In this document: positions 1-64,000 of the stretch, in pieces | How the letters are laid out: each line of letters begins with the position of its first letter | How positions within the stretch are numbered: the first letter of the stretch is position 1 | NCBI RefSeq assembly: GCF_008086175.1 | Contig: NZ_VSKM01000005.1 | Span: 124,001 to 188,000 of the forward strand | Length of the DNA stretch: 64,000 nucleotides | Reading direction: 5' to 3' | Source of the DNA: Bizionia saleffrena | Lineage (GTDB): Bacteria; Bacteroidota; Bacteroidia; Flavobacteriales; Flavobacteriaceae | Program-made: the position numbers and the translations under genes | The notes under the pieces: generated by a model | Databases searched by the model: none | What the model was told of the DNA's origin: nothing | What the model saw: the letters and a program-made list of their open reading frames with translations, nothing else

Positions 1-800
1 GCTTGTCTTTAGGATTTTCAAATTTTGAAAGTCTATTAAAAGGCGCTAATAAAATGGACACCCATTTTAAAACTGAAGATTTTAAAACAAATATTCCTGT
101 TGTTCTGGCCTTGTTAAGTGTTTGGTATAATAATTTTTTTAAGTCGGAAACCGAAGCGGTTATCGCCTATTCTCAATACCTTAATAAACTAACCAGTTAT
201 TTGCAGCAAGGTATAATGGAAAGTAATGGTAAAAGTGTCGATAGAAATGGGTTGCCGGTAGACTACCAGACGGGAACCATTGTATGGGGAGAACCAGGCA
301 CGAATTCGCAACATGCTTTCTTTCAATTAATACATCAAGGTACAAAGTTAATACCTGTTGATTTTATTGGTTTTGCTGAAAGTTTATTCGGTAACCAATC
401 GCATCATGACAAATTAATCTCTAATTATGTTGCCCAAACGGAAGCTTTATTGCACGGAAAAAAGAGAGAAGATGTTATTAATGACTTGATCTCTAAGAAG
501 GTAACGCAAGACACGATAGATCGCATATTACCATTTAAAGTGTTTGAAGGCAATAAGCCTACAAATTCAATCTTTATTAATAAACTAACACCAGAAAGTT
601 TAGGAGAGTTGCTAGCAATGTATGAGCATAAAATATTTGTTCAAGGCATTATTTGGAATATTTATAGCTACGATCAATACGGTGTAGAGCTCGGTAAACA
701 ATTAGCTAATACTATCTTATCTGAGATTAATGAGGAGAAAACTAGCGTTCACGACGCTTCTACACGTAACCTTTTAGCCCATTACAAGTCTTTAAAATAG
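1..800 (+). CDS. pgi: Glucose-6-phosphate isomerase, C-terminal part (5' end outside window)
   Basis: Interconverts glucose-6-phosphate and fructose-6-phosphate in cytoplasmic glycolysis and gluconeogenesis. The gene is open from the window edge (codons in phase with base 3), leaving about 265 of the usual roughly 540 residues. The WGEPGTNSQHAFFQLIHQG block carries the catalytic Glu (fragment residue 97), and YSYDQYGVELGK near the end is the second family signature with the catalytic Lys. The position where E. coli has the ring-opening His386 appears to be Phe/Leu (SLFGNQSHH), which may be normal for this lineage. No terminator is obvious before the next promoter. The assignment is secure. 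Confidence 0.96.
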   Translation, partial: LSLGFSNFESLLKGANKMDTHFKTEDFKTNIPVVLALLSVWYNNFFKSETEAVIAYSQYLNKLTSYLQQGIMESNGKSVDRNGLPVDYQTGTIVWGEPGTNSQHAFFQLIHQGTKLIPVDFIGFAESLFGNQSHHDKLISNYVAQTEALLHGKKREDVINDLISKKVTQDTIDRILPFKVFEGNKPTNSIFINKLTPESLGELLAMYEHKIFVQGIIWNIYSYDQYGVELGKQLANTILSEINEEKTSVHDASTRNLLAHYKSLK

Positions 801-926
801 GGTATTGTTAAAAACTTTGTTGATATTTTTACTTAGTAATCATTTGAAATGTAAGTTGTTATGTTACTTTAGCAATAATAATTAAATGTTAACCTTAAGT
901 TAATGGTAAATATTTAAGATTATCTG

Positions 927-934
927 TATTTTTG
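927..934 (+). promoter_or_regulatory. Bacteroidota -7 box (TATTTTTG)
   Basis: Matches the TAnnTTTG consensus of the Bacteroidota primary sigma factor, 38 bases before the ATG of the TonB-dependent receptor. The matching -33 element is not clear. Confidence 0.55.
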
Positions 935-972
935 CACAAAATATTAAAAATATCAATAGTTAATTTAACAAG

Positions 973-3507
973 ATGAAGAACTCAATCAAATTTTTGTTTT
1001 TTGCAGTAACGCTAATGTTGTCTGCTAACACAATGGCTCAGAGCATAGTAACAGGTACTGTGCTGGATCCAGAATCGAACGAGCCTTTACCGGCAGTAAA
1101 CGTTATTGAAGTAGGTACAACCAATGGTGTTTCTACAGATTTTGACGGTAATTTTAGCCTAAAAACTTCTTCGGAAGCGGGTAAAATCGTTATCTCTTAT
1201 GTAGGTTACGAGAAGAAGTCGTTATCTTTTAAAGGAAATACTTCTCTGGGTACAATTAAATTATTGTCTGACAACACTTTAGAAGAGGTTGTAATTACAG
1301 GTTCTGGTATTATCGATTTAGCAGAAGATAGAAATACGCCAGTGGCTGTATCTACTATTAAAGCAGCAGAAATTCAGGAGAAAGCCGGGAACTGGGATTT
1401 ACCAGAGATTTTAAAATCTACGCCTTCTGTACAGAACATTAAAGGTGGTGGATTTGGTGAAGGATCAATGTATTTACGTGGTTTTGACCAAACCAATACA
1501 GCATTTTTATTAAACGGACAGCCAATTAATGGTATGGAAGACGGTAAAATGTACTGGTCTAACTGGTCTGGTGTATTAGATGTAGCAAACGCAGTACAAG
1601 TACAACGTGGTTTAGGATCTTCTAAATTAGCAATTTCTTCTGTAGGTGGTACGGTAAATATCGTAACGAAGTCAATAGATAGAAGAGAAGGTGGTTTTGT
1701 GCAGCAAATGGTTGGAAACGACGATTATACAAAAACAACAGCCTACTATTCTACCGGTGTAAACGAAAAAGGATGGTCTTTTGCAAGTTTATTAGGTCAC
1801 TGGCAAGGTGATGGTTATGTAGATTATACAGGAGGCCAGGGCCAAACTTACTTTTTCTCTGTAGGTTACCAACCTAACGACGACCATACGTTGAACGTAT
1901 TGTTAACAGGTGCTCCACAATGGCACGCTGCGGCAGGTAGAGGTTCTATAGGAACATTTTTAGAAAACGGAAGACGCTATAACGATTGGAACGAAACAGG
2001 TATTGCGAGTCCAAATCTTATCGAAGGTAAATACCCAAGTGGAAGAAATATCTACCATAAACCGGTAGCAAATCTATCCTGGGATTGGACAATTGATGAT
2101 AATTCTTCATTATCTACAGTGCTTTATGGTTCTTTAGGTCGAGGTGCTTTTGCTTCATTAACTAAAGATGATAATGGTGATTTTTACGCACGTAGCTCGA
2201 ACAATAATCATAACTGGTTTGGGTTAGTTTCAAATTATACTACAGAGTTAAGCGAAACGTTAACGCTTAATGCTGGAGCGGATGTAAGAACGTATAACGG
2301 TATTCACTTTAGAGGCGTAACAGAATTTTTAGGTCAAAACTCTATAAACGAAAGCAGTACATTTTTAGGAGATTATACGATTTCTGAAGAGTACGGTATT
2401 AGTCCATGGGGAATGGTATTCAATACGAATACTACTGTTGGTGATCGTTTAGGATATAACTATGAAGAAGTAATCACGTATTATGGTTTATTCGGTCAGT
2501 TAGAGTATTCTCAAGATGATATTTCAGCGTTCTTTCAAGGAGCCTTATCAAATCAAGATCATTTAGTTACGAACGAGTTTAACTACGATGATTCTAGAGA
2601 ATCTGAAAAAGTGTCTAATATTGGGTATAACTTAAAGGCTGGTGCAGCTTACGCTATTAACGACTCTAATAAAGTATTTGTTAATGCGGGTTACTATTCT
2701 CGTCAGCCTTTCCATGACAACTTACTAGACAATAATAGAAACAGCGTTGATTTAATTAATCCAGCGGTAGACAATGAAAAAATTACAGGTTTAGAAGCAG
2801 GGTATCAATTTGGAGGAGAATTGTTTTCTGCTAACTTTAACATTTATCACACGATTTGGGCTAATAGAACAGATCCAAGTACAAATGGTAAAAACCAAGA
2901 ATCTGCCGAGTATAGAGCCTTTCAAAATTTAGGGCAAAAACAAGTGCACAGTGGTGTTGAGTTAGAAGTATTCACGCGCCCAATGCAAAACTTAAAAGTA
3001 AAAGGGTATTTATCTTTAGGAGATTGGAAATATAAAGGAGAAGTGACAAGAAGAACTTTTGATGCTGATGGTGTTCAAATTGGTGAAGAAGAAAAAATTG
3101 ATATCGACGATTTAAACGTCGGTGGTGCGGCTAAGGTAACTGGAGGGGTTTCTGCAGATTACGAAATCTTACCAAGATTTAGTTTTGATACCTCATGGAA
3201 CTGGTATAACGATCAGCATTCGGAAGGGAACTTTAGTAAAGAAGCACCTCCTGTATCTTTACCATCTTACGATACGGTAGATGCTGGTTTATCTTTTAAA
3301 GCTTTAGTGGGAAAAGACAAGACAAATTCAATTCAATTTAGAGTAAACATCAACAACGTGTTTGATGAAGTGTATTTAGAGTCTGTATTTGGAACTGATG
3401 CAGCGTCAGCAGATCCAACTGAAAACTATAAAGGAATCAATAAAGATAATAATGGACGTTTTGGTTACGGAAGAACTTGGAATACTAGTATCCGTTTTAA
3501 CTTCTAA
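973..3507 (+). CDS. TonB-dependent outer-membrane receptor
   Basis: An 844-residue outer-membrane active transporter powered by TonB/ExbBD. A signal peptide (about residues 1-22, ending in AQ) is followed by a carboxypeptidase-regulatory-like beta-sandwich (about 25-105), a plug domain (about 115-230) and a 22-strand-type barrel ending in an aromatic residue (SIRFNF), the outer-membrane insertion signal. No SusD partner follows, so it is not a classical glycan utilisation pair. The gene stands alone, with its own promoter and a strong terminator. The ligand cannot be read from the sequence; siderophore, peptide or metal complex are all possible. Confidence 0.93.
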   Translation: MKNSIKFLFFAVTLMLSANTMAQSIVTGTVLDPESNEPLPAVNVIEVGTTNGVSTDFDGNFSLKTSSEAGKIVISYVGYEKKSLSFKGNTSLGTIKLLSDNTLEEVVITGSGIIDLAEDRNTPVAVSTIKAAEIQEKAGNWDLPEILKSTPSVQNIKGGGFGEGSMYLRGFDQTNTAFLLNGQPINGMEDGKMYWSNWSGVLDVANAVQVQRGLGSSKLAISSVGGTVNIVTKSIDRREGGFVQQMVGNDDYTKTTAYYSTGVNEKGWSFASLLGHWQGDGYVDYTGGQGQTYFFSVGYQPNDDHTLNVLLTGAPQWHAAAGRGSIGTFLENGRRYNDWNETGIASPNLIEGKYPSGRNIYHKPVANLSWDWTIDDNSSLSTVLYGSLGRGAFASLTKDDNGDFYARSSNNNHNWFGLVSNYTTELSETLTLNAGADVRTYNGIHFRGVTEFLGQNSINESSTFLGDYTISEEYGISPWGMVFNTNTTVGDRLGYNYEEVITYYGLFGQLEYSQDDISAFFQGALSNQDHLVTNEFNYDDSRESEKVSNIGYNLKAGAAYAINDSNKVFVNAGYYSRQPFHDNLLDNNRNSVDLINPAVDNEKITGLEAGYQFGGELFSANFNIYHTIWANRTDPSTNGKNQESAEYRAFQNLGQKQVHSGVELEVFTRPMQNLKVKGYLSLGDWKYKGEVTRRTFDADGVQIGEEEKIDIDDLNVGGAAKVTGGVSADYEILPRFSFDTSWNWYNDQHSEGNFSKEAPPVSLPSYDTVDAGLSFKALVGKDKTNSIQFRVNINNVFDEVYLESVFGTDAASADPTENYKGINKDNNGRFGYGRTWNTSIRFNF

Positions 3508-3535
3508 TTAGAAAAATTAAAATTATATGCAATTT

Positions 3536-3567
3536 AAACCGCTTCATCGTATTGAAGCGGTTTTTTT
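3536..3567 (+). terminator. Rho-independent terminator after TonB receptor
   Basis: Perfect 11-bp stem (AAACCGCTTCA / TGAAGCGGTTT) with a 6-base loop and a run of seven T, 29 bases after the stop codon. Confidence 0.92.
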
Positions 3568-3615
3568 ATGCTTTATAATTATTACATTTGTTTTAATTAA
3601 AAAATATATAAGAAT

Positions 3616-4050
3616 ATGTATACAGTAGTAAAAGATCTTCATTCGTATTGGGCCTATTTAGTAGTATTTATGGTGGTTATAGGAGCCTTTAATGCGCTTG
3701 TTAAGTTTTTTGGAAAGAAAGAATATGGAAACAATGATTTTAGAATCGCTTTGTTTACTTTAATTGTTACACACATTCAGCTTTTAATTGGCTTAGTGTT
3801 ATATTTCACCTCGCCTTTAGGCTTAAATAGTATAATAACTAATGGAATGGGAGGCTTAACGTCTTACATGCGTTTATTAGCAGTAGAGCACCCGTTTGTT
3901 GCTATTCTAGCAGTTGTCTTTATTACTATTGGATACTCTAAACATAAAAAGAAACTAAGCTCTACAGGGAAGTTTAAACCATTAGCTATATTTTACACTA
4001 TTGGTATGCTTCTAATTCTATCTAGAATTCCTTGGAGTAACTGGATTTAA
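3616..4050 (+). CDS. Small four-helix membrane protein, possible haem b protein
   Basis: A 144-residue integral membrane protein with four predicted helices (about 10-30, 44-64, 94-108, 122-138). Histidines at 9, 53, 92 and 110 lie near helix ends, as in the small proteins often labelled 'cytochrome B' in Flavobacteriia; bis-His haem coordination is my inference. Monocistronic between two terminators. The start is the only sensible Met. Function is not established. Confidence 0.75.
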   Translation: MYTVVKDLHSYWAYLVVFMVVIGAFNALVKFFGKKEYGNNDFRIALFTLIVTHIQLLIGLVLYFTSPLGLNSIITNGMGGLTSYMRLLAVEHPFVAILAVVFITIGYSKHKKKLSSTGKFKPLAIFYTIGMLLILSRIPWSNWI

Positions 4051-4070
4051 CAGTTAATTATATTACAACA

Positions 4071-4108
4071 AAAAGGAGCTTGATTAAATACTTAAGCTCC
4101 TTTTTTTT
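4071..4108. terminator. Bidirectional terminator between convergent genes
   Basis: Inverted repeat AAAGGAGCTT / AAGCTCCTTT with a T-run on the plus side (eight T) and a complementary A-run on the other side, so it can serve both the small membrane protein and the convergent nuclease gene. Confidence 0.88.
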
Positions 4109-4125
4109 AGTTGTAATAAGTGGGT

Positions 4126-5178
4126 TTATTCCACTTCCTTTATTAAATAAACATACACTGGAAAGTGATCACTATAACCTTCTGTAAAACTACCATTTCC
4201 AAAACTTCTAAAAGGGTATCCTTTATAGCGCCCAGTCGTGTTTATCAAGTAATTTTTATTAAAAATACCTGCTTTATAAAACTTAAACGATTGGTAACCC
4301 TCTTCAATAAAGGGCTTTGTTAACATCATTTGGTCAAATAAACTCCAGCTATCTCTATAAGCATTAGAGCCTTGGCCTTTTTTAAAAAGCGTTATCATAG
4401 GGTTGTAAATGCCTTTAAGTGCGACCTGTTTCTTTTTTCTTTCGGCTTTTAAAACATCTTTTACACTGGCATTGTTAGGGTTGTCGTTTAAATCTCCCAT
4501 TATAATAATTTTAGCGTACGGGTCTATAACTTGTAAAGAATCTATAATATGTTTGCTTAGTTTTGCTGCAGCTACGCGTTTCGCTCTACTGCGCTCTTCT
4601 CCACCACGACGCGATGGCCAGTGGTTAACAATAAAGTGCATTGTTTCTCCGTCCAGCTTGCCAGTAACAAGAAGTTGATCTCTAGTATAAATACGTTTTC
4701 TAGAAGCGTTATCGAAAATTTTTAAGGTGTGCGCACTTTTAGATATTAGTTGAAATAAGTCTTTCTGATACATTAAAGCGACATCAATTCCACGCCTATC
4801 TGGAGAATCGAAATGTACAATACCATAATCTTTATTAAGTAATTCAGGGGCATTTGCCAGGTCCTCTATAACGGTTCTGTTTTCCACTTCACAAATGCCT
4901 ATTACGGCCGGTGAATTACCGGTATCACTTAATCCGATATCAGAAATCACTTTCGCCATATTGCGCACTTTCTTTTTGTAAATGCCTTCTCGATCGGATT
5001 TAATTTCCATTATGGGACTCGCTTCATCATTTTTTGACGTGTCATCTACCGCGTCGAATAGATTTTCAAGATTATAAAAGGCCACAGTGTGAATTTTATA
5101 CTTCTTTTCCTCCTGGGCGTTAACACCTACAAAGGCTATGATTAAAAACGCGGTAAACAGCAATTTAATAGTGTTCAT
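4126..5178 (-). CDS. Secreted endonuclease/exonuclease/phosphatase-family hydrolase
   Basis: A 350-residue metal-dependent phosphoesterase of the DNase I-like (EEP) superfamily. The signal peptide (about 1-22, VNAQ) indicates export. Family motifs are present in order: YNLENLFD, ICEVENR (metal-binding Glu), DRRGIDVAL, VNHWPSRR (catalytic His), GDLND and the C-terminal SDHFPV (catalytic Asp-His), so the active site looks complete. It is divergent from a TonB receptor and DUF5689 lipoprotein across a 139-bp shared promoter region, suggesting hydrolysis of extracellular nucleic acids or phosphoesters whose products are then imported. Substrate is not proven; a sphingomyelinase-type role is less likely. 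Confidence 0.88.
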   Translation of the reverse strand: MNTIKLLFTAFLIIAFVGVNAQEEKKYKIHTVAFYNLENLFDAVDDTSKNDEASPIMEIKSDREGIYKKKVRNMAKVISDIGLSDTGNSPAVIGICEVENRTVIEDLANAPELLNKDYGIVHFDSPDRRGIDVALMYQKDLFQLISKSAHTLKIFDNASRKRIYTRDQLLVTGKLDGETMHFIVNHWPSRRGGEERSRAKRVAAAKLSKHIIDSLQVIDPYAKIIIMGDLNDNPNNASVKDVLKAERKKKQVALKGIYNPMITLFKKGQGSNAYRDSWSLFDQMMLTKPFIEEGYQSFKFYKAGIFNKNYLINTTGRYKGYPFRSFGNGSFTEGYSDHFPVYVYLIKEVE

Positions 5179-5317
5179 GAATTTAATAGTATGTTAAAGT
5201 TGTTGTATGTGATAAAAACATTATTAAAGGTAGATATTTATTATAAATAATGTAAATTTAATTACCTTAAATATCTGATTTTGAAGGTTAAGGCTAATAT
5301 TACCTATTATTTTTAGT

Positions 5318-8140
5318 ATGAGTAAAAGTATATTTATCATTTTATATGGATTAATTTCATGTGTTTCAGTGCTAGCGCAAGAGACAAATGTTAAAGGGAG
5401 TGTTAAGGATGCGGTAACAGGCCAGCCTATTCCAGAAGTAATAATTACAATTGAAGGAACGTTGCTAAAAGAACAAACGAATGGTTTTGGTGAGTTCATT
5501 TTTAAGGTAGGTGTTCCGTTGGGTGAACAAATCCTTAAAATTTCGAAAACTGGATTCCTTCCAAAAAGATACCCTATTGTTATAAATGAAGGCAGGACGC
5601 TAAACATTCAAGATATGTCGCTTGAGGTGGACAGAGGAAACCAAAATGATTTATTCACCATTACTTTATCTGATGATGAATTAAATGACGACACAGGAGG
5701 TTCTGTTAATATTTCAGGATTATTGTCTTCTTCAAAAGATGTTTTCCAGCGTAGTGCAGCATTCGAGTTCAGCCCCTCGTTTTTTAGAGTAAGAGGTTTA
5801 GATTCAGATAATGGTACTGTTTTAATAAACGGAATTGAAATGAATAAATTCGATACTGGTCGCCCGCAATGGAGTAACTGGGGCGGATTAAATGACGTCG
5901 TTAGAAATCAAGAATTTACTTCTGGCTTAAAGCCATCGACCTATAATTTTGGTGGCGTTTTAGGGGTTACCAATATTATTACGAGAGCGTCTTCATATAG
6001 AGCAGGTGGGCGTATTACGTATTCCTCTTCTAATCGTAGTTATACAAATCGTTTATTGGCGAGTTACGCTTCTGGTTTACTTGAGAATGGTTGGGCTTAT
6101 ACACTCATGGCAGGCAGGCGTTGGGGAGACGAAGGGTATCAAGAGGCAACTCTTTACGATTCTAATTCGTTTTTTGGCGCCGTAGAAAAGAAAATTAATG
6201 AGAAACACAGTATTAATTTCACCTCCATTTACACGCCCAATAGACGGGGTAAATCTTCTGCGAATACTCAAGAAGTTTACGATTTAAAAGATATTAAATA
6301 CAATGAATATTGGGGTGATTTAAATGGAAGCAAGAAAAACTCTCGTGTTAAGGAAGTTAAAGAGCCTATTGTAATGCTAAATCATTTTTGGGATCTAACT
6401 AGCAAAACAAAATTAAATACCAACATAGGTTATCAATTTGGTAGAATAGGGAACAGTCGTTTAGACTATCCAGGAGGTGCTAATCCAAGCCCAGCATACT
6501 ACCAGGATTTACCAAGTTACGCTTTAGGCGACACCGATGGGGCCGATTATGCTGGTGCTTATATTGCTGAACAGAATTTTTTGAATAATGGTCAAATTGA
6601 CTGGAACCGTATTTTCGATGCCAACATAACTAATAATATTAGCGGTAATTATGCGGCGTATTCTTTATACGAAGATAGAACAGACGACAAGCAGTGGACA
6701 TTCAACTCTATTTTAACCTCCCAAATCAATGAGAATATTATTTTTAATGCAGCGGTTAACTATAAAAAACTGAATTCTGAAAATTTTGCGGAAGTTATTG
6801 ATTTATTAGGAAGTGCTAATGGAGTGCTTAATGTAGATGCCTTTAGCAATAACCCTTTTGATGAAAATAATCCAAATGCCGTTGCGTTTGAAGGTGATAA
6901 ATTTAGATATAATTATAATTTGTATGTCAAGGAATTAGCAGGATATGCTCAAGCACAATTTAAATACAATACAATTGATTTTTATGTAGCAGGTAGTATT
7001 ACTAAAACCGATTATCAAAGGGAGGGCTTATATAGAAACGGAAACCAAACATCCGATGAGAATGGTGTTAAAATAAATAACTCTTTTGGGAAAGGAGACC
7101 AGATTGAATTTATAGGTTTTGGTGGTAAAGCCGGTTTTACTTATAAATTATCTGGAAAGCATTTGTTCGATGTAAATGCGGGATACATAACACAAGCACC
7201 AAATCTCAGAAACACGTACACTAACTCTAGAGAGAGTCACGATTACGTGGGTGTTATAAATGGTAAGAAAAGTAAGGATGTAAGTATTACAGAGGAGAAA
7301 ATTAGCACTTTAGATGTTAGTTATATTTTCCGTTCCTCAATCTTAAAAGCTAAATTAACCGGGTTTTATACAAAAATTGAAGCGGCCAACGAGGTGTCTT
7401 TCTTCTTTACACAAGGCAGTTCAACAGGATTTATACAAGAAGTATTAGTCGGTGCCAATAAATTACATTTGGGTTTCGAATTAGGTATTGAAGCACAAGT
7501 AACTCCTACTATTAAGTTAAAAGGAGCCGCTTCGGTAGGGCAATATACTTACGCCAATAACCCATCGTTGTATATTACGTCTACTTCAGATGATTTTATG
7601 GTCAATGACGCTGCTGGAAATCAAACCAATTTATCTGGAACAACCTTAAGAACTTCCAAGATGAAAGATTACAAAGTAGCAGGGGGGCCACAACGTGCTT
7701 ATTCAATAGGTTTTGAATACAGGGATCCAGAGTATTGGTGGTTTGGTGCAACAACAAACTTTTTTACAAATACCTACGTAGATGTGAGTCCCTTAGCTAG
7801 GTCTGAAGCATTTTTTCTAGATACCGATGGTATACCGTATAACGATTACAACGAAAACAGCGCTAAAGACTTATTAAAACAAGAAAAGTTTGACGACTAT
7901 ATGGTTGTAAACTTAGTTGGGGGTAAATCTTGGAAAATAGGAGATAAATACATTGGCTTCTTTGCAAGTGTAGGAAACCTATTAGATAAGAAATATAAAA
8001 CGGGCGGTTTCGAGCAAGGAAGAACAGCAGATTACAGAGCTTTAAGAGACGATGTTAATAACCCTAAAAGAATTTTCGGATCTAAATACTGGTATGGGCG
8101 TGGTACAAATTATTTTGTAAATGTGTCCATCAGGTTCTAG
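5318..8140 (+). CDS. TonB-dependent receptor, partner of DUF5689 lipoprotein
   Basis: A 940-residue outer-membrane receptor. Signal peptide about 1-21 (VLAQ), regulatory beta-sandwich about 24-105, plug about 125-235, then the beta-barrel ending NYFVNVSIRF with a terminal Phe. The next gene starts 29 bases downstream on the same strand and encodes a surface-type lipoprotein, a transporter-plus-lipoprotein arrangement like SusCD but with an unrelated lipoprotein. Divergent from the secreted EEP nuclease, so uptake of nucleotides, oligonucleotides or phosphate-containing products is a reasonable inference. The ligand is unknown. Confidence 0.92.
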   Translation: MSKSIFIILYGLISCVSVLAQETNVKGSVKDAVTGQPIPEVIITIEGTLLKEQTNGFGEFIFKVGVPLGEQILKISKTGFLPKRYPIVINEGRTLNIQDMSLEVDRGNQNDLFTITLSDDELNDDTGGSVNISGLLSSSKDVFQRSAAFEFSPSFFRVRGLDSDNGTVLINGIEMNKFDTGRPQWSNWGGLNDVVRNQEFTSGLKPSTYNFGGVLGVTNIITRASSYRAGGRITYSSSNRSYTNRLLASYASGLLENGWAYTLMAGRRWGDEGYQEATLYDSNSFFGAVEKKINEKHSINFTSIYTPNRRGKSSANTQEVYDLKDIKYNEYWGDLNGSKKNSRVKEVKEPIVMLNHFWDLTSKTKLNTNIGYQFGRIGNSRLDYPGGANPSPAYYQDLPSYALGDTDGADYAGAYIAEQNFLNNGQIDWNRIFDANITNNISGNYAAYSLYEDRTDDKQWTFNSILTSQINENIIFNAAVNYKKLNSENFAEVIDLLGSANGVLNVDAFSNNPFDENNPNAVAFEGDKFRYNYNLYVKELAGYAQAQFKYNTIDFYVAGSITKTDYQREGLYRNGNQTSDENGVKINNSFGKGDQIEFIGFGGKAGFTYKLSGKHLFDVNAGYITQAPNLRNTYTNSRESHDYVGVINGKKSKDVSITEEKISTLDVSYIFRSSILKAKLTGFYTKIEAANEVSFFFTQGSSTGFIQEVLVGANKLHLGFELGIEAQVTPTIKLKGAASVGQYTYANNPSLYITSTSDDFMVNDAAGNQTNLSGTTLRTSKMKDYKVAGGPQRAYSIGFEYRDPEYWWFGATTNFFTNTYVDVSPLARSEAFFLDTDGIPYNDYNENSAKDLLKQEKFDDYMVVNLVGGKSWKIGDKYIGFFASVGNLLDKKYKTGGFEQGRTADYRALRDDVNNPKRIFGSKYWYGRGTNYFVNVSIRF

Positions 8141-8169
8141 AAAAAACAAGAAATATTAAATAGTATATT

Positions 8170-9576
8170 ATGAAAACAAATAAATTGTTAAATTTAATAA
8201 TGAGTTTAGTAGCGTTTTTAGCTTTGTCGTCATGTGTTGAAGACGACGATTTTACAATACCCTCTAGCTTAGCCGATGAAGAGAACGCGGCGTTAGTTGC
8301 GTTGTTAGAAACAGGTACAGAAGTAGATATGGCTTTTGTACAAGGATTATACACGTCTGGGACCGCTCAATTGGTAACCTCTAACATTTACGTGAAAGGA
8401 TATGTTTCATCATCGGACGTAACAGGGAATTTTTACAAAGAATTTTATATGCAGGACGCCCCTTCAGCCCCAACCAAAACGTTAAAAGTTGTTTTAAACC
8501 AAACAGATAGTTACAACCAATTTAATAAGGGAAGAGCGGTTTACATAAAGCTTAAAGGTTTATATGTTGGCGAAGAAAGAGTAGGAAATGGCGTATACAC
8601 TATTGGTGGAGATATTGAATATGGTGCATTCGGGACGACCGTGGCGCAATTAATAGACAATCAAATAAAATCAAATATTTTAAGATCGACGATAACGAAA
8701 GATATAATTCCGTTGCCCAAAACATTTTCAACAATAGGATCTTCGAATATCGGAATGTTGGTAAGCGTGGACAATGTAGAGTTTGTTAACGATCTAGCAG
8801 GGGAGTCTTATCTTGAGACCAATGAAACTTATGACACCCAAAGGGAAATGATATCTTGTGAAGCAGATGGATATGGTAGCTTTCAATTAGAAACGAGCTC
8901 TTTTGCGTCTTTTAAACAAGAACCACTTCCAGTAGGGAATGGTACAATTACAGCCGTTGTTGTAAAAACGTATAATGGGAGCCAGTTAGTTTTGGCTTTA
9001 AATTCCACAGACGATGTTAACTTTACAAATGCACGCTGTTCACCACCAGACTTAACAGACTCCAATATTGTGTTTTACGAGGATTTTGAAGCGTCTGTAG
9101 ATGGAACAGATTTAGATTTACCGGGTTGGACTAACTTCTCGGAAGTCGGTTCTCGTGTCTGGAAAGAAGTGTTTTTTGAAGGTAATGGATTAGCGGAATT
9201 TGGAAGTTTTAACTCTCAGGATGTTGAAAACATTGCGTGGTTAATAGCGCCCAATATTACTACAGGCTCTCAAAATAATATGTTTTTTAAATTCAGATCA
9301 GCACACCACCATTTGGAGTCTAACGATAATACTTTAGAGGTCTATTTGTCTACAGATTTCGATGGGATAGATGTTTTAGGAGCCACTTGGAATCCGCTAA
9401 ACGTTACTGTTCCTACCACTGCAAATAATTGGTATGAGTTTGTAGATTCTGGTTTAATAGATATTTCTAATTATAGTGGCGGTTTTTTTATTGCTTTTAA
9501 AGTTACGGGTTCTGGAACAGAACTAGATTTAGACGGCTCTTATCAAATAGATGATTTTAAAGTGTTCGCAAACTAA
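8170..9576 (+). CDS. DUF5689 lipoprotein with choice-of-anchor-J-like C-terminal domain
   Basis: A 468-residue lipoprotein. The N-terminus has a lipobox (ALSSC) with lipidated Cys22 followed by acidic residues (VEDDD), as in Bacteroidota surface-exported lipoproteins. Residues about 40-285 look like the DUF5689/OB-like region (TSNIYVKGYVSSSD; VGNGTITAVV). Residues about 300-468 form a jelly-roll of the choice-of-anchor J/MAM type (FYEDFEA ... LPGWTNFS ... AWLIAPNI). Follows the TonB receptor by 29 bases, so probably co-transcribed and forming an outer-membrane capture complex. Binding partner unknown. Confidence 0.87.
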   Translation: MKTNKLLNLIMSLVAFLALSSCVEDDDFTIPSSLADEENAALVALLETGTEVDMAFVQGLYTSGTAQLVTSNIYVKGYVSSSDVTGNFYKEFYMQDAPSAPTKTLKVVLNQTDSYNQFNKGRAVYIKLKGLYVGEERVGNGVYTIGGDIEYGAFGTTVAQLIDNQIKSNILRSTITKDIIPLPKTFSTIGSSNIGMLVSVDNVEFVNDLAGESYLETNETYDTQREMISCEADGYGSFQLETSSFASFKQEPLPVGNGTITAVVVKTYNGSQLVLALNSTDDVNFTNARCSPPDLTDSNIVFYEDFEASVDGTDLDLPGWTNFSEVGSRVWKEVFFEGNGLAEFGSFNSQDVENIAWLIAPNITTGSQNNMFFKFRSAHHHLESNDNTLEVYLSTDFDGIDVLGATWNPLNVTVPTTANNWYEFVDSGLIDISNYSGGFFIAFKVTGSGTELDLDGSYQIDDFKVFAN

Positions 9577-9634
9577 CATTTTATAAAATAATTTATATAC
9601 TTTTAAAACCTGCTAGTACATTCTAGTGCTTTTT

Positions 9635-9642
9635 TATTTTTG
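9635..9642 (+). promoter_or_regulatory. -7 box (TATTTTTG) just before a small membrane protein gene
   Basis: TAnnTTTG match ending nine bases before the ATG at 9651. The transcript would have almost no leader if this box and this start are both right. Confidence 0.4.
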
Positions 9643-9650
9643 ATATATAT

Positions 9651-10028
9651 ATGACAGTTCTCGAACAGTTTTTCTTTTCCGTATTTAGCCATTTTAAAGG
9701 CCAGTTTAAACAAAAAGCAAATACTATAGCGCTAGTCTATATTTCTGCATTAGAAATAGCGATAATGTTTGTTTTAGGCTGCTTTTTCGCCGCATTCTTA
9801 AGTCAATTGAATTCAGACGTAATGTCGAGCGATAAGGGATGGACACTTTTTGTTTTAATCGCGATTGGAATTCATTTTAAAAACTGGATAAAATATGGCG
9901 GTAAGAAAAGAAAAGTAATGAATGCTAAATTCAACAGAAAGAAAACAGCAGAACATAATATTGTTTTGTTATTGCTGCTTCCTTTTATTTGTTTAGGATT
10001 TGGTTTATTGCTACTCCAAGCGGTATAA
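9651..10028 (+). CDS. Small membrane protein of unknown function
   Basis: 125 residues with three hydrophobic segments (about 26-50, 64-80, 103-124) and a basic loop (GGKKRKVMNAKFNRKK, about 84-99) between the second and third, which the positive-inside rule places in the cytoplasm. I do not recognise a family. It converges on tex with only nine bases between stop codons and no visible terminator. The nearby -7 box supports expression. Confidence 0.62.
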   Translation: MTVLEQFFFSVFSHFKGQFKQKANTIALVYISALEIAIMFVLGCFFAAFLSQLNSDVMSSDKGWTLFVLIAIGIHFKNWIKYGGKKRKVMNAKFNRKKTAEHNIVLLLLLPFICLGFGLLLLQAV

Positions 10029-10037
10029 TTCAACGAT

Positions 10038-12161
10038 TTACGTTGTCTGTAGTTTAAGTTGAATACGCTTTCGCGGAATATCAATTTCTAGTACTTTAAC
10101 TATTATTTGTTGGTGTAAACTTACGTGTGCATTGACATCTTTTACAAAACTTTGGCTTAAATTTGAAACGTGAATTAAGCCACTTTCTTTAATACCGACA
10201 TCTACAAAACACCCAAAATTGGTAATATTATTAACGATGCCCGGAAGTAATTGGCCTACGTGCAAATCGGTAATCGTTTTTATATCTTGATTGAATGTAA
10301 AAACCTTGGCTTGTGCTCTAATATCTAAACCGGGTTTCTCTAATTCCTTTACGATGTCTTCCAAAGTTAAAAGTCCTATAGTCGCGGTCTGGTACTTTTT
10401 TAAGTTGAGTTGTTTTAAGACTGCCGAATTGCCAATAAGCTCTTTTATAGTCACTTTTAAATCCTTAGCCATTTCTTTAACGATGGCGTAACTTTCTGGA
10501 TGTACAGCAGAATCGTCTAAAGGATTTTTAGCATCTTTAATCCTTAAAAAAGGGGCGCCTTGCTCGAAGGCTTTATTTCCTAATCGTGCTACTTTTTTAA
10601 TGTCTTTTCGCGATGAGAAAGCTCCGATTTCGTGACGATAACTAACAATATTTTCGGCTAATTTGGGGCCGATACCAGACACATAGCTTAGTAAGCTTTT
10701 ACTGGCCGTATTAATGTTTACGCCGACGGCATTCACACAATTTTCCACCACTATATCCAACGATTTCTGAAGCTTTGTTTGGTCTACATCATGCTGATAT
10801 TGTCCCACTCCAATAGATTGCGCATCAATTTTAACCAATTCGGCCAAAGGATCTTGCAATCGGCGACCAATAGATACCGAACCCCGAACCGTAACATCAT
10901 AGTCAGGAAATTCTTCTCGTGCTATTTTAGAAGCCGAGTAAATACTCGCACCAGCTTCGCTAACCACAAAAACTTTAAGATTGTTTTTAAATTGAATATT
11001 TCTAATTAATGTCTCGGTTTCGCGCGAAGCAGTTCCATTTCCAATAGCTATAGCTTCAATTTTATAAACATCGGCTAATGATTTTATCTTCTTCATCGCA
11101 CCAGTGCTATCATTTTGCGGAGCGTGGGGATAGATGTTTTCGTTGTGTTCTAACTGTCCTTGTGCGCTTATGCAAACCACTTTGCAGCCCGATCTAAAGC
11201 CTGGGTCTATTGCCAAAACACGCTTTTCTCCTAAAGGTGAACCTAATAATAATTGTTTTAAGTTTTTTGCAAATACAGCAATTGCTGAGGTATCTGCATT
11301 ATCTTTTGCTACTTGCAAGGCTTCGTTAGAAAGCGATGGAAATAATAAACGTTTATAGGCGTCTTTAATTGCTATTTCAAGCTGTTGGGCACATTCCTTT
11401 TGCGAACGAATTATTTGCGATTCTATTTTTTCTAAAGCACGTATATTGTCTATTTCAATTTTAACTCGGATAAAACCTTCTTTTTCAGCTCTTAAAATAG
11501 CTAATAAACGATGCGAAGGAATTCGGCTTAGCGCTTCTTCCCAATGGAAATAATCTCTAAATTTTTGCGCTTTCTCGTCGTCCTTTTTCGTTTTGATTAC
11601 GGCTGTTGCAAGCATTGCGAAACGCTCCAATTGTTTACGAATAATGTTTCTGATATCTGTGCGTTCATTTATCCACTCTGCAATAATATGGCGCGCACCT
11701 TCAAAAGCGGCTTCTGTGGAATTAACGGGGCCTTTTACGTAGTTGTGGGCGATTTCCTCCAGATTAGGAGCGTTTTGGCTCATTATAATTTTTGCTAAAG
11801 GTTCTAAGCCGTTGTTACGTGCCGTATCGGCTTTTGTTTTTCTTTTCTTTTTAAATGGTAAGAATAAATCTTCAAGGAGGACTAAATTATCGGCGGTTTC
11901 AATTTGGTCTTTTAAAGCTTGTGTTAAATCGTTTTGGGTGTCAAGAGTTTTTAGAATGGTTGCTTTACGTTTTTCTAAAGCTTCAAATTGTTCCTTATAA
12001 TGTACAATATCACCAATTTGTACTTCATCTAAATTACCTGTACGCTCCTTTCTGTATCTTGAAATAAACGGAATAGTACACGCATCGTTGAGTAATTGTA
12101 TTGTGTTTTTAATACTGCTTTCTGGCAGTTGTGTTTGTGAAATGATGTATTTAATAAGCAT
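10038..12161 (-). CDS. tex: Tex, RNA-binding transcription accessory protein
   Basis: 707-residue cytoplasmic nucleic-acid-binding protein of the Tex/YhgF family. The helical N-terminal Tex region (about 1-310) is followed by the YqgF/RNase H-like domain (VLAIDPGFRSGCK, about 318-450), helix-hairpin-helix repeats (NTASKSLLSYVSGIGPKLAE, about 480-550) and a C-terminal S1 domain (VGQLLPGIVNNITNFGCFVDVG, about 630-707). Length is normal for Bacteroidota. Monocistronic. The start codon directly abuts the T-run of the upstream ompA-like gene's terminator, so the leader is structured. Function follows from the family only. Confidence 0.95.
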   Translation of the reverse strand: MLIKYIISQTQLPESSIKNTIQLLNDACTIPFISRYRKERTGNLDEVQIGDIVHYKEQFEALEKRKATILKTLDTQNDLTQALKDQIETADNLVLLEDLFLPFKKKRKTKADTARNNGLEPLAKIIMSQNAPNLEEIAHNYVKGPVNSTEAAFEGARHIIAEWINERTDIRNIIRKQLERFAMLATAVIKTKKDDEKAQKFRDYFHWEEALSRIPSHRLLAILRAEKEGFIRVKIEIDNIRALEKIESQIIRSQKECAQQLEIAIKDAYKRLLFPSLSNEALQVAKDNADTSAIAVFAKNLKQLLLGSPLGEKRVLAIDPGFRSGCKVVCISAQGQLEHNENIYPHAPQNDSTGAMKKIKSLADVYKIEAIAIGNGTASRETETLIRNIQFKNNLKVFVVSEAGASIYSASKIAREEFPDYDVTVRGSVSIGRRLQDPLAELVKIDAQSIGVGQYQHDVDQTKLQKSLDIVVENCVNAVGVNINTASKSLLSYVSGIGPKLAENIVSYRHEIGAFSSRKDIKKVARLGNKAFEQGAPFLRIKDAKNPLDDSAVHPESYAIVKEMAKDLKVTIKELIGNSAVLKQLNLKKYQTATIGLLTLEDIVKELEKPGLDIRAQAKVFTFNQDIKTITDLHVGQLLPGIVNNITNFGCFVDVGIKESGLIHVSNLSQSFVKDVNAHVSLHQQIIVKVLEIDIPRKRIQLKLQTT

Positions 12162-12197
12162 AAAAAAAGCCTTATACGTTTTAGTTGTATAAGGCTT
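12162..12197 (-). terminator. Terminator of the OmpA-like gene, touching the tex start codon
   Basis: Perfect 11-bp stem AAGCCTTATAC / GTATAAGGCTT with a 9-base loop. On the minus strand it ends in seven T immediately followed by the tex ATG. Confidence 0.88.
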
Positions 12198-12246
12198 GTA
12201 ATATATCTATCTCGGCGTTATTATCCGAGGAAAAGTTGAAGGAATT

Positions 12247-12954
12247 CTAGTTTTGACCAGATTCATTCTTCGCATCTTGAATCATTTTTTCGTTGGGTAA
12301 AATAGCAACGTTTACACGGCGGTTCTTAGCTCTTCCTTCTGCCGTAGCGTTGTCGTTGGTTGGCTTGTTTTCTCCAAACCAATTGGTTGTAAAACGGCTG
12401 CTGCTTAAGCCTTTTCCAGTTAAATAGTTGGTTACCGCATACGCTCTATTTTTAGACAACGTCATATTATACGCCTCCGCACCCGCACTATCTGTATGCC
12501 CAACAACTAAAATATTGGTGTCTGGATATTCCTTAAATACACCAGATAACTTGTCTAAAGAGTTTTGAGAGGCTGCGTTAATATTGTATTTTTCAGTAGA
12601 AAAATACACACCACTGTTTTCATCGAAGGTAATTACGATACCATCGTCTACACGTTCTACTTGGGCCCCAGGAATTTCGTTTTCAATTTGCTGCGCTTGC
12701 TTGTCCATTTTGCTACCAATAAGGACACCGGCACCACCACCAACAACACCACCAATAACAGCACCTAATTCGCCATTACCGCCTTTTCCAATGTTATTTC
12801 CTAAAATAGCACCTAAAACAGCACCACCAGCAGCGCCAATAGCACCACCTTTTTGTTTGTTATTTGCGTTTTTGACAGCCGTACAACTTGAAACGCTAAA
12901 TAGAAGTGACAAAGCGAATACGGCTACAATTGATTTATTAAGTATAGATTTCAT
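12247..12954 (-). CDS. OmpA-family peptidoglycan-associated lipoprotein with glycine-zipper
   Basis: 235 residues. Lipobox SVSSC with Cys24, then a glycine-zipper segment (about 36-80, GAIGAAGGAVLGAILG and repeats) expected to insert in or associate with membrane, then an OmpA C-terminal domain (about 115-225) with GHTDSAGAEAYN and LSKNRAYAV ... GRAKNRRVNV, which binds diaminopimelate in peptidoglycan. It follows the lipocalin lipoprotein by eight bases, so the two form an operon that ends at a terminator. Role: tethering the outer membrane to the wall. Confidence 0.92.
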   Translation of the reverse strand: MKSILNKSIVAVFALSLLFSVSSCTAVKNANNKQKGGAIGAAGGAVLGAILGNNIGKGGNGELGAVIGGVVGGGAGVLIGSKMDKQAQQIENEIPGAQVERVDDGIVITFDENSGVYFSTEKYNINAASQNSLDKLSGVFKEYPDTNILVVGHTDSAGAEAYNMTLSKNRAYAVTNYLTGKGLSSSRFTTNWFGENKPTNDNATAEGRAKNRRVNVAILPNEKMIQDAKNESGQN

Positions 12955-12962
12955 AATGTTTT

Positions 12963-13433
12963 TTAAAGTTTTGTAAAGTTCATATTAATTATAAAAGGAC
13001 TACCATCTACAGAGACTGTTTGTTGCCATTGCATTACGCTTTCTGATAGTTGAGACAATCGGAATCTAAAACCTGCATTGTTTGCGCTTTTACCTTTAGC
13101 ATCGGTTGGTTTTAATAGGAAGTGATATAGGCCAGAATTGGCATCGACCTCTTGAATCGTAAAATTGAAATATCGGTCTCCGGTGGCACAATTGGTATTG
13201 GCTATACTGTAAATACCCGTATTGTTATTTGGTACAAAAGACCACGTACTTTGCTCGAAACATTCTTTTGAAGCATCGTTTAATAACGTGACTTCGTAAG
13301 TTCCTGCGTTGTCATAATTTACTGAGTTTAAAACCCAGTTTCCTTTAATTTCTTTCTTGGATTCACGCACCACTTTTGAGGAGCCACAGCCCACCAAAAA
13401 GACGGCTAATAATAAAAATGATAGTTTTTTCAT
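12963..13433 (-). CDS. Lipocalin-like lipoprotein
   Basis: 156 residues from the ATG at 13433, chosen because it opens a clean lipoprotein signal (lipobox FLVGC, Cys16); an upstream in-frame Met at 13517 would add a non-signal extension. The KGNWVLNSVNYDNAG region and the following beta-rich sequence fit the small flavobacterial lipocalin family (GxW motif near residue 30). First gene of the lipocalin-ompA operon. Probably binds a small hydrophobic ligand in the periplasm or at the outer membrane; the ligand is unknown. Confidence 0.82.
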   Translation of the reverse strand: MKKLSFLLLAVFLVGCGSSKVVRESKKEIKGNWVLNSVNYDNAGTYEVTLLNDASKECFEQSTWSFVPNNNTGIYSIANTNCATGDRYFNFTIQEVDANSGLYHFLLKPTDAKGKSANNAGFRFRLSQLSESVMQWQQTVSVDGSPFIINMNFTKL

Positions 13434-13552
13434 AAGATGTAATGGTTTATCTAAATGTACGAAAATTAACATAACGTGGATGTTTTTTACTTCATAAATA
13501 AAAGTTAATAACGTCATAAATGTATTATAAAAAACTAAAATTTAAAGTACAT

Positions 13553-13586
13553 AAAAAAAAGACTTCATAGTGATTATGAAGTCTTT
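13553..13586 (-). terminator. Terminator after the 199-residue lipoprotein gene
   Basis: Stem GACTTCATA / TATGAAGTC extended by three A-T pairs. On the minus strand it is followed by a run of eight T. Confidence 0.85.
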
Positions 13587-13646
13587 AGGGTGTCTTATAG
13601 AATAGCCATTTAAGCAGGGAGTTGTGGTACAGTTTTAGAAATTATT

Positions 13647-14246
13647 CTACGTATTTGTTATTTTTGAAAATGCCTTCTTGATTCTATTTTTAGTTTTTTG
13701 CGTCTCTAAGGGGCTTTCATCATACTCGTATCTATCTACTGATTCTATGGTTTTACTTTCGTTATTAATGATGGAGAAATACATAATAACTTTATTTGAA
13801 TCCCCATAGACTCCAATCGTTCTAATTAAAACTGTATACTTTTTTTCATCAATAAGAATATCATTTGGAGCGCTAACAATCCAATCTGGATTTTTGTATT
13901 TTTCAGAAATTATTCCCTCGAGAACATTATTAACAGAGCGATAATCCTTGGACATAAGAGACAAATCGTAGTAATCAGTTTTATTTAGTTCAGATTTTAA
14001 AGTTTCTAATATAAATTTTTTAATTATTTCTCTTTTATCGTATTTGGCGGAACTTTTACGGTTCACATAATGGTATATTTCTATACTAGGTGTGACAATA
14101 AATAAACTGTCTTTTGAAACCTTTTTTTTATTTTTATTTAGACTCAAACCATGCACATAATCAGGATAAGACTTCTTTTGGGTCCCACAACTTAAAAGTA
14201 GTATGGAAGTTAAAATTAATAAAGCTGTTTTTTTCTTACGTAGCAT
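13647..14246 (-). CDS. Lipoprotein of unknown function
   Basis: 199 residues from the Met at 14246, preferred over the Met ten codons upstream because it places a basic RKKK stretch directly before the hydrophobic signal and the lipobox LLLSC (Cys20). The mature protein is lysine- and serine-rich with no recognised domain. It lies 47 bases downstream of metG on the same strand and ends in its own terminator, so it may be read through from metG. No function can be assigned. Confidence 0.7.
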   Translation of the reverse strand: MLRKKKTALLILTSILLLSCGTQKKSYPDYVHGLSLNKNKKKVSKDSLFIVTPSIEIYHYVNRKSSAKYDKREIIKKFILETLKSELNKTDYYDLSLMSKDYRSVNNVLEGIISEKYKNPDWIVSAPNDILIDEKKYTVLIRTIGVYGDSNKVIMYFSIINNESKTIESVDRYEYDESPLETQKTKNRIKKAFSKITNT

Positions 14247-14293
14247 AATTCCTGTATTAGTTTCTAAATGACGCATTAAACACGTTACAAACC

Positions 14294-16360
14294 TTAACTA
14301 ATCTGCAACCCGTTTGTTGCTTTTGCATCATCGGGGTTTACAAACACCAATTTACCTTCAGCTGTTTCCGTCATTAAAATCATTCCTTCACTGTTAACGC
14401 CGCGAAGTGCTCGTGGTTCTAAGTTGACTAAAACGGTTACTTGTTTACCAATAATTTCTTCCGGTTTAAAACTTTCTGCAATACCAGAAACAATTGTTCT
14501 TATATCTATTCCTGTGTCTACTTTTAAAACTAAAAGTTTTTTAGCTTTCGGCATTTTTTTAGCCTCTACAATGGTGCCGACTCTAAGGTCTAATTTTGTA
14601 AAATCGTCAAAAGAAGCAGTCTCTTTTTGTGGCTCGATAACTTTATTGGCTGCTTTATTTGCTCTTTTACTGGCTTCTAATTTTTCTAATTGTACTTCTA
14701 TTTCGCTGTCTTCAACTTTACTGAATAGCAATTCAGCTTTACCAATGTGATGTCCAGCAGCAATTAAGTCGTTTTTAACCGAAATATCGTCCCAAGAATT
14801 ATTAATGACAGAATCGCTAGAACCAATATTCAATATCGTTTTAAGTTTTGTAGATGTAAATGGTAAAAAAGGCTCGCTTAAAGTTGCTAGAGCAGAAGCA
14901 ATTTGCAAGGCTACAAACATTATTGTTTTTACGCGCTCTTCCTCTGTTTTAATCAGTTTCCAAGGCTCTTCATCGGCTAGATATTTATTACCTAATCGTG
15001 CTAAATTCATTAATTCTTGACTCGCTTCTCTAAAACGATAACGCTCGATAGAGCTAGAAATAACCGACGGATAGGCTTTTATAGCAGCTAATGTTTCCTC
15101 GTCTATTGTAGTAAAATCATTTGGAGCAGGAATTATTCCGTCATAATATTTGTTCGTTAATACCACCACTCGGTTTATAAAGTTACCAAAAATAGCGACA
15201 AGCTCGTTATTATTTCTCGCTTGGAAATCTTTCCAAGTAAAGTCATTATCCTTAGTTTCCGGAGCATTGGCTGTTAATGCATAACGCAATACATCTTGCT
15301 TATCAGGGAAATCTTTTAAATACTCTGGTAACCAAACCGCCCAATTTTTTGAGGTCGATAATTTTTTGCCTTCTAAATTTAAAAACTCGTTTGCTGGTAC
15401 GTTGTCTGGTAAAATATAACTGCCTTCCGCTTTAAGCATGGCCGGGAAAATAATACAGTGAAACACTATATTATCTTTACCTATAAAGTGTACTAATTTC
15501 GTGTTCTCGTCTTTCCAGTACGGTGTCCAATCTTTTCCTACACGCTCTGCCCATTCTTTGGTTGCAGAGATGTAGCCTATAGGAGCATCAAACCAAACAT
15601 AAAGCACTTTGCCTTCTGCACCTTTTAACGGTACAGGGATTCCCCAATCTAAATCCCTGGTTACGGCACGCGGACGTAAACCGTCGTCGATCCATGATTT
15701 TACTTGTCCGTAAACATTAGGTTTCCAGTCTTTTTTATGGCCTTCAATAATCCACTCTTTTAAAAAGGCTTCGTGTTTATTTAATGGTAAAAACCAGTGT
15801 TTCGTTTCTTTTAATGAAGGAACATTTCCTGTTATAGCCGATTTCGGGTTAATAAGATCGGTAGCGTTTAAGCTGGTTCCACAACTTTCACATTGATCGC
15901 CGTAAGCTTCTTCGTTGCCACATTTAGGACACGTTCCTGTTACAAAACGGTCTGCCAAAAACTGATTGGCGTCTGCATCGTATAATTGCGCTGTCGTTTC
16001 TTCAACAAATTCATTTTTATCATATAATGTGGTGAAAAATTCGGAGGCTGTATCGTGGTGTATTTTGGCCGAGGTACGCGAATAATTATCAAAAGAAATA
16101 CCAAACTCTTCAAAAGATTTTTTAATATTTACGTGGTATTTATCTACAATATCTTGTGGTGAAACCCCTTCTTTTTTAGCTTTTATAGTTATGGGTACAC
16201 CGTGCTCATCGCTTCCACAAATAAAAGCGACGTCGTTACCCGTTAACCGTTTAAAACGTGCATAAATATCTGCAGGCACATAAACACCGGCAAGATGTCC
16301 TATATGAATAGGGCCATTGGTATAAGGTAAAGCTGCAGTAATAGTATATCTTTTTGACAT
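14294..16360 (-). CDS. metG: Methionyl-tRNA synthetase with C-terminal tRNA-binding domain
   Basis: 688 residues; charges initiator and elongator tRNA-Met. Class I signatures are visible: HIGH at 19-22 and KLSTS at 333-337. A zinc knuckle has Cys144, 147, 157 and 160 (CPKCG ... CESCG). The C-terminal EMAPII/Trbp111-like domain ([21 protein letters not shown], about 578-688) promotes dimerisation and tRNA binding. Length is typical of the long two-domain form. No T-box is visible upstream, as expected outside Firmicutes. Confidence 0.98.
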
Positions 16361-16435
16361 TTTGAAATCTTTATTTTAAAGGTGTAAAAGTACGCATTTT
16401 GATAGGGATTTGGAAAAAAAATGTACATTTACGGT

Positions 16436-17455
16436 ATGTCAAAATTTACATTCATTTTTAGTCTCTGCTGTCTCTTTTTCTTCATCGGAAAAACGACCGT
16501 TTCAGCTCAAGATATTACAACCCCTATAACCACTCAAAAATTGATACAGCCACCCTATTTAAAAGTTGGAGACTCTGTGGCTATTGTGGCCCCTTCAGGA
16601 ATTTTACAAAATAGAAAACAAGAGGTTGCTACCGCAAAAGAGCTTTTAGAAAGTTGGGGATTAAAAGTTATGATTGGGAAACACGTATTTAGTCAAGCCC
16701 ATCATTTTGCTGGTACAGACAACGAGCGTTGTGAAGATTTCCAAAAGGCATTAGATAATTCTAATATTAAGGCCATTTGGGCTGCTCGCGGAGGATATGG
16801 TACCGTGCGTATTTTAGATAAATTGGATTATTCTACATTTTTAAAACACCCAAAATGGGTGATTGGTTACAGTGATATTACCGCCTTACACAACCAAATT
16901 AATACGATAGGAGTAGAGAGTTTACACGCGTTAATGGCAGTGAGTTTGGGTGACGCATCCAGTGCCATTAAAGCATCTATCTCCACCTTTAAATCCACAC
17001 TTTTTGGTAAATCGTTACAATATGATTTAACAGGCTCAAAGTATAATAAAATAGGTGAGACTTCGGGGCAACTTGTGGGAGGGAATTTAACTATTTTACA
17101 TACTATGCTAGGCTCAAATACAAGTTTAGATATGACTGGTAAAATACTTTTTATTGAAGAGATTGGAGAGTATGCGTATCATATCGATCGTATGCTGCAA
17201 AGCTTAAAACGTGCGGGATATTTTGAAAATTGTAAAGGTATTATAGTGGGTGATATGAGCAAAGTGAGAAAAAACACTACGCCGTGGGGAAAACCTATTC
17301 AGCAACTTATTTTGGACGTAGTAGCCGATTATAATTTTCCGGTTGCTTTTAATATGCCGGCAGGTCACGAAAACGATAACCGCGCTTTAATTTTAGGGCG
17401 AACAATTCAATTAAAGGTGGCAAAAGACGCAACTACAATCCGTTTTAATGAATAA
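16436..17455 (+). CDS. Secreted LD-carboxypeptidase (peptidase S66)
   Basis: 339 residues from the ATG at 16436; an in-frame ATG five codons upstream (16421) would put extra residues ahead of the signal peptide. A signal peptide (about 1-24, VSAQ) sends it to the periplasm. Family S66 Ser-Glu-His motifs are visible: GYSDITALH (nucleophile Ser), LFIEEIGEYAYHIDRML (Glu) and PAGHENDNRAL (His). It trims the terminal D-Ala from the tetrapeptide of murein during recycling or remodelling. Divergent from metG and convergent with a small membrane protein gene. Confidence 0.93.
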   Translation: MSKFTFIFSLCCLFFFIGKTTVSAQDITTPITTQKLIQPPYLKVGDSVAIVAPSGILQNRKQEVATAKELLESWGLKVMIGKHVFSQAHHFAGTDNERCEDFQKALDNSNIKAIWAARGGYGTVRILDKLDYSTFLKHPKWVIGYSDITALHNQINTIGVESLHALMAVSLGDASSAIKASISTFKSTLFGKSLQYDLTGSKYNKIGETSGQLVGGNLTILHTMLGSNTSLDMTGKILFIEEIGEYAYHIDRMLQSLKRAGYFENCKGIIVGDMSKVRKNTTPWGKPIQQLILDVVADYNFPVAFNMPAGHENDNRALILGRTIQLKVAKDATTIRFNE

Positions 17456-17464
17456 TCTACCGTT

Positions 17465-17818
17465 TTAATACAAGCGTTTCTGAAAGGTATAAAACAGACC
17501 AGATCCTATAACATACAAGCCAACATCTATAATATCTGCGGTATAACGGCTATTGTAGTGTGGTAAAAGCCATTCAAAATACAGAGCATAATAAATTGTT
17601 AGTGCCATAATTGCTCCCAACGGAATAGAGATTAAGTTGTTTTGCTTCGCGATGCGAACGGTAGCCAAACAGGCGCTCAATACAATAGGCATACACAATA
17701 CATCACTGAGATAGAAAGCCACCCAATTAGGTAATGGTACGGCGGCCATTTTAGCAAAATAAATAGCTAAAGTAAGCGCGGAAACAACTAAAAACAAAGG
17801 GTGTTTTAAAATACTCAT
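17465..17818 (-). CDS. Small four-helix membrane protein
   Basis: 117 residues from the ATG at 17818, whose ATGA overlaps the stop of the upstream zinc-ribbon gene (four-base overlap, translational coupling). Four hydrophobic segments (about 7-24, 33-52, 62-80, 93-112). Similar short proteins in Flavobacteriia are sometimes labelled 'magnesium citrate secondary transporter', a name I cannot support from the sequence because the protein is far shorter than known citrate carriers. Function unknown. Confidence 0.72.
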   Translation of the reverse strand: MSILKHPLFLVVSALTLAIYFAKMAAVPLPNWVAFYLSDVLCMPIVLSACLATVRIAKQNNLISIPLGAIMALTIYYALYFEWLLPHYNSRYTADIIDVGLYVIGSGLFYTFQKRLY

Positions 17819-18120
17819 GCTGCAATAGCCGCAATTAGCCAAGCGATAAATATACCAACGGCCATTACAGCCATACAAATCGATTTAATCACTTTTACAA
17901 AAGCGCGTACCATCCAAAAACGATGTGCTGCATATTTTTCAAAAAACGAAGGATTGTTTTTTTTCTCAAGACGCCGACGATCTAATCGTGCTTCTTGTTC
18001 TTTTTTGTAGGCCAGTTCACGTCGTTTTTTATACGATAATAAAGTGTTACACTCCGAGCAATAATCCCTATTCGTATTATAGACACCACAATTAGGGCAC
18101 TTAATATTTCGACTCACCAT
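17815..18120 (-). CDS. Zinc-ribbon protein with one C-terminal membrane helix
   Basis: 101 residues. An N-terminal zinc ribbon (Cys8, 11, 21 and 24 in CPNC ... CSEC) is followed by a highly charged lysine/arginine-rich helix (about 31-58) and one membrane segment (about 78-101). First gene of a two-gene unit with the overlapping membrane protein gene downstream, suggesting the two act together in the membrane. Probably tail-anchored with the ribbon in the cytoplasm; function unknown. Confidence 0.75.
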   Translation of the reverse strand: MVSRNIKCPNCGVYNTNRDYCSECNTLLSYKKRRELAYKKEQEARLDRRRLEKKNNPSFFEKYAAHRFWMVRAFVKVIKSICMAVMAVGIFIAWLIAAIAA

Positions 18121-18248
18121 AGCAACTCTTTAACGTTAACTGTAAAGGTATTACTATTTATAGAACTTTCCTTAACTCTAGTTTAGTGTAAATTGTATTA
18201 TATTTAAAAGGAATACATTTATAGGGTGACAATGGAAAGCACTATTTT

Positions 18249-18266
18249 CTATGTCTATGTCTATGT
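18249..18266 (+). repeat. Short tandem repeat, 3 x 6 bp
   Basis: Three copies of CTATGT in the 235-bp intergenic region upstream of the YraN gene. Possibly slippage-prone; no function seen. Confidence 0.6.
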
Positions 18267-18355
18267 TTTTAGTGTGATAGTATTGATATAGAATTAAATA
18301 CTATAGGCTTAAGTTTAATTATCTTATAGAGCGTATATCCCTAACATTACAATTT

Positions 18356-18715
18356 ATGGCTCAGCACAACGAACTCGGAAAAGAAGGTGAGAAAATGGCA
18401 GTAGCGTATCTTCAAAAAAAAGGATATGCTATTCTAGAACGTAATTACCGTTTTCAAAAAGCGGAAGTCGATATTATCGCCCAATTAAAAGATATATTGG
18501 CTATTGTGGAGGTAAAAACGCGATCTACAGCCGATTTTGGAAACCCACAGGACTTTGTGAAACCAAAGCAAATTCAACGCTTAGTGAGCGCGGTACACGA
18601 ATATGTGACCGATAATAAATTAGACGTTGAGGTGCGTTTTGATATTATAGCCATTATAAAAGAAAATAAAACGGTAAAACTAGAACATTTAGAAAATGCG
18701 TTTTATCATTTCTAA
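18356..18715 (+). CDS. YraN/UPF0102 family putative endonuclease
   Basis: 119 residues, normal family length. The restriction-endonuclease-like fold is marked by the GKEGE start helix, Asp39 in AEVDII and Glu52-x-Lys54 in VEVKTR, so the PD-(D/E)xK metal-binding set is intact. The family is conserved next to ribosome or DNA metabolism genes in many bacteria and its true substrate is not settled. Single gene, convergent with the TlpA-like gene. Confidence 0.9.
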   Translation: MAQHNELGKEGEKMAVAYLQKKGYAILERNYRFQKAEVDIIAQLKDILAIVEVKTRSTADFGNPQDFVKPKQIQRLVSAVHEYVTDNKLDVEVRFDIIAIIKENKTVKLEHLENAFYHF

Positions 18716-18737
18716 TGGTATTTCTTAAAGAGCGTTA

Positions 18738-20075
18738 CTATTCTTTAGAAGTTTTAACCTGTCGCGAATCGAAATAATTCTTTACCGAAGTGATATCATA
18801 AGGTTTAGCCACAATTTCCTTGTTGCTATTCAGTATAAAATAAGATGGTGTGCCGCTAATATTATAATTGTCGCCTATTTCGTTATTCCATTTACCCTCG
18901 CCAAATACGTGTATAAATTCAGGAAAATCAGTAATCATTTCGTCCCAGCGTGCTTTATCATTTTCTAAAGCTATGGCAATCACCAGGATTTTTTCTTTAG
19001 CTATCGGTTTTATGTAATCTTCTAATTGCGGTACCTCCTCTAAACAATGTGAGCAATTTGTACTCCAAAATACTAAAATATAGTTCTCAGAGCTATCTAA
19101 GGCGCTCAATTTGGTACTTTCATTAATGTTTAATGTGATATCGAAGTCTGGAGCGACTTTACCTAAAGAAATATTTTTAAACGGCACAATCGCATCCATT
19201 ATTTTTCTGTCTTGGTCTGCTTTTGCAAGGTCTAATAAATAGTTGTCTGTGATATAATTTGCTATAGATTCATTGCCTGTTTCCGCAAACTTGCGCCACA
19301 TAATATCCAAAATCGTTTTCTTAACTTTAGGATTGTTTCCTATCGCTTTCACCGCTACATCTATATTTTCTTTGTAAGATGCATTAAGGACATTGCGATC
19401 TACAAAACCGTATACATAGCTAGTTGCATTTTTAATTAAAAAATTAGAGTTTTGGAGTGCGTCATCGCTAAAATCGATATTTGTAAAATAATAGTTTTTT
19501 ATGTTGTTCGAAAATGTCGTTACATCTTCGTGTACTGAAGGAATATAAGGTCTACACGCTTTTATAAAATGATTAACAAGCATTCCTTTTGAAGCCTTTT
19601 CAAACTCATTCTGTGTTTTACTTAAAATGGCGAAAATACTTTTATAGCCGTCTTTATCTACTTTCTGAGAACCATAATAGTTGCGAATACTTTGGTTGAT
19701 TAAAGCAATACTTTTATTGTAAGAGGCGTACATTTTATTCTCTGAAGAAGTGGTGAACTTCACACCGTCGTTTTTATTAAAATCGAAAGCAATGTCTTCT
19801 TTTCCGTTATAAATAAAGTCGAAATAATTATCCTCTTGTGGTTGTGCGTACACCAATCTAAATGTTCCAGACACTATGCTTTTATCTAAAGCCATTTTAA
19901 AAGTGCCATCGCTACTAACATCGGCATTGGTTATAAACGTTGCGGCATTTGGTGTTACGCGGTATAAAAAAGCAAATTTATACTCTTTTGCAGGCGAAAA
20001 TGAGCCCGATATAGTGTGCTGAGCTAGCAAAAGAGTAGGTAGAAAAGTGAGTATAAATAGAAAGTTTTTTTTCAT
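18738..20075 (-). CDS. TlpA-like thiol-disulfide oxidoreductase with DUF4369-type N-terminal domain
   Basis: 445 residues. Signal peptide about 1-19 (LLLAQ). An N-terminal beta-rich DUF4369-like domain (about 20-110) and a helical linker precede a thioredoxin-fold AhpC/TSA-Redoxin domain (about 305-440) with active-site C341-S-H-C344 in WSTNCSHC. Periplasmic, probably reducing or maturing exported thiol proteins or c-type cytochromes. The Ser-His between the cysteines is unusual for thioredoxin (usually Gly-Pro) but common in TlpA-like Bacteroidota proteins. Lies 95 bases downstream of mfd on the same strand. Confidence 0.9.
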   Translation of the reverse strand: MKKNFLFILTFLPTLLLAQHTISGSFSPAKEYKFAFLYRVTPNAATFITNADVSSDGTFKMALDKSIVSGTFRLVYAQPQEDNYFDFIYNGKEDIAFDFNKNDGVKFTTSSENKMYASYNKSIALINQSIRNYYGSQKVDKDGYKSIFAILSKTQNEFEKASKGMLVNHFIKACRPYIPSVHEDVTTFSNNIKNYYFTNIDFSDDALQNSNFLIKNATSYVYGFVDRNVLNASYKENIDVAVKAIGNNPKVKKTILDIMWRKFAETGNESIANYITDNYLLDLAKADQDRKIMDAIVPFKNISLGKVAPDFDITLNINESTKLSALDSSENYILVFWSTNCSHCLEEVPQLEDYIKPIAKEKILVIAIALENDKARWDEMITDFPEFIHVFGEGKWNNEIGDNYNISGTPSYFILNSNKEIVAKPYDITSVKNYFDSRQVKTSKE

Positions 20076-20170
20076 TGTATTAGGTTTTATTCAGTTAAAA
20101 CAAAAGTTAAGCCAGTTCGTGTCTCAAAAGCATTAAAGCATTAAAAAAGATTAACGTCGTCTTAAAAGTA

Positions 20171-23100
20171 TTAATTTAAAATCGGTTTTAAAGCAGAAAG
20201 TGCCTGATTTACCGATTTAATTTTATCGAAAGTAATAATGAGTCGTAAGCCATTTCGCGTTTCTTTTTCTTTCATCTTACACGATTGTGGGTGCTTTTGA
20301 ACGTATTGAATTACTAAATTAAAATTCTGACTTTGATAAAATTTGCTCTGTTGGTCGTTAACAAAATAGCAAATTAATTTACCTTTTTTCATTATAGCTT
20401 TTTCAATGCCTAATTTAGTAGCTATCCATTTTAAGCGCACGCTATTAAATAAATCTACCACTTGCACAGGTAATTCCCCGAAGCGGTCTACAACATCCAA
20501 TTCAAATTTTTGAAGTTCCTCTTCTGTTTTAAACGTATTTAATTGCGTGTAAAAATTTAAGCGTTCTGCAATATTATTCACATAATCATCAGGAAATAGT
20601 AATTCGAAATCGGTATCGATGGTCATATCCTTCACATATTCTTTATCTTGAATCTCATCGGGATATAAATCGGCAAACTCGTTTTGCTTTAATTCTTCAA
20701 TCGCTTCATTTAATATTTTCTGATAGGTATCGAATCCTATTTCATTAATAAATCCACTTTGTTCACCACCTAATAAATCACCGGCACCACGAATCTCTAA
20801 ATCCTTCATTGCGATATTAAAACCACTACCTAAAGCCGTAAATTGCTCTAATGCCTGAATACGTTTACGCGCGTCATCGGTCATTGCAGAATATTCTGGT
20901 GTAATAAAATAACAAAAGGCTTTTTTATTGCTTCGTCCTACACGACCACGCATTTGGTGTAAATCACTCAAGCCAAAATTATTCGCATTATTTATAAAAA
21001 TAGTGTTCGCATTGGGTACATCTAGACCGCTTTCAATAATGGTAGTACTTACTAAAACATCAAATTCACCGTTTATAAACGATAGCATTAAAGATTCCAG
21101 TTTTTTACCTTCCATTTGGCCGTGACCAATCCCAATTTTAGCATCGGGAACCAACCGCTGAATCATTCCCGCGACTTCTTTTATGTTTTCAATTCTATTA
21201 TGGATAAAGAAAATTTGCCCGCCACGTTGAATTTCATAACTCACCGCATCGCGAATAGTTTCTTCGTTAAAACGCGTTACATTACTTTCTATAGGATGTC
21301 TATTTGGCGGGGCAGTTGTAATTACCGATAAATCGCGAGCTGCCATTAAACTAAACTGAAGCGTTCTAGGTATTGGTGTCGCCGTTAGCGTTAATACGTC
21401 GACATTTTCTTTTAGTGTTTTAAGCTTTTCTTTTACGGCAACACCAAATTTCTGCTCTTCATCGACGATTAGTAAGCCTAAGTTTTTAAATTTTATGTTT
21501 TTATTGACGAGCGTGTGGGTGCCTATAATAATATCGACGTGTCCTTTTTCTAATTTTTCTAAGGTTTCTTTTTTTTGCTTAGGTGTTCTAAAACGGTTTA
21601 AATAATCTACGGTTACAGGAAATTCCTTAAGTCGTTCTGAAAACGTTTTATGGTGTTGAAATGCTAAAATGGTAGTCGGTACTAAAACGGCAACTTGTTT
21701 TCCATTATCTACCGCTTTAAAAGCCGCACGAATGGCCACTTCGGTTTTACCGAAACCAACATCTCCACAAATTAGACGATCCATTGGGCGCTCACTTTCC
21801 ATATCTGCTTTAATATCTCCAGTGGCTGTGCTTTGGTCTGGCGTATCTTCGTATATAAACGACGCTTCTAATTCGTGCTGTAAATAAGTATCTGGGCTAT
21901 ACTGGTATCCTTTTTCTAATTTCCGTTTGGCGTATAGTTTTATTAAATTGAAAGCAACGTGTTTTACACGGGCTTTTGTTTTCTCTTTAAGTGTTTTCCA
22001 AGCTTTACTACCTAATTTATAAACTTTTGGAGGCTTGCCATCTTTACCGTTAAACTTGGTTATTTTATGTAACGAATGGATACTTAAATATAAAATATCG
22101 CGCTCGCCGTACACCAATTTAATTGCTTCTTGTTTATTGCCTTCAACATCAATTTTTTTAAGTCCGCCAAAACGTCCAATACCGTGATCGATATGAGTTA
22201 CATAATCACCAATATCTAAATTGGTTAATTCTTTTAAAGTGATGGCTTGCTTTTTTGCATACCCATTTTTAAGATGAAACTTATGGTAGCGTTCAAAAAT
22301 TTGATGATCGGTGTAGCACACAATTTTGTTATCGTGATCTACAAAACCTTGAAATAACGATAACGTGAGGGTTGTATAACTTACCTCTTGCTCTACATCG
22401 TTAAATATATCGTGAAAACGCTTAGCTTGTTGCTCGCTAATGCAAGCGATATAATTAGTAAACCCTTTGTTATGGTTGCTATTTAAATTATCTATTAATA
22501 AATTAAATTGCTTATTAAAAGCGGGTTGAGGTGTCGTGTTATATGTTATTACCGTCGAGCTGTTTAACCAAGAGTGGCTGCCAAACTCTACTAAGGTAAA
22601 CTCTAATAGCTGTTTTTTTAACACCGTAGAATTACAAAACAAAGCGGTAGGCTCTGCGTGTTTAATCTCAGACGATAAGCTTTGAAATGCAGCTTCCGCT
22701 TTGCCAAAGAAATCGTCGATTCTTGAAAATAGTAGATCAAGATTTTTAGTATAAATAATTGTTTTTTGAGCAATATATTTTAAAAAACTAGCTCTTGTTT
22801 CCTCTAAAAGTTTGTTTTCGACATTTGGAATAATGCCAATTTTTTTTATCTGCTCGTTAGACAATTGGGTTTCTACATCGAAGGTTCTAATGCTATCCAC
22901 ATCGTCACCGAAAAATTCAATTCTAAACGGCTCATCGTGCGAAAAGGAAAAGACATCTACAATACCGCCACGAACAGAAAACTCGCCAGGTTCGGTAACA
23001 AAATCAACGCGTTTAAATTTGTATTCAAATAAGATTTCGTTGACAAAATCTATGGATAAATTATCGCCAACGTTAATTTTTAGGGTGTTGCGTTCTAGTT

Positions 23101-23509
23101 CTTTTCTAGTCACTACTTTTTCGAAAAGCGCATCGGGATACGTGACAATTACGGCGGGTTTTTTTTGCGAATTAATCCGGTTTAAAACTTCCGATCGCAG
23201 TAAAACATTAGCATTGTCGGTGCCTTCAATTTGGTAAGGCCTACGGTAGCTGCCGGGGTAAAACAAAACATCTTTAGGGTTAAGAAGTTGTTCTAAATCG
23301 TTTAAGTAAAAAGCAGCTTCTTCTTTATCGTTTAAAATAATAAGAAAAGGTTTATCTGCAGTTTTAAAAGTTTCGCTTAAAACGAAGGATAATGAGGAGC
23401 CCACAAGTCCTTTTAAATGGGTCTTACTTTCAGGTTGGGCAATAGCAGTTTGCAGTTTTTGCAGTTGCAAAGACTTTGAATAGACTTGCGAGATTATAGA
23501 TTTGCTCAC
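20171..23509 (-). CDS. mfd: Transcription-repair coupling factor Mfd
   Basis: 1112-residue DNA translocase that removes RNA polymerase stalled at lesions and recruits UvrA. Domains in order: UvrB-like N-terminal region (about 1-350), CarD-like RNA-polymerase-interacting domain (GDYVTHIDHGIGRFGGLKKI, about 435-510), RecG-like helicase with Walker A GDVGFGKTE (about 583) and DEEQ box (about 685), second helicase lobe with GRVGRS, and the C-terminal TRCF domain. Slightly shorter than E. coli Mfd (1148). A -7 box lies 17 bases upstream, giving a very short leader. Confidence 0.98.
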   Translation of the reverse strand: MSKSIISQVYSKSLQLQKLQTAIAQPESKTHLKGLVGSSLSFVLSETFKTADKPFLIILNDKEEAAFYLNDLEQLLNPKDVLFYPGSYRRPYQIEGTDNANVLLRSEVLNRINSQKKPAVIVTYPDALFEKVVTRKELERNTLKINVGDNLSIDFVNEILFEYKFKRVDFVTEPGEFSVRGGIVDVFSFSHDEPFRIEFFGDDVDSIRTFDVETQLSNEQIKKIGIIPNVENKLLEETRASFLKYIAQKTIIYTKNLDLLFSRIDDFFGKAEAAFQSLSSEIKHAEPTALFCNSTVLKKQLLEFTLVEFGSHSWLNSSTVITYNTTPQPAFNKQFNLLIDNLNSNHNKGFTNYIACISEQQAKRFHDIFNDVEQEVSYTTLTLSLFQGFVDHDNKIVCYTDHQIFERYHKFHLKNGYAKKQAITLKELTNLDIGDYVTHIDHGIGRFGGLKKIDVEGNKQEAIKLVYGERDILYLSIHSLHKITKFNGKDGKPPKVYKLGSKAWKTLKEKTKARVKHVAFNLIKLYAKRKLEKGYQYSPDTYLQHELEASFIYEDTPDQSTATGDIKADMESERPMDRLICGDVGFGKTEVAIRAAFKAVDNGKQVAVLVPTTILAFQHHKTFSERLKEFPVTVDYLNRFRTPKQKKETLEKLEKGHVDIIIGTHTLVNKNIKFKNLGLLIVDEEQKFGVAVKEKLKTLKENVDVLTLTATPIPRTLQFSLMAARDLSVITTAPPNRHPIESNVTRFNEETIRDAVSYEIQRGGQIFFIHNRIENIKEVAGMIQRLVPDAKIGIGHGQMEGKKLESLMLSFINGEFDVLVSTTIIESGLDVPNANTIFINNANNFGLSDLHQMRGRVGRSNKKAFCYFITPEYSAMTDDARKRIQALEQFTALGSGFNIAMKDLEIRGAGDLLGGEQSGFINEIGFDTYQKILNEAIEELKQNEFADLYPDEIQDKEYVKDMTIDTDFELLFPDDYVNNIAERLNFYTQLNTFKTEEELQKFELDVVDRFGELPVQVVDLFNSVRLKWIATKLGIEKAIMKKGKLICYFVNDQQSKFYQSQNFNLVIQYVQKHPQSCKMKEKETRNGLRLIITFDKIKSVNQALSALKPILN

Positions 23510-23525
23510 GAATTTTAATTTTGTA

Positions 23526-23533
23526 CAAAGATA
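23526..23533 (-). promoter_or_regulatory. -7 box of mfd (TATCTTTG on minus strand)
   Basis: Exact TAnnTTTG match 17 bases upstream of the mfd start codon. Confidence 0.6.
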
Positions 23534-23760
23534 GGTTTTACTTGTCTAATTTTAAATACCGAATTTTTAATAGTGTATTATGGGTCGTGCTATCTGAGTA
23601 TTGAAGGTTACACAGTGCTAATTACCTTTAAAAAAAGGTTATATATTTTTATTAAACAGACCTGTTAGAAGTTATAAATTAGTTTTTTAATCTGTTTTTA
23701 GTTCAAAAATGACTCTGTTAAAAAAAGAAAGTTTTAATTTTAAAAGGATTTAACTTTAGT

Positions 23761-23768
23761 TATATTTG
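23761..23768 (+). promoter_or_regulatory. -7 box of the TerB-like gene (TATATTTG)
   Basis: Exact TAnnTTTG match 23 bases before the ATG at 23791; AT-rich upstream DNA. Confidence 0.65.
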
Positions 23769-23790
23769 CAGCAGATAAAACAATACATAT

Positions 23791-24222
23791 ATGTCATTTT
23801 CAGATTTATTCGATAGTGGATTTAAAAAGCGTAATGAAGATCATTTTGCTTCGATTGTAAGAGTTGCAATGGATGATGGAATTATTAGTACTGAAGAGAA
23901 AGCCTTTTTAGACCGATTGGCTCGTAATTTAGATATTAGTGAAGGCGATTATGAAATAATCTTGAAAGATTACCAATCGCATCCCATTAATCCACCAACA
24001 ACTTACGATAGACGTTTAGAGCGATTGTACGATTTATCTCGTATGGTTTATGTAGATCATATTAAAGGGGATACCGAAGAAATTTTACTTCGCAAAATCG
24101 CGGTAGGTTTAGGATTTTCTCACGAAAATGTGGCTTATGTCGTAGACAAAGCATTAACCTTAGTCAGTGATGGTGTAGATGTCGATACCTTTATCGATGA
24201 AATTAAGCAAATGAATAGATAA
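23791..24222 (+). CDS. TerB-like helical protein
   Basis: 143 residues, all-helical, matching the TerB/DjlA-N type fold: VAMDDGIISTEEKAFLDRLA (about 28-47) gives the acidic Asp-Gly-x-Ile-x-x-x-Glu pattern proposed to bind metal, and a second D-x-I-K-G-D-T-E-E element occurs at about 90-98. The rest of a tellurite-resistance (ter) operon is absent, so the name should not be read as a phenotype. It converges on fbp through a shared terminator. Cytoplasmic, role unknown. Confidence 0.82.
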   Translation: MSFSDLFDSGFKKRNEDHFASIVRVAMDDGIISTEEKAFLDRLARNLDISEGDYEIILKDYQSHPINPPTTYDRRLERLYDLSRMVYVDHIKGDTEEILLRKIAVGLGFSHENVAYVVDKALTLVSDGVDVDTFIDEIKQMNR

Positions 24223-24247
24223 TACGCTATTTAAAAATTAGTATAAT

Positions 24248-24283
24248 AAAAAGCGAGCTCATAATTTTATGAGCTCGCTTTTT
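24248..24283. terminator. Bidirectional terminator between the TerB-like gene and fbp
   Basis: Perfect 15-bp inverted repeat built on AAGCGAGCTCAT / ATGAGCTCGCTT with flanking A and T runs, six-base loop; serves both convergent genes. Confidence 0.92.
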
Positions 24284-24321
24284 TTCTTTGTTAATTACGT
24301 TACCTTTTGTATTAGTTTTAT

Positions 24322-25329
24322 CTATTTCCCTTTTTGAATAAAGTCTTCTAGAGTATTCATCATTGTTTTGCTTCCGCAGAAAAACGGAACACGCTCATGA
24401 AGCTCGGTTGGTTTAATATCTAATATTCTTGTAACCCCGTCGCTAGCTTTACCATTGGCTTGTTCAGCAATAAAAGCCATAGGATTACATTCGTATAATA
24501 AACGCAACTTTCCGTTCGTCGCTTTAGAGCTTTTAGGGTACATATAGATACCTCCTTTTATCATATTTCTATGGAAATCGGAGACTAACGATCCTATATA
24601 ACGCGCCGTGTATGGTCTGTTATCTTCTTCCATTTGGCAATATTTAATATAGTCTTTTACACCTTGTGGAAAATGAATGTAATTTCCTTCGTTAACCGAG
24701 TATATGTTTCCATTTTCTGGGAATTCCATAGTTGGGTGCGATAAATAAAACGTACCAATTGCTGGGTTTAACGTAAAACCATTGACACCTGCGCCCGTAG
24801 TGTAAACTAACATTGTAGAAGTGCCGTAAACCACATAACCGGCAGCGACTTGTTGGTTTCCTTCCTGTAAAAAGTCGTCTATAGTAACAGGGGTTCCAAT
24901 AGGTGTAACACGTCTGTAAATAGAAAAAATAGTACCTACCGATACATTAACATCGATGTTTGAAGAACCATCTAAAGGATCTATTAAAACCACATATTTA
25001 TTCTGGTTGTTTTCATCCTGACTGTTTATTGTAATAAAATCGTCCTCTTCTTCACTTGCAATACCACAGACGATATTTCTATTTTTAAGCGTTTGTATAA
25101 ATTTATCGTTGGCATACACATCCAATTTTTGTTGGTCTTCACCTTGAATGTTTACATCTCCAGCGGCACCAATAATATCAACTAACCCAGCTTTGTTTAC
25201 TTCGTGACTTACCACCTTCGCAGCGAGTCTAATTGAGTTAATTAATCGGGATAATTCTCCAGATGTGTATTTAAAAGACGACTGGTTTTCAATAATGAAT
25301 TCGCCTAAGGTTTGATTTTTTCGAGACAT
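24322..25329 (-). CDS. fbp: Class I fructose-1,6-bisphosphatase
   Basis: 335 residues from the ATG at 25329 ([11 protein letters not shown]); an upstream in-frame Met would add nine residues not seen in the family. Key gluconeogenic step, fructose-1,6-bisphosphate to fructose-6-phosphate, with Mg2+. The signature [19 protein letters not shown] (about 120-140) has the metal-binding Asp residues, and EEEDDF supplies further acidic ligands. Divergent from the GNAT-aspartate kinase operon across about 120 bp. Together with pgi it indicates active hexose synthesis. Confidence 0.97.
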
Positions 25330-25426
25330 AAGTATTGTGTAGTGTTGTTTTTGCAAATATCGTATTTTTTAACACATTAGATAGGTTTCAATACAGATAA
25401 ATCTTTTAGACCTATTAACTTTAAAC

Positions 25427-25434
25427 TATATTTG
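25427..25434 (+). promoter_or_regulatory. -7 box of the GNAT-aspartate kinase operon (TATATTTG)
   Basis: Exact TAnnTTTG match. It overlaps the in-frame TTG at 25432, which rules that codon out as a start and supports ATG 25453. Confidence 0.7.
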
Positions 25435-25452
25435 CCCACTAAATTAGAGAGT

Positions 25453-25932
25453 ATGAGTTACAACATTCGTTTAGCTGAAAAAAAGGATATGACCGCCGTT
25501 TTAAACTTAATCAATGAGTTGGCCGTTTATGAAAAAGAGCCTGATGCAGTAGAAGTTACGGTTAAAGATTTAGAAATTGATGGGTTTGGAGCGCATCCAA
25601 AATTCACCTGTTTCGTTGCCGAAACTGAAGCTAATGTCGTGGGAATTGCATTGGTGTATATGCGATTTTCGACTTGGAAAGGCGCTGTTTTACATTTAGA
25701 AGATTTAATTGTTAGTGAGAAAATGCGCGGTACAGGTTTAGGAACCGCATTACTTAATACGGTTGTAAAATATGGCGACCAATTGGGCGTTAAGCGTATT
25801 AGCTGGGAAGTGTTAGACTGGAACGCACCTGCCATTAATTTTTACGAAAAAAAAGGCGCTAATGTTATGCGCGATTGGGATGTCGTTCACCTTAACGAAA
25901 AAGCCATAAAAGGATATCTTAAGACTATTTAA
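25453..25932 (+). CDS. GNAT-family N-acetyltransferase
   Basis: 159 residues from ATG 25453, the first start after the -7 box. The acetyl-CoA-binding motif is clear: EDLIVSEKMRGTGLGTALLNTVV (about 81-103, R/Q-x-x-G-x-G/A). The C-terminal strand WEVLDWNAPAINFYEKKGA is typical of the diamine/spermidine-like acetyltransferase subgroup. Its stop overlaps the aspartate kinase start by one base (TAATG), so the two are translationally coupled. An amino acid or amine substrate is plausible; not determinable here. Confidence 0.9.
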   Translation: MSYNIRLAEKKDMTAVLNLINELAVYEKEPDAVEVTVKDLEIDGFGAHPKFTCFVAETEANVVGIALVYMRFSTWKGAVLHLEDLIVSEKMRGTGLGTALLNTVVKYGDQLGVKRISWEVLDWNAPAINFYEKKGANVMRDWDVVHLNEKAIKGYLKTI

Positions 25933-27182
25933 TGAGAGTTTTTAAATTTGGAGGCGCTTCAATTCAAGATGCCAACGGCGTAAAAAATGTCGTGCATGTT
26001 CTCAATACAGTTGGGTATTCGCGCACGCTATTGGTGGTGTCTGCAATGGGAAAGATGACCAATGCTATTGAACGCGTAATTCATCAATATTTTAATAATC
26101 CTAAGGGATTGATAAATGAAATTGATACTGTAAAAATATATCATTTAACTATTGTTGAAGCCCTTTTTGAGAATAAAAATCACTCTGTATACACATCAGT
26201 ATCACTGCTTTTTGAAGAATTAACATTGTTCTTTAAAACCAATAAATCACCCGATTATAATTTTGTTTACGATCAAGTTATAGGCTATGGCGAGTTACTT
26301 TCTACAACTATTGTAAGCGCGTATTTAAATGAGCAATCCATTAAAAATACGTGGCTCGATGTAAGAACGTGCATAAAAACCGATAGTTTTTACAGACGCG
26401 CTAATGTGAATTGGGAGCAAACTCAAAAAAACATTTCAGAAGTCGTAGAGGCTTCAACTTTATATATCACACAAGGATTTATAGCCAGCAATCCTAACAA
26501 CTTTACAACCACTTTAGGTCGCGAAGGAAGTGATTATTCGGCTGCAATTTTTGGGTATTGTTTAAATGCCACCGATGTTACGATCTGGAAAGATGTGCCC
26601 GGAGTGCTCAATGCAGATCCTAGGCACTTTAAAAACACGGTTTTACTAAATACTATTTCTTATACAGAAGCTATTGAGTTGGCTTTTTATGGCGCCTCGG
26701 TAATACATCCAAAAACACTGCAGCCATTACAAAGAAAAGAAATACCTTTGCATGTAAAATCGTTTATTAATCCTGAAAATCCAGGTACAATAGTCAGAAA
26801 GTCCGATGGAATACAACCAAATACACCGTGTTTTATATTAAAACAGAATCAAATATTACTGTCGCTTTCAACGTTAGACTTTTCGTATGTTGTTGAAGAA
26901 AATATAAGCGACATCTTTAATTTACTAGCGTTGCATAAAATGAAGGTTGATGTTATTCAAAATTCGGCAATAAGTTTTTCGGTTTGTTTTGACGACGCAT
27001 ACAATAACTTAGAAAAGTTATTATTACATTTAAAAGCTAAGTTTAAAGTAACGTGTAAGGAAAACGTGTCATTATATACTATTCGGCATTATGACGACGG
27101 TGCTATAAAAGCCTTAGAAAACGGTAAAGACGTTTTGTTAAAACAGATGTTTCAGCAAACCGTACAAATAGTAACTAAATAA
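25932..27182 (+). CDS. Monofunctional aspartate kinase
   Basis: 416 residues; phosphorylates aspartate at the entry to lysine, methionine, threonine and diaminopimelate synthesis. The N-terminus has KFGGAS (5-10); TLGREGSDYSAAIFG and the WKDVPGVLNADPR stretch form the nucleotide and substrate sites. The C-terminal part (about 295-416) is ACT-like but short and poorly conserved, so feedback control by lysine or threonine may be weak or altered. Translationally coupled to the upstream GNAT gene. No homoserine dehydrogenase domain is fused. Confidence 0.93.
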   Translation: MRVFKFGGASIQDANGVKNVVHVLNTVGYSRTLLVVSAMGKMTNAIERVIHQYFNNPKGLINEIDTVKIYHLTIVEALFENKNHSVYTSVSLLFEELTLFFKTNKSPDYNFVYDQVIGYGELLSTTIVSAYLNEQSIKNTWLDVRTCIKTDSFYRRANVNWEQTQKNISEVVEASTLYITQGFIASNPNNFTTTLGREGSDYSAAIFGYCLNATDVTIWKDVPGVLNADPRHFKNTVLLNTISYTEAIELAFYGASVIHPKTLQPLQRKEIPLHVKSFINPENPGTIVRKSDGIQPNTPCFILKQNQILLSLSTLDFSYVVEENISDIFNLLALHKMKVDVIQNSAISFSVCFDDAYNNLEKLLLHLKAKFKVTCKENVSLYTIRHYDDGAIKALENGKDVLLKQMFQQTVQIVTK

Positions 27183-27191
27183 AGTATTGCT

Positions 27192-27199
27192 TACATTTG
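27192..27199 (+). promoter_or_regulatory. -7 box of the OlsF-like gene (TACATTTG)
   Basis: Exact TAnnTTTG match 25 bases before ATG 27225, in the 42-bp gap after the aspartate kinase gene. Confidence 0.6.
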
Positions 27200-27224
27200 T
27201 AAGTGTTAACTTCTAAAATATACA

Positions 27225-29036
27225 ATGGGATTAGTAACAGCAAAGGAGGTATCAAAAGCGATACACCTTGATAAATACGGGGTTTTTGGTACTTTTAGTG
27301 GCTGGGTGCTAATGAAAGTTCTTAAAATTTCTACGCTTAATAAAGTCTACGATCGTAATAAACATTTATCAGAAATCGAGTTTTTAGATGCTATCTTAAA
27401 TGAATTTCAAATTAAATTTGAAATTCCTGAAGAAGATTTAAAACGACTCCCAAAGGAAGGGGCTTATATCACTGTTTCTAATCATCCATTAGGGGGGATT
27501 GATGGTATTTTATTATTAAAATTAATGCTAGAAGAGCGTTCGGATTTTAAAATAATAGGTAATTTTTTACTCCATCGTATCGCGCCAATGGCGCCATACA
27601 TAATGCCAGTTAATCCTTTTGAAGATAGGAAAGATGCTAAGTCCAGCATTGCCGGTTTTAAAAGTGCTATTGCGCATTTACGCGACGGACATCCTCTTGG
27701 GATCTTTCCTGCAGGCGAAGTCTCTACTTATAGGGATGGTAAATTGGTGGTCGACAAACCTTGGGAAGAAGCAGCGATGAAATTAGCGCAAAAAGCAAAT
27801 GTACCTATTGTGCCTATTTACTTTCACGCTAAAAACAGCAAGTTGTTTTATAAATTGTCTAAAATTAGCGATACGTTTAGAACAGCAAAATTACCATCGG
27901 AAGTGTTAACCCAGAAACGCCGAACTATTAAAGTGCGCGTGGGAAAACCGATTTCTGTAAACGACCAAAACGAACATAAAGATCTACAAAGTTTTACCGA
28001 TTTTATTCGCCGTAAAACATATATGTTATCGAACACTTTCGAACCGAAAGAGAAAATTATAAATACTATTTCTTCTTCTTTAAAAGGGTTTAAAATTCCT
28101 AAAAAAATTGTAACACCTGTGGCGGCAGATATTATGATTAAAGAAGTTGAAGCGCTTTTAGAAAACGATAAGCGTCTATTAGTGAGTAAAAATTACGAAG
28201 TGTATTTGGCACCTGCTAAGGACATTCCTAATATTATTAGAGAAATTGGGCGTTTGCGTGAGATTACTTTTAGAGAAGTAGGAGAAGGTACCAATGAAGC
28301 CATAGATTTAGACAGTTTTGACACCTATTATCACCATATGTTTTTATGGGATAGTGATTCCAAAATAATTGTTGGCGCCTACCGAATGGGCTTGGGTTCT
28401 AAGATATTTGCCAAACACGGAATCGATGGCTTCTATTTACAAGATTTGTTTCGTTTTGAGCCCGAATTATATAAAATGATGGGCGAATCCATAGAGCTGG
28501 GCCGTGCATTTATTATTAAAAGCTATCAGCAAAAACCAATGCCTTTATTTTTATTATGGAAAGGAATTGTGCATACCACATTGCGTTTCCCGGAGCATAA
28601 ATATTTAATTGGAGGGGTTAGTATTAGTAATCAGTTTTCTAATTTCTCGAAATCGCTAATGATCGAGTTTATGAAATCGCACTATTACGATCCTTATGTG
28701 GCGCAATACGTGCACCCGAAAAAAGAATTTAAAGTGAAGCTTAAAGACGCTGATAAAGATTTTGTTTTTGATGCCACCGAAGCCGATTTGAATAAGTTTG
28801 ATAAGATTATCGATGAAATTGAGCCGGGTGCATTACGATTACCGGTATTGCTTAAAAAATACATTAAACAAAACGCACGATTGGTCGCTTTTAATGTTGA
28901 CCCTTTATTTAATAATGCGGTAGACGGATTAATGTATATTAAAATTGCCGATTTACCGGAGAGTACCGTAAGACCTGTAATGGAAGAATTTCAGGCGGAA
29001 TTAGAAAGTAAGGTTTCAAATAACGGGGATAAATAA
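27225..29036 (+). CDS. Bifunctional aminolipid acyltransferase (OlsF-like PlsC-GNAT fusion)
   Basis: 603 residues. The N-terminal lysophospholipid-acyltransferase domain (about 60-260) has an NHPLGGID motif (His87, Asp93; the His-Asp spacing is one residue longer than the classic HX4D) and FPAGEVS (161-167). The C-terminal GNAT-like N-acyltransferase domain (about 320-510) includes the EVYLAPAKDIPNIIREIGRLRE region. This matches OlsF from Flavobacterium johnsoniae and Serratia, which makes ornithine lipids; related proteins make glycine or serinolipids. It therefore probably N-acylates and then O-acylates an amino acid to form phosphorus-free membrane lipids. Amino acid specificity is not readable. 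Confidence 0.88.
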   Translation: MGLVTAKEVSKAIHLDKYGVFGTFSGWVLMKVLKISTLNKVYDRNKHLSEIEFLDAILNEFQIKFEIPEEDLKRLPKEGAYITVSNHPLGGIDGILLLKLMLEERSDFKIIGNFLLHRIAPMAPYIMPVNPFEDRKDAKSSIAGFKSAIAHLRDGHPLGIFPAGEVSTYRDGKLVVDKPWEEAAMKLAQKANVPIVPIYFHAKNSKLFYKLSKISDTFRTAKLPSEVLTQKRRTIKVRVGKPISVNDQNEHKDLQSFTDFIRRKTYMLSNTFEPKEKIINTISSSLKGFKIPKKIVTPVAADIMIKEVEALLENDKRLLVSKNYEVYLAPAKDIPNIIREIGRLREITFREVGEGTNEAIDLDSFDTYYHHMFLWDSDSKIIVGAYRMGLGSKIFAKHGIDGFYLQDLFRFEPELYKMMGESIELGRAFIIKSYQQKPMPLFLLWKGIVHTTLRFPEHKYLIGGVSISNQFSNFSKSLMIEFMKSHYYDPYVAQYVHPKKEFKVKLKDADKDFVFDATEADLNKFDKIIDEIEPGALRLPVLLKKYIKQNARLVAFNVDPLFNNAVDGLMYIKIADLPESTVRPVMEEFQAELESKVSNNGDK

Positions 29037-29086
29037 CGCGGATAAGTAAACGTGGGTATTGCGTAAAATTGAGATAAACGAGATAT

Positions 29087-29122
29087 AAAAAAGGCTAAAT
29101 ACTGTGTGTTTAGCCTTTTTTT
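29087..29122. terminator. Bidirectional terminator after the OlsF-like gene
   Basis: Stem AAAAAAGGCTAAA / TTTAGCCTTTTTT with a nine-base loop. A- and T-tracts on the two sides suit both the OlsF-like gene and the convergent TM2 gene. Confidence 0.9.
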
Positions 29123-29127
29123 AGGTT

Positions 29128-29463
29128 TTAGAACCATCCCTTTTTACCTAATTGGTAAGTGTTGTAGAATTCTTCATCGGTTTTTGTAAGGTATATTATG
29201 CCTTCAATAAAAGGAATAATTCCAGCAATCCCACAAGTTACTATAGAGGCAATGAGTTGAATAATACCTTCTTTGTTGTAACCTAAAATAAATTTATGTA
29301 CGCCTAAATAACCAAGAAATAAGGCTAATATTCCAACTAAGATTTTCTTGTTTTCAACATTTTTATTATTTCCAAAAGTATCTCTAGCGTTATTAGAGAA
29401 TTCGTTAGCTGTTTTTTTAGCTTCTGAAGCGAATTCGTTTGCGTCGTCTTTGATAGTATTCAT
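29128..29463 (-). CDS. TM2-domain membrane protein
   Basis: 111 residues. An N-terminal charged, probably helical region (about 1-38, with repeated Asn/Ala/Glu) is followed by a TM2 domain with two membrane helices (about 42-58 and 68-95) joined by the short turn LGYLGVHKFILGYNKEG, the family hallmark. The function of TM2 proteins in bacteria is not defined. Single gene between the shared terminator and a VOC gene on the same strand. Confidence 0.87.
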   Translation of the reverse strand: MNTIKDDANEFASEAKKTANEFSNNARDTFGNNKNVENKKILVGILALFLGYLGVHKFILGYNKEGIIQLIASIVTCGIAGIIPFIEGIIYLTKTDEEFYNTYQLGKKGWF

Positions 29464-29535
29464 GGTGTCTTTTTTGAGGTTAGTATTTTTTTGCTATACT
29501 GTTAAGATATAAAAGTACTAAAAAAAAGGGGCGTT

Positions 29536-29922
29536 TTACTTAAAAGCATCGTCAATGGGTTCCCAAAGTTCAATTTTATTACCATCGTTATCTAAAATCC
29601 AACCAAATTTACCATAGTCATATTCTTCCATTGTACCTACAATAGTAACGCCTTCACTTTTTAACGCTGCTAAAAGCTCTTTTAAGTTTTCTACGCGATA
29701 GTTGAACATAAAATCCTTTTTCGAGGGTTCGAAATGCTCGGTATCGGTTTTAAAGGGGCTCCATTGTGTAGAGGATTCATTATCTTCTTTATCTTTCCAC
29801 CAAAAAGTAGCCCCGTACTCGTCGGTATTAAAACCTAAATGTTTTTTATACCAATCTTTAGTTGCTTTTGGGTCTTCGGTTTTAAAAAAAAGACCGCCAA
29901 TACCTGTCACGCGTTTTTTCAT
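29536..29922 (-). CDS. VOC-superfamily (glyoxalase/bleomycin-resistance fold) protein
   Basis: 128 residues forming one VOC module of two beta-alpha-beta-beta-beta units: GIGGLFFKTEDPKATKDWYKKHLGF at the start and WILDNDGNKIELWEP at the end (metal-ligand Glu in the last strand). Soluble, cytoplasmic. Follows the DUF1801 gene by two bases and is probably co-transcribed with it. Could be a lactoylglutathione-lyase relative or an antibiotic/aldehyde-binding protein; no substrate can be assigned. Confidence 0.85.
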   Translation of the reverse strand: MKKRVTGIGGLFFKTEDPKATKDWYKKHLGFNTDEYGATFWWKDKEDNESSTQWSPFKTDTEHFEPSKKDFMFNYRVENLKELLAALKSEGVTIVGTMEEYDYGKFGWILDNDGNKIELWEPIDDAFK

Positions 29923-29924
29923 AA

Positions 29925-30383
29925 TTATTTATTTTTAATTGCGGTTTCGTAAATTGTTATCCATTCTTTAGTACTCATTTTTGCGGCGAGCTCACCGATA
30001 AGATCGAAAGGAATAGCTTCGATGTTTTTAAAGCGGATACAGCTTTTTCCCATATCTAACTTTTGTTTACAACGTTTTGCGTACTCGGAAGTAAACCAAT
30101 CGCGTACCTCTGTATGCGCATGCAATCCCAAGTGGTAAATGGCTATATGATTTTTTTGTGACGCCAAATTGATAAATGGCAGTGGTGTTTTAGGATCACA
30201 ATGGTAGTCATCGGGATAAACAGAATGCGGTATCACATAACCTAACATACCGTAGCTAACAACTTCTTCCATTTCTTTGGGAAGATTAGCAAGAAAGGTT
30301 TGTCGAAGTTTATTTATGGATTCTCTACGGTTTTCTGGAAGTTGATTACTATACTCTTCTGGCGTATCGGCTTTGTATTGCAT
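29925..30383 (-). CDS. DUF1801 (YdhG-like) protein
   Basis: 152 residues of the DUF1801 fold: EVVSYGMLGYVIP (about 41-53), FINLASQKNHIAIYHLGL (about 69-86), and MGKSCIRFKNIEAIPFDLIGELA (about 111-133), which resembles the C-terminal half of iron-sulfur and YjbR/frataxin-like folds. The biochemical role of the family is not known. Two bases separate it from the VOC gene downstream. Confidence 0.85.
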   Translation of the reverse strand: MQYKADTPEEYSNQLPENRRESINKLRQTFLANLPKEMEEVVSYGMLGYVIPHSVYPDDYHCDPKTPLPFINLASQKNHIAIYHLGLHAHTEVRDWFTSEYAKRCKQKLDMGKSCIRFKNIEAIPFDLIGELAAKMSTKEWITIYETAIKNK

Positions 30384-30464
30384 TTATAATCGTCTTTAAA
30401 TATTAAGGACTTTAAAGATATAATAAATGCATTGAAAAGGTAAAAGGAAAGGTGTAAATGCCAA

Positions 30465-31400
30465 TTAACAGAACTTAGCTTTTATTTTATTGACTATGGT
30501 TTGAGCAAGTTTTTCTTTACTTTCTATAGTCCATCCGGCAACGTGGGGTGAGAGTAGTACGTTTTTTGAGTTTATTAAATATTTGAAAGCTTCTGGCAGT
30601 TCGTTGGAAAATAAGTTTTCGAAAGAAGCTTTTTCATATTCTAAAACATCTAAGCCGGCGCCTAAAATAGTTCCCGATTTTAAAGCCGAAACCAGGTTGG
30701 AGGTTACGACGCTTTTACCGCGCGCGGTATTTATAAGCCAAAATGGTTTTGCAAACCCGTTTATAAATTCGGTATTTACCATATTTGTGGTTAATGGCGT
30801 TTCTGGAGTATGTAAACTTACGACATCACTACGTTGTTGTAGTTCTTGCAACGAGACTTGCGTCGCGTTATCATCGTCCATTTGGGGTTTAATATCGTAA
30901 CATAAGGTTGTAACCTCAAAACCACGTAGCTTTTTGGCAAACGATTTCCCCATATTGCCGTACCCAATAAGGCCTACGGTTTTCCCATCGAGTTCTAATC
31001 CGCGATTATTTTCTCGTAACCATTTGCCGCTACGAACTTCCCGGTCTGCTGTATTGAGTTTATTGAATAGAGAGAGCAGCATTGCTAAGCTGTGTTCTCC
31101 TACGGCGTTACAATTGCCTTCTGGGGCCGCTATAAGGGTGATGCCCTTTTGGTGGGCATAAGCACAGTCTATATTTTCTAATCCGGCACCAACACGAGCA
31201 ATAAATTTTAATTTTGTGGCTTTGTCTAAAAAATCGGCATCTATTTTAAATCGGCTGCGGATGATAAAACCGTCGTAATTATGAATTATTTTTTCAATCC
31301 CTTCCTTTGAAGTGCTGTAATCTTCGTCGTTGGTAAACCCTAAAGCGTTTAATTGTTGTATTAAAAGCGGGTGATTGGAATCGAGGTTGAGAATGTTCAT
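30465..31400 (-). CDS. NAD-dependent D-2-hydroxyacid dehydrogenase
   Basis: 311 residues, single catalytic plus Rossmann domain without an ACT domain. The dinucleotide motif is GLIGYGNMG (143-151), with Asp169 (YDIKP) predicting NAD preference. The catalytic triad fits Arg227 (NTARGK), Glu254 (DVLEYE) and His286 (SPHVAGW). Could be a 3-phosphoglycerate dehydrogenase feeding serine synthesis or another 2-hydroxyacid dehydrogenase. A repeat element separates it from mgtE, so it may have its own promoter. Confidence 0.9.
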   Translation of the reverse strand: MNILNLDSNHPLLIQQLNALGFTNDEDYSTSKEGIEKIIHNYDGFIIRSRFKIDADFLDKATKLKFIARVGAGLENIDCAYAHQKGITLIAAPEGNCNAVGEHSLAMLLSLFNKLNTADREVRSGKWLRENNRGLELDGKTVGLIGYGNMGKSFAKKLRGFEVTTLCYDIKPQMDDDNATQVSLQELQQRSDVVSLHTPETPLTTNMVNTEFINGFAKPFWLINTARGKSVVTSNLVSALKSGTILGAGLDVLEYEKASFENLFSNELPEAFKYLINSKNVLLSPHVAGWTIESKEKLAQTIVNKIKAKFC

Positions 31401-31432
31401 AATAGATACTTATTTTAAAAGTGTGGTTTTTT

Positions 31433-31513
31433 GCGTTAGCGATTGCAGTGTAAATCCTTTTGCTTTTTCGGCAAAAGATTGCAATGGAAAGCGCGACCTT
31501 TTAGGTAACGCCC
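31433..31513. repeat. Interspersed palindromic repeat, copy A (81 bp)
   Basis: A degenerate inverted-repeat element between a dehydrogenase gene and mgtE. It begins GCGTTA, contains GATTG, a TCCTTTTGC...GCAAAAGA hairpin and GGAAAGCGCGAC, and ends TAACGCCC, four bases before the mgtE stop codon. Copy B at 37674-37765 has the same order of blocks in the opposite orientation. It resembles a family I know to be frequent in Flavobacteriia intergenic DNA; abundance needs a genome-wide count. Confidence 0.7.
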
Positions 31514-31517
31514 AACT

Positions 31518-32891
31518 TTAAAAACCGAGTATAAGTTTTGCAATTAAAAAATAGGTTAATATACCAAAGACATCGTTACTGGTGGTTATAAAAGGCCCTG
31601 TTGCAACCGCGGGATCTATACCTCTTTTATCTAAAAAGAAAGGGATAAATGTACCAATTAGTGCGGCCATAATAATGACTGATATTAATGCAATACCAAT
31701 GGTAATTGATACAATATAAGGCGTGCCGAACACAAAATGCGTAATGAATAAAGCGACAGTGGCAATGGCGAAACCGTTAACAATAGCAAGAAAAAACTCT
31801 TTTAGAAGCCGTTTTACTATATTGCTATCTACACTGTCGTTTGCCAAACCTTGCACTACAATGGCCGAGGATTGCACACCGACGTTTCCTGCGGTGGCTT
31901 GTATAAGCGGTACAAAACTAAGCAGGACGATAAATGAGCCCATAGCTTCGTTAAAATATTCGATAATGCTGGCAGCACCAAGGCCGCCAAATACACCTAT
32001 TAAAAGCCATGGTAAACGGGCTTTTGTAAGTTTCCAAATGCTATCGTCGGCCTCTACGCCTTGCGAGATACCGGCTGCCATTTGGTAATCTCTGTCGGCT
32101 TCCTCACGGATAACATCTACAATATCGTCGATAGTTATACGGCCTAAAAGTGTTTGGTTATCGTTAACGACAGGGATGGCTTCCAGGTCGTATTTTTGCA
32201 TAATTTTTGCGACTTCTTCAGCACCTTCTTCTACGTTTACATAATCTACACTTTTGATGTAGATGTCTGCAATTTTCTGATCGCTTTTTGCCACAATTAA
32301 ATCTTTTAGCGATAAACGCCCAATAAGTTTATTTTGGCGGTCTACAACATAGATAGAATGTACTCTTTTAACATCTTTGGCCTGGCCTCTAATACGGCGT
32401 AAACACCCGGCAACCGTCCAGTTTTCATAGACTTTTACAAGCTCTTTACCCATTAAACCTCCAGCGGTATCTTGATCGTAGGCTAAAAGTTCTTTAATTT
32501 CTGCTTTATGAGCCGCGTTTTCAATATTAGAAATAACTTCTAATTGACGACTTTCGGGAAGCTCGGAAATAATATCTGCCGCATCATCGGTGTCTAGCTC
32601 TTCAACTTCTTCGGCAATTTCTTTGGCAGATAGTGTTTTTAATATTTTCTCACGGTTATCCTCGTTCAGTTCCATTAATATTTCGGAAGTGGTCTCTGAG
32701 TCTAACAGTTTTATAACGTAAGTAGCGTCTTCTAAGCCGACTTCGTCAAGAATTTCGGCAATATCTGCGTGGTGAAATTCATTTAAAAGGGTATGTAGTT
32801 CTGTATCGCTTTGTGAAGCGATAAGTTGTTCTACCAGTGCTACAAGTTCGTCTGTAAGTTCGAATTGTGTGTTTTCGTTTTGCTCAATCAA
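31518..32891 (-). CDS. mgtE: Magnesium transporter MgtE
   Basis: 457 residues. A cytosolic MgtE N-domain of acidic helical repeats (about 15-115) is followed by paired CBS domains (about 130-255), which together sense Mg2+, and a five-helix membrane channel (about 280-457, with PLIQATAGNVGVQSSAIVVQG). A dimeric Mg2+ channel gated by cytoplasmic Mg2+. Length is typical. Follows rsmA by 20 bases and belongs to the rsmA-DUF4286-TPR cluster on the minus strand. Confidence 0.96.
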   Translation of the reverse strand: MIEQNENTQFELTDELVALVEQLIASQSDTELHTLLNEFHHADIAEILDEVGLEDATYVIKLLDSETTSEILMELNEDNREKILKTLSAKEIAEEVEELDTDDAADIISELPESRQLEVISNIENAAHKAEIKELLAYDQDTAGGLMGKELVKVYENWTVAGCLRRIRGQAKDVKRVHSIYVVDRQNKLIGRLSLKDLIVAKSDQKIADIYIKSVDYVNVEEGAEEVAKIMQKYDLEAIPVVNDNQTLLGRITIDDIVDVIREEADRDYQMAAGISQGVEADDSIWKLTKARLPWLLIGVFGGLGAASIIEYFNEAMGSFIVLLSFVPLIQATAGNVGVQSSAIVVQGLANDSVDSNIVKRLLKEFFLAIVNGFAIATVALFITHFVFGTPYIVSITIGIALISVIIMAALIGTFIPFFLDKRGIDPAVATGPFITTSNDVFGILTYFLIAKLILGF

Positions 32892-32911
32892 ACAATAATA
32901 ATTTAAAGGGT

Positions 32912-33706
32912 TTATTTATCGTTTTCAATCATCATCGTTAACTCTATAAAGGCTTGAACGCTTAATTGTTCTGGCCGTTTGCCAAAGATAGTGTCTTCTC
33001 GCAAATTATCGCTTAATTCTAGCGTTTTTAAACTGTTACGAAGTGTTTTGCGGCGTTGTTGGAACGCTTGTTTCACAACTCTAAAAAAGAGTTTGTCGTC
33101 GCACGGTAAGCTAAAGTCTTCTTTTCGTTTTAAAACGAGAACGCCAGACTCTACTTTTGGTGGTGGGGTAAACGCCGTTGGGGGGACGGTAAAGAGGTAC
33201 TCGGCGTCGTAAAAAGCTTGAGTTAAAACCGATAAAATACCGTACACTTTACTGCCTTCCTTAGAGCAAATACGTTGCGCCACTTCTTTTTGAAACATTC
33301 CTGAAAATTCCGGAATCTGATCTCTTAACGCTAAGGTTTTAAATACAATTTGCGTAGATATATTATACGGAAAATTACCAATTATAGCGAAGGGTTCTTT
33401 ATTAAAGGTTTCGCTAACGTCGTATTTTAAAAAATCTTGTTCTATAATTCTTGGCGCAAGATTCAAGTAGTTGTTTTTTAAATACGCTACACTTTCTGTG
33501 TCTATTTCTATAGCATAAAGCGTACACTCTTTTTTTAATAAATACTTAGTGAGAACGCCCATTCCTGGCCCAATTTCTAATACTTTATTATACCCCTTAA
33601 AGCTGATGCTGTTGGCAATACGTTCGGCTACAGTTTCGTCTTCTAAAAAATGCTGACCTAAGAATTTTTTTGCTTTTACTTGATGATTGTTCCCTTTGTA
33701 AGCCAT
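32912..33706 (-). CDS. rsmA: 16S rRNA dimethyladenosine transferase
   Basis: 264 residues; dimethylates the two adjacent adenines of the 16S rRNA 3'-terminal hairpin during 30S assembly. SAM-binding motifs: [16 protein letters not shown] (about 41-56) and the catalytic NFPYNIST (motif IV NxPY). Helical C-terminal domain. Start [20 protein letters not shown] is typical. Co-oriented with the DUF4286 gene upstream and mgtE downstream. Confidence 0.97.
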
Positions 33707-33745
33707 TTTTTTATGTTGAAGCGTTGCTATTTATACTGGTGGATA

Positions 33746-34069
33746 TTATTTAAAATTAACAGAATATACATCTATTATCTCAAGTTCTGTTCTAAAAGCG
33801 AGCATTTTATCGGCGAATTTTTCAAGGCCTTCAATCTGAAGTTTATCGGCGTCTTCTTTGTAGTACGCGTCTAGTGCTGCACGCGAATAAGAGCGGTACT
33901 GAATAGAGTAGGTTTGGCCGCCCATTTCTTCTTCTATTAATACTTTTGTAAAACGCGCTTCAGAGAATTTACCTGTAGCTAAAACTTGCGGAATATGTTC
34001 TTTTATCCACTTTAGCCACTCGTCGTGAACGCTATTATCGATGTTTATGGTAACGTTATAAATGTACAT
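33746..34069 (-). CDS. DUF4286 family protein
   Basis: 107 residues forming a small alpha+beta ferredoxin-like domain (YNVTINIDNSVHDEWLKWIKEHIPQVL ... SIQYRSYSRAALDAYYKE). This family is conserved next to rsmA in many Bacteroidota. No catalytic residues are evident. Lies 39 bases upstream of rsmA and 65 bases downstream of the TPR gene, all on the minus strand. Function unknown; possibly a small regulatory or binding protein. Confidence 0.88.
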   Translation of the reverse strand: MYIYNVTINIDNSVHDEWLKWIKEHIPQVLATGKFSEARFTKVLIEEEMGGQTYSIQYRSYSRAALDAYYKEDADKLQIEGLEKFADKMLAFRTELEIIDVYSVNFK

Positions 34070-34134
34070 AAATCTATATTTTTTTGCAAATAACAGTAGT
34101 TCTGAGTTATATACAAAGCGAAATGACTTTTAAT

Positions 34135-35916
34135 TTATTGAATAGAATCGCCGCGCAGTGCTCTAAATCGTTTACGGGCTTCCACAAAAAAGATGCTGTC
34201 TTGGTGGTTAAAAAGAATTGTTTCGTAAAACGGTTTCGCTTTTTCGGGCTGCTCCAGTTGTTTATCGTACAACAGCGCAATACCATAAATAGCATCGTCT
34301 ACTAAAATACCATCGTTATAATTAGCAATTATTTGTTGGTAGTTTACAATGGCTTTATCGTATTGTTTTTTAATTTCGAAAAGCTGTGCTTGCTTTAAAA
34401 GCGTTTGCGGAATAATCGCTTCGGAAGAATGCGTAATTAAAATACCATCTAGTAAAGCAATGGCTTCTTCATTTTTATTCTGAAAATGTAATAAATCGGC
34501 CTTGGCATAACTCTTTAGAGCGACGTGTAATGAATCTTCCAACTTATTATCGGTAATAAGGAGTTTTAAATCTAAAGCGTCGTTTGCAGTTAGTTGCGAT
34601 GTGGATGCTTTTAAAATTTTAAGCTGGGATTCCGCCCATTTAAAATCACCCTTATAATAACTAGTTTTTGCTACTTTAAAACGTGCTTCTTGAGAAATGG
34701 TGCTGTTTTTAAGGCTGCGTTGTATTTGAGTGTAATAAATTAAGGCTTCGTTAAACTTTTCCTCTAACACTAAGATGTCCCCTAACTCTAATTTAATTTC
34801 CGCAATCTTTTGTTGCGAAGCATCGGCTTTAAGTGCTTCCTTTAAAAAGTGAATTGCCTTGTCGGTTTGTTTTAAATAGAACGCTAAAAAGTGTCCATAA
34901 GCTATTTTTAAATCTATGGCACTCATTAATCCGCCATACTCTGCTAGAACGTCTAGATATTCTTTATTAATGGTCTCATAATCTTCTGGAGACGCTATAC
35001 TCGTTTTAATTTTTAGAATATTGTAATACGCATTAATTTTAGAATCTAGATTCTGAGTGTTTTCTACAATATAGGTAAAGATAGACGTGGCAATCTCGTT
35101 GTCTTTTTGGTTGTGCGCTATGTTGGCAAGCTCTTCTATGCGATCTAGCGATGCCATTTCTCTTTTGTAAATGGCCTTTTCTTGTGCAAATGCTTTATTA
35201 TATTCTTTTTGCTGGATAAATAACCAGCTCAACATTTCATTCCACAAGATATCTGGGGAGTCTTGGATCTTTTTAAGTAGTATTAATCGTAAAATTTTGT
35301 TGTTTTGATGGTCTTTATTTTCACTTATAAAGGTGTTAAGCTCTCTCTTAATCGTATTTAAATACGAGGTGTTATCGGCTCCAAACTCTATGTATTTGGT
35401 AAACATTTTTTTTACATCACCTTGTTCTCCATAAATTCTGGCCAATTGCATATCGAAATTAAACTCCGTATTACTCTCCATCGCTTTAGTATATGTAGCG
35501 ATAGCCTGGTTTAATAGCGATAGGTTGTGAAAAGATTGACCAACAGCAAACGCAGAACTGGGGTTATTGGTAACCGAATTGATGACGTTATTATAATACG
35601 TATTCGCTGTAATAGTATCGTTTTGAAGCGCGTAATTATAGCCTAATTCTATTGTAAAAGGCGGATAGTTTTTAATTTCAATAAGAGTTTTTAAAAAGGT
35701 ATCAACTTCTTTATATTGCTGTAATTGTTGGTGTGTTCTAACCAACTTGTAAATATAGTCTAGACTGCTGCTATTGTTCTTGTATAGCTTTTGGTAGCTA
35801 ATAAGCGCTTTTTCAAATTCACCATTTTTAAAATAGTCTTCAGCTAGGGCAGAGTTTTCACTTTGAGAAAAAACGAGGCTATAAGAAAAAAGGCATAAAA
35901 TAAATAAAAATCGCAT
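34135..35916 (-). CDS. Exported tetratricopeptide-repeat protein
   Basis: 593 residues. Signal peptide about 1-17 (LVFSQ) followed by a solenoid of TPR-like helices across nearly the whole length (for example ALAEDYFKNGEFEKALISYQ and QAQLFEIKKQYDKAIVNYQ). No catalytic domain. Probably a periplasmic scaffold; YbgF-like repeats near the C-terminus suggest a link to envelope machinery. First gene of the minus-strand set TPR, DUF4286, rsmA, mgtE. Confidence 0.87.
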   Translation of the reverse strand: MRFLFILCLFSYSLVFSQSENSALAEDYFKNGEFEKALISYQKLYKNNSSSLDYIYKLVRTHQQLQQYKEVDTFLKTLIEIKNYPPFTIELGYNYALQNDTITANTYYNNVINSVTNNPSSAFAVGQSFHNLSLLNQAIATYTKAMESNTEFNFDMQLARIYGEQGDVKKMFTKYIEFGADNTSYLNTIKRELNTFISENKDHQNNKILRLILLKKIQDSPDILWNEMLSWLFIQQKEYNKAFAQEKAIYKREMASLDRIEELANIAHNQKDNEIATSIFTYIVENTQNLDSKINAYYNILKIKTSIASPEDYETINKEYLDVLAEYGGLMSAIDLKIAYGHFLAFYLKQTDKAIHFLKEALKADASQQKIAEIKLELGDILVLEEKFNEALIYYTQIQRSLKNSTISQEARFKVAKTSYYKGDFKWAESQLKILKASTSQLTANDALDLKLLITDNKLEDSLHVALKSYAKADLLHFQNKNEEAIALLDGILITHSSEAIIPQTLLKQAQLFEIKKQYDKAIVNYQQIIANYNDGILVDDAIYGIALLYDKQLEQPEKAKPFYETILFNHQDSIFFVEARKRFRALRGDSIQ

Positions 35917-36000
35917 AAATATACTTTAGGTAAATATAGCAAATGTAATTGCAAAAGTCGTGCTAAAATTACGATCTAAATAAACGCATAATTACATAAC

Positions 36001-36030
36001 AAAAAAAAGCCCGATGTAAACATCAGGCTT
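36001..36030 (-). terminator. Orphan terminator between serS and the TPR gene
   Basis: On the minus strand AAGCCTGATGT pairs with ACATCGGGCTT (one G-U pair), followed by eight T. No annotated gene ends just upstream, so it probably ends a small transcript. Confidence 0.7.
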
Positions 36031-36295
36031 TGCCAATCTAAATAAATGTGCTATTAATCATATATTTAAGATGATTCAATTACTCGATCGGAAATATTTT
36101 AAAGGGTGTTTATTTTTATTATTAAAACGCGCAACCATTTTTTACTACTTTGGTATCCTCTACAGGCTATGTTATAAATATTTGATAGCTAAAAAAATGA
36201 GTGTTGCAAGTAGTAGTAGGCGTTTTATATTTTTCATTTTAAAATCTTATCTGGTAAATATGCTAATTAAAAATGGAACTGACAAGGCATAACCG

Positions 36296-36340
36296 AAAAA
36301 AATCGTTAAACAGCGTCTTTTATTAACAGTTTAACGATTT
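36296..36340 (-). terminator. Terminator of serS
   Basis: 12-bp stem AAATCGTTAAAC / GTTTAACGATTT with a 17-base loop and a T-run on the minus strand, about 40 bases after the serS stop. Confidence 0.8.
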
Positions 36341-36379
36341 AATTATTAAATATATAGGAAAAATACTACTATAAAGTTA

Positions 36380-37651
36380 TTAATCAATAATTGAGAACCC
36401 TGTGTAGGGTATTAAAACCTCAGGAATTTCAATCCCTTTCTCTGTTTGATAATTCTCTAAAATCCCGGCCAAAACACGTGGTAATGCTAAAGAGCTTCCG
36501 TTTAAGGTATGCGCCAATTCGTTTTTACCATCACTATTTTTAAAACGTAATTTTAAACGGTTGGCTTGAAAAGTTTCAAAATTAGAAATACTAGAAATTT
36601 CTAACCAACGATCTTGCGCTGTAGAAAAGACTTCAAAATCGAAGGTAAGTGCCGATGTAAAACCCAAATCACCACCACAAAGTCGTAAAATTCTATACGG
36701 TAATTTTAATTCTTGTAGTAAGTCTTTTACGTGTTCTACCATTCCGTCTAGTGCTTTATAGGAGTTGTCGGGGTGCTCTACGCGCAAAATTTCCACTTTG
36801 TCAAACTGGTGTAATCTATTTAAACCTCTTACATGCGCACCATAACTACCTGCTTCTCGTCTAAAACACGGTGTATATCCCGTAATCCCAACAGGTAACT
36901 CATCGGCATTTAAAACCACATCTCTAAAAATGTTAGTTCCAGGAACTTCGGCTGTTGGAATTAAATACAGATTATCTTCGGTAACGTGGTACATTTGCCC
37001 TTCTTTATCGGGTAATTGTCCAGTACCAAAGGCAGAAGCCTCGTTTACTAAATGAGGCAGTTGATACTCTGTATAACCGGCCGCCGTATTTTTATCTAAA
37101 AAATAAGCGATAAGTGCACGTTGCAAACGCGCCCCTTTCCCTTTATAAACAGGAAAACCAGCACCCGCAATTTTAGTTCCTAATTCGAAATCAATAAGGT
37201 CATATTTTTTTGCCAATTCCCAATGTGGTAACGCGCCATCAAATAAAGTAGGAATAGCACCTTCTCTAAAAATTTCCACATTGTCTTCGTCAGTATTTCC
37301 AGCAGGCACCGTTGCATTGGGTACATTTGGCAAGGTGTAAAGCAAGGCGTTTAACGCCTCGATTTTTGCGTTAAGGGCCTCGTTTAGTGTTTTTGTAGTC
37401 TCTTTAAATTCGCTAGTTTTTGCTTTTAGTCCCTTTGCTTTTTCCGCTTGTCCGGACGTATATAAAACACCAATTTCTTTAGATATCGCGTTCGATTCTG
37501 CTAGGGTGTTATCTAACTCGGTTTGTAAAGCACGGCGCTCTTCATCTAGCACAATTACAGCGTTTACCGTTTCTGTAGCATCAATATTTCGTTTTGCTAA
37601 ACGCGAAATTACAAGCGCTTTGTTTTCTCTAATATAAGGTATTTGTAACAT
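36380..37651 (-). CDS. serS: Seryl-tRNA synthetase
   Basis: 423 residues, class II synthetase. An N-terminal antiparallel coiled-coil arm (about 28-105, rich in Glu, Lys and Ala) contacts the long variable arm of tRNA-Ser. The catalytic domain has motif 2 (FRREAGSYGAHVRGLNRLHQF, about 265-285) and motif 3 (GSSLALPRVLAGILENYQ, about 388-405). Monocistronic with its own terminator; repeat element B lies just upstream of the start codon. Confidence 0.98.
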   Translation of the reverse strand: MLQIPYIRENKALVISRLAKRNIDATETVNAVIVLDEERRALQTELDNTLAESNAISKEIGVLYTSGQAEKAKGLKAKTSEFKETTKTLNEALNAKIEALNALLYTLPNVPNATVPAGNTDEDNVEIFREGAIPTLFDGALPHWELAKKYDLIDFELGTKIAGAGFPVYKGKGARLQRALIAYFLDKNTAAGYTEYQLPHLVNEASAFGTGQLPDKEGQMYHVTEDNLYLIPTAEVPGTNIFRDVVLNADELPVGITGYTPCFRREAGSYGAHVRGLNRLHQFDKVEILRVEHPDNSYKALDGMVEHVKDLLQELKLPYRILRLCGGDLGFTSALTFDFEVFSTAQDRWLEISSISNFETFQANRLKLRFKNSDGKNELAHTLNGSSLALPRVLAGILENYQTEKGIEIPEVLIPYTGFSIID

Positions 37652-37673
37652 ATTTTTTTGTTTGGGCGTTACT

Positions 37674-37765
37674 TTACTTCGCTTTTAGTAGCGTCGTAAA
37701 GTCAGGCTTTCCGCTATATCTTTTTTGTGAAAAACAAAAAAGGATACCGCATCAATCCTTAACGC
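37674..37765. repeat. Interspersed palindromic repeat, copy B (92 bp)
   Basis: Starts GGGCGTTAC, contains GTCAGGCTTTCCGC and a TATCTTTTTTGTG...CAAAAAAGGATA hairpin, then CCGCATCAATCCTTAACGC. Read on the minus strand it has the same block order as copy A (GCGTTA, GATTG, hairpin, GGAAAGC, GAC, TAACGCCC). Lies between the carboxylase-like gene and serS, 23 bases upstream of the serS start. Confidence 0.75.
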
Positions 37766-37832
37766 AATTATAGTAACAATTCTAAAACGTAAAAGTAATA
37801 CGTTTTTAGATGCCGAAAAATATTTTATCCGC

Positions 37833-39143
37833 CTATTTTGATGGCAAAAGCCATTCGTTATGCTTAAACCAGTGCCATTTTACGCTTCCCATATCTATAG
37901 CTGGGTTTATTAACGTTTGGTATGGTTTTCTGTTTACGCTCACTTTGCAGTCAACAAACACAGAAACGTCTTGGCCTTTGGCTTTAAAGTCTTCTTTTAA
38001 ATGTTGAGAAAACTGCCATATAGCATCCGGTTTACTACTCGCTAATCGGGTTTGTTTTGCCGTTAAATAATCGCTTAGATGTATTGCGGTTGTTTCCCCT
38101 GTTTTTTTATCAATCACTCTGTAGCTGGTCATTCCGCTTTTACTTCTTAGCATCATACGCCACGACATTCTGTGGCCTTCTTCTGTCCAGAGGACATCGT
38201 CTTGAATAAAGTGATGTCTAATGGGTAATAGCACCTGGACTACAAAATAAACACTACCAATGGCAAGCAGAATGGGTTTGTAATGAGGTACTATAATTTC
38301 GGCTTTAGTATACGCAGGTTTCTTTTTAAGAAATAGGCGGCGCACCACTTCGGGTTCGAAAAAGAACAATGAAAAGGCTAGCGATAAATACGGAAACACA
38401 CCAACCTGAAAAACTATAGAATTGAATAAGTGAAAGAATATAGACGCAAAAAACGCATATTTTCTAGTCTTTTTAAAGAGCAATAAAGGTATAATTAAAC
38501 CGTCGAATAAAATACCGCCATAAGCTATTAAGTACGGTACAAAGTCGTGTTGTAAGTAAGCGCCAATAATGGGGTAGTTTTTCTTGCCTTCCATTAAAAG
38601 GGTTGGCAATGTTAAATCTAACCAATCCGGATACAGTTTTGCAATAGCGGCGTAGGTGTAGAGAATAAGTAATTGTAAAACAAAGACCCATTTACACCAA
38701 CTTGGCATCGCGAGTTGTTTTAAACTAGGATTTAATTTCACATCTATAGAGGCATATCTATTTGCTGGTAGTGTACACATTATAGCACTCAATAAAATAA
38801 GCAAATAGTAGTGGTTATTGTAAGACGATTTTTGCATAAAATACACCCCACACCAAAGCAATGTAAAGCTTATCATGCTCATTCGGTATTTATAGCCTAC
38901 CATTATTAACAGGCCTAAAAGACCCATTACAAGATAATACACATACATCCAGTTTCCTGGTAAAGGTTGTAGCCATTCGAAACCTATAAACGAAAAGGTG
39001 AACTCAGGTTCTACCAATGTACGGGTTATCCAACCGGTAAAAATAGAACCGACAGATTCTAAGAAAACGAGTAAACCAAAAATAATTCGGAAAACAACTA
39101 ATGCCGAATTATCTATATATTTAAAAAGAAAAGCGTTAAGCAT
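37833..39143 (-). CDS. Vitamin K-dependent gamma-carboxylase homologue (HTTM protein)
   Basis: 436-residue membrane protein. The N-terminal half (about 10-290) has the multi-helix HTTM domain with GWITRTLVEPEFTFSFIGF and PLPGNWMYVYY, close to human GGCX. NNHYYL places His111 at the position of GGCX His160, and YAAIAKLYPDW places Lys169 at GGCX Lys218; the spacing is 58 residues in both. The C-terminal segment (GHRMSWRMMLRSKSG onward) also follows GGCX, but the protein ends where the last roughly 300 human residues begin. Overlaps ribF by eight bases. It could carboxylate or epoxidise with menaquinone; substrate unknown. Confidence 0.85.
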   Translation of the reverse strand: MLNAFLFKYIDNSALVVFRIIFGLLVFLESVGSIFTGWITRTLVEPEFTFSFIGFEWLQPLPGNWMYVYYLVMGLLGLLIMVGYKYRMSMISFTLLWCGVYFMQKSSYNNHYYLLILLSAIMCTLPANRYASIDVKLNPSLKQLAMPSWCKWVFVLQLLILYTYAAIAKLYPDWLDLTLPTLLMEGKKNYPIIGAYLQHDFVPYLIAYGGILFDGLIIPLLLFKKTRKYAFFASIFFHLFNSIVFQVGVFPYLSLAFSLFFFEPEVVRRLFLKKKPAYTKAEIIVPHYKPILLAIGSVYFVVQVLLPIRHHFIQDDVLWTEEGHRMSWRMMLRSKSGMTSYRVIDKKTGETTAIHLSDYLTAKQTRLASSKPDAIWQFSQHLKEDFKAKGQDVSVFVDCKVSVNRKPYQTLINPAIDMGSVKWHWFKHNEWLLPSK

Positions 39144-40053
39144 TTTTGGCTATAAAGTCTAGTGTGTGTTGTTTGTCGCGGTGTAATTGTTCTTTTAAAT
39201 CTTCCACTGAATTGAATTTAATTTCGTCTCGTAATCGGTGTAAGAGTTCTACTTTTAAATGCGCACCGTACAGCGATTCATCTAAATCTAAAAAATGAAC
39301 CTCTATAGTTTGCTTGTCGCCATTTACGGTAGGGTTGTTGCCAATATTCATCATTCCAAAAACGGTTTCCGAATTAATGGTGCTTTGTACAATATAGACC
39401 CCTTTTTTAGGGATGAGTTTATAATTTTCTAATACCTCTAAATTTGCTGTGGGATAATTAATGGTGCGACCTAACCCTTTACCTATAACCACGGTTCCGG
39501 TAAGAAAAAAATTATAACCTAAATAAGTGTTCGCCATAGTAATAGCGCCATCTAGTAACGCTTTTCTTATTTTGGTAGAGCTAACAGCGACATCGTTTAT
39601 GTCTTGTTTAGTAATTTCTTCCACTTCAAAACCATAAATCTTACCAAACGCTTTTAAATCGTTAATGTCGGCGGTTCTGTTTCTTCCAAAATGATGATCG
39701 TATCCTATTATAATATGTTTGGCTTTTAATTCTTTCACTAGAATTTTTTCTACAAAGTCTTCCGCTGTTAATCTAGAGAACTCTTTAGTGAATTCTTTAA
39801 CCACTAATCTGCTAATACCAAATTGTTTTAAGATCGCGGTTTTTTCGGAAATAGAATTAATAAGTTTTAGTCCGGCATCTTTTTGCAATACCATTCTAGG
39901 ATGCGGAAAAAAGGTTAATACGGTAGGCTCTAAATTTTTAATACCACCTATTTTTAAAAGGCGCTGTAAAATTTTCTGATGCCCGATATGTACACCATCA
40001 AAAGTGCCAATGGTGATAACGGTATTATTTTTTAGTGTTTTTAAAGCTTCCAA
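39136..40053 (-). CDS. ribF: Bifunctional riboflavin kinase/FMN adenylyltransferase
   Basis: 305 residues. The N-terminal nucleotidyltransferase domain opens with TIGTFDGVHIGHQKIL (GxHxGH motif) and makes FAD from FMN. The C-terminal flavokinase domain (VIGKGLGRTINYPTANLEV, about 188-206) phosphorylates riboflavin. Length is normal. The stop region overlaps the start of the carboxylase-like gene by eight bases, so the two are probably co-translated. No FMN riboswitch is seen upstream. Confidence 0.97.
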   Translation of the reverse strand: MEALKTLKNNTVITIGTFDGVHIGHQKILQRLLKIGGIKNLEPTVLTFFPHPRMVLQKDAGLKLINSISEKTAILKQFGISRLVVKEFTKEFSRLTAEDFVEKILVKELKAKHIIIGYDHHFGRNRTADINDLKAFGKIYGFEVEEITKQDINDVAVSSTKIRKALLDGAITMANTYLGYNFFLTGTVVIGKGLGRTINYPTANLEVLENYKLIPKKGVYIVQSTINSETVFGMMNIGNNPTVNGDKQTIEVHFLDLDESLYGAHLKVELLHRLRDEIKFNSVEDLKEQLHRDKQHTLDFIAKNA

Positions 40054-40080
40054 ACGTATAACATTTAATTACAAAAATAT

Positions 40081-40115
40081 AAAAAGCCAATTGAATTTAC
40101 TTCAATTGGCTTTTT
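40081..40115 (-). terminator. Terminator of the M43 protease gene
   Basis: 14-bp stem AAAAAGCCAATTGA / TCAATTGGCTTTTT, loop of seven; the T-run on the minus strand separates the protease gene from ribF. Confidence 0.88.
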
Positions 40116-40135
40116 ATTATATATAAATTATGAAA

Positions 40136-42076
40136 TTACTTTTTTATAAAAGGCAAAGTCACAGAATTATTGTCTTTATTAATTTTTATAAAGTACATAC
40201 CGTTACTATAAGAAGCAGTATTTACCTTTAAATCGTTAATACTGTTAATAGTTGCTTCTTTTACTAATTGACCTAACATATTATAGATTTTAAAACCATC
40301 AGGTAATGCATTTGTATTTGCTACTTTAATGTTTAAAACATTTTGTGTTGGGTTAGGGTAAAGGCTAATAGTGTTGCTTTTAGCAAAGTCGTCTGTACTT
40401 AATGAGTTAACAGAAAATTTAGTAGTTTCTGAACTCGCAAAAGAACCACCAGTAAAAATAATTGCTCCTCCAGAAGCCGCATCTGTTTTTAATTCGTAAG
40501 AACCATTACCATAGTTACAACATATACCATCATTATATTGATCATAAATGACAAAAGTGTAGCACTCATTGTTAACGTTAAATGTTTCAACAATAGGTGT
40601 AGAGTCATTATCTGCGTATGGACCACCGCTATAAACTACGTTATTAGATCCGTCTGTAAGCGACCAGGTTGTTTCACTTCCGTAATTATCTGGGACTATT
40701 GTAAGTTCTACAGTAATAGCATCTACAATAGAAGTAAGTGTTAAACACGCTTCCGAAACATCGTTACACGCACGTGCATCTGTTGCTCCGTTAGGATTTG
40801 AAATAACAGTGTTAAACGTATGCTCTCCTCCAGTACTTGTTACCGTTGGTAAAGTCACAACTTCCGATTGTCCTTCCGCTAACGATCCTGTCCAGTTGTA
40901 AACCTGCGTTCCTGCAACATCTACATCGTAAGTTAAGGTTGCAGAAGTCATTGTAGTAGTACCATAGTTGTACACTCTAACTTCTGGAGTAAAGTCTGCA
41001 CCACATGAATTAACATTTAAGTTTTCTATTGTAGCACTTGCATCGTTAGTGACTGGAGAAGGTACTGTTAAGGCATTGTTGGTTCCTGCTACTAATCCAG
41101 ATCTTGGACCAGTAATCACTGCTGTTACTCTTGCTTTTTGATCAATAGTGTAAATATTCATACATAAATCGTCTGTGTAATCCATATAATTTTCAACCAT
41201 ATCTAAAGTACCGTTATTACAAGAATCGATTCCTGTAGGACAGCCATAATTTGGCGCCGCTACAGGAGGTGTATCAGATACTTCGTCTCCTACACCATTA
41301 CAGCCACCTTGAAACGTGTGGTAAAGACCTAAGTAATGCCCTACTTCGTGCGTCATGGTACGGCCTTTATCGTAAGGCGCATTCAATGCAAAATCGTTAT
41401 TAGTATCGTAATCTGAACTTCCAAAAGTAGTATAGTTGGCACTAACACCATCTGTAGTTGGGTTTCCGCCTGGAAACTGAGCAAAACCTAGAATGCCGCC
41501 TAAAGCCCCCACGTATTTTGAAGACCACATATTCATATAGCGTGAAGAATCCCAAATGGTTTGCGTTTTATAGCTGTCCATTTCGGCAAAGCTAGAAACA
41601 CCATCTTGACAAATATTAACACGGTTTATTCCGTCTGTTGGGCAACCGTCTTCCGTTTGTTTTGCTAATTCGAATTCGACTTCTACATCGGCACCAACAG
41701 CATTTGTATTATAACCAGGTGTACCGGCCATACGTCGAAAATCTTGATTCATTACCGTAATTTGAGAAAGTACTTGTGCGTCGGAAATATTAGCGCCAAC
41801 ACCTTCAGCTTCTCCATTGTGAAGTACGTGAACCACTAAAGGAATAGTGACCACAGCCATTGACGTTTTGCTAAAGTCTGTATTATTAATGCGTTCTTGC
41901 ACCATAGCTTCAAATGCTGGGCTTCCCATCATATTAGGGAACTGTGCAAGTTGTTGTGCGTTAAATTTATCGGTTGCGCATTTTTCGACAACGGTGGACG
42001 CTTTCTCTTGTGAAAAGACTAATAAGGGCAAACAGAATACACAGAAAAGAAAGAAAGTGAGGGTAGTTTTCTTCAT
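40136..42076 (-). CDS. Secreted M43-family zinc metalloprotease with T9SS sorting domain
   Basis: 646 residues. Signal peptide about 1-22 (LLVFSQ). The catalytic domain carries the metzincin zinc motif HEVGHYLGLYH (His243, Glu244, His247, His253) and a Met-turn in VENYMDYTD, typical of the cytophagalysin/pappalysin group (M43). Ig-like beta domains follow (about 340-560), then a type A C-terminal sorting domain (SLYPNPTQNVLNIKV ... NGMYFIKI) that targets the protein to type IX secretion. Extracellular protein degradation for nutrition or gliding-surface processing is likely. Monocistronic. Confidence 0.93.
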   Translation of the reverse strand: MKKTTLTFFLFCVFCLPLLVFSQEKASTVVEKCATDKFNAQQLAQFPNMMGSPAFEAMVQERINNTDFSKTSMAVVTIPLVVHVLHNGEAEGVGANISDAQVLSQITVMNQDFRRMAGTPGYNTNAVGADVEVEFELAKQTEDGCPTDGINRVNICQDGVSSFAEMDSYKTQTIWDSSRYMNMWSSKYVGALGGILGFAQFPGGNPTTDGVSANYTTFGSSDYDTNNDFALNAPYDKGRTMTHEVGHYLGLYHTFQGGCNGVGDEVSDTPPVAAPNYGCPTGIDSCNNGTLDMVENYMDYTDDLCMNIYTIDQKARVTAVITGPRSGLVAGTNNALTVPSPVTNDASATIENLNVNSCGADFTPEVRVYNYGTTTMTSATLTYDVDVAGTQVYNWTGSLAEGQSEVVTLPTVTSTGGEHTFNTVISNPNGATDARACNDVSEACLTLTSIVDAITVELTIVPDNYGSETTWSLTDGSNNVVYSGGPYADNDSTPIVETFNVNNECYTFVIYDQYNDGICCNYGNGSYELKTDAASGGAIIFTGGSFASSETTKFSVNSLSTDDFAKSNTISLYPNPTQNVLNIKVANTNALPDGFKIYNMLGQLVKEATINSINDLKVNTASYSNGMYFIKINKDNNSVTLPFIKK

Positions 42077-42178
42077 AATATCAATTTATTGAATATGTTA
42101 ATATATTAAATTTTTCGTAAAAATACGAATAATAAATCAGTGTTACCTCTTTTTTTTATATGTTATATAGCGTTTTTG

Positions 42179-42814
42179 TTACTTTTTATTAAAGGCGTTC
42201 ATTGTATTATTGATGCCTGCGAGACCAAAAGACTTTATAATTTCAATTGATTTTTCTAATCGTTCTTCTAGTTTGGTATTTTCTTCATCGGTCCATTCTC
42301 CTAATACATAATCGATTTGTCTTCCTTTAGAAAACGCATCGCTAATACCAAATCTAAAACGGTTATAACTAGTAGTGTTTAAAGTGTGCTGCGTGTCTTT
42401 AAGTCCGTTGTGTCCGCCATCGCTACCTTTAGTTTTAATACGTATGCTACCAAAAGGAAGGTTTAAATCGTCGGTAATTACCAATAGATTTTCTAACGGA
42501 ATTTTTTCTTTTTCTAACCAGTAATGAATAGCTTTTCCGCTTAAATTCATAAACGTACTGGGTTTTAATAAAATAAACGTCCGTCCTTTTAATTTATAGG
42601 TAGTAAGGTCTCCCAGACGCTGAGTGGTAAAAGTAAGCGCTTCCTGTTTAGCAAAAGCATCTAGTATTTTAAAGCCAATGTTATGTCGGGTGTGATGGTA
42701 TTTAGGACCAATGTTTCCTAGGCCCACAATAAGAAATTTTTTCATAGGATCTTGTTCTTCTACCAGAGGTTTAGATTTCTTAGTTTTAAAAAGAGTCGAA
42801 ATGTAAGTAAGCAT
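42179..42814 (-). CDS. pth: Peptidyl-tRNA hydrolase
   Basis: 211 residues as drawn; the conserved enzyme begins at the internal Met at 42745 ([22 protein letters not shown]), where the catalytic His lies in TRHNIGF. The 23-residue leader may be real (similar leaders occur in Flavobacteriia) or a start-site artefact; no ribosome binding site decides it. Substrate-binding residues are visible in FMNLSGKAI and [10 protein letters not shown]. Releases tRNA from stalled peptidyl-tRNA. Follows rplY on the same strand after a terminator-like hairpin. Confidence 0.93.
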
Positions 42815-42841
42815 AGAAGATGATTAGTTTGGTGTAAAAAT

Positions 42842-42873
42842 AAAAAAGCATCCTGAATTAACAGAATGCTTTT
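42842..42873 (-). terminator. Terminator-like hairpin between rplY and pth
   Basis: AAAAGCAT...CTG / CAG...ATGCTTTT with a single mismatch and a six-base loop; six T follow on the minus strand. Confidence 0.7.
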
Positions 42874-42895
42874 AATAAAATTAAGAGTTGATGGC

Positions 42896-43528
42896 TTATT
42901 CTTGACCTTCAGCTGCTGGAGTTGCTGTTGCGTCGTCGTCCTCATCTTCAGCTTCTACATCTTCATCATCCTCTGAAACTGCTGCTCTAGAGCGCATTAC
43001 AAAGCATACCACCGTGTTTTCTGGGTGCATTAGGGTGAAATCTTCATTTTCTAAAGATGTAACGTATAATTTATGTCCGATTTTAAGTTCAGTAGTATTA
43101 GCTTCTAAGAAATCTGGTAAGTTTCCAGGTAAGGCTTTTACTCTTAAGCTACGTTTGCTTTTACGAAAAACACCACCGTTTTTTACACCTCTTGGGTTAC
43201 CAGTAAAGCGTACAGGAATAGTCATAGTGATCTCTTTATCTTCAAATACTTGATAGAAATCTATGTGTAAAATTCTGTCTGTTACAGGGTGAAATTGAAT
43301 GTCTTGTAGAACAGCATTAAAGCTAGAACCACCTTCTATTTCTATTACAACTGTATGCGCATAAGGTGTGTACACCAATTTAGAGAATGCTAATTCAGCT
43401 GCTGAGAAATGAACTGTTTTGTCTCCTCCGTATAATACGCAAGGAACCTGACCAGCATTACGTAAGGCTTTTGTTACTTTTTTACCTACGCTTTCTCTTG
43501 GAGATCCGTTAATTGTAATTGATTTCAT
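42896..43528 (-). CDS. rplY: 50S ribosomal protein L25 (TL5/CTC form)
   Basis: 210 residues. The N-terminal 5S-rRNA-binding L25 domain (about 1-95, from [20 protein letters not shown]) is followed by the CTC beta-barrel domain and a strongly acidic Asp/Glu tail (about 185-210), as in Bacteroidota L25/general stress protein Ctc. Lies 58 bases downstream of prs on the same strand; the prs-rplY-pth order is widespread in bacteria. Confidence 0.97.
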
Positions 43529-43586
43529 TGTTTTTATTTATAGTTAATATTTATTATTCGGTGTCAAGTTGATGTAAGTGGTGCTG

Positions 43587-44528
43587 TTACATCAAAAAAT
43601 TTGAGCTTATCGATCTATTATAGTGTACGTTTTGCATAACATCAGCAAATAGATTTGCACAGCTAATTACTTTAATTTTCTTACTTTCTTGTTTTAAAGG
43701 AATAGAATCAGTTACGATTAATTCTTCAAGTTTAGAGTTTTCAATACGCTCGTAAGCACTACCCGATAAAATAGGATGTGTACAAATAGCTCTTACACTA
43801 AGTGCGCCACGCTCCATCATTAAATCGGCTGCTTTAGTTAAGGTTCCTGCAGTATCTACCATATCGTCTACCAATACCACGTTTTTACCAGTAACATCCC
43901 CAATTAATTCCATATGAGAAATTACATTAGCTTTAGTTCTTTGCTTATAACAAATAACCACATCGCTTTCTAGAGCTTTAGAATAGGCATAGGCTCTTTT
44001 AGAACCGCCCATATCTGGTGAAGCGATCGTTAAATTGTCTAGGTTTAAACTTTTTAGGTACGGTAAAAATACCGTTGAAGCAAATAAATGATCTACAGGC
44101 TTTTCAAAAAATCCTTGAATTTGATCGGCGTGTAAGTCCATTGTAATAATTCTAGTCGCTCCAGCTGTTTCCAGCATTTTCGCTACTAATTTTGCAGCGA
44201 TAGGCACTCTAGGTTTGTCTTTTCTGTCTTGTCTTGCCCAACCAAAATAAGGAAGAACAGCGGTAATGTGGCGTGCCGAAGCGCGTTTGGCAGCATCAAT
44301 CATTAACAACATTTCCATTAAGTTTTCTGAGCTAGGATTAGTAGACCCGATAATAAAAATACGCGTTCCACGAATCGATTCTTCATAAGACGGTTGAAAC
44401 TCTCCATCGCTGTATGTTGAAGTGATTACTTTTCCTAGGCTAACGCCATAAGCAGCTGCAATTTTTTCGGCTAAATGTTTACTTTGCGTTATCGAAAAAA
44501 TCTTCGCGTCTGGCTTTGTGTTTGGCAT
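43587..44528 (-). CDS. prs: Ribose-phosphate pyrophosphokinase
   Basis: 313 residues; makes PRPP from ribose-5-phosphate and ATP for purine, pyrimidine, histidine, tryptophan and NAD synthesis. The catalytic flexible loop is PYFGWARQDRKDKPRV and the PRPP-binding loop VVLVDDMVDTAGTL; the divalent-metal site DLHADQIQGFF is also present. Its -7 box is at 44581-44588, giving a leader of about 50 bases. First gene of prs-rplY-(pth). Confidence 0.98.
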   Translation of the reverse strand: MPNTKPDAKIFSITQSKHLAEKIAAAYGVSLGKVITSTYSDGEFQPSYEESIRGTRIFIIGSTNPSSENLMEMLLMIDAAKRASARHITAVLPYFGWARQDRKDKPRVPIAAKLVAKMLETAGATRIITMDLHADQIQGFFEKPVDHLFASTVFLPYLKSLNLDNLTIASPDMGGSKRAYAYSKALESDVVICYKQRTKANVISHMELIGDVTGKNVVLVDDMVDTAGTLTKAADLMMERGALSVRAICTHPILSGSAYERIENSKLEELIVTDSIPLKQESKKIKVISCANLFADVMQNVHYNRSISSNFLM

Positions 44529-44580
44529 TGCTAATGTGTTGTTTAACAGTGTGTAAGACTGTATGGTTTTTAATGAGGTG

Positions 44581-44588
44581 CAAATTTA
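44581..44588 (-). promoter_or_regulatory. -7 box of prs (TAAATTTG on minus strand)
   Basis: Exact TAnnTTTG match 53 bases upstream of the prs ATG. Confidence 0.6.
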
Positions 44589-44652
44589 TGATTTTTTTTG
44601 TACTAAAACGCATAATAGCTGCGATTTTTAAGAGATTTAAATAAAAAATATT

Positions 44653-44660
44653 TATTTTTG
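44653..44660 (+). promoter_or_regulatory. -7 box of tRNA-Leu (TATTTTTG)
   Basis: Exact TAnnTTTG match ending 12 bases before the mature tRNA 5' end, consistent with a short 5' leader removed by RNase P. Confidence 0.65.
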
Positions 44661-44671
44661 TGGCTCCATTA

Positions 44672-44753
44672 GCTCAAGTGGCGGAATTGGTAGACGCGTC
44701 GGATTCAAAATCCGATTTCGAAAGAAGTGTGGGTTCGATTCCCATCTTGAGTA
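44672..44753 (+). tRNA. tRNA-Leu (anticodon CAA)
   Basis: 82 bases. Acceptor stem GCTCAAG / CTTGAGT (first pair G-U), D-arm TGGCGGAATTGGTAGACGCG, anticodon stem TCGGA / TCCGA enclosing loop TTCAAAA (anticodon CAA, reads UUG), long variable arm of the leucine class, T-arm GTGGGTTCGATTCCCAT. CCA is not encoded. Discriminator base A is expected for leucine. Confidence 0.97.
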
Positions 44754-44760
44754 CATTATA

Positions 44761-44802
44761 AAACCGTAATAATTTTATTTTCAAATTATTACGGTTTTTT
44801 TT
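44761..44802 (+). terminator. Terminator after tRNA-Leu
   Basis: 15-bp stem AAACCGTAATAATTT / AAATTATTACGGTTT with a seven-base loop and a T-run. Confidence 0.92.
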
Positions 44803-45132
44803 ACGCGGTAATGATCTGTTGTTATCCCGAAAAAATTGTCGGTTTATGTTTTATTAAGATAACAGTAACCGGTGTACTTTTAACCTATACCTGGTGTTTC
44901 GTTGCCCTTTAACGCGCCTATCTAACTACAGCTTATTTAACATCAGCCTTCTAGGCAAGCACTCAGCGAAATGTTCAATCTTTAAATTTAATATATGTCG
45001 AGTTACTATTTTTTTTTTAAAAATAGTATTTCACGGTTTTCCTTGGTTTTATTATATAATGTTTTCTTATATTAGTGGGCTAATAAATTAATCACTAACC
45101 TCACAGAGTAAGATGTGTTTAAGTACATAACA
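44803..45132. other. 330-bp intergenic region
   Basis: AT-rich DNA between tRNA-Leu and the tail-collar-like gene. No gene, and no copy of the tRNA 3' end that would mark an integration site. It contains a T-rich palindrome (ACTATTTTTTTTTTAAAAATAGT is not fully perfect) at about 45005-45027. The short ORF at 44894-45091 has no codon or motif support. Confidence 0.6.
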
Positions 45133-45993
45133 ATGAGAAAAAAAATGGTATTATTAGGTTTGCTTTTTACCTTTGCAGGCTTATTTGCTCAAGTTGGTAT
45201 TGGAACGATACATCCAAAAGCGACATTAGATATTCATGGAAGTCCTTCTAAAACGGCAATAACTGATGGGCTATTGCCGCCACGATTATTACGGTCAGAA
45301 CTTATCAGTAAAACGGGCTACACGGCTAGCCAGACGGGAGCAATAATTTACATAACCGATTTAAGTGGCGAAAATAATACCCAAACAGTAAATGTTACCG
45401 CGGTGGGTTATTTTTATTTTGATGGAAGCGCTTGGCATAGAATAATTTATGATAATGAATTTGGAGACATAAAGCAAAGTCTTAAAAACACCGACCACAG
45501 CGGATGGATTCACCTAAACGGAAGAACTATTTCATCGCTATCTATAACACAAGAAATGCAAGCAATTGCGTTGGGATTTACTGGTAATTTGCCAAACGCA
45601 AACGATGCCTTTTTAGTTCAAAATAATAATCCGTTAGGCAGTGTAACAAGTAGTAACCATAAAACAATTTCACAAGCTAATTTGCCGGATATAGAATTTA
45701 AGGGGGATACAAATCTTACGAGTACAGGGGATCAATGGTTAAGTAAGGTTCAGAATTTTCCTGGGGAATCTGGTTATAATTCTGTAACTATCACAAAAAC
45801 TAGGGGTTCTAGTGGTTTGTTTAGCTCAAAAATAACAAATGGTTATGACGATGACCCAAATGAAATGACCTCGACGTATACAGAAACAGACCATTCTCAT
45901 GCTATTAGCATTAATAGTGGTGGTGGTAATGTGGCTCTTAATGTTACACCAAAAAGTTTGAGTGTAAACACTTTTATTTATCTAGGAAATTAA
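45133..45993 (+). CDS. Secreted protein with tail-collar-like C-terminal domain
   Basis: 286 residues from ATG 45133 (MRKKMVLLGLLF signal, cleavage after FAQ); an upstream in-frame Met is less likely. The mature start VGIGTIHPKATLDI is the repeat-type opening of many flavobacterial secreted adhesin-like proteins. The C-terminal half (GDIKQSLKNTDHSGWIHLNGR ... NHKTISQANLPDIEF ... TDHSHAISINSGG ... NTFIYLG) resembles phage tail-collar/fibre tips. Histidine- and Asn-rich, beta-structured. Probably a surface or extracellular attachment protein. Lies next to a tRNA gene and a gene desert. Confidence 0.78.
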   Translation: MRKKMVLLGLLFTFAGLFAQVGIGTIHPKATLDIHGSPSKTAITDGLLPPRLLRSELISKTGYTASQTGAIIYITDLSGENNTQTVNVTAVGYFYFDGSAWHRIIYDNEFGDIKQSLKNTDHSGWIHLNGRTISSLSITQEMQAIALGFTGNLPNANDAFLVQNNNPLGSVTSSNHKTISQANLPDIEFKGDTNLTSTGDQWLSKVQNFPGESGYNSVTITKTRGSSGLFSSKITNGYDDDPNEMTSTYTETDHSHAISINSGGGNVALNVTPKSLSVNTFIYLGN

Positions 45994-46155
45994 AATAATC
46001 GGCTGCAATCTTTAGACATCCTCACAGGTGTTTCAGTGTCTTGAGAAGGTGAATTTTAGTATGGTTTGCGTAAAAAGAAAGTTTAAAAACGGTGTTAAGC
46101 ATACAGCAATAGGCCTGAGTAAAATTTAAAATAAACAGATAAAAATAAGTTTGAT

Positions 46156-46191
46156 AGCTAGACTTGCTGTATTGTGTTTTGTAGTCTAGCT
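46156..46191. repeat. Inverted repeat, 9-bp arms
   Basis: AGCTAGACT at 46156-46164 and its exact complement AGTCTAGCT at 46183-46191, 18 bases apart. No T-run follows, so not a standard terminator. Confidence 0.6.
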
Positions 46192-46202
46192 GAAGCGTTT
46201 AA

Positions 46203-46229
46203 AATGGTTTCAATGGTTTCAATGGTTTC
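46203..46229 (+). repeat. Tandem repeat, 3 x 9 bp
   Basis: Three exact copies of AATGGTTTC in a gene desert. Confidence 0.85.
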
Positions 46230-46573
46230 AAAATAATGAGCTTAAATAAAATTGAAGAACAATTAAAGCTTGAGCAATTCTTTTTTTATGCGCTATCCAT
46301 ATACGGTCAATAGAGTCTGTAATTTAGTAATGATCGGGTTTTAGAGATTTGCCTATAACAGTATATTGAGCTAAAAGAGGTCAATTATATGTAAATTACA
46401 ACGGGTTATAATCTCCAATTATCTTAAGTGATACTTAAGTGTTTTCTTTTCATCTACCCAAGTAGAAATATATTTACAACTATAAGTACTGCCATTGAAA
46501 CAAGATAGTTAATCTTTAGAAATGCAATGTTTGTTTCGAATCATTTTTGTGTTATATAGATTATATATTCTCA

Positions 46574-46776
46574 GATAGTTATAACTTACCGTTGACGGAA
46601 AGAAGAGCAAAAGGTACCAGAGGTTAATAAGTCAAGGTATTTCTATAGAAATAAGTGAGAGCGCTCAAGTTTTTGGAGAGACGCAACTCATTAATAAATG
46701 TTCAAATGGCGTGCCGTGTTCAGAAACAGAACATCAAATGAATAGAAGATCAGAATTTATAATTGTTAAAATGTAA
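46574..46776 (+). pseudogene. Remnant of an OmpA-family protein C-terminus
   Basis: One frame (46574-46621) reads DSYNLPLTERRAKGTR and the next frame (46624-46776) continues LISQGIS, then GETQLINKCSNGVPCS and HQMNRRSEFIIVK before TAA. Together they match the end of flavobacterial OmpA C-terminal domains (SYN..L..RRA..T..YL...GI ... NKC.NGV.CSE.EHQ.NRRSEFI). At least one frameshift near 46622 separates the halves, and the first half of the domain upstream is unrecognisable. A decayed gene copy rather than a working protein. Confidence 0.8.
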
Positions 46777-46925
46777 TGATTCATTAAGAGTGTCAATTTC
46801 TTACTGTCTTTGGTCTGTTTTAAAAGGTGCTAAAACTAATGAGAATATGTTTTAATGTACTAACACTGCGCTACACATAGGCATAGGTCGCCAAAAGGTT
46901 ATCACCCTTGATTTTATAACCCCTC

Positions 46926-46958
46926 CCCTTTTAACTCTAGTTATATAGGGGGCTTCTT
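46926..46958 (+). terminator. Terminator-like hairpin after the OmpA remnant
   Basis: CCCCT / AGGGG outer stem enclosing TAAC-TCTA-GTTA, followed by CTTCTTTTTT. About 150 bases after the remnant's stop codon, so possibly its old terminator. Confidence 0.45.
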
Positions 46959-47348
46959 TTTTGAAGATTTAAGGTTTGTAGAGGCCTTCTTTTTAGTAAA
47001 ACCGCAGGACGTTTATTTCTTGTAACGAGCACTCTAAATTTGATAAACTGAAAGTGTTCTATAATTCTCTGCTGTCAAAATTTACTAAAAAAGCTATCTG
47101 GTTTTAAAGGAGAGAATGTTTTAGGTTCAAATTTTAAAGGCTCACTCTTTAAGTGATATATAATATACCGAAGTTAGTAATTAGCAGATTTTATTACAGT
47201 AAAAATATAAACTTCACAACTTGTATAGAGCTATCAACAAGACCTTTTTCGTAATGCGTCTTAACACGTTAATAATTTGTCGCTTTGGAGTTTTTGTGAT
47301 TTAACAATATTTTAATTCATTTAGTTCGTAACATTTCGAACAAATTGC

Positions 47349-47356
47349 TATATTTG
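47349..47356 (+). promoter_or_regulatory. -7 box of the HdeD-like gene (TATATTTG)
   Basis: Exact TAnnTTTG match 64 bases before the ATG at 47420. Confidence 0.65.
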
Positions 47357-47419
47357 TGATATGATGGTGCAGCATCATAAAATTAAATCATTTTAACCAC
47401 CACTTAAAAATTTATAATT

Positions 47420-48058
47420 ATGCAAACATTATTTTTAAAATCGGTAAACGAGGTTATTAAACAGTGGTATATTCCTTTACTCGTGGGTGTTTTCTTTATA
47501 GTCGTAAGCATTGTCGCTTTTACCTCTCCATTAGGGTCGTTAATAACACTTTCTATTTTATTTGCGTTGTCCTTTGTCTTTGGCGGACTTTCAGAAGCCG
47601 TATTTTCTATAATTAACAGAAAGCGCTTAGATAATTGGGGTTGGACATTAGCGTTCGGGATTGTAACCTTCGTTGTAGGGGTTCTTTTGCTTTCGAACCC
47701 AGGGTTATCTATAGCAACGCTCGCCTTCTATATTGGTTTTGTACTATTATTTCGTTCCATTTCGGCAATTGGCTTTGCAATGGATATTAAAAAGTACGGA
47801 AGTAAAAACTGGGGAGGTCTCTTAATACTGGGTGTTTTAGGGGCTATTTTCTCGTTCGTGCTAATATGGAATCCCGTATTCGCAGGATTAAGCGTAGTTA
47901 TGTTAGTCGCATTAAGTTTTTTAACCGCCGGATTGTTTAGTGTGTTTTTAGCGTTCCAGCTAAGAAAATTACACCAATCGTCTAAGGAATTATCTACCGA
48001 ATTACAGCAACGTTACGACGTTTTAGCTCAAGATATTCGCGCTGAATGGGACGACTAA
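47420..48058 (+). CDS. HdeD/DUF308-family membrane protein
   Basis: 212 residues with six membrane helices in two repeats of the DUF308 unit (about 17-90 and 98-180; GWTLAFGIVTFVVGVLLLSNP and GGLLILGVLGAIFSFVLIWNP are the matching repeat elements), followed by a charged cytoplasmic tail (about 183-212). HdeD of E. coli is linked to acid tolerance, but the family is broad. Promoter at 47349-47356. Single gene. Confidence 0.88.
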   Translation: MQTLFLKSVNEVIKQWYIPLLVGVFFIVVSIVAFTSPLGSLITLSILFALSFVFGGLSEAVFSIINRKRLDNWGWTLAFGIVTFVVGVLLLSNPGLSIATLAFYIGFVLLFRSISAIGFAMDIKKYGSKNWGGLLILGVLGAIFSFVLIWNPVFAGLSVVMLVALSFLTAGLFSVFLAFQLRKLHQSSKELSTELQQRYDVLAQDIRAEWDD

Positions 48059-48444
48059 TAGTTTATACGTTTAAATAAATTTTTAGACTAATTTTTAAAA
48101 TATTAAATAGATTCTGTATCTTTTTAGGCAGAAAGCGTCATTGGGTGATGATTAGGTAACTATTTTGTTAGCCAATTAACTTAAAAACAGTGTAGGCTTG
48201 CCGCCAATAATAATAGTTTGTAATAAATCCTTAGGCTGAGAGCTCATTAGCGGTAAAGGGCTCGCTAAACGCATATATGACGCTTTTAGGAGTCGTGTTT
48301 AATAGAGTTCTAAGGTAAAATATTACGGTTGTCTTCTTAGAATGTATTCCCAATGGACTTGCAATGGAAGGCGTTATTTTTATTAATTTATAGCGTGTTA
48401 AATTCATAACAAACCCGTTATAAACTAGTCTTAAAAATCAAAAT
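48059..48444. other. 386-bp intergenic region
   Basis: No gene or clear structured element on either strand; stop codons in all frames. Nothing recognisable apart from AT-rich DNA. Confidence 0.6.
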
Positions 48445-48906
48445 ATGAGCACTCCCAACCACCCCGATTTACTTAAAGCCGCGTTAATTACAGGTGTAAT
48501 TAACGCACTAATTAATGGCGGTATTCAGTATTTTTTCTTAAAAGATGAAGAGGTGATTCTCGTTTCTGTAGATTCTATAACCAACAACGCGCTAACGGTT
48601 TTAGGTACAGCCGTAACTTTAGCGATTACTTTATCTATGATTTTAACCGTAGTGGCTTACTTTGGTATAAAAGGAGAAAAAGCACCGTTCTTCCCAACGG
48701 CGTTTTGGCTGACCATTAAGCACGGCTTTTTTACGTTTGGAGTAGTTACTTCTTTATCTGTGTTATGGCAAAAATATATGGGAACCGTTGCGGTTTCTTT
48801 AATCTCAGCTTTAATCATTATTGGTATAATAGCAGGTATTGTCTCGGCTATCGTTAACTATTTAACGCTAAAAGAATGTGTTATCATTCCTAAAATTAAG
48901 GCGTAA
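48445..48906 (+). CDS. Four-helix membrane protein of unknown function
   Basis: 153 residues with four hydrophobic segments (about 10-30, 48-72, 92-108, 115-142) and conserved-looking polar features (NALINGGIQYFFLKD, WLTIKHGFFTFG). No family recognised. Lies between the HdeD-like gene and the amidohydrolase, all plus strand, with 83 bases before the amidohydrolase start. Confidence 0.68.
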   Translation: MSTPNHPDLLKAALITGVINALINGGIQYFFLKDEEVILVSVDSITNNALTVLGTAVTLAITLSMILTVVAYFGIKGEKAPFFPTAFWLTIKHGFFTFGVVTSLSVLWQKYMGTVAVSLISALIIIGIIAGIVSAIVNYLTLKECVIIPKIKA

Positions 48907-48989
48907 TCTATGTAAAAGTAATGCTATACTCTCGGTTTTTAGTTTAAAAACCTTAAAAATGATATATTATACTATTAAAAAACAAACCA

Positions 48990-50726
48990 ATGAAACACAT
49001 ATTCTATCTCTTATTACTAACACTTACTTTTTACGGTTGCAAAGACAATTCAACCACAATCAAGATAGAGAGGGAAGCGCAAGCGACCGAAGAAAAGGCA
49101 CAATTATTTTTCAACGGAGATATTTTAACGATGGCTTCGGAAACACCTCGTTATGCGGAAGCTATTGTGGAACACAATGGAAAAATTGTATTTGTAGGCA
49201 GTAAAGCTGACGCAGAAAAAAGTTATGAAAATGCCAAATACGTCGATTTGAAGGGGCGCACACTACTGCCCGGTTTTGTAGATCCGCACAGTCATTTCGG
49301 TATGGTATCGAACACAATGGGTCAAGTCGATTTAAATCCGGAACCGGTTGGAGAAATTAAAAACATAAAGGATATAATAGACGCTTTAAAAACGTATAAA
49401 AAAGAAAATAACATCGCCGATGGCGAATGGATTTTCGGTTGGGGTTACGATGATGGGCAGTTAGCCGAAAAACGTCACCCTAATAAAAATGACATCGACA
49501 AAGCCTTACTCAATAATCCTGTGTATTTACAGCATACAAGTGGGCATATGGGCGTTGCAAATTCTATGGGGTTAAGTGAAATGGATGTTTCGGCCAGTTC
49601 TAAAAGTCCGAATGGAGGGTCAATCGTTCGTTTTCCTAATTCAAAAGTGCCGTCAGGTTTGGTTCAAGAAACGGCAATGTATCCTTTTGTAAGACATATG
49701 CTTGAAGAGTTGTCTAACAAGCAAGCGGAGTTTTTCGATACCACGCAACACTATTATGCCTCTAACGGTATTACAACGGCTCAAGACGGAATGACCGACA
49801 GAAACACCATTGCCTTTTTTCAGTCGCAAGCCGATGGCGGGAAATTGGATATCGATTTAATTGCTTTGGCCGGATATTCAGAGTTAGATAGTAATATTCA
49901 AGATTCAACTCTTCACTTTAAAACCTACAAAAACGGATTTAAAGTACAGGGAACAAAAATTGTTGCAGATGGTTCACCACAAGGTAAAACAGCCTATTTT
50001 TCTAAACCTTATTTAACCGAAGTGCCTGGATGTTATCATAATTGTCGCGGGTTACCAAGTTTAACGCAAGATGCCTTAAATACTTTGTTTGTAACCGCTT
50101 ATAACAACAAGAATCAATTGTTTATTCATTGTAATGGTGATGCTACTGTAGATATGGTAATCGCAGCGCATGAAAAGGCGTGCAAAACACTAAATGAGCC
50201 CTTAGATAAAGACCGAAGAACAATCGTGATTCACGCGCAGTTTTCTAGAAAAGACCAGTTGGAAGCCTTTGTAAAGTACAATATGGAACCGTCATTTTTT
50301 ACCAATCATGCTTATTTTTGGGGCGATGTTCATACGGAGAATTTAGGAAAAGAACGCGCTAATTTTTTAAGTCCTATGGCAACAGCATTACAATTAGGCT
50401 TGAAACCAACAAATCATACTGATGCTACTGTAACGCCAATAGATCCCATATTTACTATTTGGACAGCGGTAAATCGCTTGTCGCGATCTGGAGTAATTAT
50501 AGGTGAAAACGAACGCATAGCACCGTACAATGCCTTACAAGCGATCACCACGAATGCTGCTTATGAGTTGTTCGACGAGCATTTAAAAGGAACTCTAGAG
50601 AATGGCAAACTAGCCGATTTTGTAATTCTAGATAAAAATCCACTAAAAGTAGAACCTATGGCTATAAAAGAGATTTTAGTTATGGAAACTATAAAAGAAG
50701 GCGTTGCTATTTATGAGAAAAAGTGA
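48990..50726 (+). CDS. Amidohydrolase-3 (YtcJ-like) lipoprotein
   Basis: 578 residues. Lipobox TFYGC with Cys17, so membrane-anchored and exported. The metal-dependent TIM-barrel has HxH at His100/His102 (FVDPHSHFG), later ligands in FIHCNGDATVD and IVIHAQFSRKD, and a catalytic Asp in TNHTDATVTPIDP. YtcJ-type amidohydrolases hydrolyse N-acyl or cyclic amide bonds. Followed after 78 bases by two short-chain dehydrogenases in the same direction, suggesting a catabolic set. Substrate unknown. Confidence 0.88.
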   Translation: MKHIFYLLLLTLTFYGCKDNSTTIKIEREAQATEEKAQLFFNGDILTMASETPRYAEAIVEHNGKIVFVGSKADAEKSYENAKYVDLKGRTLLPGFVDPHSHFGMVSNTMGQVDLNPEPVGEIKNIKDIIDALKTYKKENNIADGEWIFGWGYDDGQLAEKRHPNKNDIDKALLNNPVYLQHTSGHMGVANSMGLSEMDVSASSKSPNGGSIVRFPNSKVPSGLVQETAMYPFVRHMLEELSNKQAEFFDTTQHYYASNGITTAQDGMTDRNTIAFFQSQADGGKLDIDLIALAGYSELDSNIQDSTLHFKTYKNGFKVQGTKIVADGSPQGKTAYFSKPYLTEVPGCYHNCRGLPSLTQDALNTLFVTAYNNKNQLFIHCNGDATVDMVIAAHEKACKTLNEPLDKDRRTIVIHAQFSRKDQLEAFVKYNMEPSFFTNHAYFWGDVHTENLGKERANFLSPMATALQLGLKPTNHTDATVTPIDPIFTIWTAVNRLSRSGVIIGENERIAPYNALQAITTNAAYELFDEHLKGTLENGKLADFVILDKNPLKVEPMAIKEILVMETIKEGVAIYEKK

Positions 50727-50804
50727 GTGGTAAGAACGTTAAGGGCAAATTAAGAATGAAGAGCGATAAAAAAATTAAGAAATAAAGATTAAAAACAGAG
50801 TAAA

Positions 50805-51551
50805 ATGAAAAATTTAGAAGGTCACGTTGTTATTGTAACTGGAGGTGCCGCAGGAATCGGTGGTGCTATCACGACAGTGTTAACAGAGCGTGGAGCAAAG
50901 GTTATTGCAGTAGATATAAATGAAGAAGCAGGAGCAGAGATCGAAAAAACACATCCAGAACGCATCGTCTTTTTAAAGGGAGATGTGTCTAAGGAATCGA
51001 TTGCAAAGGAAGCTGTTAGAATAGCTGTGTCTAAATTTGGAAAATTAACAGGGCTCGTAAACAATGCCCACGCATCGCGTCAAAAAAAGCTAATGGATCT
51101 TACCGAAGACGATTGGGCATTATCATTCGGAACAGGATTTAATGCTTCACTATATTTTATGAAAGCCAGTTATAAAGAGTTGGTAAAATCTAAAGGAGCG
51201 GTAGTGAACTTTGGTTCTGGTGCGGCTTTAGAAGGGCAGCCCCTGCAGGCCAGTTATGCAGCAGCGAAAGAAGCCATTCGCGGATTAAGTCGCGTGGCAG
51301 CAAATGAGTGGGCAGAAGATGGCATTCGCGTAAATGTGGTGTGTCCGTTAGCTTTAACAGAAGGTGTGGTGAACTGGAAAAATGAGCATCCAGAGCAATA
51401 CGAAGAGGTTGCAAAAAAAACACCCTTGCACCGTTTTGGTAGTCCGCAAGAAGATATTGCACCTATTGTTGCTTTTTTATTGAGTAACGATAGCAAATAT
51501 ATGACAGGGCAAACCGTAATGGCCGATGGTGGAACCGTAAAATTGAGATAA
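50805..51551 (+). CDS. Short-chain dehydrogenase/reductase (first of a pair)
   Basis: 248 residues. Rossmann motif TGGAAGIGG (about 12-20), NNAHAS in place of the usual NNAG, catalytic Tyr-Lys in SYAAAKEA, and the C-terminal MTGQTVMADGGTVKL. The Ala-His change in the NNAG segment is unusual. Nine bases before the next SDR ORF at its earliest start; the two genes probably form one operon with the amidohydrolase. Confidence 0.9.
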   Translation: MKNLEGHVVIVTGGAAGIGGAITTVLTERGAKVIAVDINEEAGAEIEKTHPERIVFLKGDVSKESIAKEAVRIAVSKFGKLTGLVNNAHASRQKKLMDLTEDDWALSFGTGFNASLYFMKASYKELVKSKGAVVNFGSGAALEGQPLQASYAAAKEAIRGLSRVAANEWAEDGIRVNVVCPLALTEGVVNWKNEHPEQYEEVAKKTPLHRFGSPQEDIAPIVAFLLSNDSKYMTGQTVMADGGTVKLR

Positions 51552-51583
51552 TAAAATAGGTGATAAAAAAATATAAGAAGAGT

Positions 51584-52357
51584 ATGAAGACAACAGATTT
51601 ATTTAATTTAAAAGGAAAAGTAGCGATCGTTACCGGTGGTGCAAACGGAATAGGAAAAGCAACCGCTTTAATGTTAGCAAAACATGGCGCTAATATAGCG
51701 ATAGGCGATTTTAATCTTGAGGATGCTAAGAAAGCGGTAAAAGAGATTGAGGCGCTTGGTGTTAAAGCTATTGCCGTATCTTGTAATGTGTTAAAAGATG
51801 AAGAGTTGGTAAACTTGGTAGAGACAACGGTTAAGGAATTAGGCGGTATTCATATTTTAATTAATAACGCCGGAGGTGGTGGTGGTGGAAGAGAAAATCC
51901 GTCTAAAATATCTGTAGATGATATTAAACGCGACTACGAACTCAACGTTTTTAGTGGTTGGAGATTATGCCAATTGGCAGTGCCGCATATGAAAAAAGAC
52001 GGTTACGGTTCTATCGTGTTTACAACGTCAATGTCTAGTATAAATAAGAGTCCGAATATGAGTGGCTACGCGGGGTCTAAGGCTGCGGTAAACCATACGG
52101 TGGCTAATCTAGCTCACGATTTTGGTCCGGAAGTACGTATTAATGCTGTAGGTCCTGGGGCAACACGAACGGCTGCTTTAGAAAGTGTGTTGACTCCAGA
52201 AATTGAAAAAACAATGCTAAAACATACGCCAATTAAACGTCTTGGTTATACCGATGATATTGCGGGTGCTATGTTATACTTTGCAGCACCGATTTCTGAG
52301 TGGGTAAGCGGACAAACTATTTTTGTAAACGGTGGTGGAGAGCAGGTTTTAGAATAA
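51584..52357 (+). CDS. Short-chain dehydrogenase/reductase (second of a pair)
   Basis: 257 residues from ATG 51584 (MKTTDLFNLKGKVAIVTGG); a GTG eight codons upstream is a weaker start. Canonical classical SDR: VTGGANGIGKA, INNAGGGG, SMSS catalytic Ser, Tyr-x-x-x-Lys in SGYAGSKAAVNH, and SGQTIFVNGGGEQ. Resembles 7-alpha-hydroxysteroid/glucose dehydrogenase-like enzymes. It follows the first SDR after 32 bases from this start. NAD(P) preference not determined. Confidence 0.92.
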   Translation: MKTTDLFNLKGKVAIVTGGANGIGKATALMLAKHGANIAIGDFNLEDAKKAVKEIEALGVKAIAVSCNVLKDEELVNLVETTVKELGGIHILINNAGGGGGGRENPSKISVDDIKRDYELNVFSGWRLCQLAVPHMKKDGYGSIVFTTSMSSINKSPNMSGYAGSKAAVNHTVANLAHDFGPEVRINAVGPGATRTAALESVLTPEIEKTMLKHTPIKRLGYTDDIAGAMLYFAAPISEWVSGQTIFVNGGGEQVLE

Positions 52358-52512
52358 TACGTTCGTAATTAGACGACCCGCTTTTAAAGGTAATAATTGT
52401 AAGGCTGAAAGTAGTGCGTTGCGTTGTGGTGTTCTGAAATTCTGAAAGTGAATACGACACCGAAACTGTTTTAAATGGAAGCGACAAACGGAAGCTTTTT
52501 TAGGTAGAGAAC

Positions 52513-52547
52513 AAAAACGGTAACATAAAGGTGCCGTTTTTGTTTTT
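52513..52547 (+). terminator. Terminator after the SDR pair
   Basis: Stem AAAAACGG / CCGTTTTT with a 13-base loop, followed by GTTTTTTA; lies about 155 bases after the second SDR stop and just before the next promoter. Confidence 0.75.
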
Positions 52548-52551
52548 TATG

Positions 52552-52559
52552 TATATTTG
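52552..52559 (+). promoter_or_regulatory. -7 box of the HupE/UreJ-like gene (TATATTTG)
   Basis: Exact TAnnTTTG match. An in-frame start near 52557 overlaps this box, so translation should begin at ATG 52587. Confidence 0.7.
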
Positions 52560-52586
52560 AAACCTACCCAAATTAAGAGAATTGTT

Positions 52587-53177
52587 ATGCTAGAAGAATT
52601 TTGGTTTAATGTGCAATATGGTATGAACCATGTTTTGGATATTAACGCTTACGACCACGTATTATTTTTAATCGTATTAACGGTTCCGTATATGTTTAAG
52701 GACTGGAAACGCGTGTTTATGCTGGTTACTGTTTTTACAGTGGGCCATACGATGTCTCTATTATTGGCGACTTATGGCGCAGTGAGAGTAGGGGTGCCTA
52801 TTGTCGAATTTTTAATTCCATTAAGTATTCTTATTATCGCATTATTTAATGTGTTTACAGCAGGTAAAGGCGCGCAAAAAGAGAAAGTTGGTATTTTGTT
52901 TTTTTCGACCTTGTTTTTTGGTTTGGTACACGGCTTTGGCTTTGCGAGAGAATTGCAAATGCTAATCGGTCCAAAGGATAACAAGTTTCTAGTTATGTTA
53001 GAATTTGCGTTGGGTATTGAATTGGCGCAGATTATTATTGTCTTTTTAGTCCTGTTTATAGGGTATCTAATACAAACCATTTTTAGGTTTTCAAAACGTG
53101 ATTGGGTTATGGTGCTATCTTCTATTGTGGTTGGTTTAGTGATTCCGATGCTAATTGACAGTGAGTTACTAGGCTAA
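52587..53177 (+). CDS. HupE/UreJ-like membrane protein
   Basis: 196 residues from ATG 52587. Six membrane segments with conserved histidines in MNHVLDINAYDHVLFL, VGHTMSL and FFGLVHGFGFA, the signature of the HupE/UreJ_2 family. HupE and UreJ import nickel or other metals in hydrogenase or urease operons, but no such operon is present, so metal transport is an inference and the metal is unknown. The start is fixed by the promoter box at 52552-52559. Confidence 0.87.
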   Translation: MLEEFWFNVQYGMNHVLDINAYDHVLFLIVLTVPYMFKDWKRVFMLVTVFTVGHTMSLLLATYGAVRVGVPIVEFLIPLSILIIALFNVFTAGKGAQKEKVGILFFSTLFFGLVHGFGFARELQMLIGPKDNKFLVMLEFALGIELAQIIIVFLVLFIGYLIQTIFRFSKRDWVMVLSSIVVGLVIPMLIDSELLG

Positions 53178-53378
53178 CTGTTTAAATTATTTTTCATAAA
53201 TCTTTTTTAATTGTATGGTAATTATATAGCGAACCTACTATCTTCGTAGTATAGTTACGCGTAAGAGATTGAGGTATTGTTGGAGCTCTTTTTTATTTTC
53301 TAAAAAAAGCGACTACCGAAAGCTTGGTTTTTAGCTTTTTCTGCTAAAAATACGCCCAAAATACTTTTAAAATAGTCT

Positions 53379-53807
53379 ATGCCACATAAAAAATTAAAGT
53401 ACGATAAAGCGTATCTTAGAATCGCCAAAGAATGGGGGAAGTTATCGTTCTGCGAGCGCAAACAAGTTGGAGCGGTTATTGTTAAAGATAGAATGATAAT
53501 CTCAGACGGATTTAACGGTACGCCCACAGGTTTCGAGAATTTTTGCGAAGATGAAGACGGATATACCAAATGGTACGTGCTGCACGCCGAGGCTAATGCA
53601 ATTTTAAAAGTGGCGTCGTCTACGCAATCGTGTAAAGGGGCAACGTTATATATTACGTTATCACCGTGCAAAGAATGCAGTAAACTTATTCATCAAGCAG
53701 GAATTGTGAGAGTGGTGTATCAAGGCGGTTATAAAGACGATTCTGGCTTGCGTTTCTTAGAAAAAGCGGGGATCGAAGTACAACAAATACAAGAGTTAGA
53801 AGCCTAA
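53379..53807 (+). CDS. Deoxycytidylate (dCMP) deaminase
   Basis: 142 residues of the zinc-dependent cytidine deaminase fold: HAEANAI gives His69 and catalytic Glu71, and PCKEC gives zinc-ligand Cys97 and Cys100. Converts dCMP to dUMP for thymidylate synthesis. The stop overlaps the protease start by one base (TAATG), coupling the two. Functionally linked to prs and nrdAB elsewhere in the window. Confidence 0.95.
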   Translation: MPHKKLKYDKAYLRIAKEWGKLSFCERKQVGAVIVKDRMIISDGFNGTPTGFENFCEDEDGYTKWYVLHAEANAILKVASSTQSCKGATLYITLSPCKECSKLIHQAGIVRVVYQGGYKDDSGLRFLEKAGIEVQQIQELEA

Positions 53808-55498
53808 TGAAAATGAAAAAAAAATACTGGCCACTGATTTTAGGATCTGCTATTGCGGTTGGTATTTTAATTGGAGGTAAATTAAATTTTACCGATACTT
53901 CCGATCGTTTATTTACGTCCAGTAGTAAAAAAGATAAATTAAATAGACTTATAGATTACATTGATTACGAGTATGTCGATGATGTAAATACCGATAGCAT
54001 TGTGGATGTTACCGTAAATGAGATCTTAGATAATCTAGATCCGCATTCGGTTTATATTCCTAAAGATGAAATGCAGGAGGTTACCGAAAATATGAAAGGT
54101 GATTTTGTTGGTATCGGCATTAGTTTTTATACCTACAACGATACTATTACTGTAATTAGAACTATTGAAGATGGGCCTAGTGAAAAAGCGGGGTTAATGG
54201 CGGGAGACCGTATTATTACGGCTAATGGTGATTCGTTATTTGGTCGTGATGTAAACAATGGTGATTTGGTAAAAAAGCTAAAAGGCTTAATAGATACTAA
54301 AGTAAATCTCGAAGTGGTGCGTCGCGGTAGTAGCAAACCTTTAGCGTTTACAGTTACACGCGGGCACATACCTATTAAAAGTGTCGATGCGGCCTATATG
54401 CTTGGCGATAGTTTGGGCTACATAAAAATTAATAGGTTTGCCGAGTCTACTTATAAAGAATTTAAAAAAGAATTAAATAAACTCCAAGCGCTTGGTGCTA
54501 CCGAATTGGCTTTAGATTTACGTGCAAATCCAGGAGGCTTTTTAGGAATTGCTGAAAAAATTATTGATGAATTTCTAGAAGATGAAACACTGATTTTATT
54601 TACAAAGAATAAAAGCGGACAAATTGATAGAAACTATGCTACGACTCGAGGGTCGTTTGAAAAAGGAAAGGTTTACGTGCTTATTGACGAAAACTCGGCC
54701 TCGGCAAGTGAGATTGTAGCAGGGGCTTTGCAAGATAATGACAAAGGTGTTATTGTAGGCCGACGCTCGTACGGAAAGGGTTTAGTGCAACGCGAAATGC
54801 AATTGGGCGATGGTAGTGCGGTGCGGTTAACAGTAGCGCGATATTACACACCAACTGGGCGTTCTATACAACGAGCGTACGATACAGGCAATAGCGATTA
54901 TTTTGACGATTATTACGCAAGAATTGAAAGTGGCGAATTGTTTGATGCCTCTAAAATTGAGGTCGCCGATTCTTTAAAATTTACAACACCAAAAGGAAAT
55001 ATTGTGTATGGTGGTGGTGGTATTATTCCTGATGTTTTTGTACCCATAGACCGCGCGATGAATAACGAGACCATCGTATATTTATACCGTCGCGGATTTA
55101 TTAATAATTTTGCATTCGAGCATTTAGAACACGATCGCGAGGCGTATGCTAACCTGTCTAGAAAGGATTTTATTACCTTTCATGAGGTAGATGATGCGGT
55201 GATTGAAGAATTTAAAGAATACCTAGAAGTAAAGGGACGAACCAATATTATTTTTGTCACCTATAAAAGTGAGATTAAGCAGTATATAAAAGCAGCAATC
55301 GCCGAACAGTTATATGGTACCGGTGCTTTTGAGGAAGTGCTTAACCAGCGCGATATTATGATTGAAAAAATAATACATCTTAGCGCGGGCGTTATCAAAA
55401 AAGATGCAACACCTATAGAAACTACTGAAGTAGAGAATAATAATGCCGTACCCACACAAACAGAGGCGCAAATTATCGACCAGTTAAGTAATGATTAG
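53807..55498 (+). CDS. S41-family C-terminal processing protease (CtpA type)
   Basis: 563 residues. An N-terminal signal anchor (about 8-25), a PDZ domain (about 95-185, GDFVGIGISFYTYND ... EKAGLMAGDRI) and the S41 catalytic core. Ser299 in SASASE and Lys324 in SYGKG form the Ser-Lys dyad, with the 25-residue spacing of E. coli Prc. Degrades or trims periplasmic proteins at the C-terminus. The C-terminal tail (about 430-563) is helical and longer than in minimal CtpAs. Coupled to the upstream dCMP deaminase. Confidence 0.95.
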   Translation: MKMKKKYWPLILGSAIAVGILIGGKLNFTDTSDRLFTSSSKKDKLNRLIDYIDYEYVDDVNTDSIVDVTVNEILDNLDPHSVYIPKDEMQEVTENMKGDFVGIGISFYTYNDTITVIRTIEDGPSEKAGLMAGDRIITANGDSLFGRDVNNGDLVKKLKGLIDTKVNLEVVRRGSSKPLAFTVTRGHIPIKSVDAAYMLGDSLGYIKINRFAESTYKEFKKELNKLQALGATELALDLRANPGGFLGIAEKIIDEFLEDETLILFTKNKSGQIDRNYATTRGSFEKGKVYVLIDENSASASEIVAGALQDNDKGVIVGRRSYGKGLVQREMQLGDGSAVRLTVARYYTPTGRSIQRAYDTGNSDYFDDYYARIESGELFDASKIEVADSLKFTTPKGNIVYGGGGIIPDVFVPIDRAMNNETIVYLYRRGFINNFAFEHLEHDREAYANLSRKDFITFHEVDDAVIEEFKEYLEVKGRTNIIFVTYKSEIKQYIKAAIAEQLYGTGAFEEVLNQRDIMIEKIIHLSAGVIKKDATPIETTEVENNNAVPTQTEAQIIDQLSND

Positions 55499-55623
55499 TA
55501 TTATAAGATATTAAGATCGCAGTTGCTACGGTAGTTTAACGGTCTGTTTTAATGCGAATTAAACAGGGATAAGGTTTGCGTTATGTGGCAATTTCAATTT
55601 TATATATATGGAATCCTAAATGG

Positions 55624-56226
55624 TTACACTTTATCGTGTATTTTAGTGTGCTTTCCTTGGTTCCAAAGCGTTAAAATATCGGTGGCTACATGAGCACCGC
55701 TTCCTGCTGCTATAGCAAACTGACTTCTCCAACCAGCTAACGTCCCTGCAACGTACAATCCATTTTCCATTAAATGGTCTGTGTTTTCTAGCCAGATGCG
55801 GTCTTTAGAAATTGCTGTCTTAGGATGCGCTTTTATATAAGACTCTAAACCTTTAATCGTGATTAAATTGGTGTAACCAACTGCAATAACTACAATTTTG
55901 GTAGCATAGGTGTTTTTATTTGTCGTCACCACAAAAGTGTCATTTTTTTTGGCTATTTCAATGACTTTCTCACCCTCAATCTGTTGTACTTCCGGGTATA
56001 AGTCGGCAAGTTGTTGTTTGCCTTCAGATAATAAAGAAGCACCCGTAGTTCCGGGTTTTAAACCTAAAACATTATTAAATAAAGCATTTTGCAAATGCGA
56101 TGCTTTTTGGTGTGTTATAATGGCTACTTTTTTGTCTTCAGCAAACGGCTTTTGTAATCCAGAGCCCAAAACTAAAGCACATGATAATCCCGCAGCACCA
56201 CCGCCAATTATTAAAGTGTCTAACAT
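55624..56226 (-). CDS. Small FAD-dependent oxidoreductase, single-domain
   Basis: 200 residues. N-terminal FAD-binding GGGAAGLSCALVLG (about 8-21) and the C-terminal FAD motif GLYVAGTLAGWRSQFAIAAGSGA (about 155-177, thioredoxin-reductase-like). Between them there is only about 110 residues, so there is no NADPH domain and no Cys-x-x-Cys; it is a reduced thioredoxin-reductase-like fold. An external redox partner would be needed. Its start overlaps the stop of the small membrane protein gene upstream (TAATG). Confidence 0.82.
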   Translation of the reverse strand: MLDTLIIGGGAAGLSCALVLGSGLQKPFAEDKKVAIITHQKASHLQNALFNNVLGLKPGTTGASLLSEGKQQLADLYPEVQQIEGEKVIEIAKKNDTFVVTTNKNTYATKIVVIAVGYTNLITIKGLESYIKAHPKTAISKDRIWLENTDHLMENGLYVAGTLAGWRSQFAIAAGSGAHVATDILTLWNQGKHTKIHDKV

Positions 56227-56423
56227 TATTTTCGCGATTTTTTTTCTATAGCTTTAGAAATGCGTAAAATTTGTAATAACGCCAAAGCACATAACGATGC
56301 GAAAATGGTAATTAAAGCCACAACGCTTTCGCCTTCAAAAAGACTGTCGAAATCTAATTTAGTGACATTAAAAATGAGTAATGCAATAGCTATTGCCGAT
56401 AAAATATAAGTAAAAATTTTCAT
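56226..56423 (-). CDS. Small two-helix membrane protein
   Basis: 65 residues with hydrophobic segments at about 5-22 and 34-50 and a basic C-terminus (RISKAIEKKSRK). No recognised family. Nine bases after the MarC gene and overlapping the flavoprotein gene by one base, so part of a marC-small membrane protein-flavoprotein operon on the minus strand. Confidence 0.75.
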   Translation of the reverse strand: MKIFTYILSAIAIALLIFNVTKLDFDSLFEGESVVALITIFASLCALALLQILRISKAIEKKSRK

Positions 56424-56432
56424 AATGTAAAT

Positions 56433-57014
56433 TTAAGCAAAAAGAACCTTAATGTTGTGCGCAAATAATTTTACTGCAATCGCTAATAAAATAACGCCAA
56501 ATACTTTTCTAATAATACTAATTCCGTTGGGGCCAATAATACTTTCAATTCTCTTAGACGTTTTTAAAACGATATAAATAACAATAACGTTTAAAATAAC
56601 GGCTACAATTATATTTTGAATGCTAAACTCGGCACGTAAAGATAATAAAGTGGTTAAACTTCCGGGCCCTGCAATTAAAGGAAAAGCTAAGGGAAATACA
56701 GAAGCGGTCATTGGGCTGGAAGCATCATCCTTATATAGGGTAATGCCTAGAATCATTTCTAAAGCAATAAAAAATAAGATGAACGAACCAGCAACGGCAA
56801 ACGAACTCACGTCGATACCGATAAGATTTAAAATACTTTTTCCTAGAAATAAGAAAGAGACTAAAATAATACCAGCTATAATAGAGGCTTTTTCACTTTG
56901 AATATGACCAACCTTTTTTCTTAAATCTATAATAATAGGAATATTACCTACAATATCTATAACAGCAAATAATATCATAAAGGCTGTAAATATTTCCTTG
57001 AAATTTAATCCCAT
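56433..57014 (-). CDS. MarC-family integral membrane protein
   Basis: 193 residues, six membrane helices, with the family blocks NIPIIIDLRKKVG, FPLAFPLIAGPGSLTTLLSLRAEFS and RIESIIGPNGISIIRKVFGVILLAIAVK. MarC proteins were once thought to act in multiple antibiotic resistance but their transport substrate is unresolved. First gene of the three-gene minus-strand unit and divergent from the DUF3109 gene. Confidence 0.94.
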   Translation of the reverse strand: MGLNFKEIFTAFMILFAVIDIVGNIPIIIDLRKKVGHIQSEKASIIAGIILVSFLFLGKSILNLIGIDVSSFAVAGSFILFFIALEMILGITLYKDDASSPMTASVFPLAFPLIAGPGSLTTLLSLRAEFSIQNIIVAVILNVIVIYIVLKTSKRIESIIGPNGISIIRKVFGVILLAIAVKLFAHNIKVLFA

Positions 57015-57128
57015 TTTGAGTCACTTTTAAAATTTGCGCAAAATTAATCTAATAAAATTATATTTCATACTACAAAAACATAAAATTAAAGAGTTTCTTA
57101 TTCTCTCTAAACTCCTTCAATTAAGTAT

Positions 57129-57136
57129 TATATTTG
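57129..57136 (+). promoter_or_regulatory. -7 box of the DUF3109 gene (TATATTTG)
   Basis: Exact TAnnTTTG match 25 bases before ATG 57161. Confidence 0.65.
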
Positions 57137-57160
57137 CAGCTTATTTAACACTTGCAATGT

Positions 57161-57730
57161 ATGTTCCAGTTGGGAAAAACCATAGTTTCGGAAGCTATAA
57201 TAGAAAATGATTTTGTTTGTAATTTATCAGCATGTAAAGGAGCGTGTTGTGTAGATGGAGACGCAGGTGCGCCTTTAACGAAGGAGGAAACGCAGATTTT
57301 AGAAGATGTGTATCCAAAAGTGAAGCCCTTTTTAAGACAGGTCGGAATTGACGCTATAGAAGCGCAAGGAACTTTTACAACCACAGAATCTGGCGAGTTT
57401 GAAACTCCACTTATTGATGGTGCCGATTGTGCCTATGTTATTTTCGATGAAAAGAACACCGCTTTATGTGCCCTAGAAGAAGCAAACAACAAAGGTGAAA
57501 CGAATTGGAAAAAGCCAGTATCGTGTCATCTATATCCCGTTAGAATTAAAGAATATAGTGAGTTTTCTGCTGTTAATTACGAGAAGTGGAGCATTTGCGA
57601 CGATGCCTGTTCTTTAGGAAAAGAGCTTCAAGTACCGGTGTATAAATTCGTAAAGGATGCGCTTATTAGAAAATATGGTGAAAGTTGGTATGCCGACCTT
57701 GAAAAGGTGGCCGCTACTTTTAATCGTTAA
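57161..57730 (+). CDS. DUF3109 cysteine-rich protein
   Basis: 189 residues from ATG 57161, the first start after the -7 box; an in-frame TTG three codons earlier is less likely. Cysteine clusters resemble YkgJ-type metal-binding proteins: CNLSACKGACC (about 19-29), GADC, ALCALE, CHLYP and CDDACSLG. Probably binds zinc or an iron-sulfur cluster; function undefined. Convergent with the sensor kinase, seven bases apart, with no visible terminator. Confidence 0.87.
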   Translation: MFQLGKTIVSEAIIENDFVCNLSACKGACCVDGDAGAPLTKEETQILEDVYPKVKPFLRQVGIDAIEAQGTFTTTESGEFETPLIDGADCAYVIFDEKNTALCALEEANNKGETNWKKPVSCHLYPVRIKEYSEFSAVNYEKWSICDDACSLGKELQVPVYKFVKDALIRKYGESWYADLEKVAATFNR

Positions 57731-57737
57731 CGGTAGT

Positions 57738-59708
57738 CTATCGTAACTTTTTTATAGCTTTAGTGGGAATGTTCAATGTTACTTTTGTGCCGGAAGGTGC
57801 ATCGTTGTCGTATAAATCTTCAATAGTTATGGTGTAAGAATGCGTGTAACGTTTCGAGAAATTTTCAAGTCGTTTTTTAGTGATTTCAATTCCCAACGAT
57901 TTTCGTTTTAACACCTTATTTTCTTTAATGGCCTCCGATGCTTTTCGGCCAATACCATTATCGGAAATAGAAATAGTAACAAACTTTTTCTTCGATTTAT
58001 AAACATGTACCGTAATGCTTTTGTCTTCCTTTTTTGGTGATAGGCCGTGCCATAATGCGTTTTCTAAAAAAGGCTGAAGCACTAGAGACGGGAGCTTTAC
58101 ATTATCTATGTCTATAGAAGGATCTATTACGGTAGTATATTTAATGTGGTTAGAAAACCGAATATTTTCAATATTCATATATAGGCTCATCGTTTCTAAT
58201 TCTTCAGCTATAGAGATTTGTTTTTCGGTAGAAGCGACCAGTATTTTTCGAATAAACTTAGAGAATTTAGTTAAATAATAGATCGCTTTTTCTTTCTCGT
58301 TATTTATAATATACAATTTTATCGAGTTTAAAGAATTGAATATAAAATGCGGATTCATTTGATTTCTAAGCATATCTTGCTCTAAAGTTAAAATCATTTT
58401 TTCGCTTTTAAGTTCGCGGTGTCTGTAAAGAAAGAACAACGCCACGCCTAGAAGTAATAATACAGAGAGCAATAAAAGTCCCATTTTGTTATTTTTATCC
58501 AATCGTAACTTTACGATTTCATTCTCTATGGCTAACGACTGTATTTGGCTGTTTTTTTTCTCTGTTTCATAGTGCAGTCTTAAAGAGCTTACAAACTGGG
58601 CATTCTTTTCACTGAGAATATTTTTATTGAGTTCGATCGCTTTTTTGTAATGTGTTAAAGCCAGTTCATAGTTGTTTTTTTTCTCATTTAATTCTGACAA
58701 GTGTAAATATGCACTAGAGATAGACGATTTTAATTCGTATTTAATAGCAACGTTTAGTCCTTTTGTTAGCCACGTTTCTGCAAGCTCTAAATGGTTTAAT
58801 TTACTATGAGCCCATCCTAAAGTAATATACGTAAAAGCAATATAAAACTGATCTTGATTTTTTTCGGCTAGAGCAATGGTCGGTTCTATAATTTTTAGGG
58901 CGGCTTCTGGATTGTTCTGTTTTACGTAGACAGAGCCAATACTCGTATTGCAAATAACGCGCCCCACATTAGAATTTATCTTTTCGTTATATTGTAATGA
59001 GATTTTATAGTTTTTTAAGGCTGCATTTAGTTTGTTTTGGGCTTCGTAAATAGCACCAATATTATGGTAATTTATAGCTAAACCGAGGCTGTTATTTGTG
59101 GCCATTTCAATTTCTAAGGAACTATTAAATTCTTCTAATGCTAAATCGTATTGTTTTAAGCTGAGGTAAATATTTCCAATACTGTTATGGCATACGGCAA
59201 TACTTTTTTGAAGGCTTTTTGTTTTAATGGGTTGCTGTTCGGCAAGCTTTAGGGCGTCTTGGTGGTATCCCAATGCACTTTTAATATTATCTAATCGGCG
59301 CTCTACCACCCCGAGCATGTTAAGACTTACAATATGGAACTCTATGAGTCCTTTCTGCTTAGAAATGATAAGAGCTTGGTTTAAGAAGTTTTTAGATGTT
59401 TTAAACAACGACTTATTTCTGTATTGATTTCCCAGCATAATGTAAGCGTAAACTTCGCCCTGGGGATAGTTTTTTTCTAAACTTTTGGCTAAGAACATTT
59501 TCATTTTTAGGGTGTCGTATTTGTTTTTGTAAATCGCATAATCCAAAGCGTTATACGTTTTATGATTTACAGTTATAATACTATCTGCAATCGCTAAAAA
59601 ATTTTGTGATTGCTGTTGCGGAAATCCACTAAATGAGACAAGAAAAAAGAAGACAAAAAGAGCGGGTCTCTTGTTAAACAAATTAAGGATGAAGCGATTA
59701 TGTGCCAT
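57738..59708 (-). CDS. TPR-containing LytS-type histidine kinase
   Basis: 656 residues. A signal or anchor segment (about 15-30), periplasmic tetratricopeptide repeats (about 80-370), a coiled region, one membrane helix (about 408-428) and a cytosolic His_kinase domain with the phospho-acceptor His454 in NPHFIFNSLNSIK, then an HATPase domain (LPSLVLQPFLENALWHGL N-box, DNGIGRKASEAIKEN G-box). TPR sensing through the membrane is typical of Bacteroidota LytS-like kinases. Translated after the response regulator through a TAATG overlap. Confidence 0.93.
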   Translation of the reverse strand: MAHNRFILNLFNKRPALFVFFFLVSFSGFPQQQSQNFLAIADSIITVNHKTYNALDYAIYKNKYDTLKMKMFLAKSLEKNYPQGEVYAYIMLGNQYRNKSLFKTSKNFLNQALIISKQKGLIEFHIVSLNMLGVVERRLDNIKSALGYHQDALKLAEQQPIKTKSLQKSIAVCHNSIGNIYLSLKQYDLALEEFNSSLEIEMATNNSLGLAINYHNIGAIYEAQNKLNAALKNYKISLQYNEKINSNVGRVICNTSIGSVYVKQNNPEAALKIIEPTIALAEKNQDQFYIAFTYITLGWAHSKLNHLELAETWLTKGLNVAIKYELKSSISSAYLHLSELNEKKNNYELALTHYKKAIELNKNILSEKNAQFVSSLRLHYETEKKNSQIQSLAIENEIVKLRLDKNNKMGLLLLSVLLLLGVALFFLYRHRELKSEKMILTLEQDMLRNQMNPHFIFNSLNSIKLYIINNEKEKAIYYLTKFSKFIRKILVASTEKQISIAEELETMSLYMNIENIRFSNHIKYTTVIDPSIDIDNVKLPSLVLQPFLENALWHGLSPKKEDKSITVHVYKSKKKFVTISISDNGIGRKASEAIKENKVLKRKSLGIEITKKRLENFSKRYTHSYTITIEDLYDNDAPSGTKVTLNIPTKAIKKLR

Positions 59709-60442
59709 TACAGTTTCTCTAAAAAATCCGATTTGCGTTGTCTAGCCACTGGGATTCTATGATTACTTTCCATAACCACGTAACCTTCCGTTTTTATGTA
59801 TTCTTTAATCTTACCCATATTTACAATAAAGGAATTGTGTATTCTGAAGAAACTATCTTCAGGAAGAAGCGTATTCACTTCTTTTAATTTTTTTGTTATG
59901 ACTAGTTTTTGATTGTTGGCTAAAAATAGGGTGCTGTAATTTCCGTCGGACTCGACAAAAAGAATATCGTCTAGATTTATAAATAATAATTTGCCATCGG
60001 CATTAATGGTTATTTTCTTTTTGTTAGTATTAGTGGTGAAATTAATCAGAATATCTTCAATCTTATCGGTCGTCGAGATTCGCTTTTTAAATTTTCTTAT
60101 TTTCGCAATGGTTTCTTTTAAGTCATCGGCATCTACTGGCTTTAGCAAATAATCTAAAACCTCCTTTTTTAAAGCTTTAATGCCATATTCGTCATAAGCC
60201 GAAGTAATAATTATGGCAATATTTTTAGAATCGAGGTGCTCTAAAAACTGAAAACCATCCATCGTTGGCATTTGTATGTCTAAAAACAGACAATCTGGTT
60301 TAACGGTTTTTAGATATAGCAGCGCCTCTTCCGGAATAGAAAACGTTTTTATAATTTCTATTTCGGAGCTATAATTTTTAAGTTCCCAAGTTAACCCTTC
60401 GATTGCTTTTGGTTCGTCATCAACAATAACTGCTTTCAGCAT
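59708..60442 (-). CDS. LytTR-family response regulator
   Basis: 244 residues. Receiver domain (1-120) with acidic residues in VIVDDEP, phospho-acceptor Asp55 in LFLDIQMPTMDG and a conserved Lys in LLKPVDADD. A LytTR DNA-binding domain follows (about 138-244, with LLFINLDDILFVESDGNYSTLF and FFRIHNSFIVNMGKI). Binds DNA through beta-strand contacts in direct repeats. Cognate to the overlapping TPR kinase; targets unknown. The upstream region carries several hairpins. Confidence 0.94.
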   Translation of the reverse strand: MLKAVIVDDEPKAIEGLTWELKNYSSEIEIIKTFSIPEEALLYLKTVKPDCLFLDIQMPTMDGFQFLEHLDSKNIAIIITSAYDEYGIKALKKEVLDYLLKPVDADDLKETIAKIRKFKKRISTTDKIEDILINFTTNTNKKKITINADGKLLFINLDDILFVESDGNYSTLFLANNQKLVITKKLKEVNTLLPEDSFFRIHNSFIVNMGKIKEYIKTEGYVVMESNHRIPVARQRKSDFLEKL

Positions 60443-60941
60443 TTTATTAAAAAATATTTGTACTTAAATATAAAATTAATAATTGAGACTTTTAGTTTTT
60501 ATGTATAATGGGCTAAAAAAAATGTATGATTAGTCGGTCGCCAGCGTTTTAAAACGCTAAAATTTGTAAAGCCCATTACAAATATTGGAAATCACCCCTC
60601 AAATGGGTGTCAAAATAGGGAGGGAATATGCGATTATTTGAGACGTGTTTCCCCCTGAAAAAGCCTTGCGATAAGGCTAACGTATTCAATAATAACGATT
60701 AGTGTTTTTGCTCTATATTTACCTTAAAAAAATTACAATTTATAGTTTTTTTTGCATAATATTTTAAAAACGCATGTACCTCAATAAATCCCGCTTGTAG
60801 ACCTACATTTCAACAATCAATGTTTAAAACTTCTTATGTTTTAACGTTAATTACCTTTTAAAATCAGTTGTAATTTTCAATCTTTGCTAGTCCCAAGAAT
60901 AATTAAATTTACGTCTAATAGTTTTTAAAATCTCCAATAAA
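60443..60941. other. 499-bp region between the LytTR operon and nrdB
   Basis: No gene. It contains the hairpin cluster at 60543-60678 and AT-rich DNA on both sides where promoters for the two divergent operons must lie. A possible weak -7 box for nrdB (ATCTTTG) is near 60881-60886. Confidence 0.65.
60543..60678. promoter_or_regulatory. Cluster of inverted repeats upstream of nrdB and the LytTR operon
   Basis: In 136 bases: a perfect 16-bp palindrome AGCGTTTTAAAACGCT (60543-60558), ATTTGTAA/TTACAAAT (60562-60583), CACCC/GGGTG (60593-60609), a G-rich/C-rich long-range pair (60617-60655) and AGCCTT/AAGGCT (60662-60678). Could be operators or a structured leader; not a recognised riboswitch or NrdR box. 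Confidence 0.5.
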
Positions 60942-61928
60942 ATGTCTCAAGAACTCGAACCAATATTACAAGAAAATAAAGATAGATTTGTAATTTTTCC
61001 AATAGAACATCACGATCTGTGGGAATGGTACAAAAAGTCGCAAGCGAGTATCTGGACGGCAGAGGAGATTGATTTGCATCAAGATCTCTCAGATTGGACG
61101 AACAAATTAAACGACGACGAGCGTTATTTTATAAAACATATTCTTGCTTTTTTTGCGGCTAGTGATGGTATTGTAAATGAAAATTTAGCAGAAAACTTTG
61201 TTAACGAAGTGCAATATAGTGAAGCAAAATTCTTCTACGGTTTTCAAATTATGATGGAGAATATTCACAGTGAAACGTATTCATTATTAATAGATACATA
61301 TGTAAAAGATGATGCTGAGAAAGCTAATCTTTTTAACGCTATTGAAACATTTCCAGCGATAAAAAAGAAAGCAGAATGGGCCTTAAAATGGATTGAATCA
61401 CCAAGTTTCTCAGAACGATTAATTGCATTTGCTGCCGTAGAAGGAATCTTCTTTTCAGGATCTTTTTGTTCTATTTTCTGGTTGAAAAAACGTGGGTTAA
61501 TGCCAGGTTTAACCTTCTCTAACGAGTTAATTTCTAGAGACGAAGGAATGCATTGCGATTTTGCCGTGCACTTACACGAAAATCACTTAGTAAATAAAGT
61601 GCCTAAAGCGCGTATTAGAGAAATTCTTGTCGATGCACTTAATATAGAACGTGAGTTTATTACAGAATCGTTACCAGCTAGTTTAATTGGGATGAATTCA
61701 AAATTAATGACACAGTATTTAGAGTTTGTAACCGATGGTTTATTGGACGACTTAGGTTGTGAGAAAGAGTTTAATACTGCAAATCCGTTCGATTTTATGG
61801 ATATGATTTCTCTTCAAGGAAAGACAAACTTCTTCGAAAAAAGAGTGGGAGATTATCAAAAAGCTGGAGTTATGGATATTAATAAAGGCGAGGATGAAGA
61901 TAAATACAATATGGATTTCGATTTTTAA
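60942..61928 (+). CDS. nrdB: Class Ia ribonucleotide reductase, small subunit
   Basis: 328 residues; houses the diiron-tyrosyl radical cofactor. Metal ligands are Asp75, Glu106, His109, Glu167, Glu201 and His204, and the radical tyrosine is Tyr113 ([10 protein letters not shown]). The set and spacing match the eukaryote-type R2. Reduces ribonucleotides with NrdA. Lies 185 bases before nrdA on the same strand and is the first gene of an nrdB-nrdA operon; the hairpin cluster upstream may regulate it. Confidence 0.98.
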
Positions 61929-62113
61929 TTTCGACACTCCAGTACAACAAAATATATAGTAGGCTTATTGGCTATAAAAGACCATATGTGCTACACATTG
62001 AATAAAAACTATTAAATAGTAACGCTTTGTTAGCCAGGTTATTATTTAAATAGGAGGACTAAGAAGCCCTTTTTCTGAAAAAAGCGCCGGGAAATAAAAC
62101 TAAATCGTAAAGT

Positions 62114-64000
62114 ATGTTTGTATTAAAAAGAGATGGCAAGAAAGAACCGATAATGTTTGATAAAATCACAGCTAGAGTGAGAAAGTTATGCTATGGTTTA
62201 AATGAATTGGTAGATCCCGTAAAAGTAGCTATGCGAGTTATTGAAGGGCTTTACGATGGCGTTACAACCATCGAGTTAGACAATTTAGCGGCAGAGCAAG
62301 CGGCAACAATGACGACGACTCACCCCGATTATGCCCGTTTAGCGGCACGTATTTCGGTGTCTAATTTGCATAAAAACACCAAGAAAACCTTTAGCGAAGT
62401 AATGCATGATTTGTATACTTATGTTAATGATAGAACTGGAAAACATTCCCCTTTATTATCAGATGAGGTGTATAATGTAATTCAGGAAAATAAAGAAAAA
62501 TTAGATTCTGCAATAATTTATAACCGTGATTTTAGTTACGATTATTTCGGCTTTAAAACGTTAGAGCGTTCGTACCTTTTAAAATTAAATGGTAAAATTG
62601 TCGAAAGACCGCAACACATGTTAATGCGTGTTTCGTTAGGAATTCATTTAAACGATTTAGATTCCGCCCTCGAGACTTACGAGTTAATGTCTAAAAAGTA
62701 CTTTACACACGCTACGCCAACATTATTTAACTCTGGTACACCAAAGCCTCAAATGTCGTCTTGTTTCTTATTAACAGTAAAAGACGATAGTATAGATGGT
62801 ATTTACGATACGTTAAAGCAAACAGCTAAAATTTCGCAATCGGCGGGAGGCATTGGTTTGTCCATTCATAATGTGCGTGCAACAGGAAGTTATATTGCTG
62901 GAACAAATGGTACAAGTAACGGTATTGTGCCTATGTTGAAAGTCTTTAACGATACGGCACGTTACGTAGATCAAGGTGGTGGAAAACGTAAAGGAAGTTT
63001 CGCTATGTATATCGAGCCTTGGCACGCCGATATTATGAGTTTTTTAGACTTAAAGAAAAATCACGGTGCCGAAGAATTACGGGCTAGAGATCTGTTCTAC
63101 GCGATGTGGATGCCAGATTTGTTTATGAAACGTGTAGAACAAAATGCCGAATGGACTTTAATGTGCCCTAACGAGTGCCCTGGATTATGCGATTTACACA
63201 GTGAAGAGTTTGAAGCCTTGTACACGAAATATGAAAGTGAAGGTAAGGGACGTAAAGCGATAAAAGCAAGAGAACTTTGGGAGAAAATATTAGAATCTCA
63301 AATAGAAACAGGTACGCCGTATATGTTGTATAAAGATGCAGCGAACCGTAAATCTAATCAGAAGAATTTAGGAACTATTCGTTCTTCAAATTTATGCACC
63401 GAGATTATGGAGTACACTTCTCCAGATGAGGTTGCTGTTTGTAACTTAGCGTCTATTGCTTTACCAATGTTTATTAAAGACGGAGCATTTGATCATAAAG
63501 AATTGTTCCGAATTACAAAACGTGTAACTAAAAACTTAAATCGTGTCATTGATAGGAATTACTATCCTGTAAAAGAAGCTGAAAATTCAAATTTACGTCA
63601 TAGACCAGTAGGTTTAGGTGTTCAAGGATTAGCGGATGCGTTTATAAAATTGCGTTTACCATTTACAAGTGATAAAGCAAAAAAGCTAAATAAAGATATT
63701 TTTGAAACACTTTACTACGCGGCATTAACCGCAAGTGTGGAAGAAGCAAAGCAAGATGGCCCTTACCAATCGTACGAAGGGAGCCCAATTAGTCAAGGGG
63801 AATTCCAATACAACCTCTGGGGAATTAAGGATGAAGAATTAAGCGGTCGTTGGGATTGGGCGAAATTACGTGAGCAAGTACTTGAGCACGGCGTGCGTAA
63901 CTCGTTATTAGTAGCACCAATGCCTACAGCATCGACTTCTCAAATTTTAGGTAATAATGAATGTTTCGAACCATATACATCTAACATTTATACGCGTCGT
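62114..64000 (+). CDS. nrdA: Class Ia ribonucleotide reductase, large subunit (3' end outside window)
   Basis: 629 codons are open from ATG 62114 to the window end. N-terminal ATP-cone (about 1-90), then the catalytic barrel with Cys217 (SSCFLL), Asn426, radical-site Cys428, Glu430 (SNLCTE) and Cys443. The Cys217/428/443 pattern and spacing follow the mouse enzyme (218/429/444) rather than E. coli, so it is eukaryote-like. The last visible motif is [15 protein letters not shown]. Expected full length is about 780-800. Generates deoxyribonucleotides for DNA synthesis with NrdB. Confidence 0.97.

What the first reader, a model, noticed from the sequence alone, without database searches (positions are those of the whole stretch)
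37833..39143. A 436-residue bacterial homologue of vitamin K-dependent gamma-glutamyl carboxylase keeps the active-site His-Lys pair
NNHYYL (His111) and YAAIAKLYPDW (Lys169) align with human GGCX NNHSYL (His160) and AGVKKLDADW (Lys218), and the His-Lys spacing is 58 residues in both. The region after the membrane domain (GHRMSWRMMLRSKSG) also follows GGCX. The last roughly 300 human residues, including propeptide-binding parts, are absent. The residue roles come from my recall of GGCX literature. A flavobacterium makes menaquinone, a possible cosubstrate, but no carboxylated protein partner is visible.
Basis: partly seen in the sequence, partly recalled or inferred. Interest (0 to 1): 0.6.

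Follow-up and report, generated by a model that had tools for sequence, protein, structure and literature searches.

The report
Bacterial relative of vitamin K carboxylase
A marine bacterium carries a membrane protein that looks, down to its active-site residues and fold, like the human enzyme that uses vitamin K to activate clotting factors; what it modifies is unknown, but a sister copy in the same genome sits in a gene cluster that looks iron-controlled.

Summary
Window 39143-37833 (minus strand) is a complete 436-residue gene with both Pfam domains of the vitamin K-dependent carboxylase family. Its AlphaFold model (mean pLDDT 89.3) matches human GGCX along the whole chain (Z 29.6, 424 residues). 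His111 and Lys169 fall on GGCX His160 and Lys218. Both are unchanged in all 159 full-length bacterial relatives aligned, as are the equivalents of Asn159, Trp223, Gly259, Phe286, Phe299 and Trp399. It is an ordinary bacterial member of a known family, kept beside ribF in flavobacteria. Human Tyr395 is His in all 89 members of this sub-type, Lys217 is mostly Ala, and the human part beyond residue 506 is absent. The genome has menA and no VKOR. Best reading: a menaquinol-driven carboxylase/epoxidase acting on an exported, unidentified substrate. Chemistry and substrate are inferred.

New context: a second copy lies in an operon of DUF4856 lipoprotein, imelysin, carboxylase and TonB receptor. Similar surroundings were found at 62 of 80 carboxylase places sampled in Bacteroidota, mostly behind Fur-like boxes, which the window lacks. 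This suggests iron uptake. The imelysins end in Asp-Gly-Asp, but so do proteobacterial relatives with no carboxylase gene annotated nearby, so the tail proves no substrate.

The parts
37833..39143 (-). HTTM/VKGC protein, 436 aa (sub-type A, ribF-linked): homologue of vitamin K-dependent gamma-carboxylase
38349..39125 (-). HTTM transmembrane domain, residues 7-265 (PF05090)
   Evidence: coordinates computed from residue numbers
37839..38279 (-). VKGC lumenal domain, residues 289-435 (PF22777)
   Evidence: coordinates computed from residue numbers
38811..38813 (-). codon of His111 (GGCX His160), conserved in 159 of 159 relatives
   Evidence: coordinates computed
38637..38639 (-). codon of Lys169 (GGCX Lys218, the catalytic base), conserved in 159 of 159 relatives
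   Evidence: coordinates computed
38172..38174 (-). codon of His324, at the place of GGCX Tyr395; His in 89 of 89 ribF-linked members
   Evidence: coordinates computed
39136..40053 (-). ribF (riboflavin kinase/FAD synthase; name from my reading of the sequence, not from a family search), upstream, overlapping by 8 bases; a similar gene lies upstream in 78 of 80 relatives
36380..37651 (-). serS (seryl-tRNA synthetase; name from my reading of the sequence), downstream; a similar gene is on the same strand in 76 of 80 relatives, within 500 bases in 73

Best explanation
A membrane-embedded enzyme of the vitamin K-dependent carboxylase superfamily. Lys169 would deprotonate menaquinol (bacterial vitamin K2) held in the pocket formed by Trp174, Phe237, Phe245 and Phe250. 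Oxygen would turn this into a strong base, giving menaquinone epoxide. His111 and Asn110 would position an acidic side chain presented from the periplasmic side, which is deprotonated and carboxylated with CO2. The substrate is an exported protein or peptide encoded elsewhere in the genome (in trans, as for human GGCX), recognised without the full human propeptide clamp. Shown here: homology, fold, conservation of the catalytic and quinone-pocket residues, a menaquinone gene and no VKOR hit. Inferred: the reaction, the side of the membrane, the substrate.
For: Both Pfam domains. GGCX is the only strong sequence or fold match in the PDB. Equivalents of GGCX Asn159, His160, Lys218, Trp223, Gly259, Phe286, His287, Phe299 and Trp399 are invariant in 159 of 159 full-length relatives. 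In the ribF type the Asn158, Asn290, Met401 and Met402 equivalents are also human-like in 89 of 89. The roles of most of these in quinone and Glu binding are described for human GGCX in PMC12589487. menA is present. A ribF-like gene lies upstream in 78 of 80 relatives.
Against: Tyr395, a Glu contact in human GGCX, is His in 89 of 89 of this type, Lys217 is Ala in 85 of 89, and Arg436 is not conserved. The human part beyond residue 506 is missing. No substrate or dedicated partner was recognised beside the window gene. No VKOR in the own genome, and across 296 genomes VKOR and VKGC co-occur only at chance level (16 observed, 16.8 expected). From memory, unread here: a Leptospira relative was reported to make epoxide but not to carboxylate Glu.
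Confidence: 0.55

Rival explanations
1. Menaquinol epoxidase or oxygen-consuming quinol enzyme without carboxylation: the quinone half of the reaction is kept and the Glu half has been lost or changed.
For: Most quinone-pocket residues and Lys169 are invariant, while the Glu side differs from human (Tyr395 to His, Arg436 not conserved). The human part beyond residue 506 is missing. Precedent recalled, not read here: the Leptospira relative.
Against: His160 and Asn159 equivalents, which contact the substrate Glu in human GGCX, are invariant in 159 of 159; Asn158 is human-like in 89 of 89 of this type.
Confidence: 0.25
2. It carboxylates or otherwise activates a different carbon acid, for instance aspartate side chains or C-terminal Asp tails of lipoproteins, not glutamate.
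For: All 61 imelysins beside the sister enzyme carry an Asp-Gly-Asp end, 60 exactly at the C-terminus. Two relatives in other Bacteroidota genomes (L191, L192) have an upstream DUF4382-like lipoprotein ending in a run of Asp.
Against: The DGD end also occurs in Psychrobacter IPPA and in three proteobacterial plasmid imelysins with no HTTM gene annotated within about 6 kb. In the own genome the DGD and DDD stop patterns hit no other ORF over 50 residues, so this offers no substrate for the window gene.
Confidence: 0.1
3. A non-enzymatic membrane protein that kept the fold, for instance a chaperone or assembly factor.
For: I saw no measured activity for any Bacteroidota member in the passages read here.
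Against: Strict conservation falls on catalytic and quinone-pocket columns over wide sequence divergence.
Confidence: 0.07

Closest known systems
Human gamma-glutamyl carboxylase GGCX (PDB 9wfc, 9wf3, 9l6q, 9bux)
   Same: Fold over human residues 50-506 (9wfc_A: Z 29.6, rmsd 3.2, 424 residues, 28% identity). Catalytic His and Lys and most of the quinone pocket.
   Different: Nothing beyond human residue 506. Tyr395 is His, Lys217 is Ala, the Cys99 and Cys450 places are Phe50 and His381. No substrate known.
Sub-type B bacterial VKGC of the DUF4856-imelysin-VKGC-TonB operon (own genome L083:9441-10826; probably also Riemerella anatipestifer RAYM_09784 in PMC5609570, by its annotation and neighbours)
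   Same: Same two Pfam domains and the same His-Lys pair. 33% identity to the window protein.
   Different: In 62 of 62: Tyr or Phe at the 395 place, Leu at 158, Val at 401. Iron-type operon with Fur-like boxes. The window gene is beside ribF without them.
Leptospira vitamin K-dependent carboxylase homologue
   Same: A bacterial GGCX homologue; its existence is stated in PMC4555120 (passage read).
   Different: Its sequence and context were not examined here; the reported epoxidation without Glu carboxylation is from memory only.
SdpB-type HTTM proteins of Bacillus
   Same: The HTTM model also rings in Bacillus subtilis (control line).
   Different: The VKGC lumenal model rings in none of the 14 control genomes. 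That the Bacillus hit is SdpB is recalled.

Membership tests
Vitamin K-dependent gamma-carboxylase superfamily (HTTM + VKGC lumenal domain) | HTTM domain PF05090 above cut-off | tested here: met
   258 bits against cut-off 27.7
Vitamin K-dependent gamma-carboxylase superfamily (HTTM + VKGC lumenal domain) | VKGC lumenal domain PF22777 above cut-off | tested here: met
   173.3 bits against cut-off 27.7
Vitamin K-dependent gamma-carboxylase superfamily (HTTM + VKGC lumenal domain) | GGCX fold | tested here: met
   Foldseek E 3e-22, the 16 matches at E <= 0.001 all GGCX; VIA-align Z 29.6, best non-GGCX chain 7.7
Vitamin K-dependent gamma-carboxylase superfamily (HTTM + VKGC lumenal domain) | Catalytic Lys218 and His160 | tested here: met
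   Lys169 and His111, by two sequence alignments; 159 of 159 relatives
Functional gamma-glutamyl carboxylase (GGCX orthologue in function) | Tyr395 and Arg436 Glu/substrate contacts | tested here: not met
   His324 and Leu367; 395 is His in 89 of 89 ribF-linked members
Functional gamma-glutamyl carboxylase (GGCX orthologue in function) | Complete two-lobed propeptide clamp and arch domain | tested here: not met
   Model aligns only to human residues 50-506
Functional gamma-glutamyl carboxylase (GGCX orthologue in function) | Vitamin K hydroquinone-dependent epoxidation and Glu carboxylation | not testable with these tools
   needs an assay
Functional gamma-glutamyl carboxylase (GGCX orthologue in function) | Cosubstrate supply (vitamin K quinol) in the organism | tested here: met
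   menA TIGR00751, 272.3 bits against cut-off 102.15; other menaquinone genes and the quinone itself not tested
Functional gamma-glutamyl carboxylase (GGCX orthologue in function) | VKOR for epoxide recycling | tested here: not met
   0 hits in the own genome; 16 of 69 VKGC genomes have one, at chance level

The most novel reading that the evidence does not exclude
Bacteroidota use menaquinol (vitamin K2)-dependent carboxylation as part of iron uptake. Sub-type B, made under iron starvation from an operon behind Fur-like boxes, would install extra carboxylates (gamma-carboxyglutamate or beta-carboxyaspartate) on an imelysin or DUF4856 lipoprotein that hands iron to the TonB receptor. The window gene, sub-type A, would be a constitutive, general-purpose sister acting on other exported proteins.
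Probability: 0.25. Interest if true: 0.85.

Novelty: new member of a known kind. Interest (0 to 1): 0.5.

Why it matters
Vitamin K-dependent carboxylation is known mainly from animals, and the original role of the enzyme is open. The window gene belongs to a conserved bacterial lineage with an intact catalytic core. The sister lineage sits in an iron-type operon with named exported partners, so the question of what bacterial vitamin K carboxylases modify becomes directly testable with one knock-out and one mass-spectrometry experiment.

Tried and rejected
The DGD tail as a carboxylase-specific substrate mark looked strong at first: it was in all 61 in-operon imelysins and absent from 21 of 21 other imelysins examined, L206-L226. 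It was then weakened. Five imelysins with the same tail lie away from VKGC in genomes that do have VKGC (L236-L239 and L242). Psychrobacter IPPA and imelysins on P. aeruginosa, Phaeobacter and Azospirillum plasmids end in DGD with no HTTM gene annotated nearby. It is a mark of that imelysin family. Whether those proteobacteria have VKGC elsewhere was not tested.

A VKGC-specific glutamate in imelysins: own-numbering Glu239 is invariant in 61 of 61 linked sequences and mostly absent elsewhere (1 of 4 proteobacterial, 1 of 21 unlinked, but 4 of 5 in trans). Psychrobacter IPPA also has it, so it is at most a candidate.

VKOR and COX1 as co-occurring markers: VKOR is at chance level. COX1 is found in 69 of 69 carriers but also in 283 of 296 genomes overall, so it says little. 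Acidic C-terminal ends on exported-looking proteins near ribF-type genes: four hits, none convincing, not pursued. Viral contigs: no hit for the sister protein. Relationship to human GGCX on the tree is not resolved (long branch).

Full report
What is there. The gene runs on the minus strand from 39143 to 37833, 436 codons from an ATG; the other strand, read in the one frame printed, is full of stops. It overlaps a ribF-like gene by 8 bases upstream and is followed by a serS-like gene (both names are my reading of the sequences). In one search, 266 stretches of a genome collection encoded a relative and the best 80 were kept (identity 56-89%). Most are Flavobacteriaceae by record title; some are metagenome bins named only Bacteroidia, Bacteroidetes, Bacteroidota or, once (L046), Chlorobiota. 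A ribF-like gene lies upstream in 78 of the 80 and a serS-like gene on the same strand in 76, within 500 bases in 73. The closest is a Bizionia metagenome bin at 89%.

Family and fold. Pfam gives HTTM (residues 7-265) and VKGC_lumenal_dom (289-435), far above cut-off; NCBIfam gives nothing at E 0.001. By sequence the only strong PDB relative is human GGCX. AlphaFold2 on 64 sequences gave mean pLDDT 89.3 and pTM 0.88, weakest at residues about 311-330, which include the linker with the window counterpart of Tyr395. Foldseek's 16 matches at E <= 0.001 are all GGCX. VIA-align gives Z 29.6 over 424 residues, model 1-436 on human 50-506, and the best non-GGCX chain is at 7.7. The human C-terminal part beyond 506 is absent.

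Active site. The residue roles are from the human cryo-EM paper PMC12589487 (parts 1 and 2 of 3 of its text read): Lys218 is the base; Asn159, His160 and Tyr395 hold the substrate Glu; Asn158 and Arg436 hold the backbone; Trp223, Phe286, Phe294, Phe299, Val210, His160 and Met401 hold the quinone ring; Lys217 couples to the second lobe. I aligned 159 full-length bacterial sequences (89 ribF-linked, 62 imelysin-linked, 8 other; the two pieces of one broken gene were dropped) with the human segments. Invariant in all 159: the equivalents of Asn159, His160, Lys218, Trp223, Gly259, Phe286, His287, Phe299 and Trp399. In the window protein these are Asn110, His111, Lys169, Trp174, Gly210, Phe237, His238, Phe250 and Trp328. 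Against a human-like Glu site: Tyr395 is His in 89 of 89 ribF-linked members, Lys217 is Ala in 85, and Arg436 is not conserved. For it: Asn158, Asn290, Met401 and Met402 are human-like in 89 of 89. The imelysin-linked type is the mirror image in 62 of 62: Tyr (50) or Phe (12) at 395, but Leu at 158, Thr at 290 and Val at 401.

Cosubstrate and recycling. menA is present. No VKOR hit in the own genome. Over 296 Bacteroidota genomes VKGC is in 69, VKOR in 72, both in 16, with 16.8 expected. A VKOR-based vitamin K cycle is therefore not a regular part of the bacterial system.

A second copy and its operon. The own genome has two HTTM hits at E <= 0.01. The other (L083:9441-10826, 33% identical) lies in a run of four same-strand genes: DUF4856, imelysin (Peptidase_M75), HTTM/VKGC, TonB-dependent receptor. 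The first two look like lipoproteins (Cys conserved in a signal-like start). I fetched the surroundings of all 80 VKGC places (cut short at contig ends in some) and scored them with profiles built from the own genes (recount). In 62 of 80 a similar TonB receptor lies close by, in 61 an imelysin, in 54 a DUF4856-like gene, some of these by weak scores. Eleven are ribF-linked, all in genomes that one search lists as the same family as the window's. Seven have neither context. At genome level 62 of 69 VKGC carriers have an imelysin against 9 of 227 others (lineages are not independent, so the p-value there overstates). On the tree the imelysin type is one cluster holding one stray without that context, and the ribF type clusters with a Persicobacter plasmid copy and two copies (L021, L077) without detected ribF.

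Iron control. PMC5609570 (passage and the Table 4 section read) lists the Riemerella anatipestifer TonB receptor, vitamin K-dependent gamma-carboxylase, imelysin and hypothetical gene (RAYM_09779, 09784, 09789, 09794) among putative Fur-regulated genes, with iron-limited/iron-replete ratios of 2.11, 2.64, 3.07 and 2.41 in wild type. Against simple Fur control, the iron response persists without fur (2.70, 2.77, 2.92, 3.07), and the delta-fur/wild-type ratios in iron-replete medium are only 1.90, 1.39, 1.93 and 1.36. So iron regulation is shown there, and Fur as the agent is weaker. The Fur box predicted in that paper occurs with one mismatch 85 bases upstream of the own DUF4856 gene (3 matches in L083, two of them one place on both strands, with 0.07 expected by chance) and not in the window at up to 3 mismatches. 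Within 300 bases upstream of DUF4856, 47 of 52 operons examined have a match with at most 4 mismatches, against 0 of 52 shuffled, 0 of 52 upstream of the operon-internal TonB gene, and 2 of 89 upstream of ribF. The sister copy thus looks iron-regulated and the window gene does not.

Partners and the DGD tail. Of 61 in-operon imelysins, 60 end exactly in Asp-Gly-Asp and one (L183) has one further Ser; 21 of 21 other imelysins examined do not. But the tail also marks related imelysins without a neighbouring carboxylase. I therefore do not claim it as the substrate. [quoted passage not shown] the words carboxylase and HTTM have no occurrence in its main text. My inference is that in Bacteroidota VKGC can take that neighbour's place.

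How it most likely works. See Best explanation. The fold and residues say quinol-driven base chemistry at the membrane. The missing human C-terminal part says substrate recognition differs. The lack of a recognisable neighbour says the substrate of the window gene is probably encoded elsewhere. Topology was taken from GGCX and not tested.

Is it in print? In the rows listed by the searches (an open-access library only; several searches had more hits than were listed) I saw no paper that studies this operon or a Bacteroidota carboxylase; the Riemerella table is the only co-mention of imelysin and this carboxylase that I saw. PMC4555120 states that Leptospira interrogans has a glutamyl carboxylase homologue (passage read). 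Pfam already holds the family, so the window gene is a new member of a known kind.

Noticed in passing
L083:7034-13365 (own genome G000:C11): Operon DUF4856, imelysin, second HTTM/VKGC, TonB receptor, with a Fur-like box upstream (13451-13469, 1 mismatch).
   Followed up: yes
L083:10885-12033 and 60 further in-operon imelysins: C-terminal Asp-Gly-Asp in all (one with a further Ser); also present in proteobacterial IPPA-type imelysins. 'DGD' does not occur in the main text of the imelysin paper PMC3143127.
   Followed up: yes
L191:5107-5832 and L192:5220-5936: DUF4382-like lipoproteins (just under Pfam's cut-off) ending in 10 or more Asp, directly upstream of VKGC genes.
   Followed up: partly
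L192:6028-7476: VKGC gene split into two ORFs (300 and 175 aa), likely broken or a sequencing error.
   Followed up: no
L074:6001-7320 and L080:6001-7320: Two ribF-type VKGC proteins themselves end in HEDGD and HEDED.
   Followed up: no
L247:7923-9314 (Paracoccus albus plasmid p1): Alphaproteobacterial VKGC relative beside a DUF393 gene, no imelysin annotated within about 8 kb.
   Followed up: partly
L249:4237-9350 (Persicobacter psychrovividus plasmid pPP1): Mixed layout: irpA-like imelysin, a 483-residue protein (di-haem oxidoreductase suspected, not tested), DGD-ending imelysin, VKGC.
   Followed up: partly
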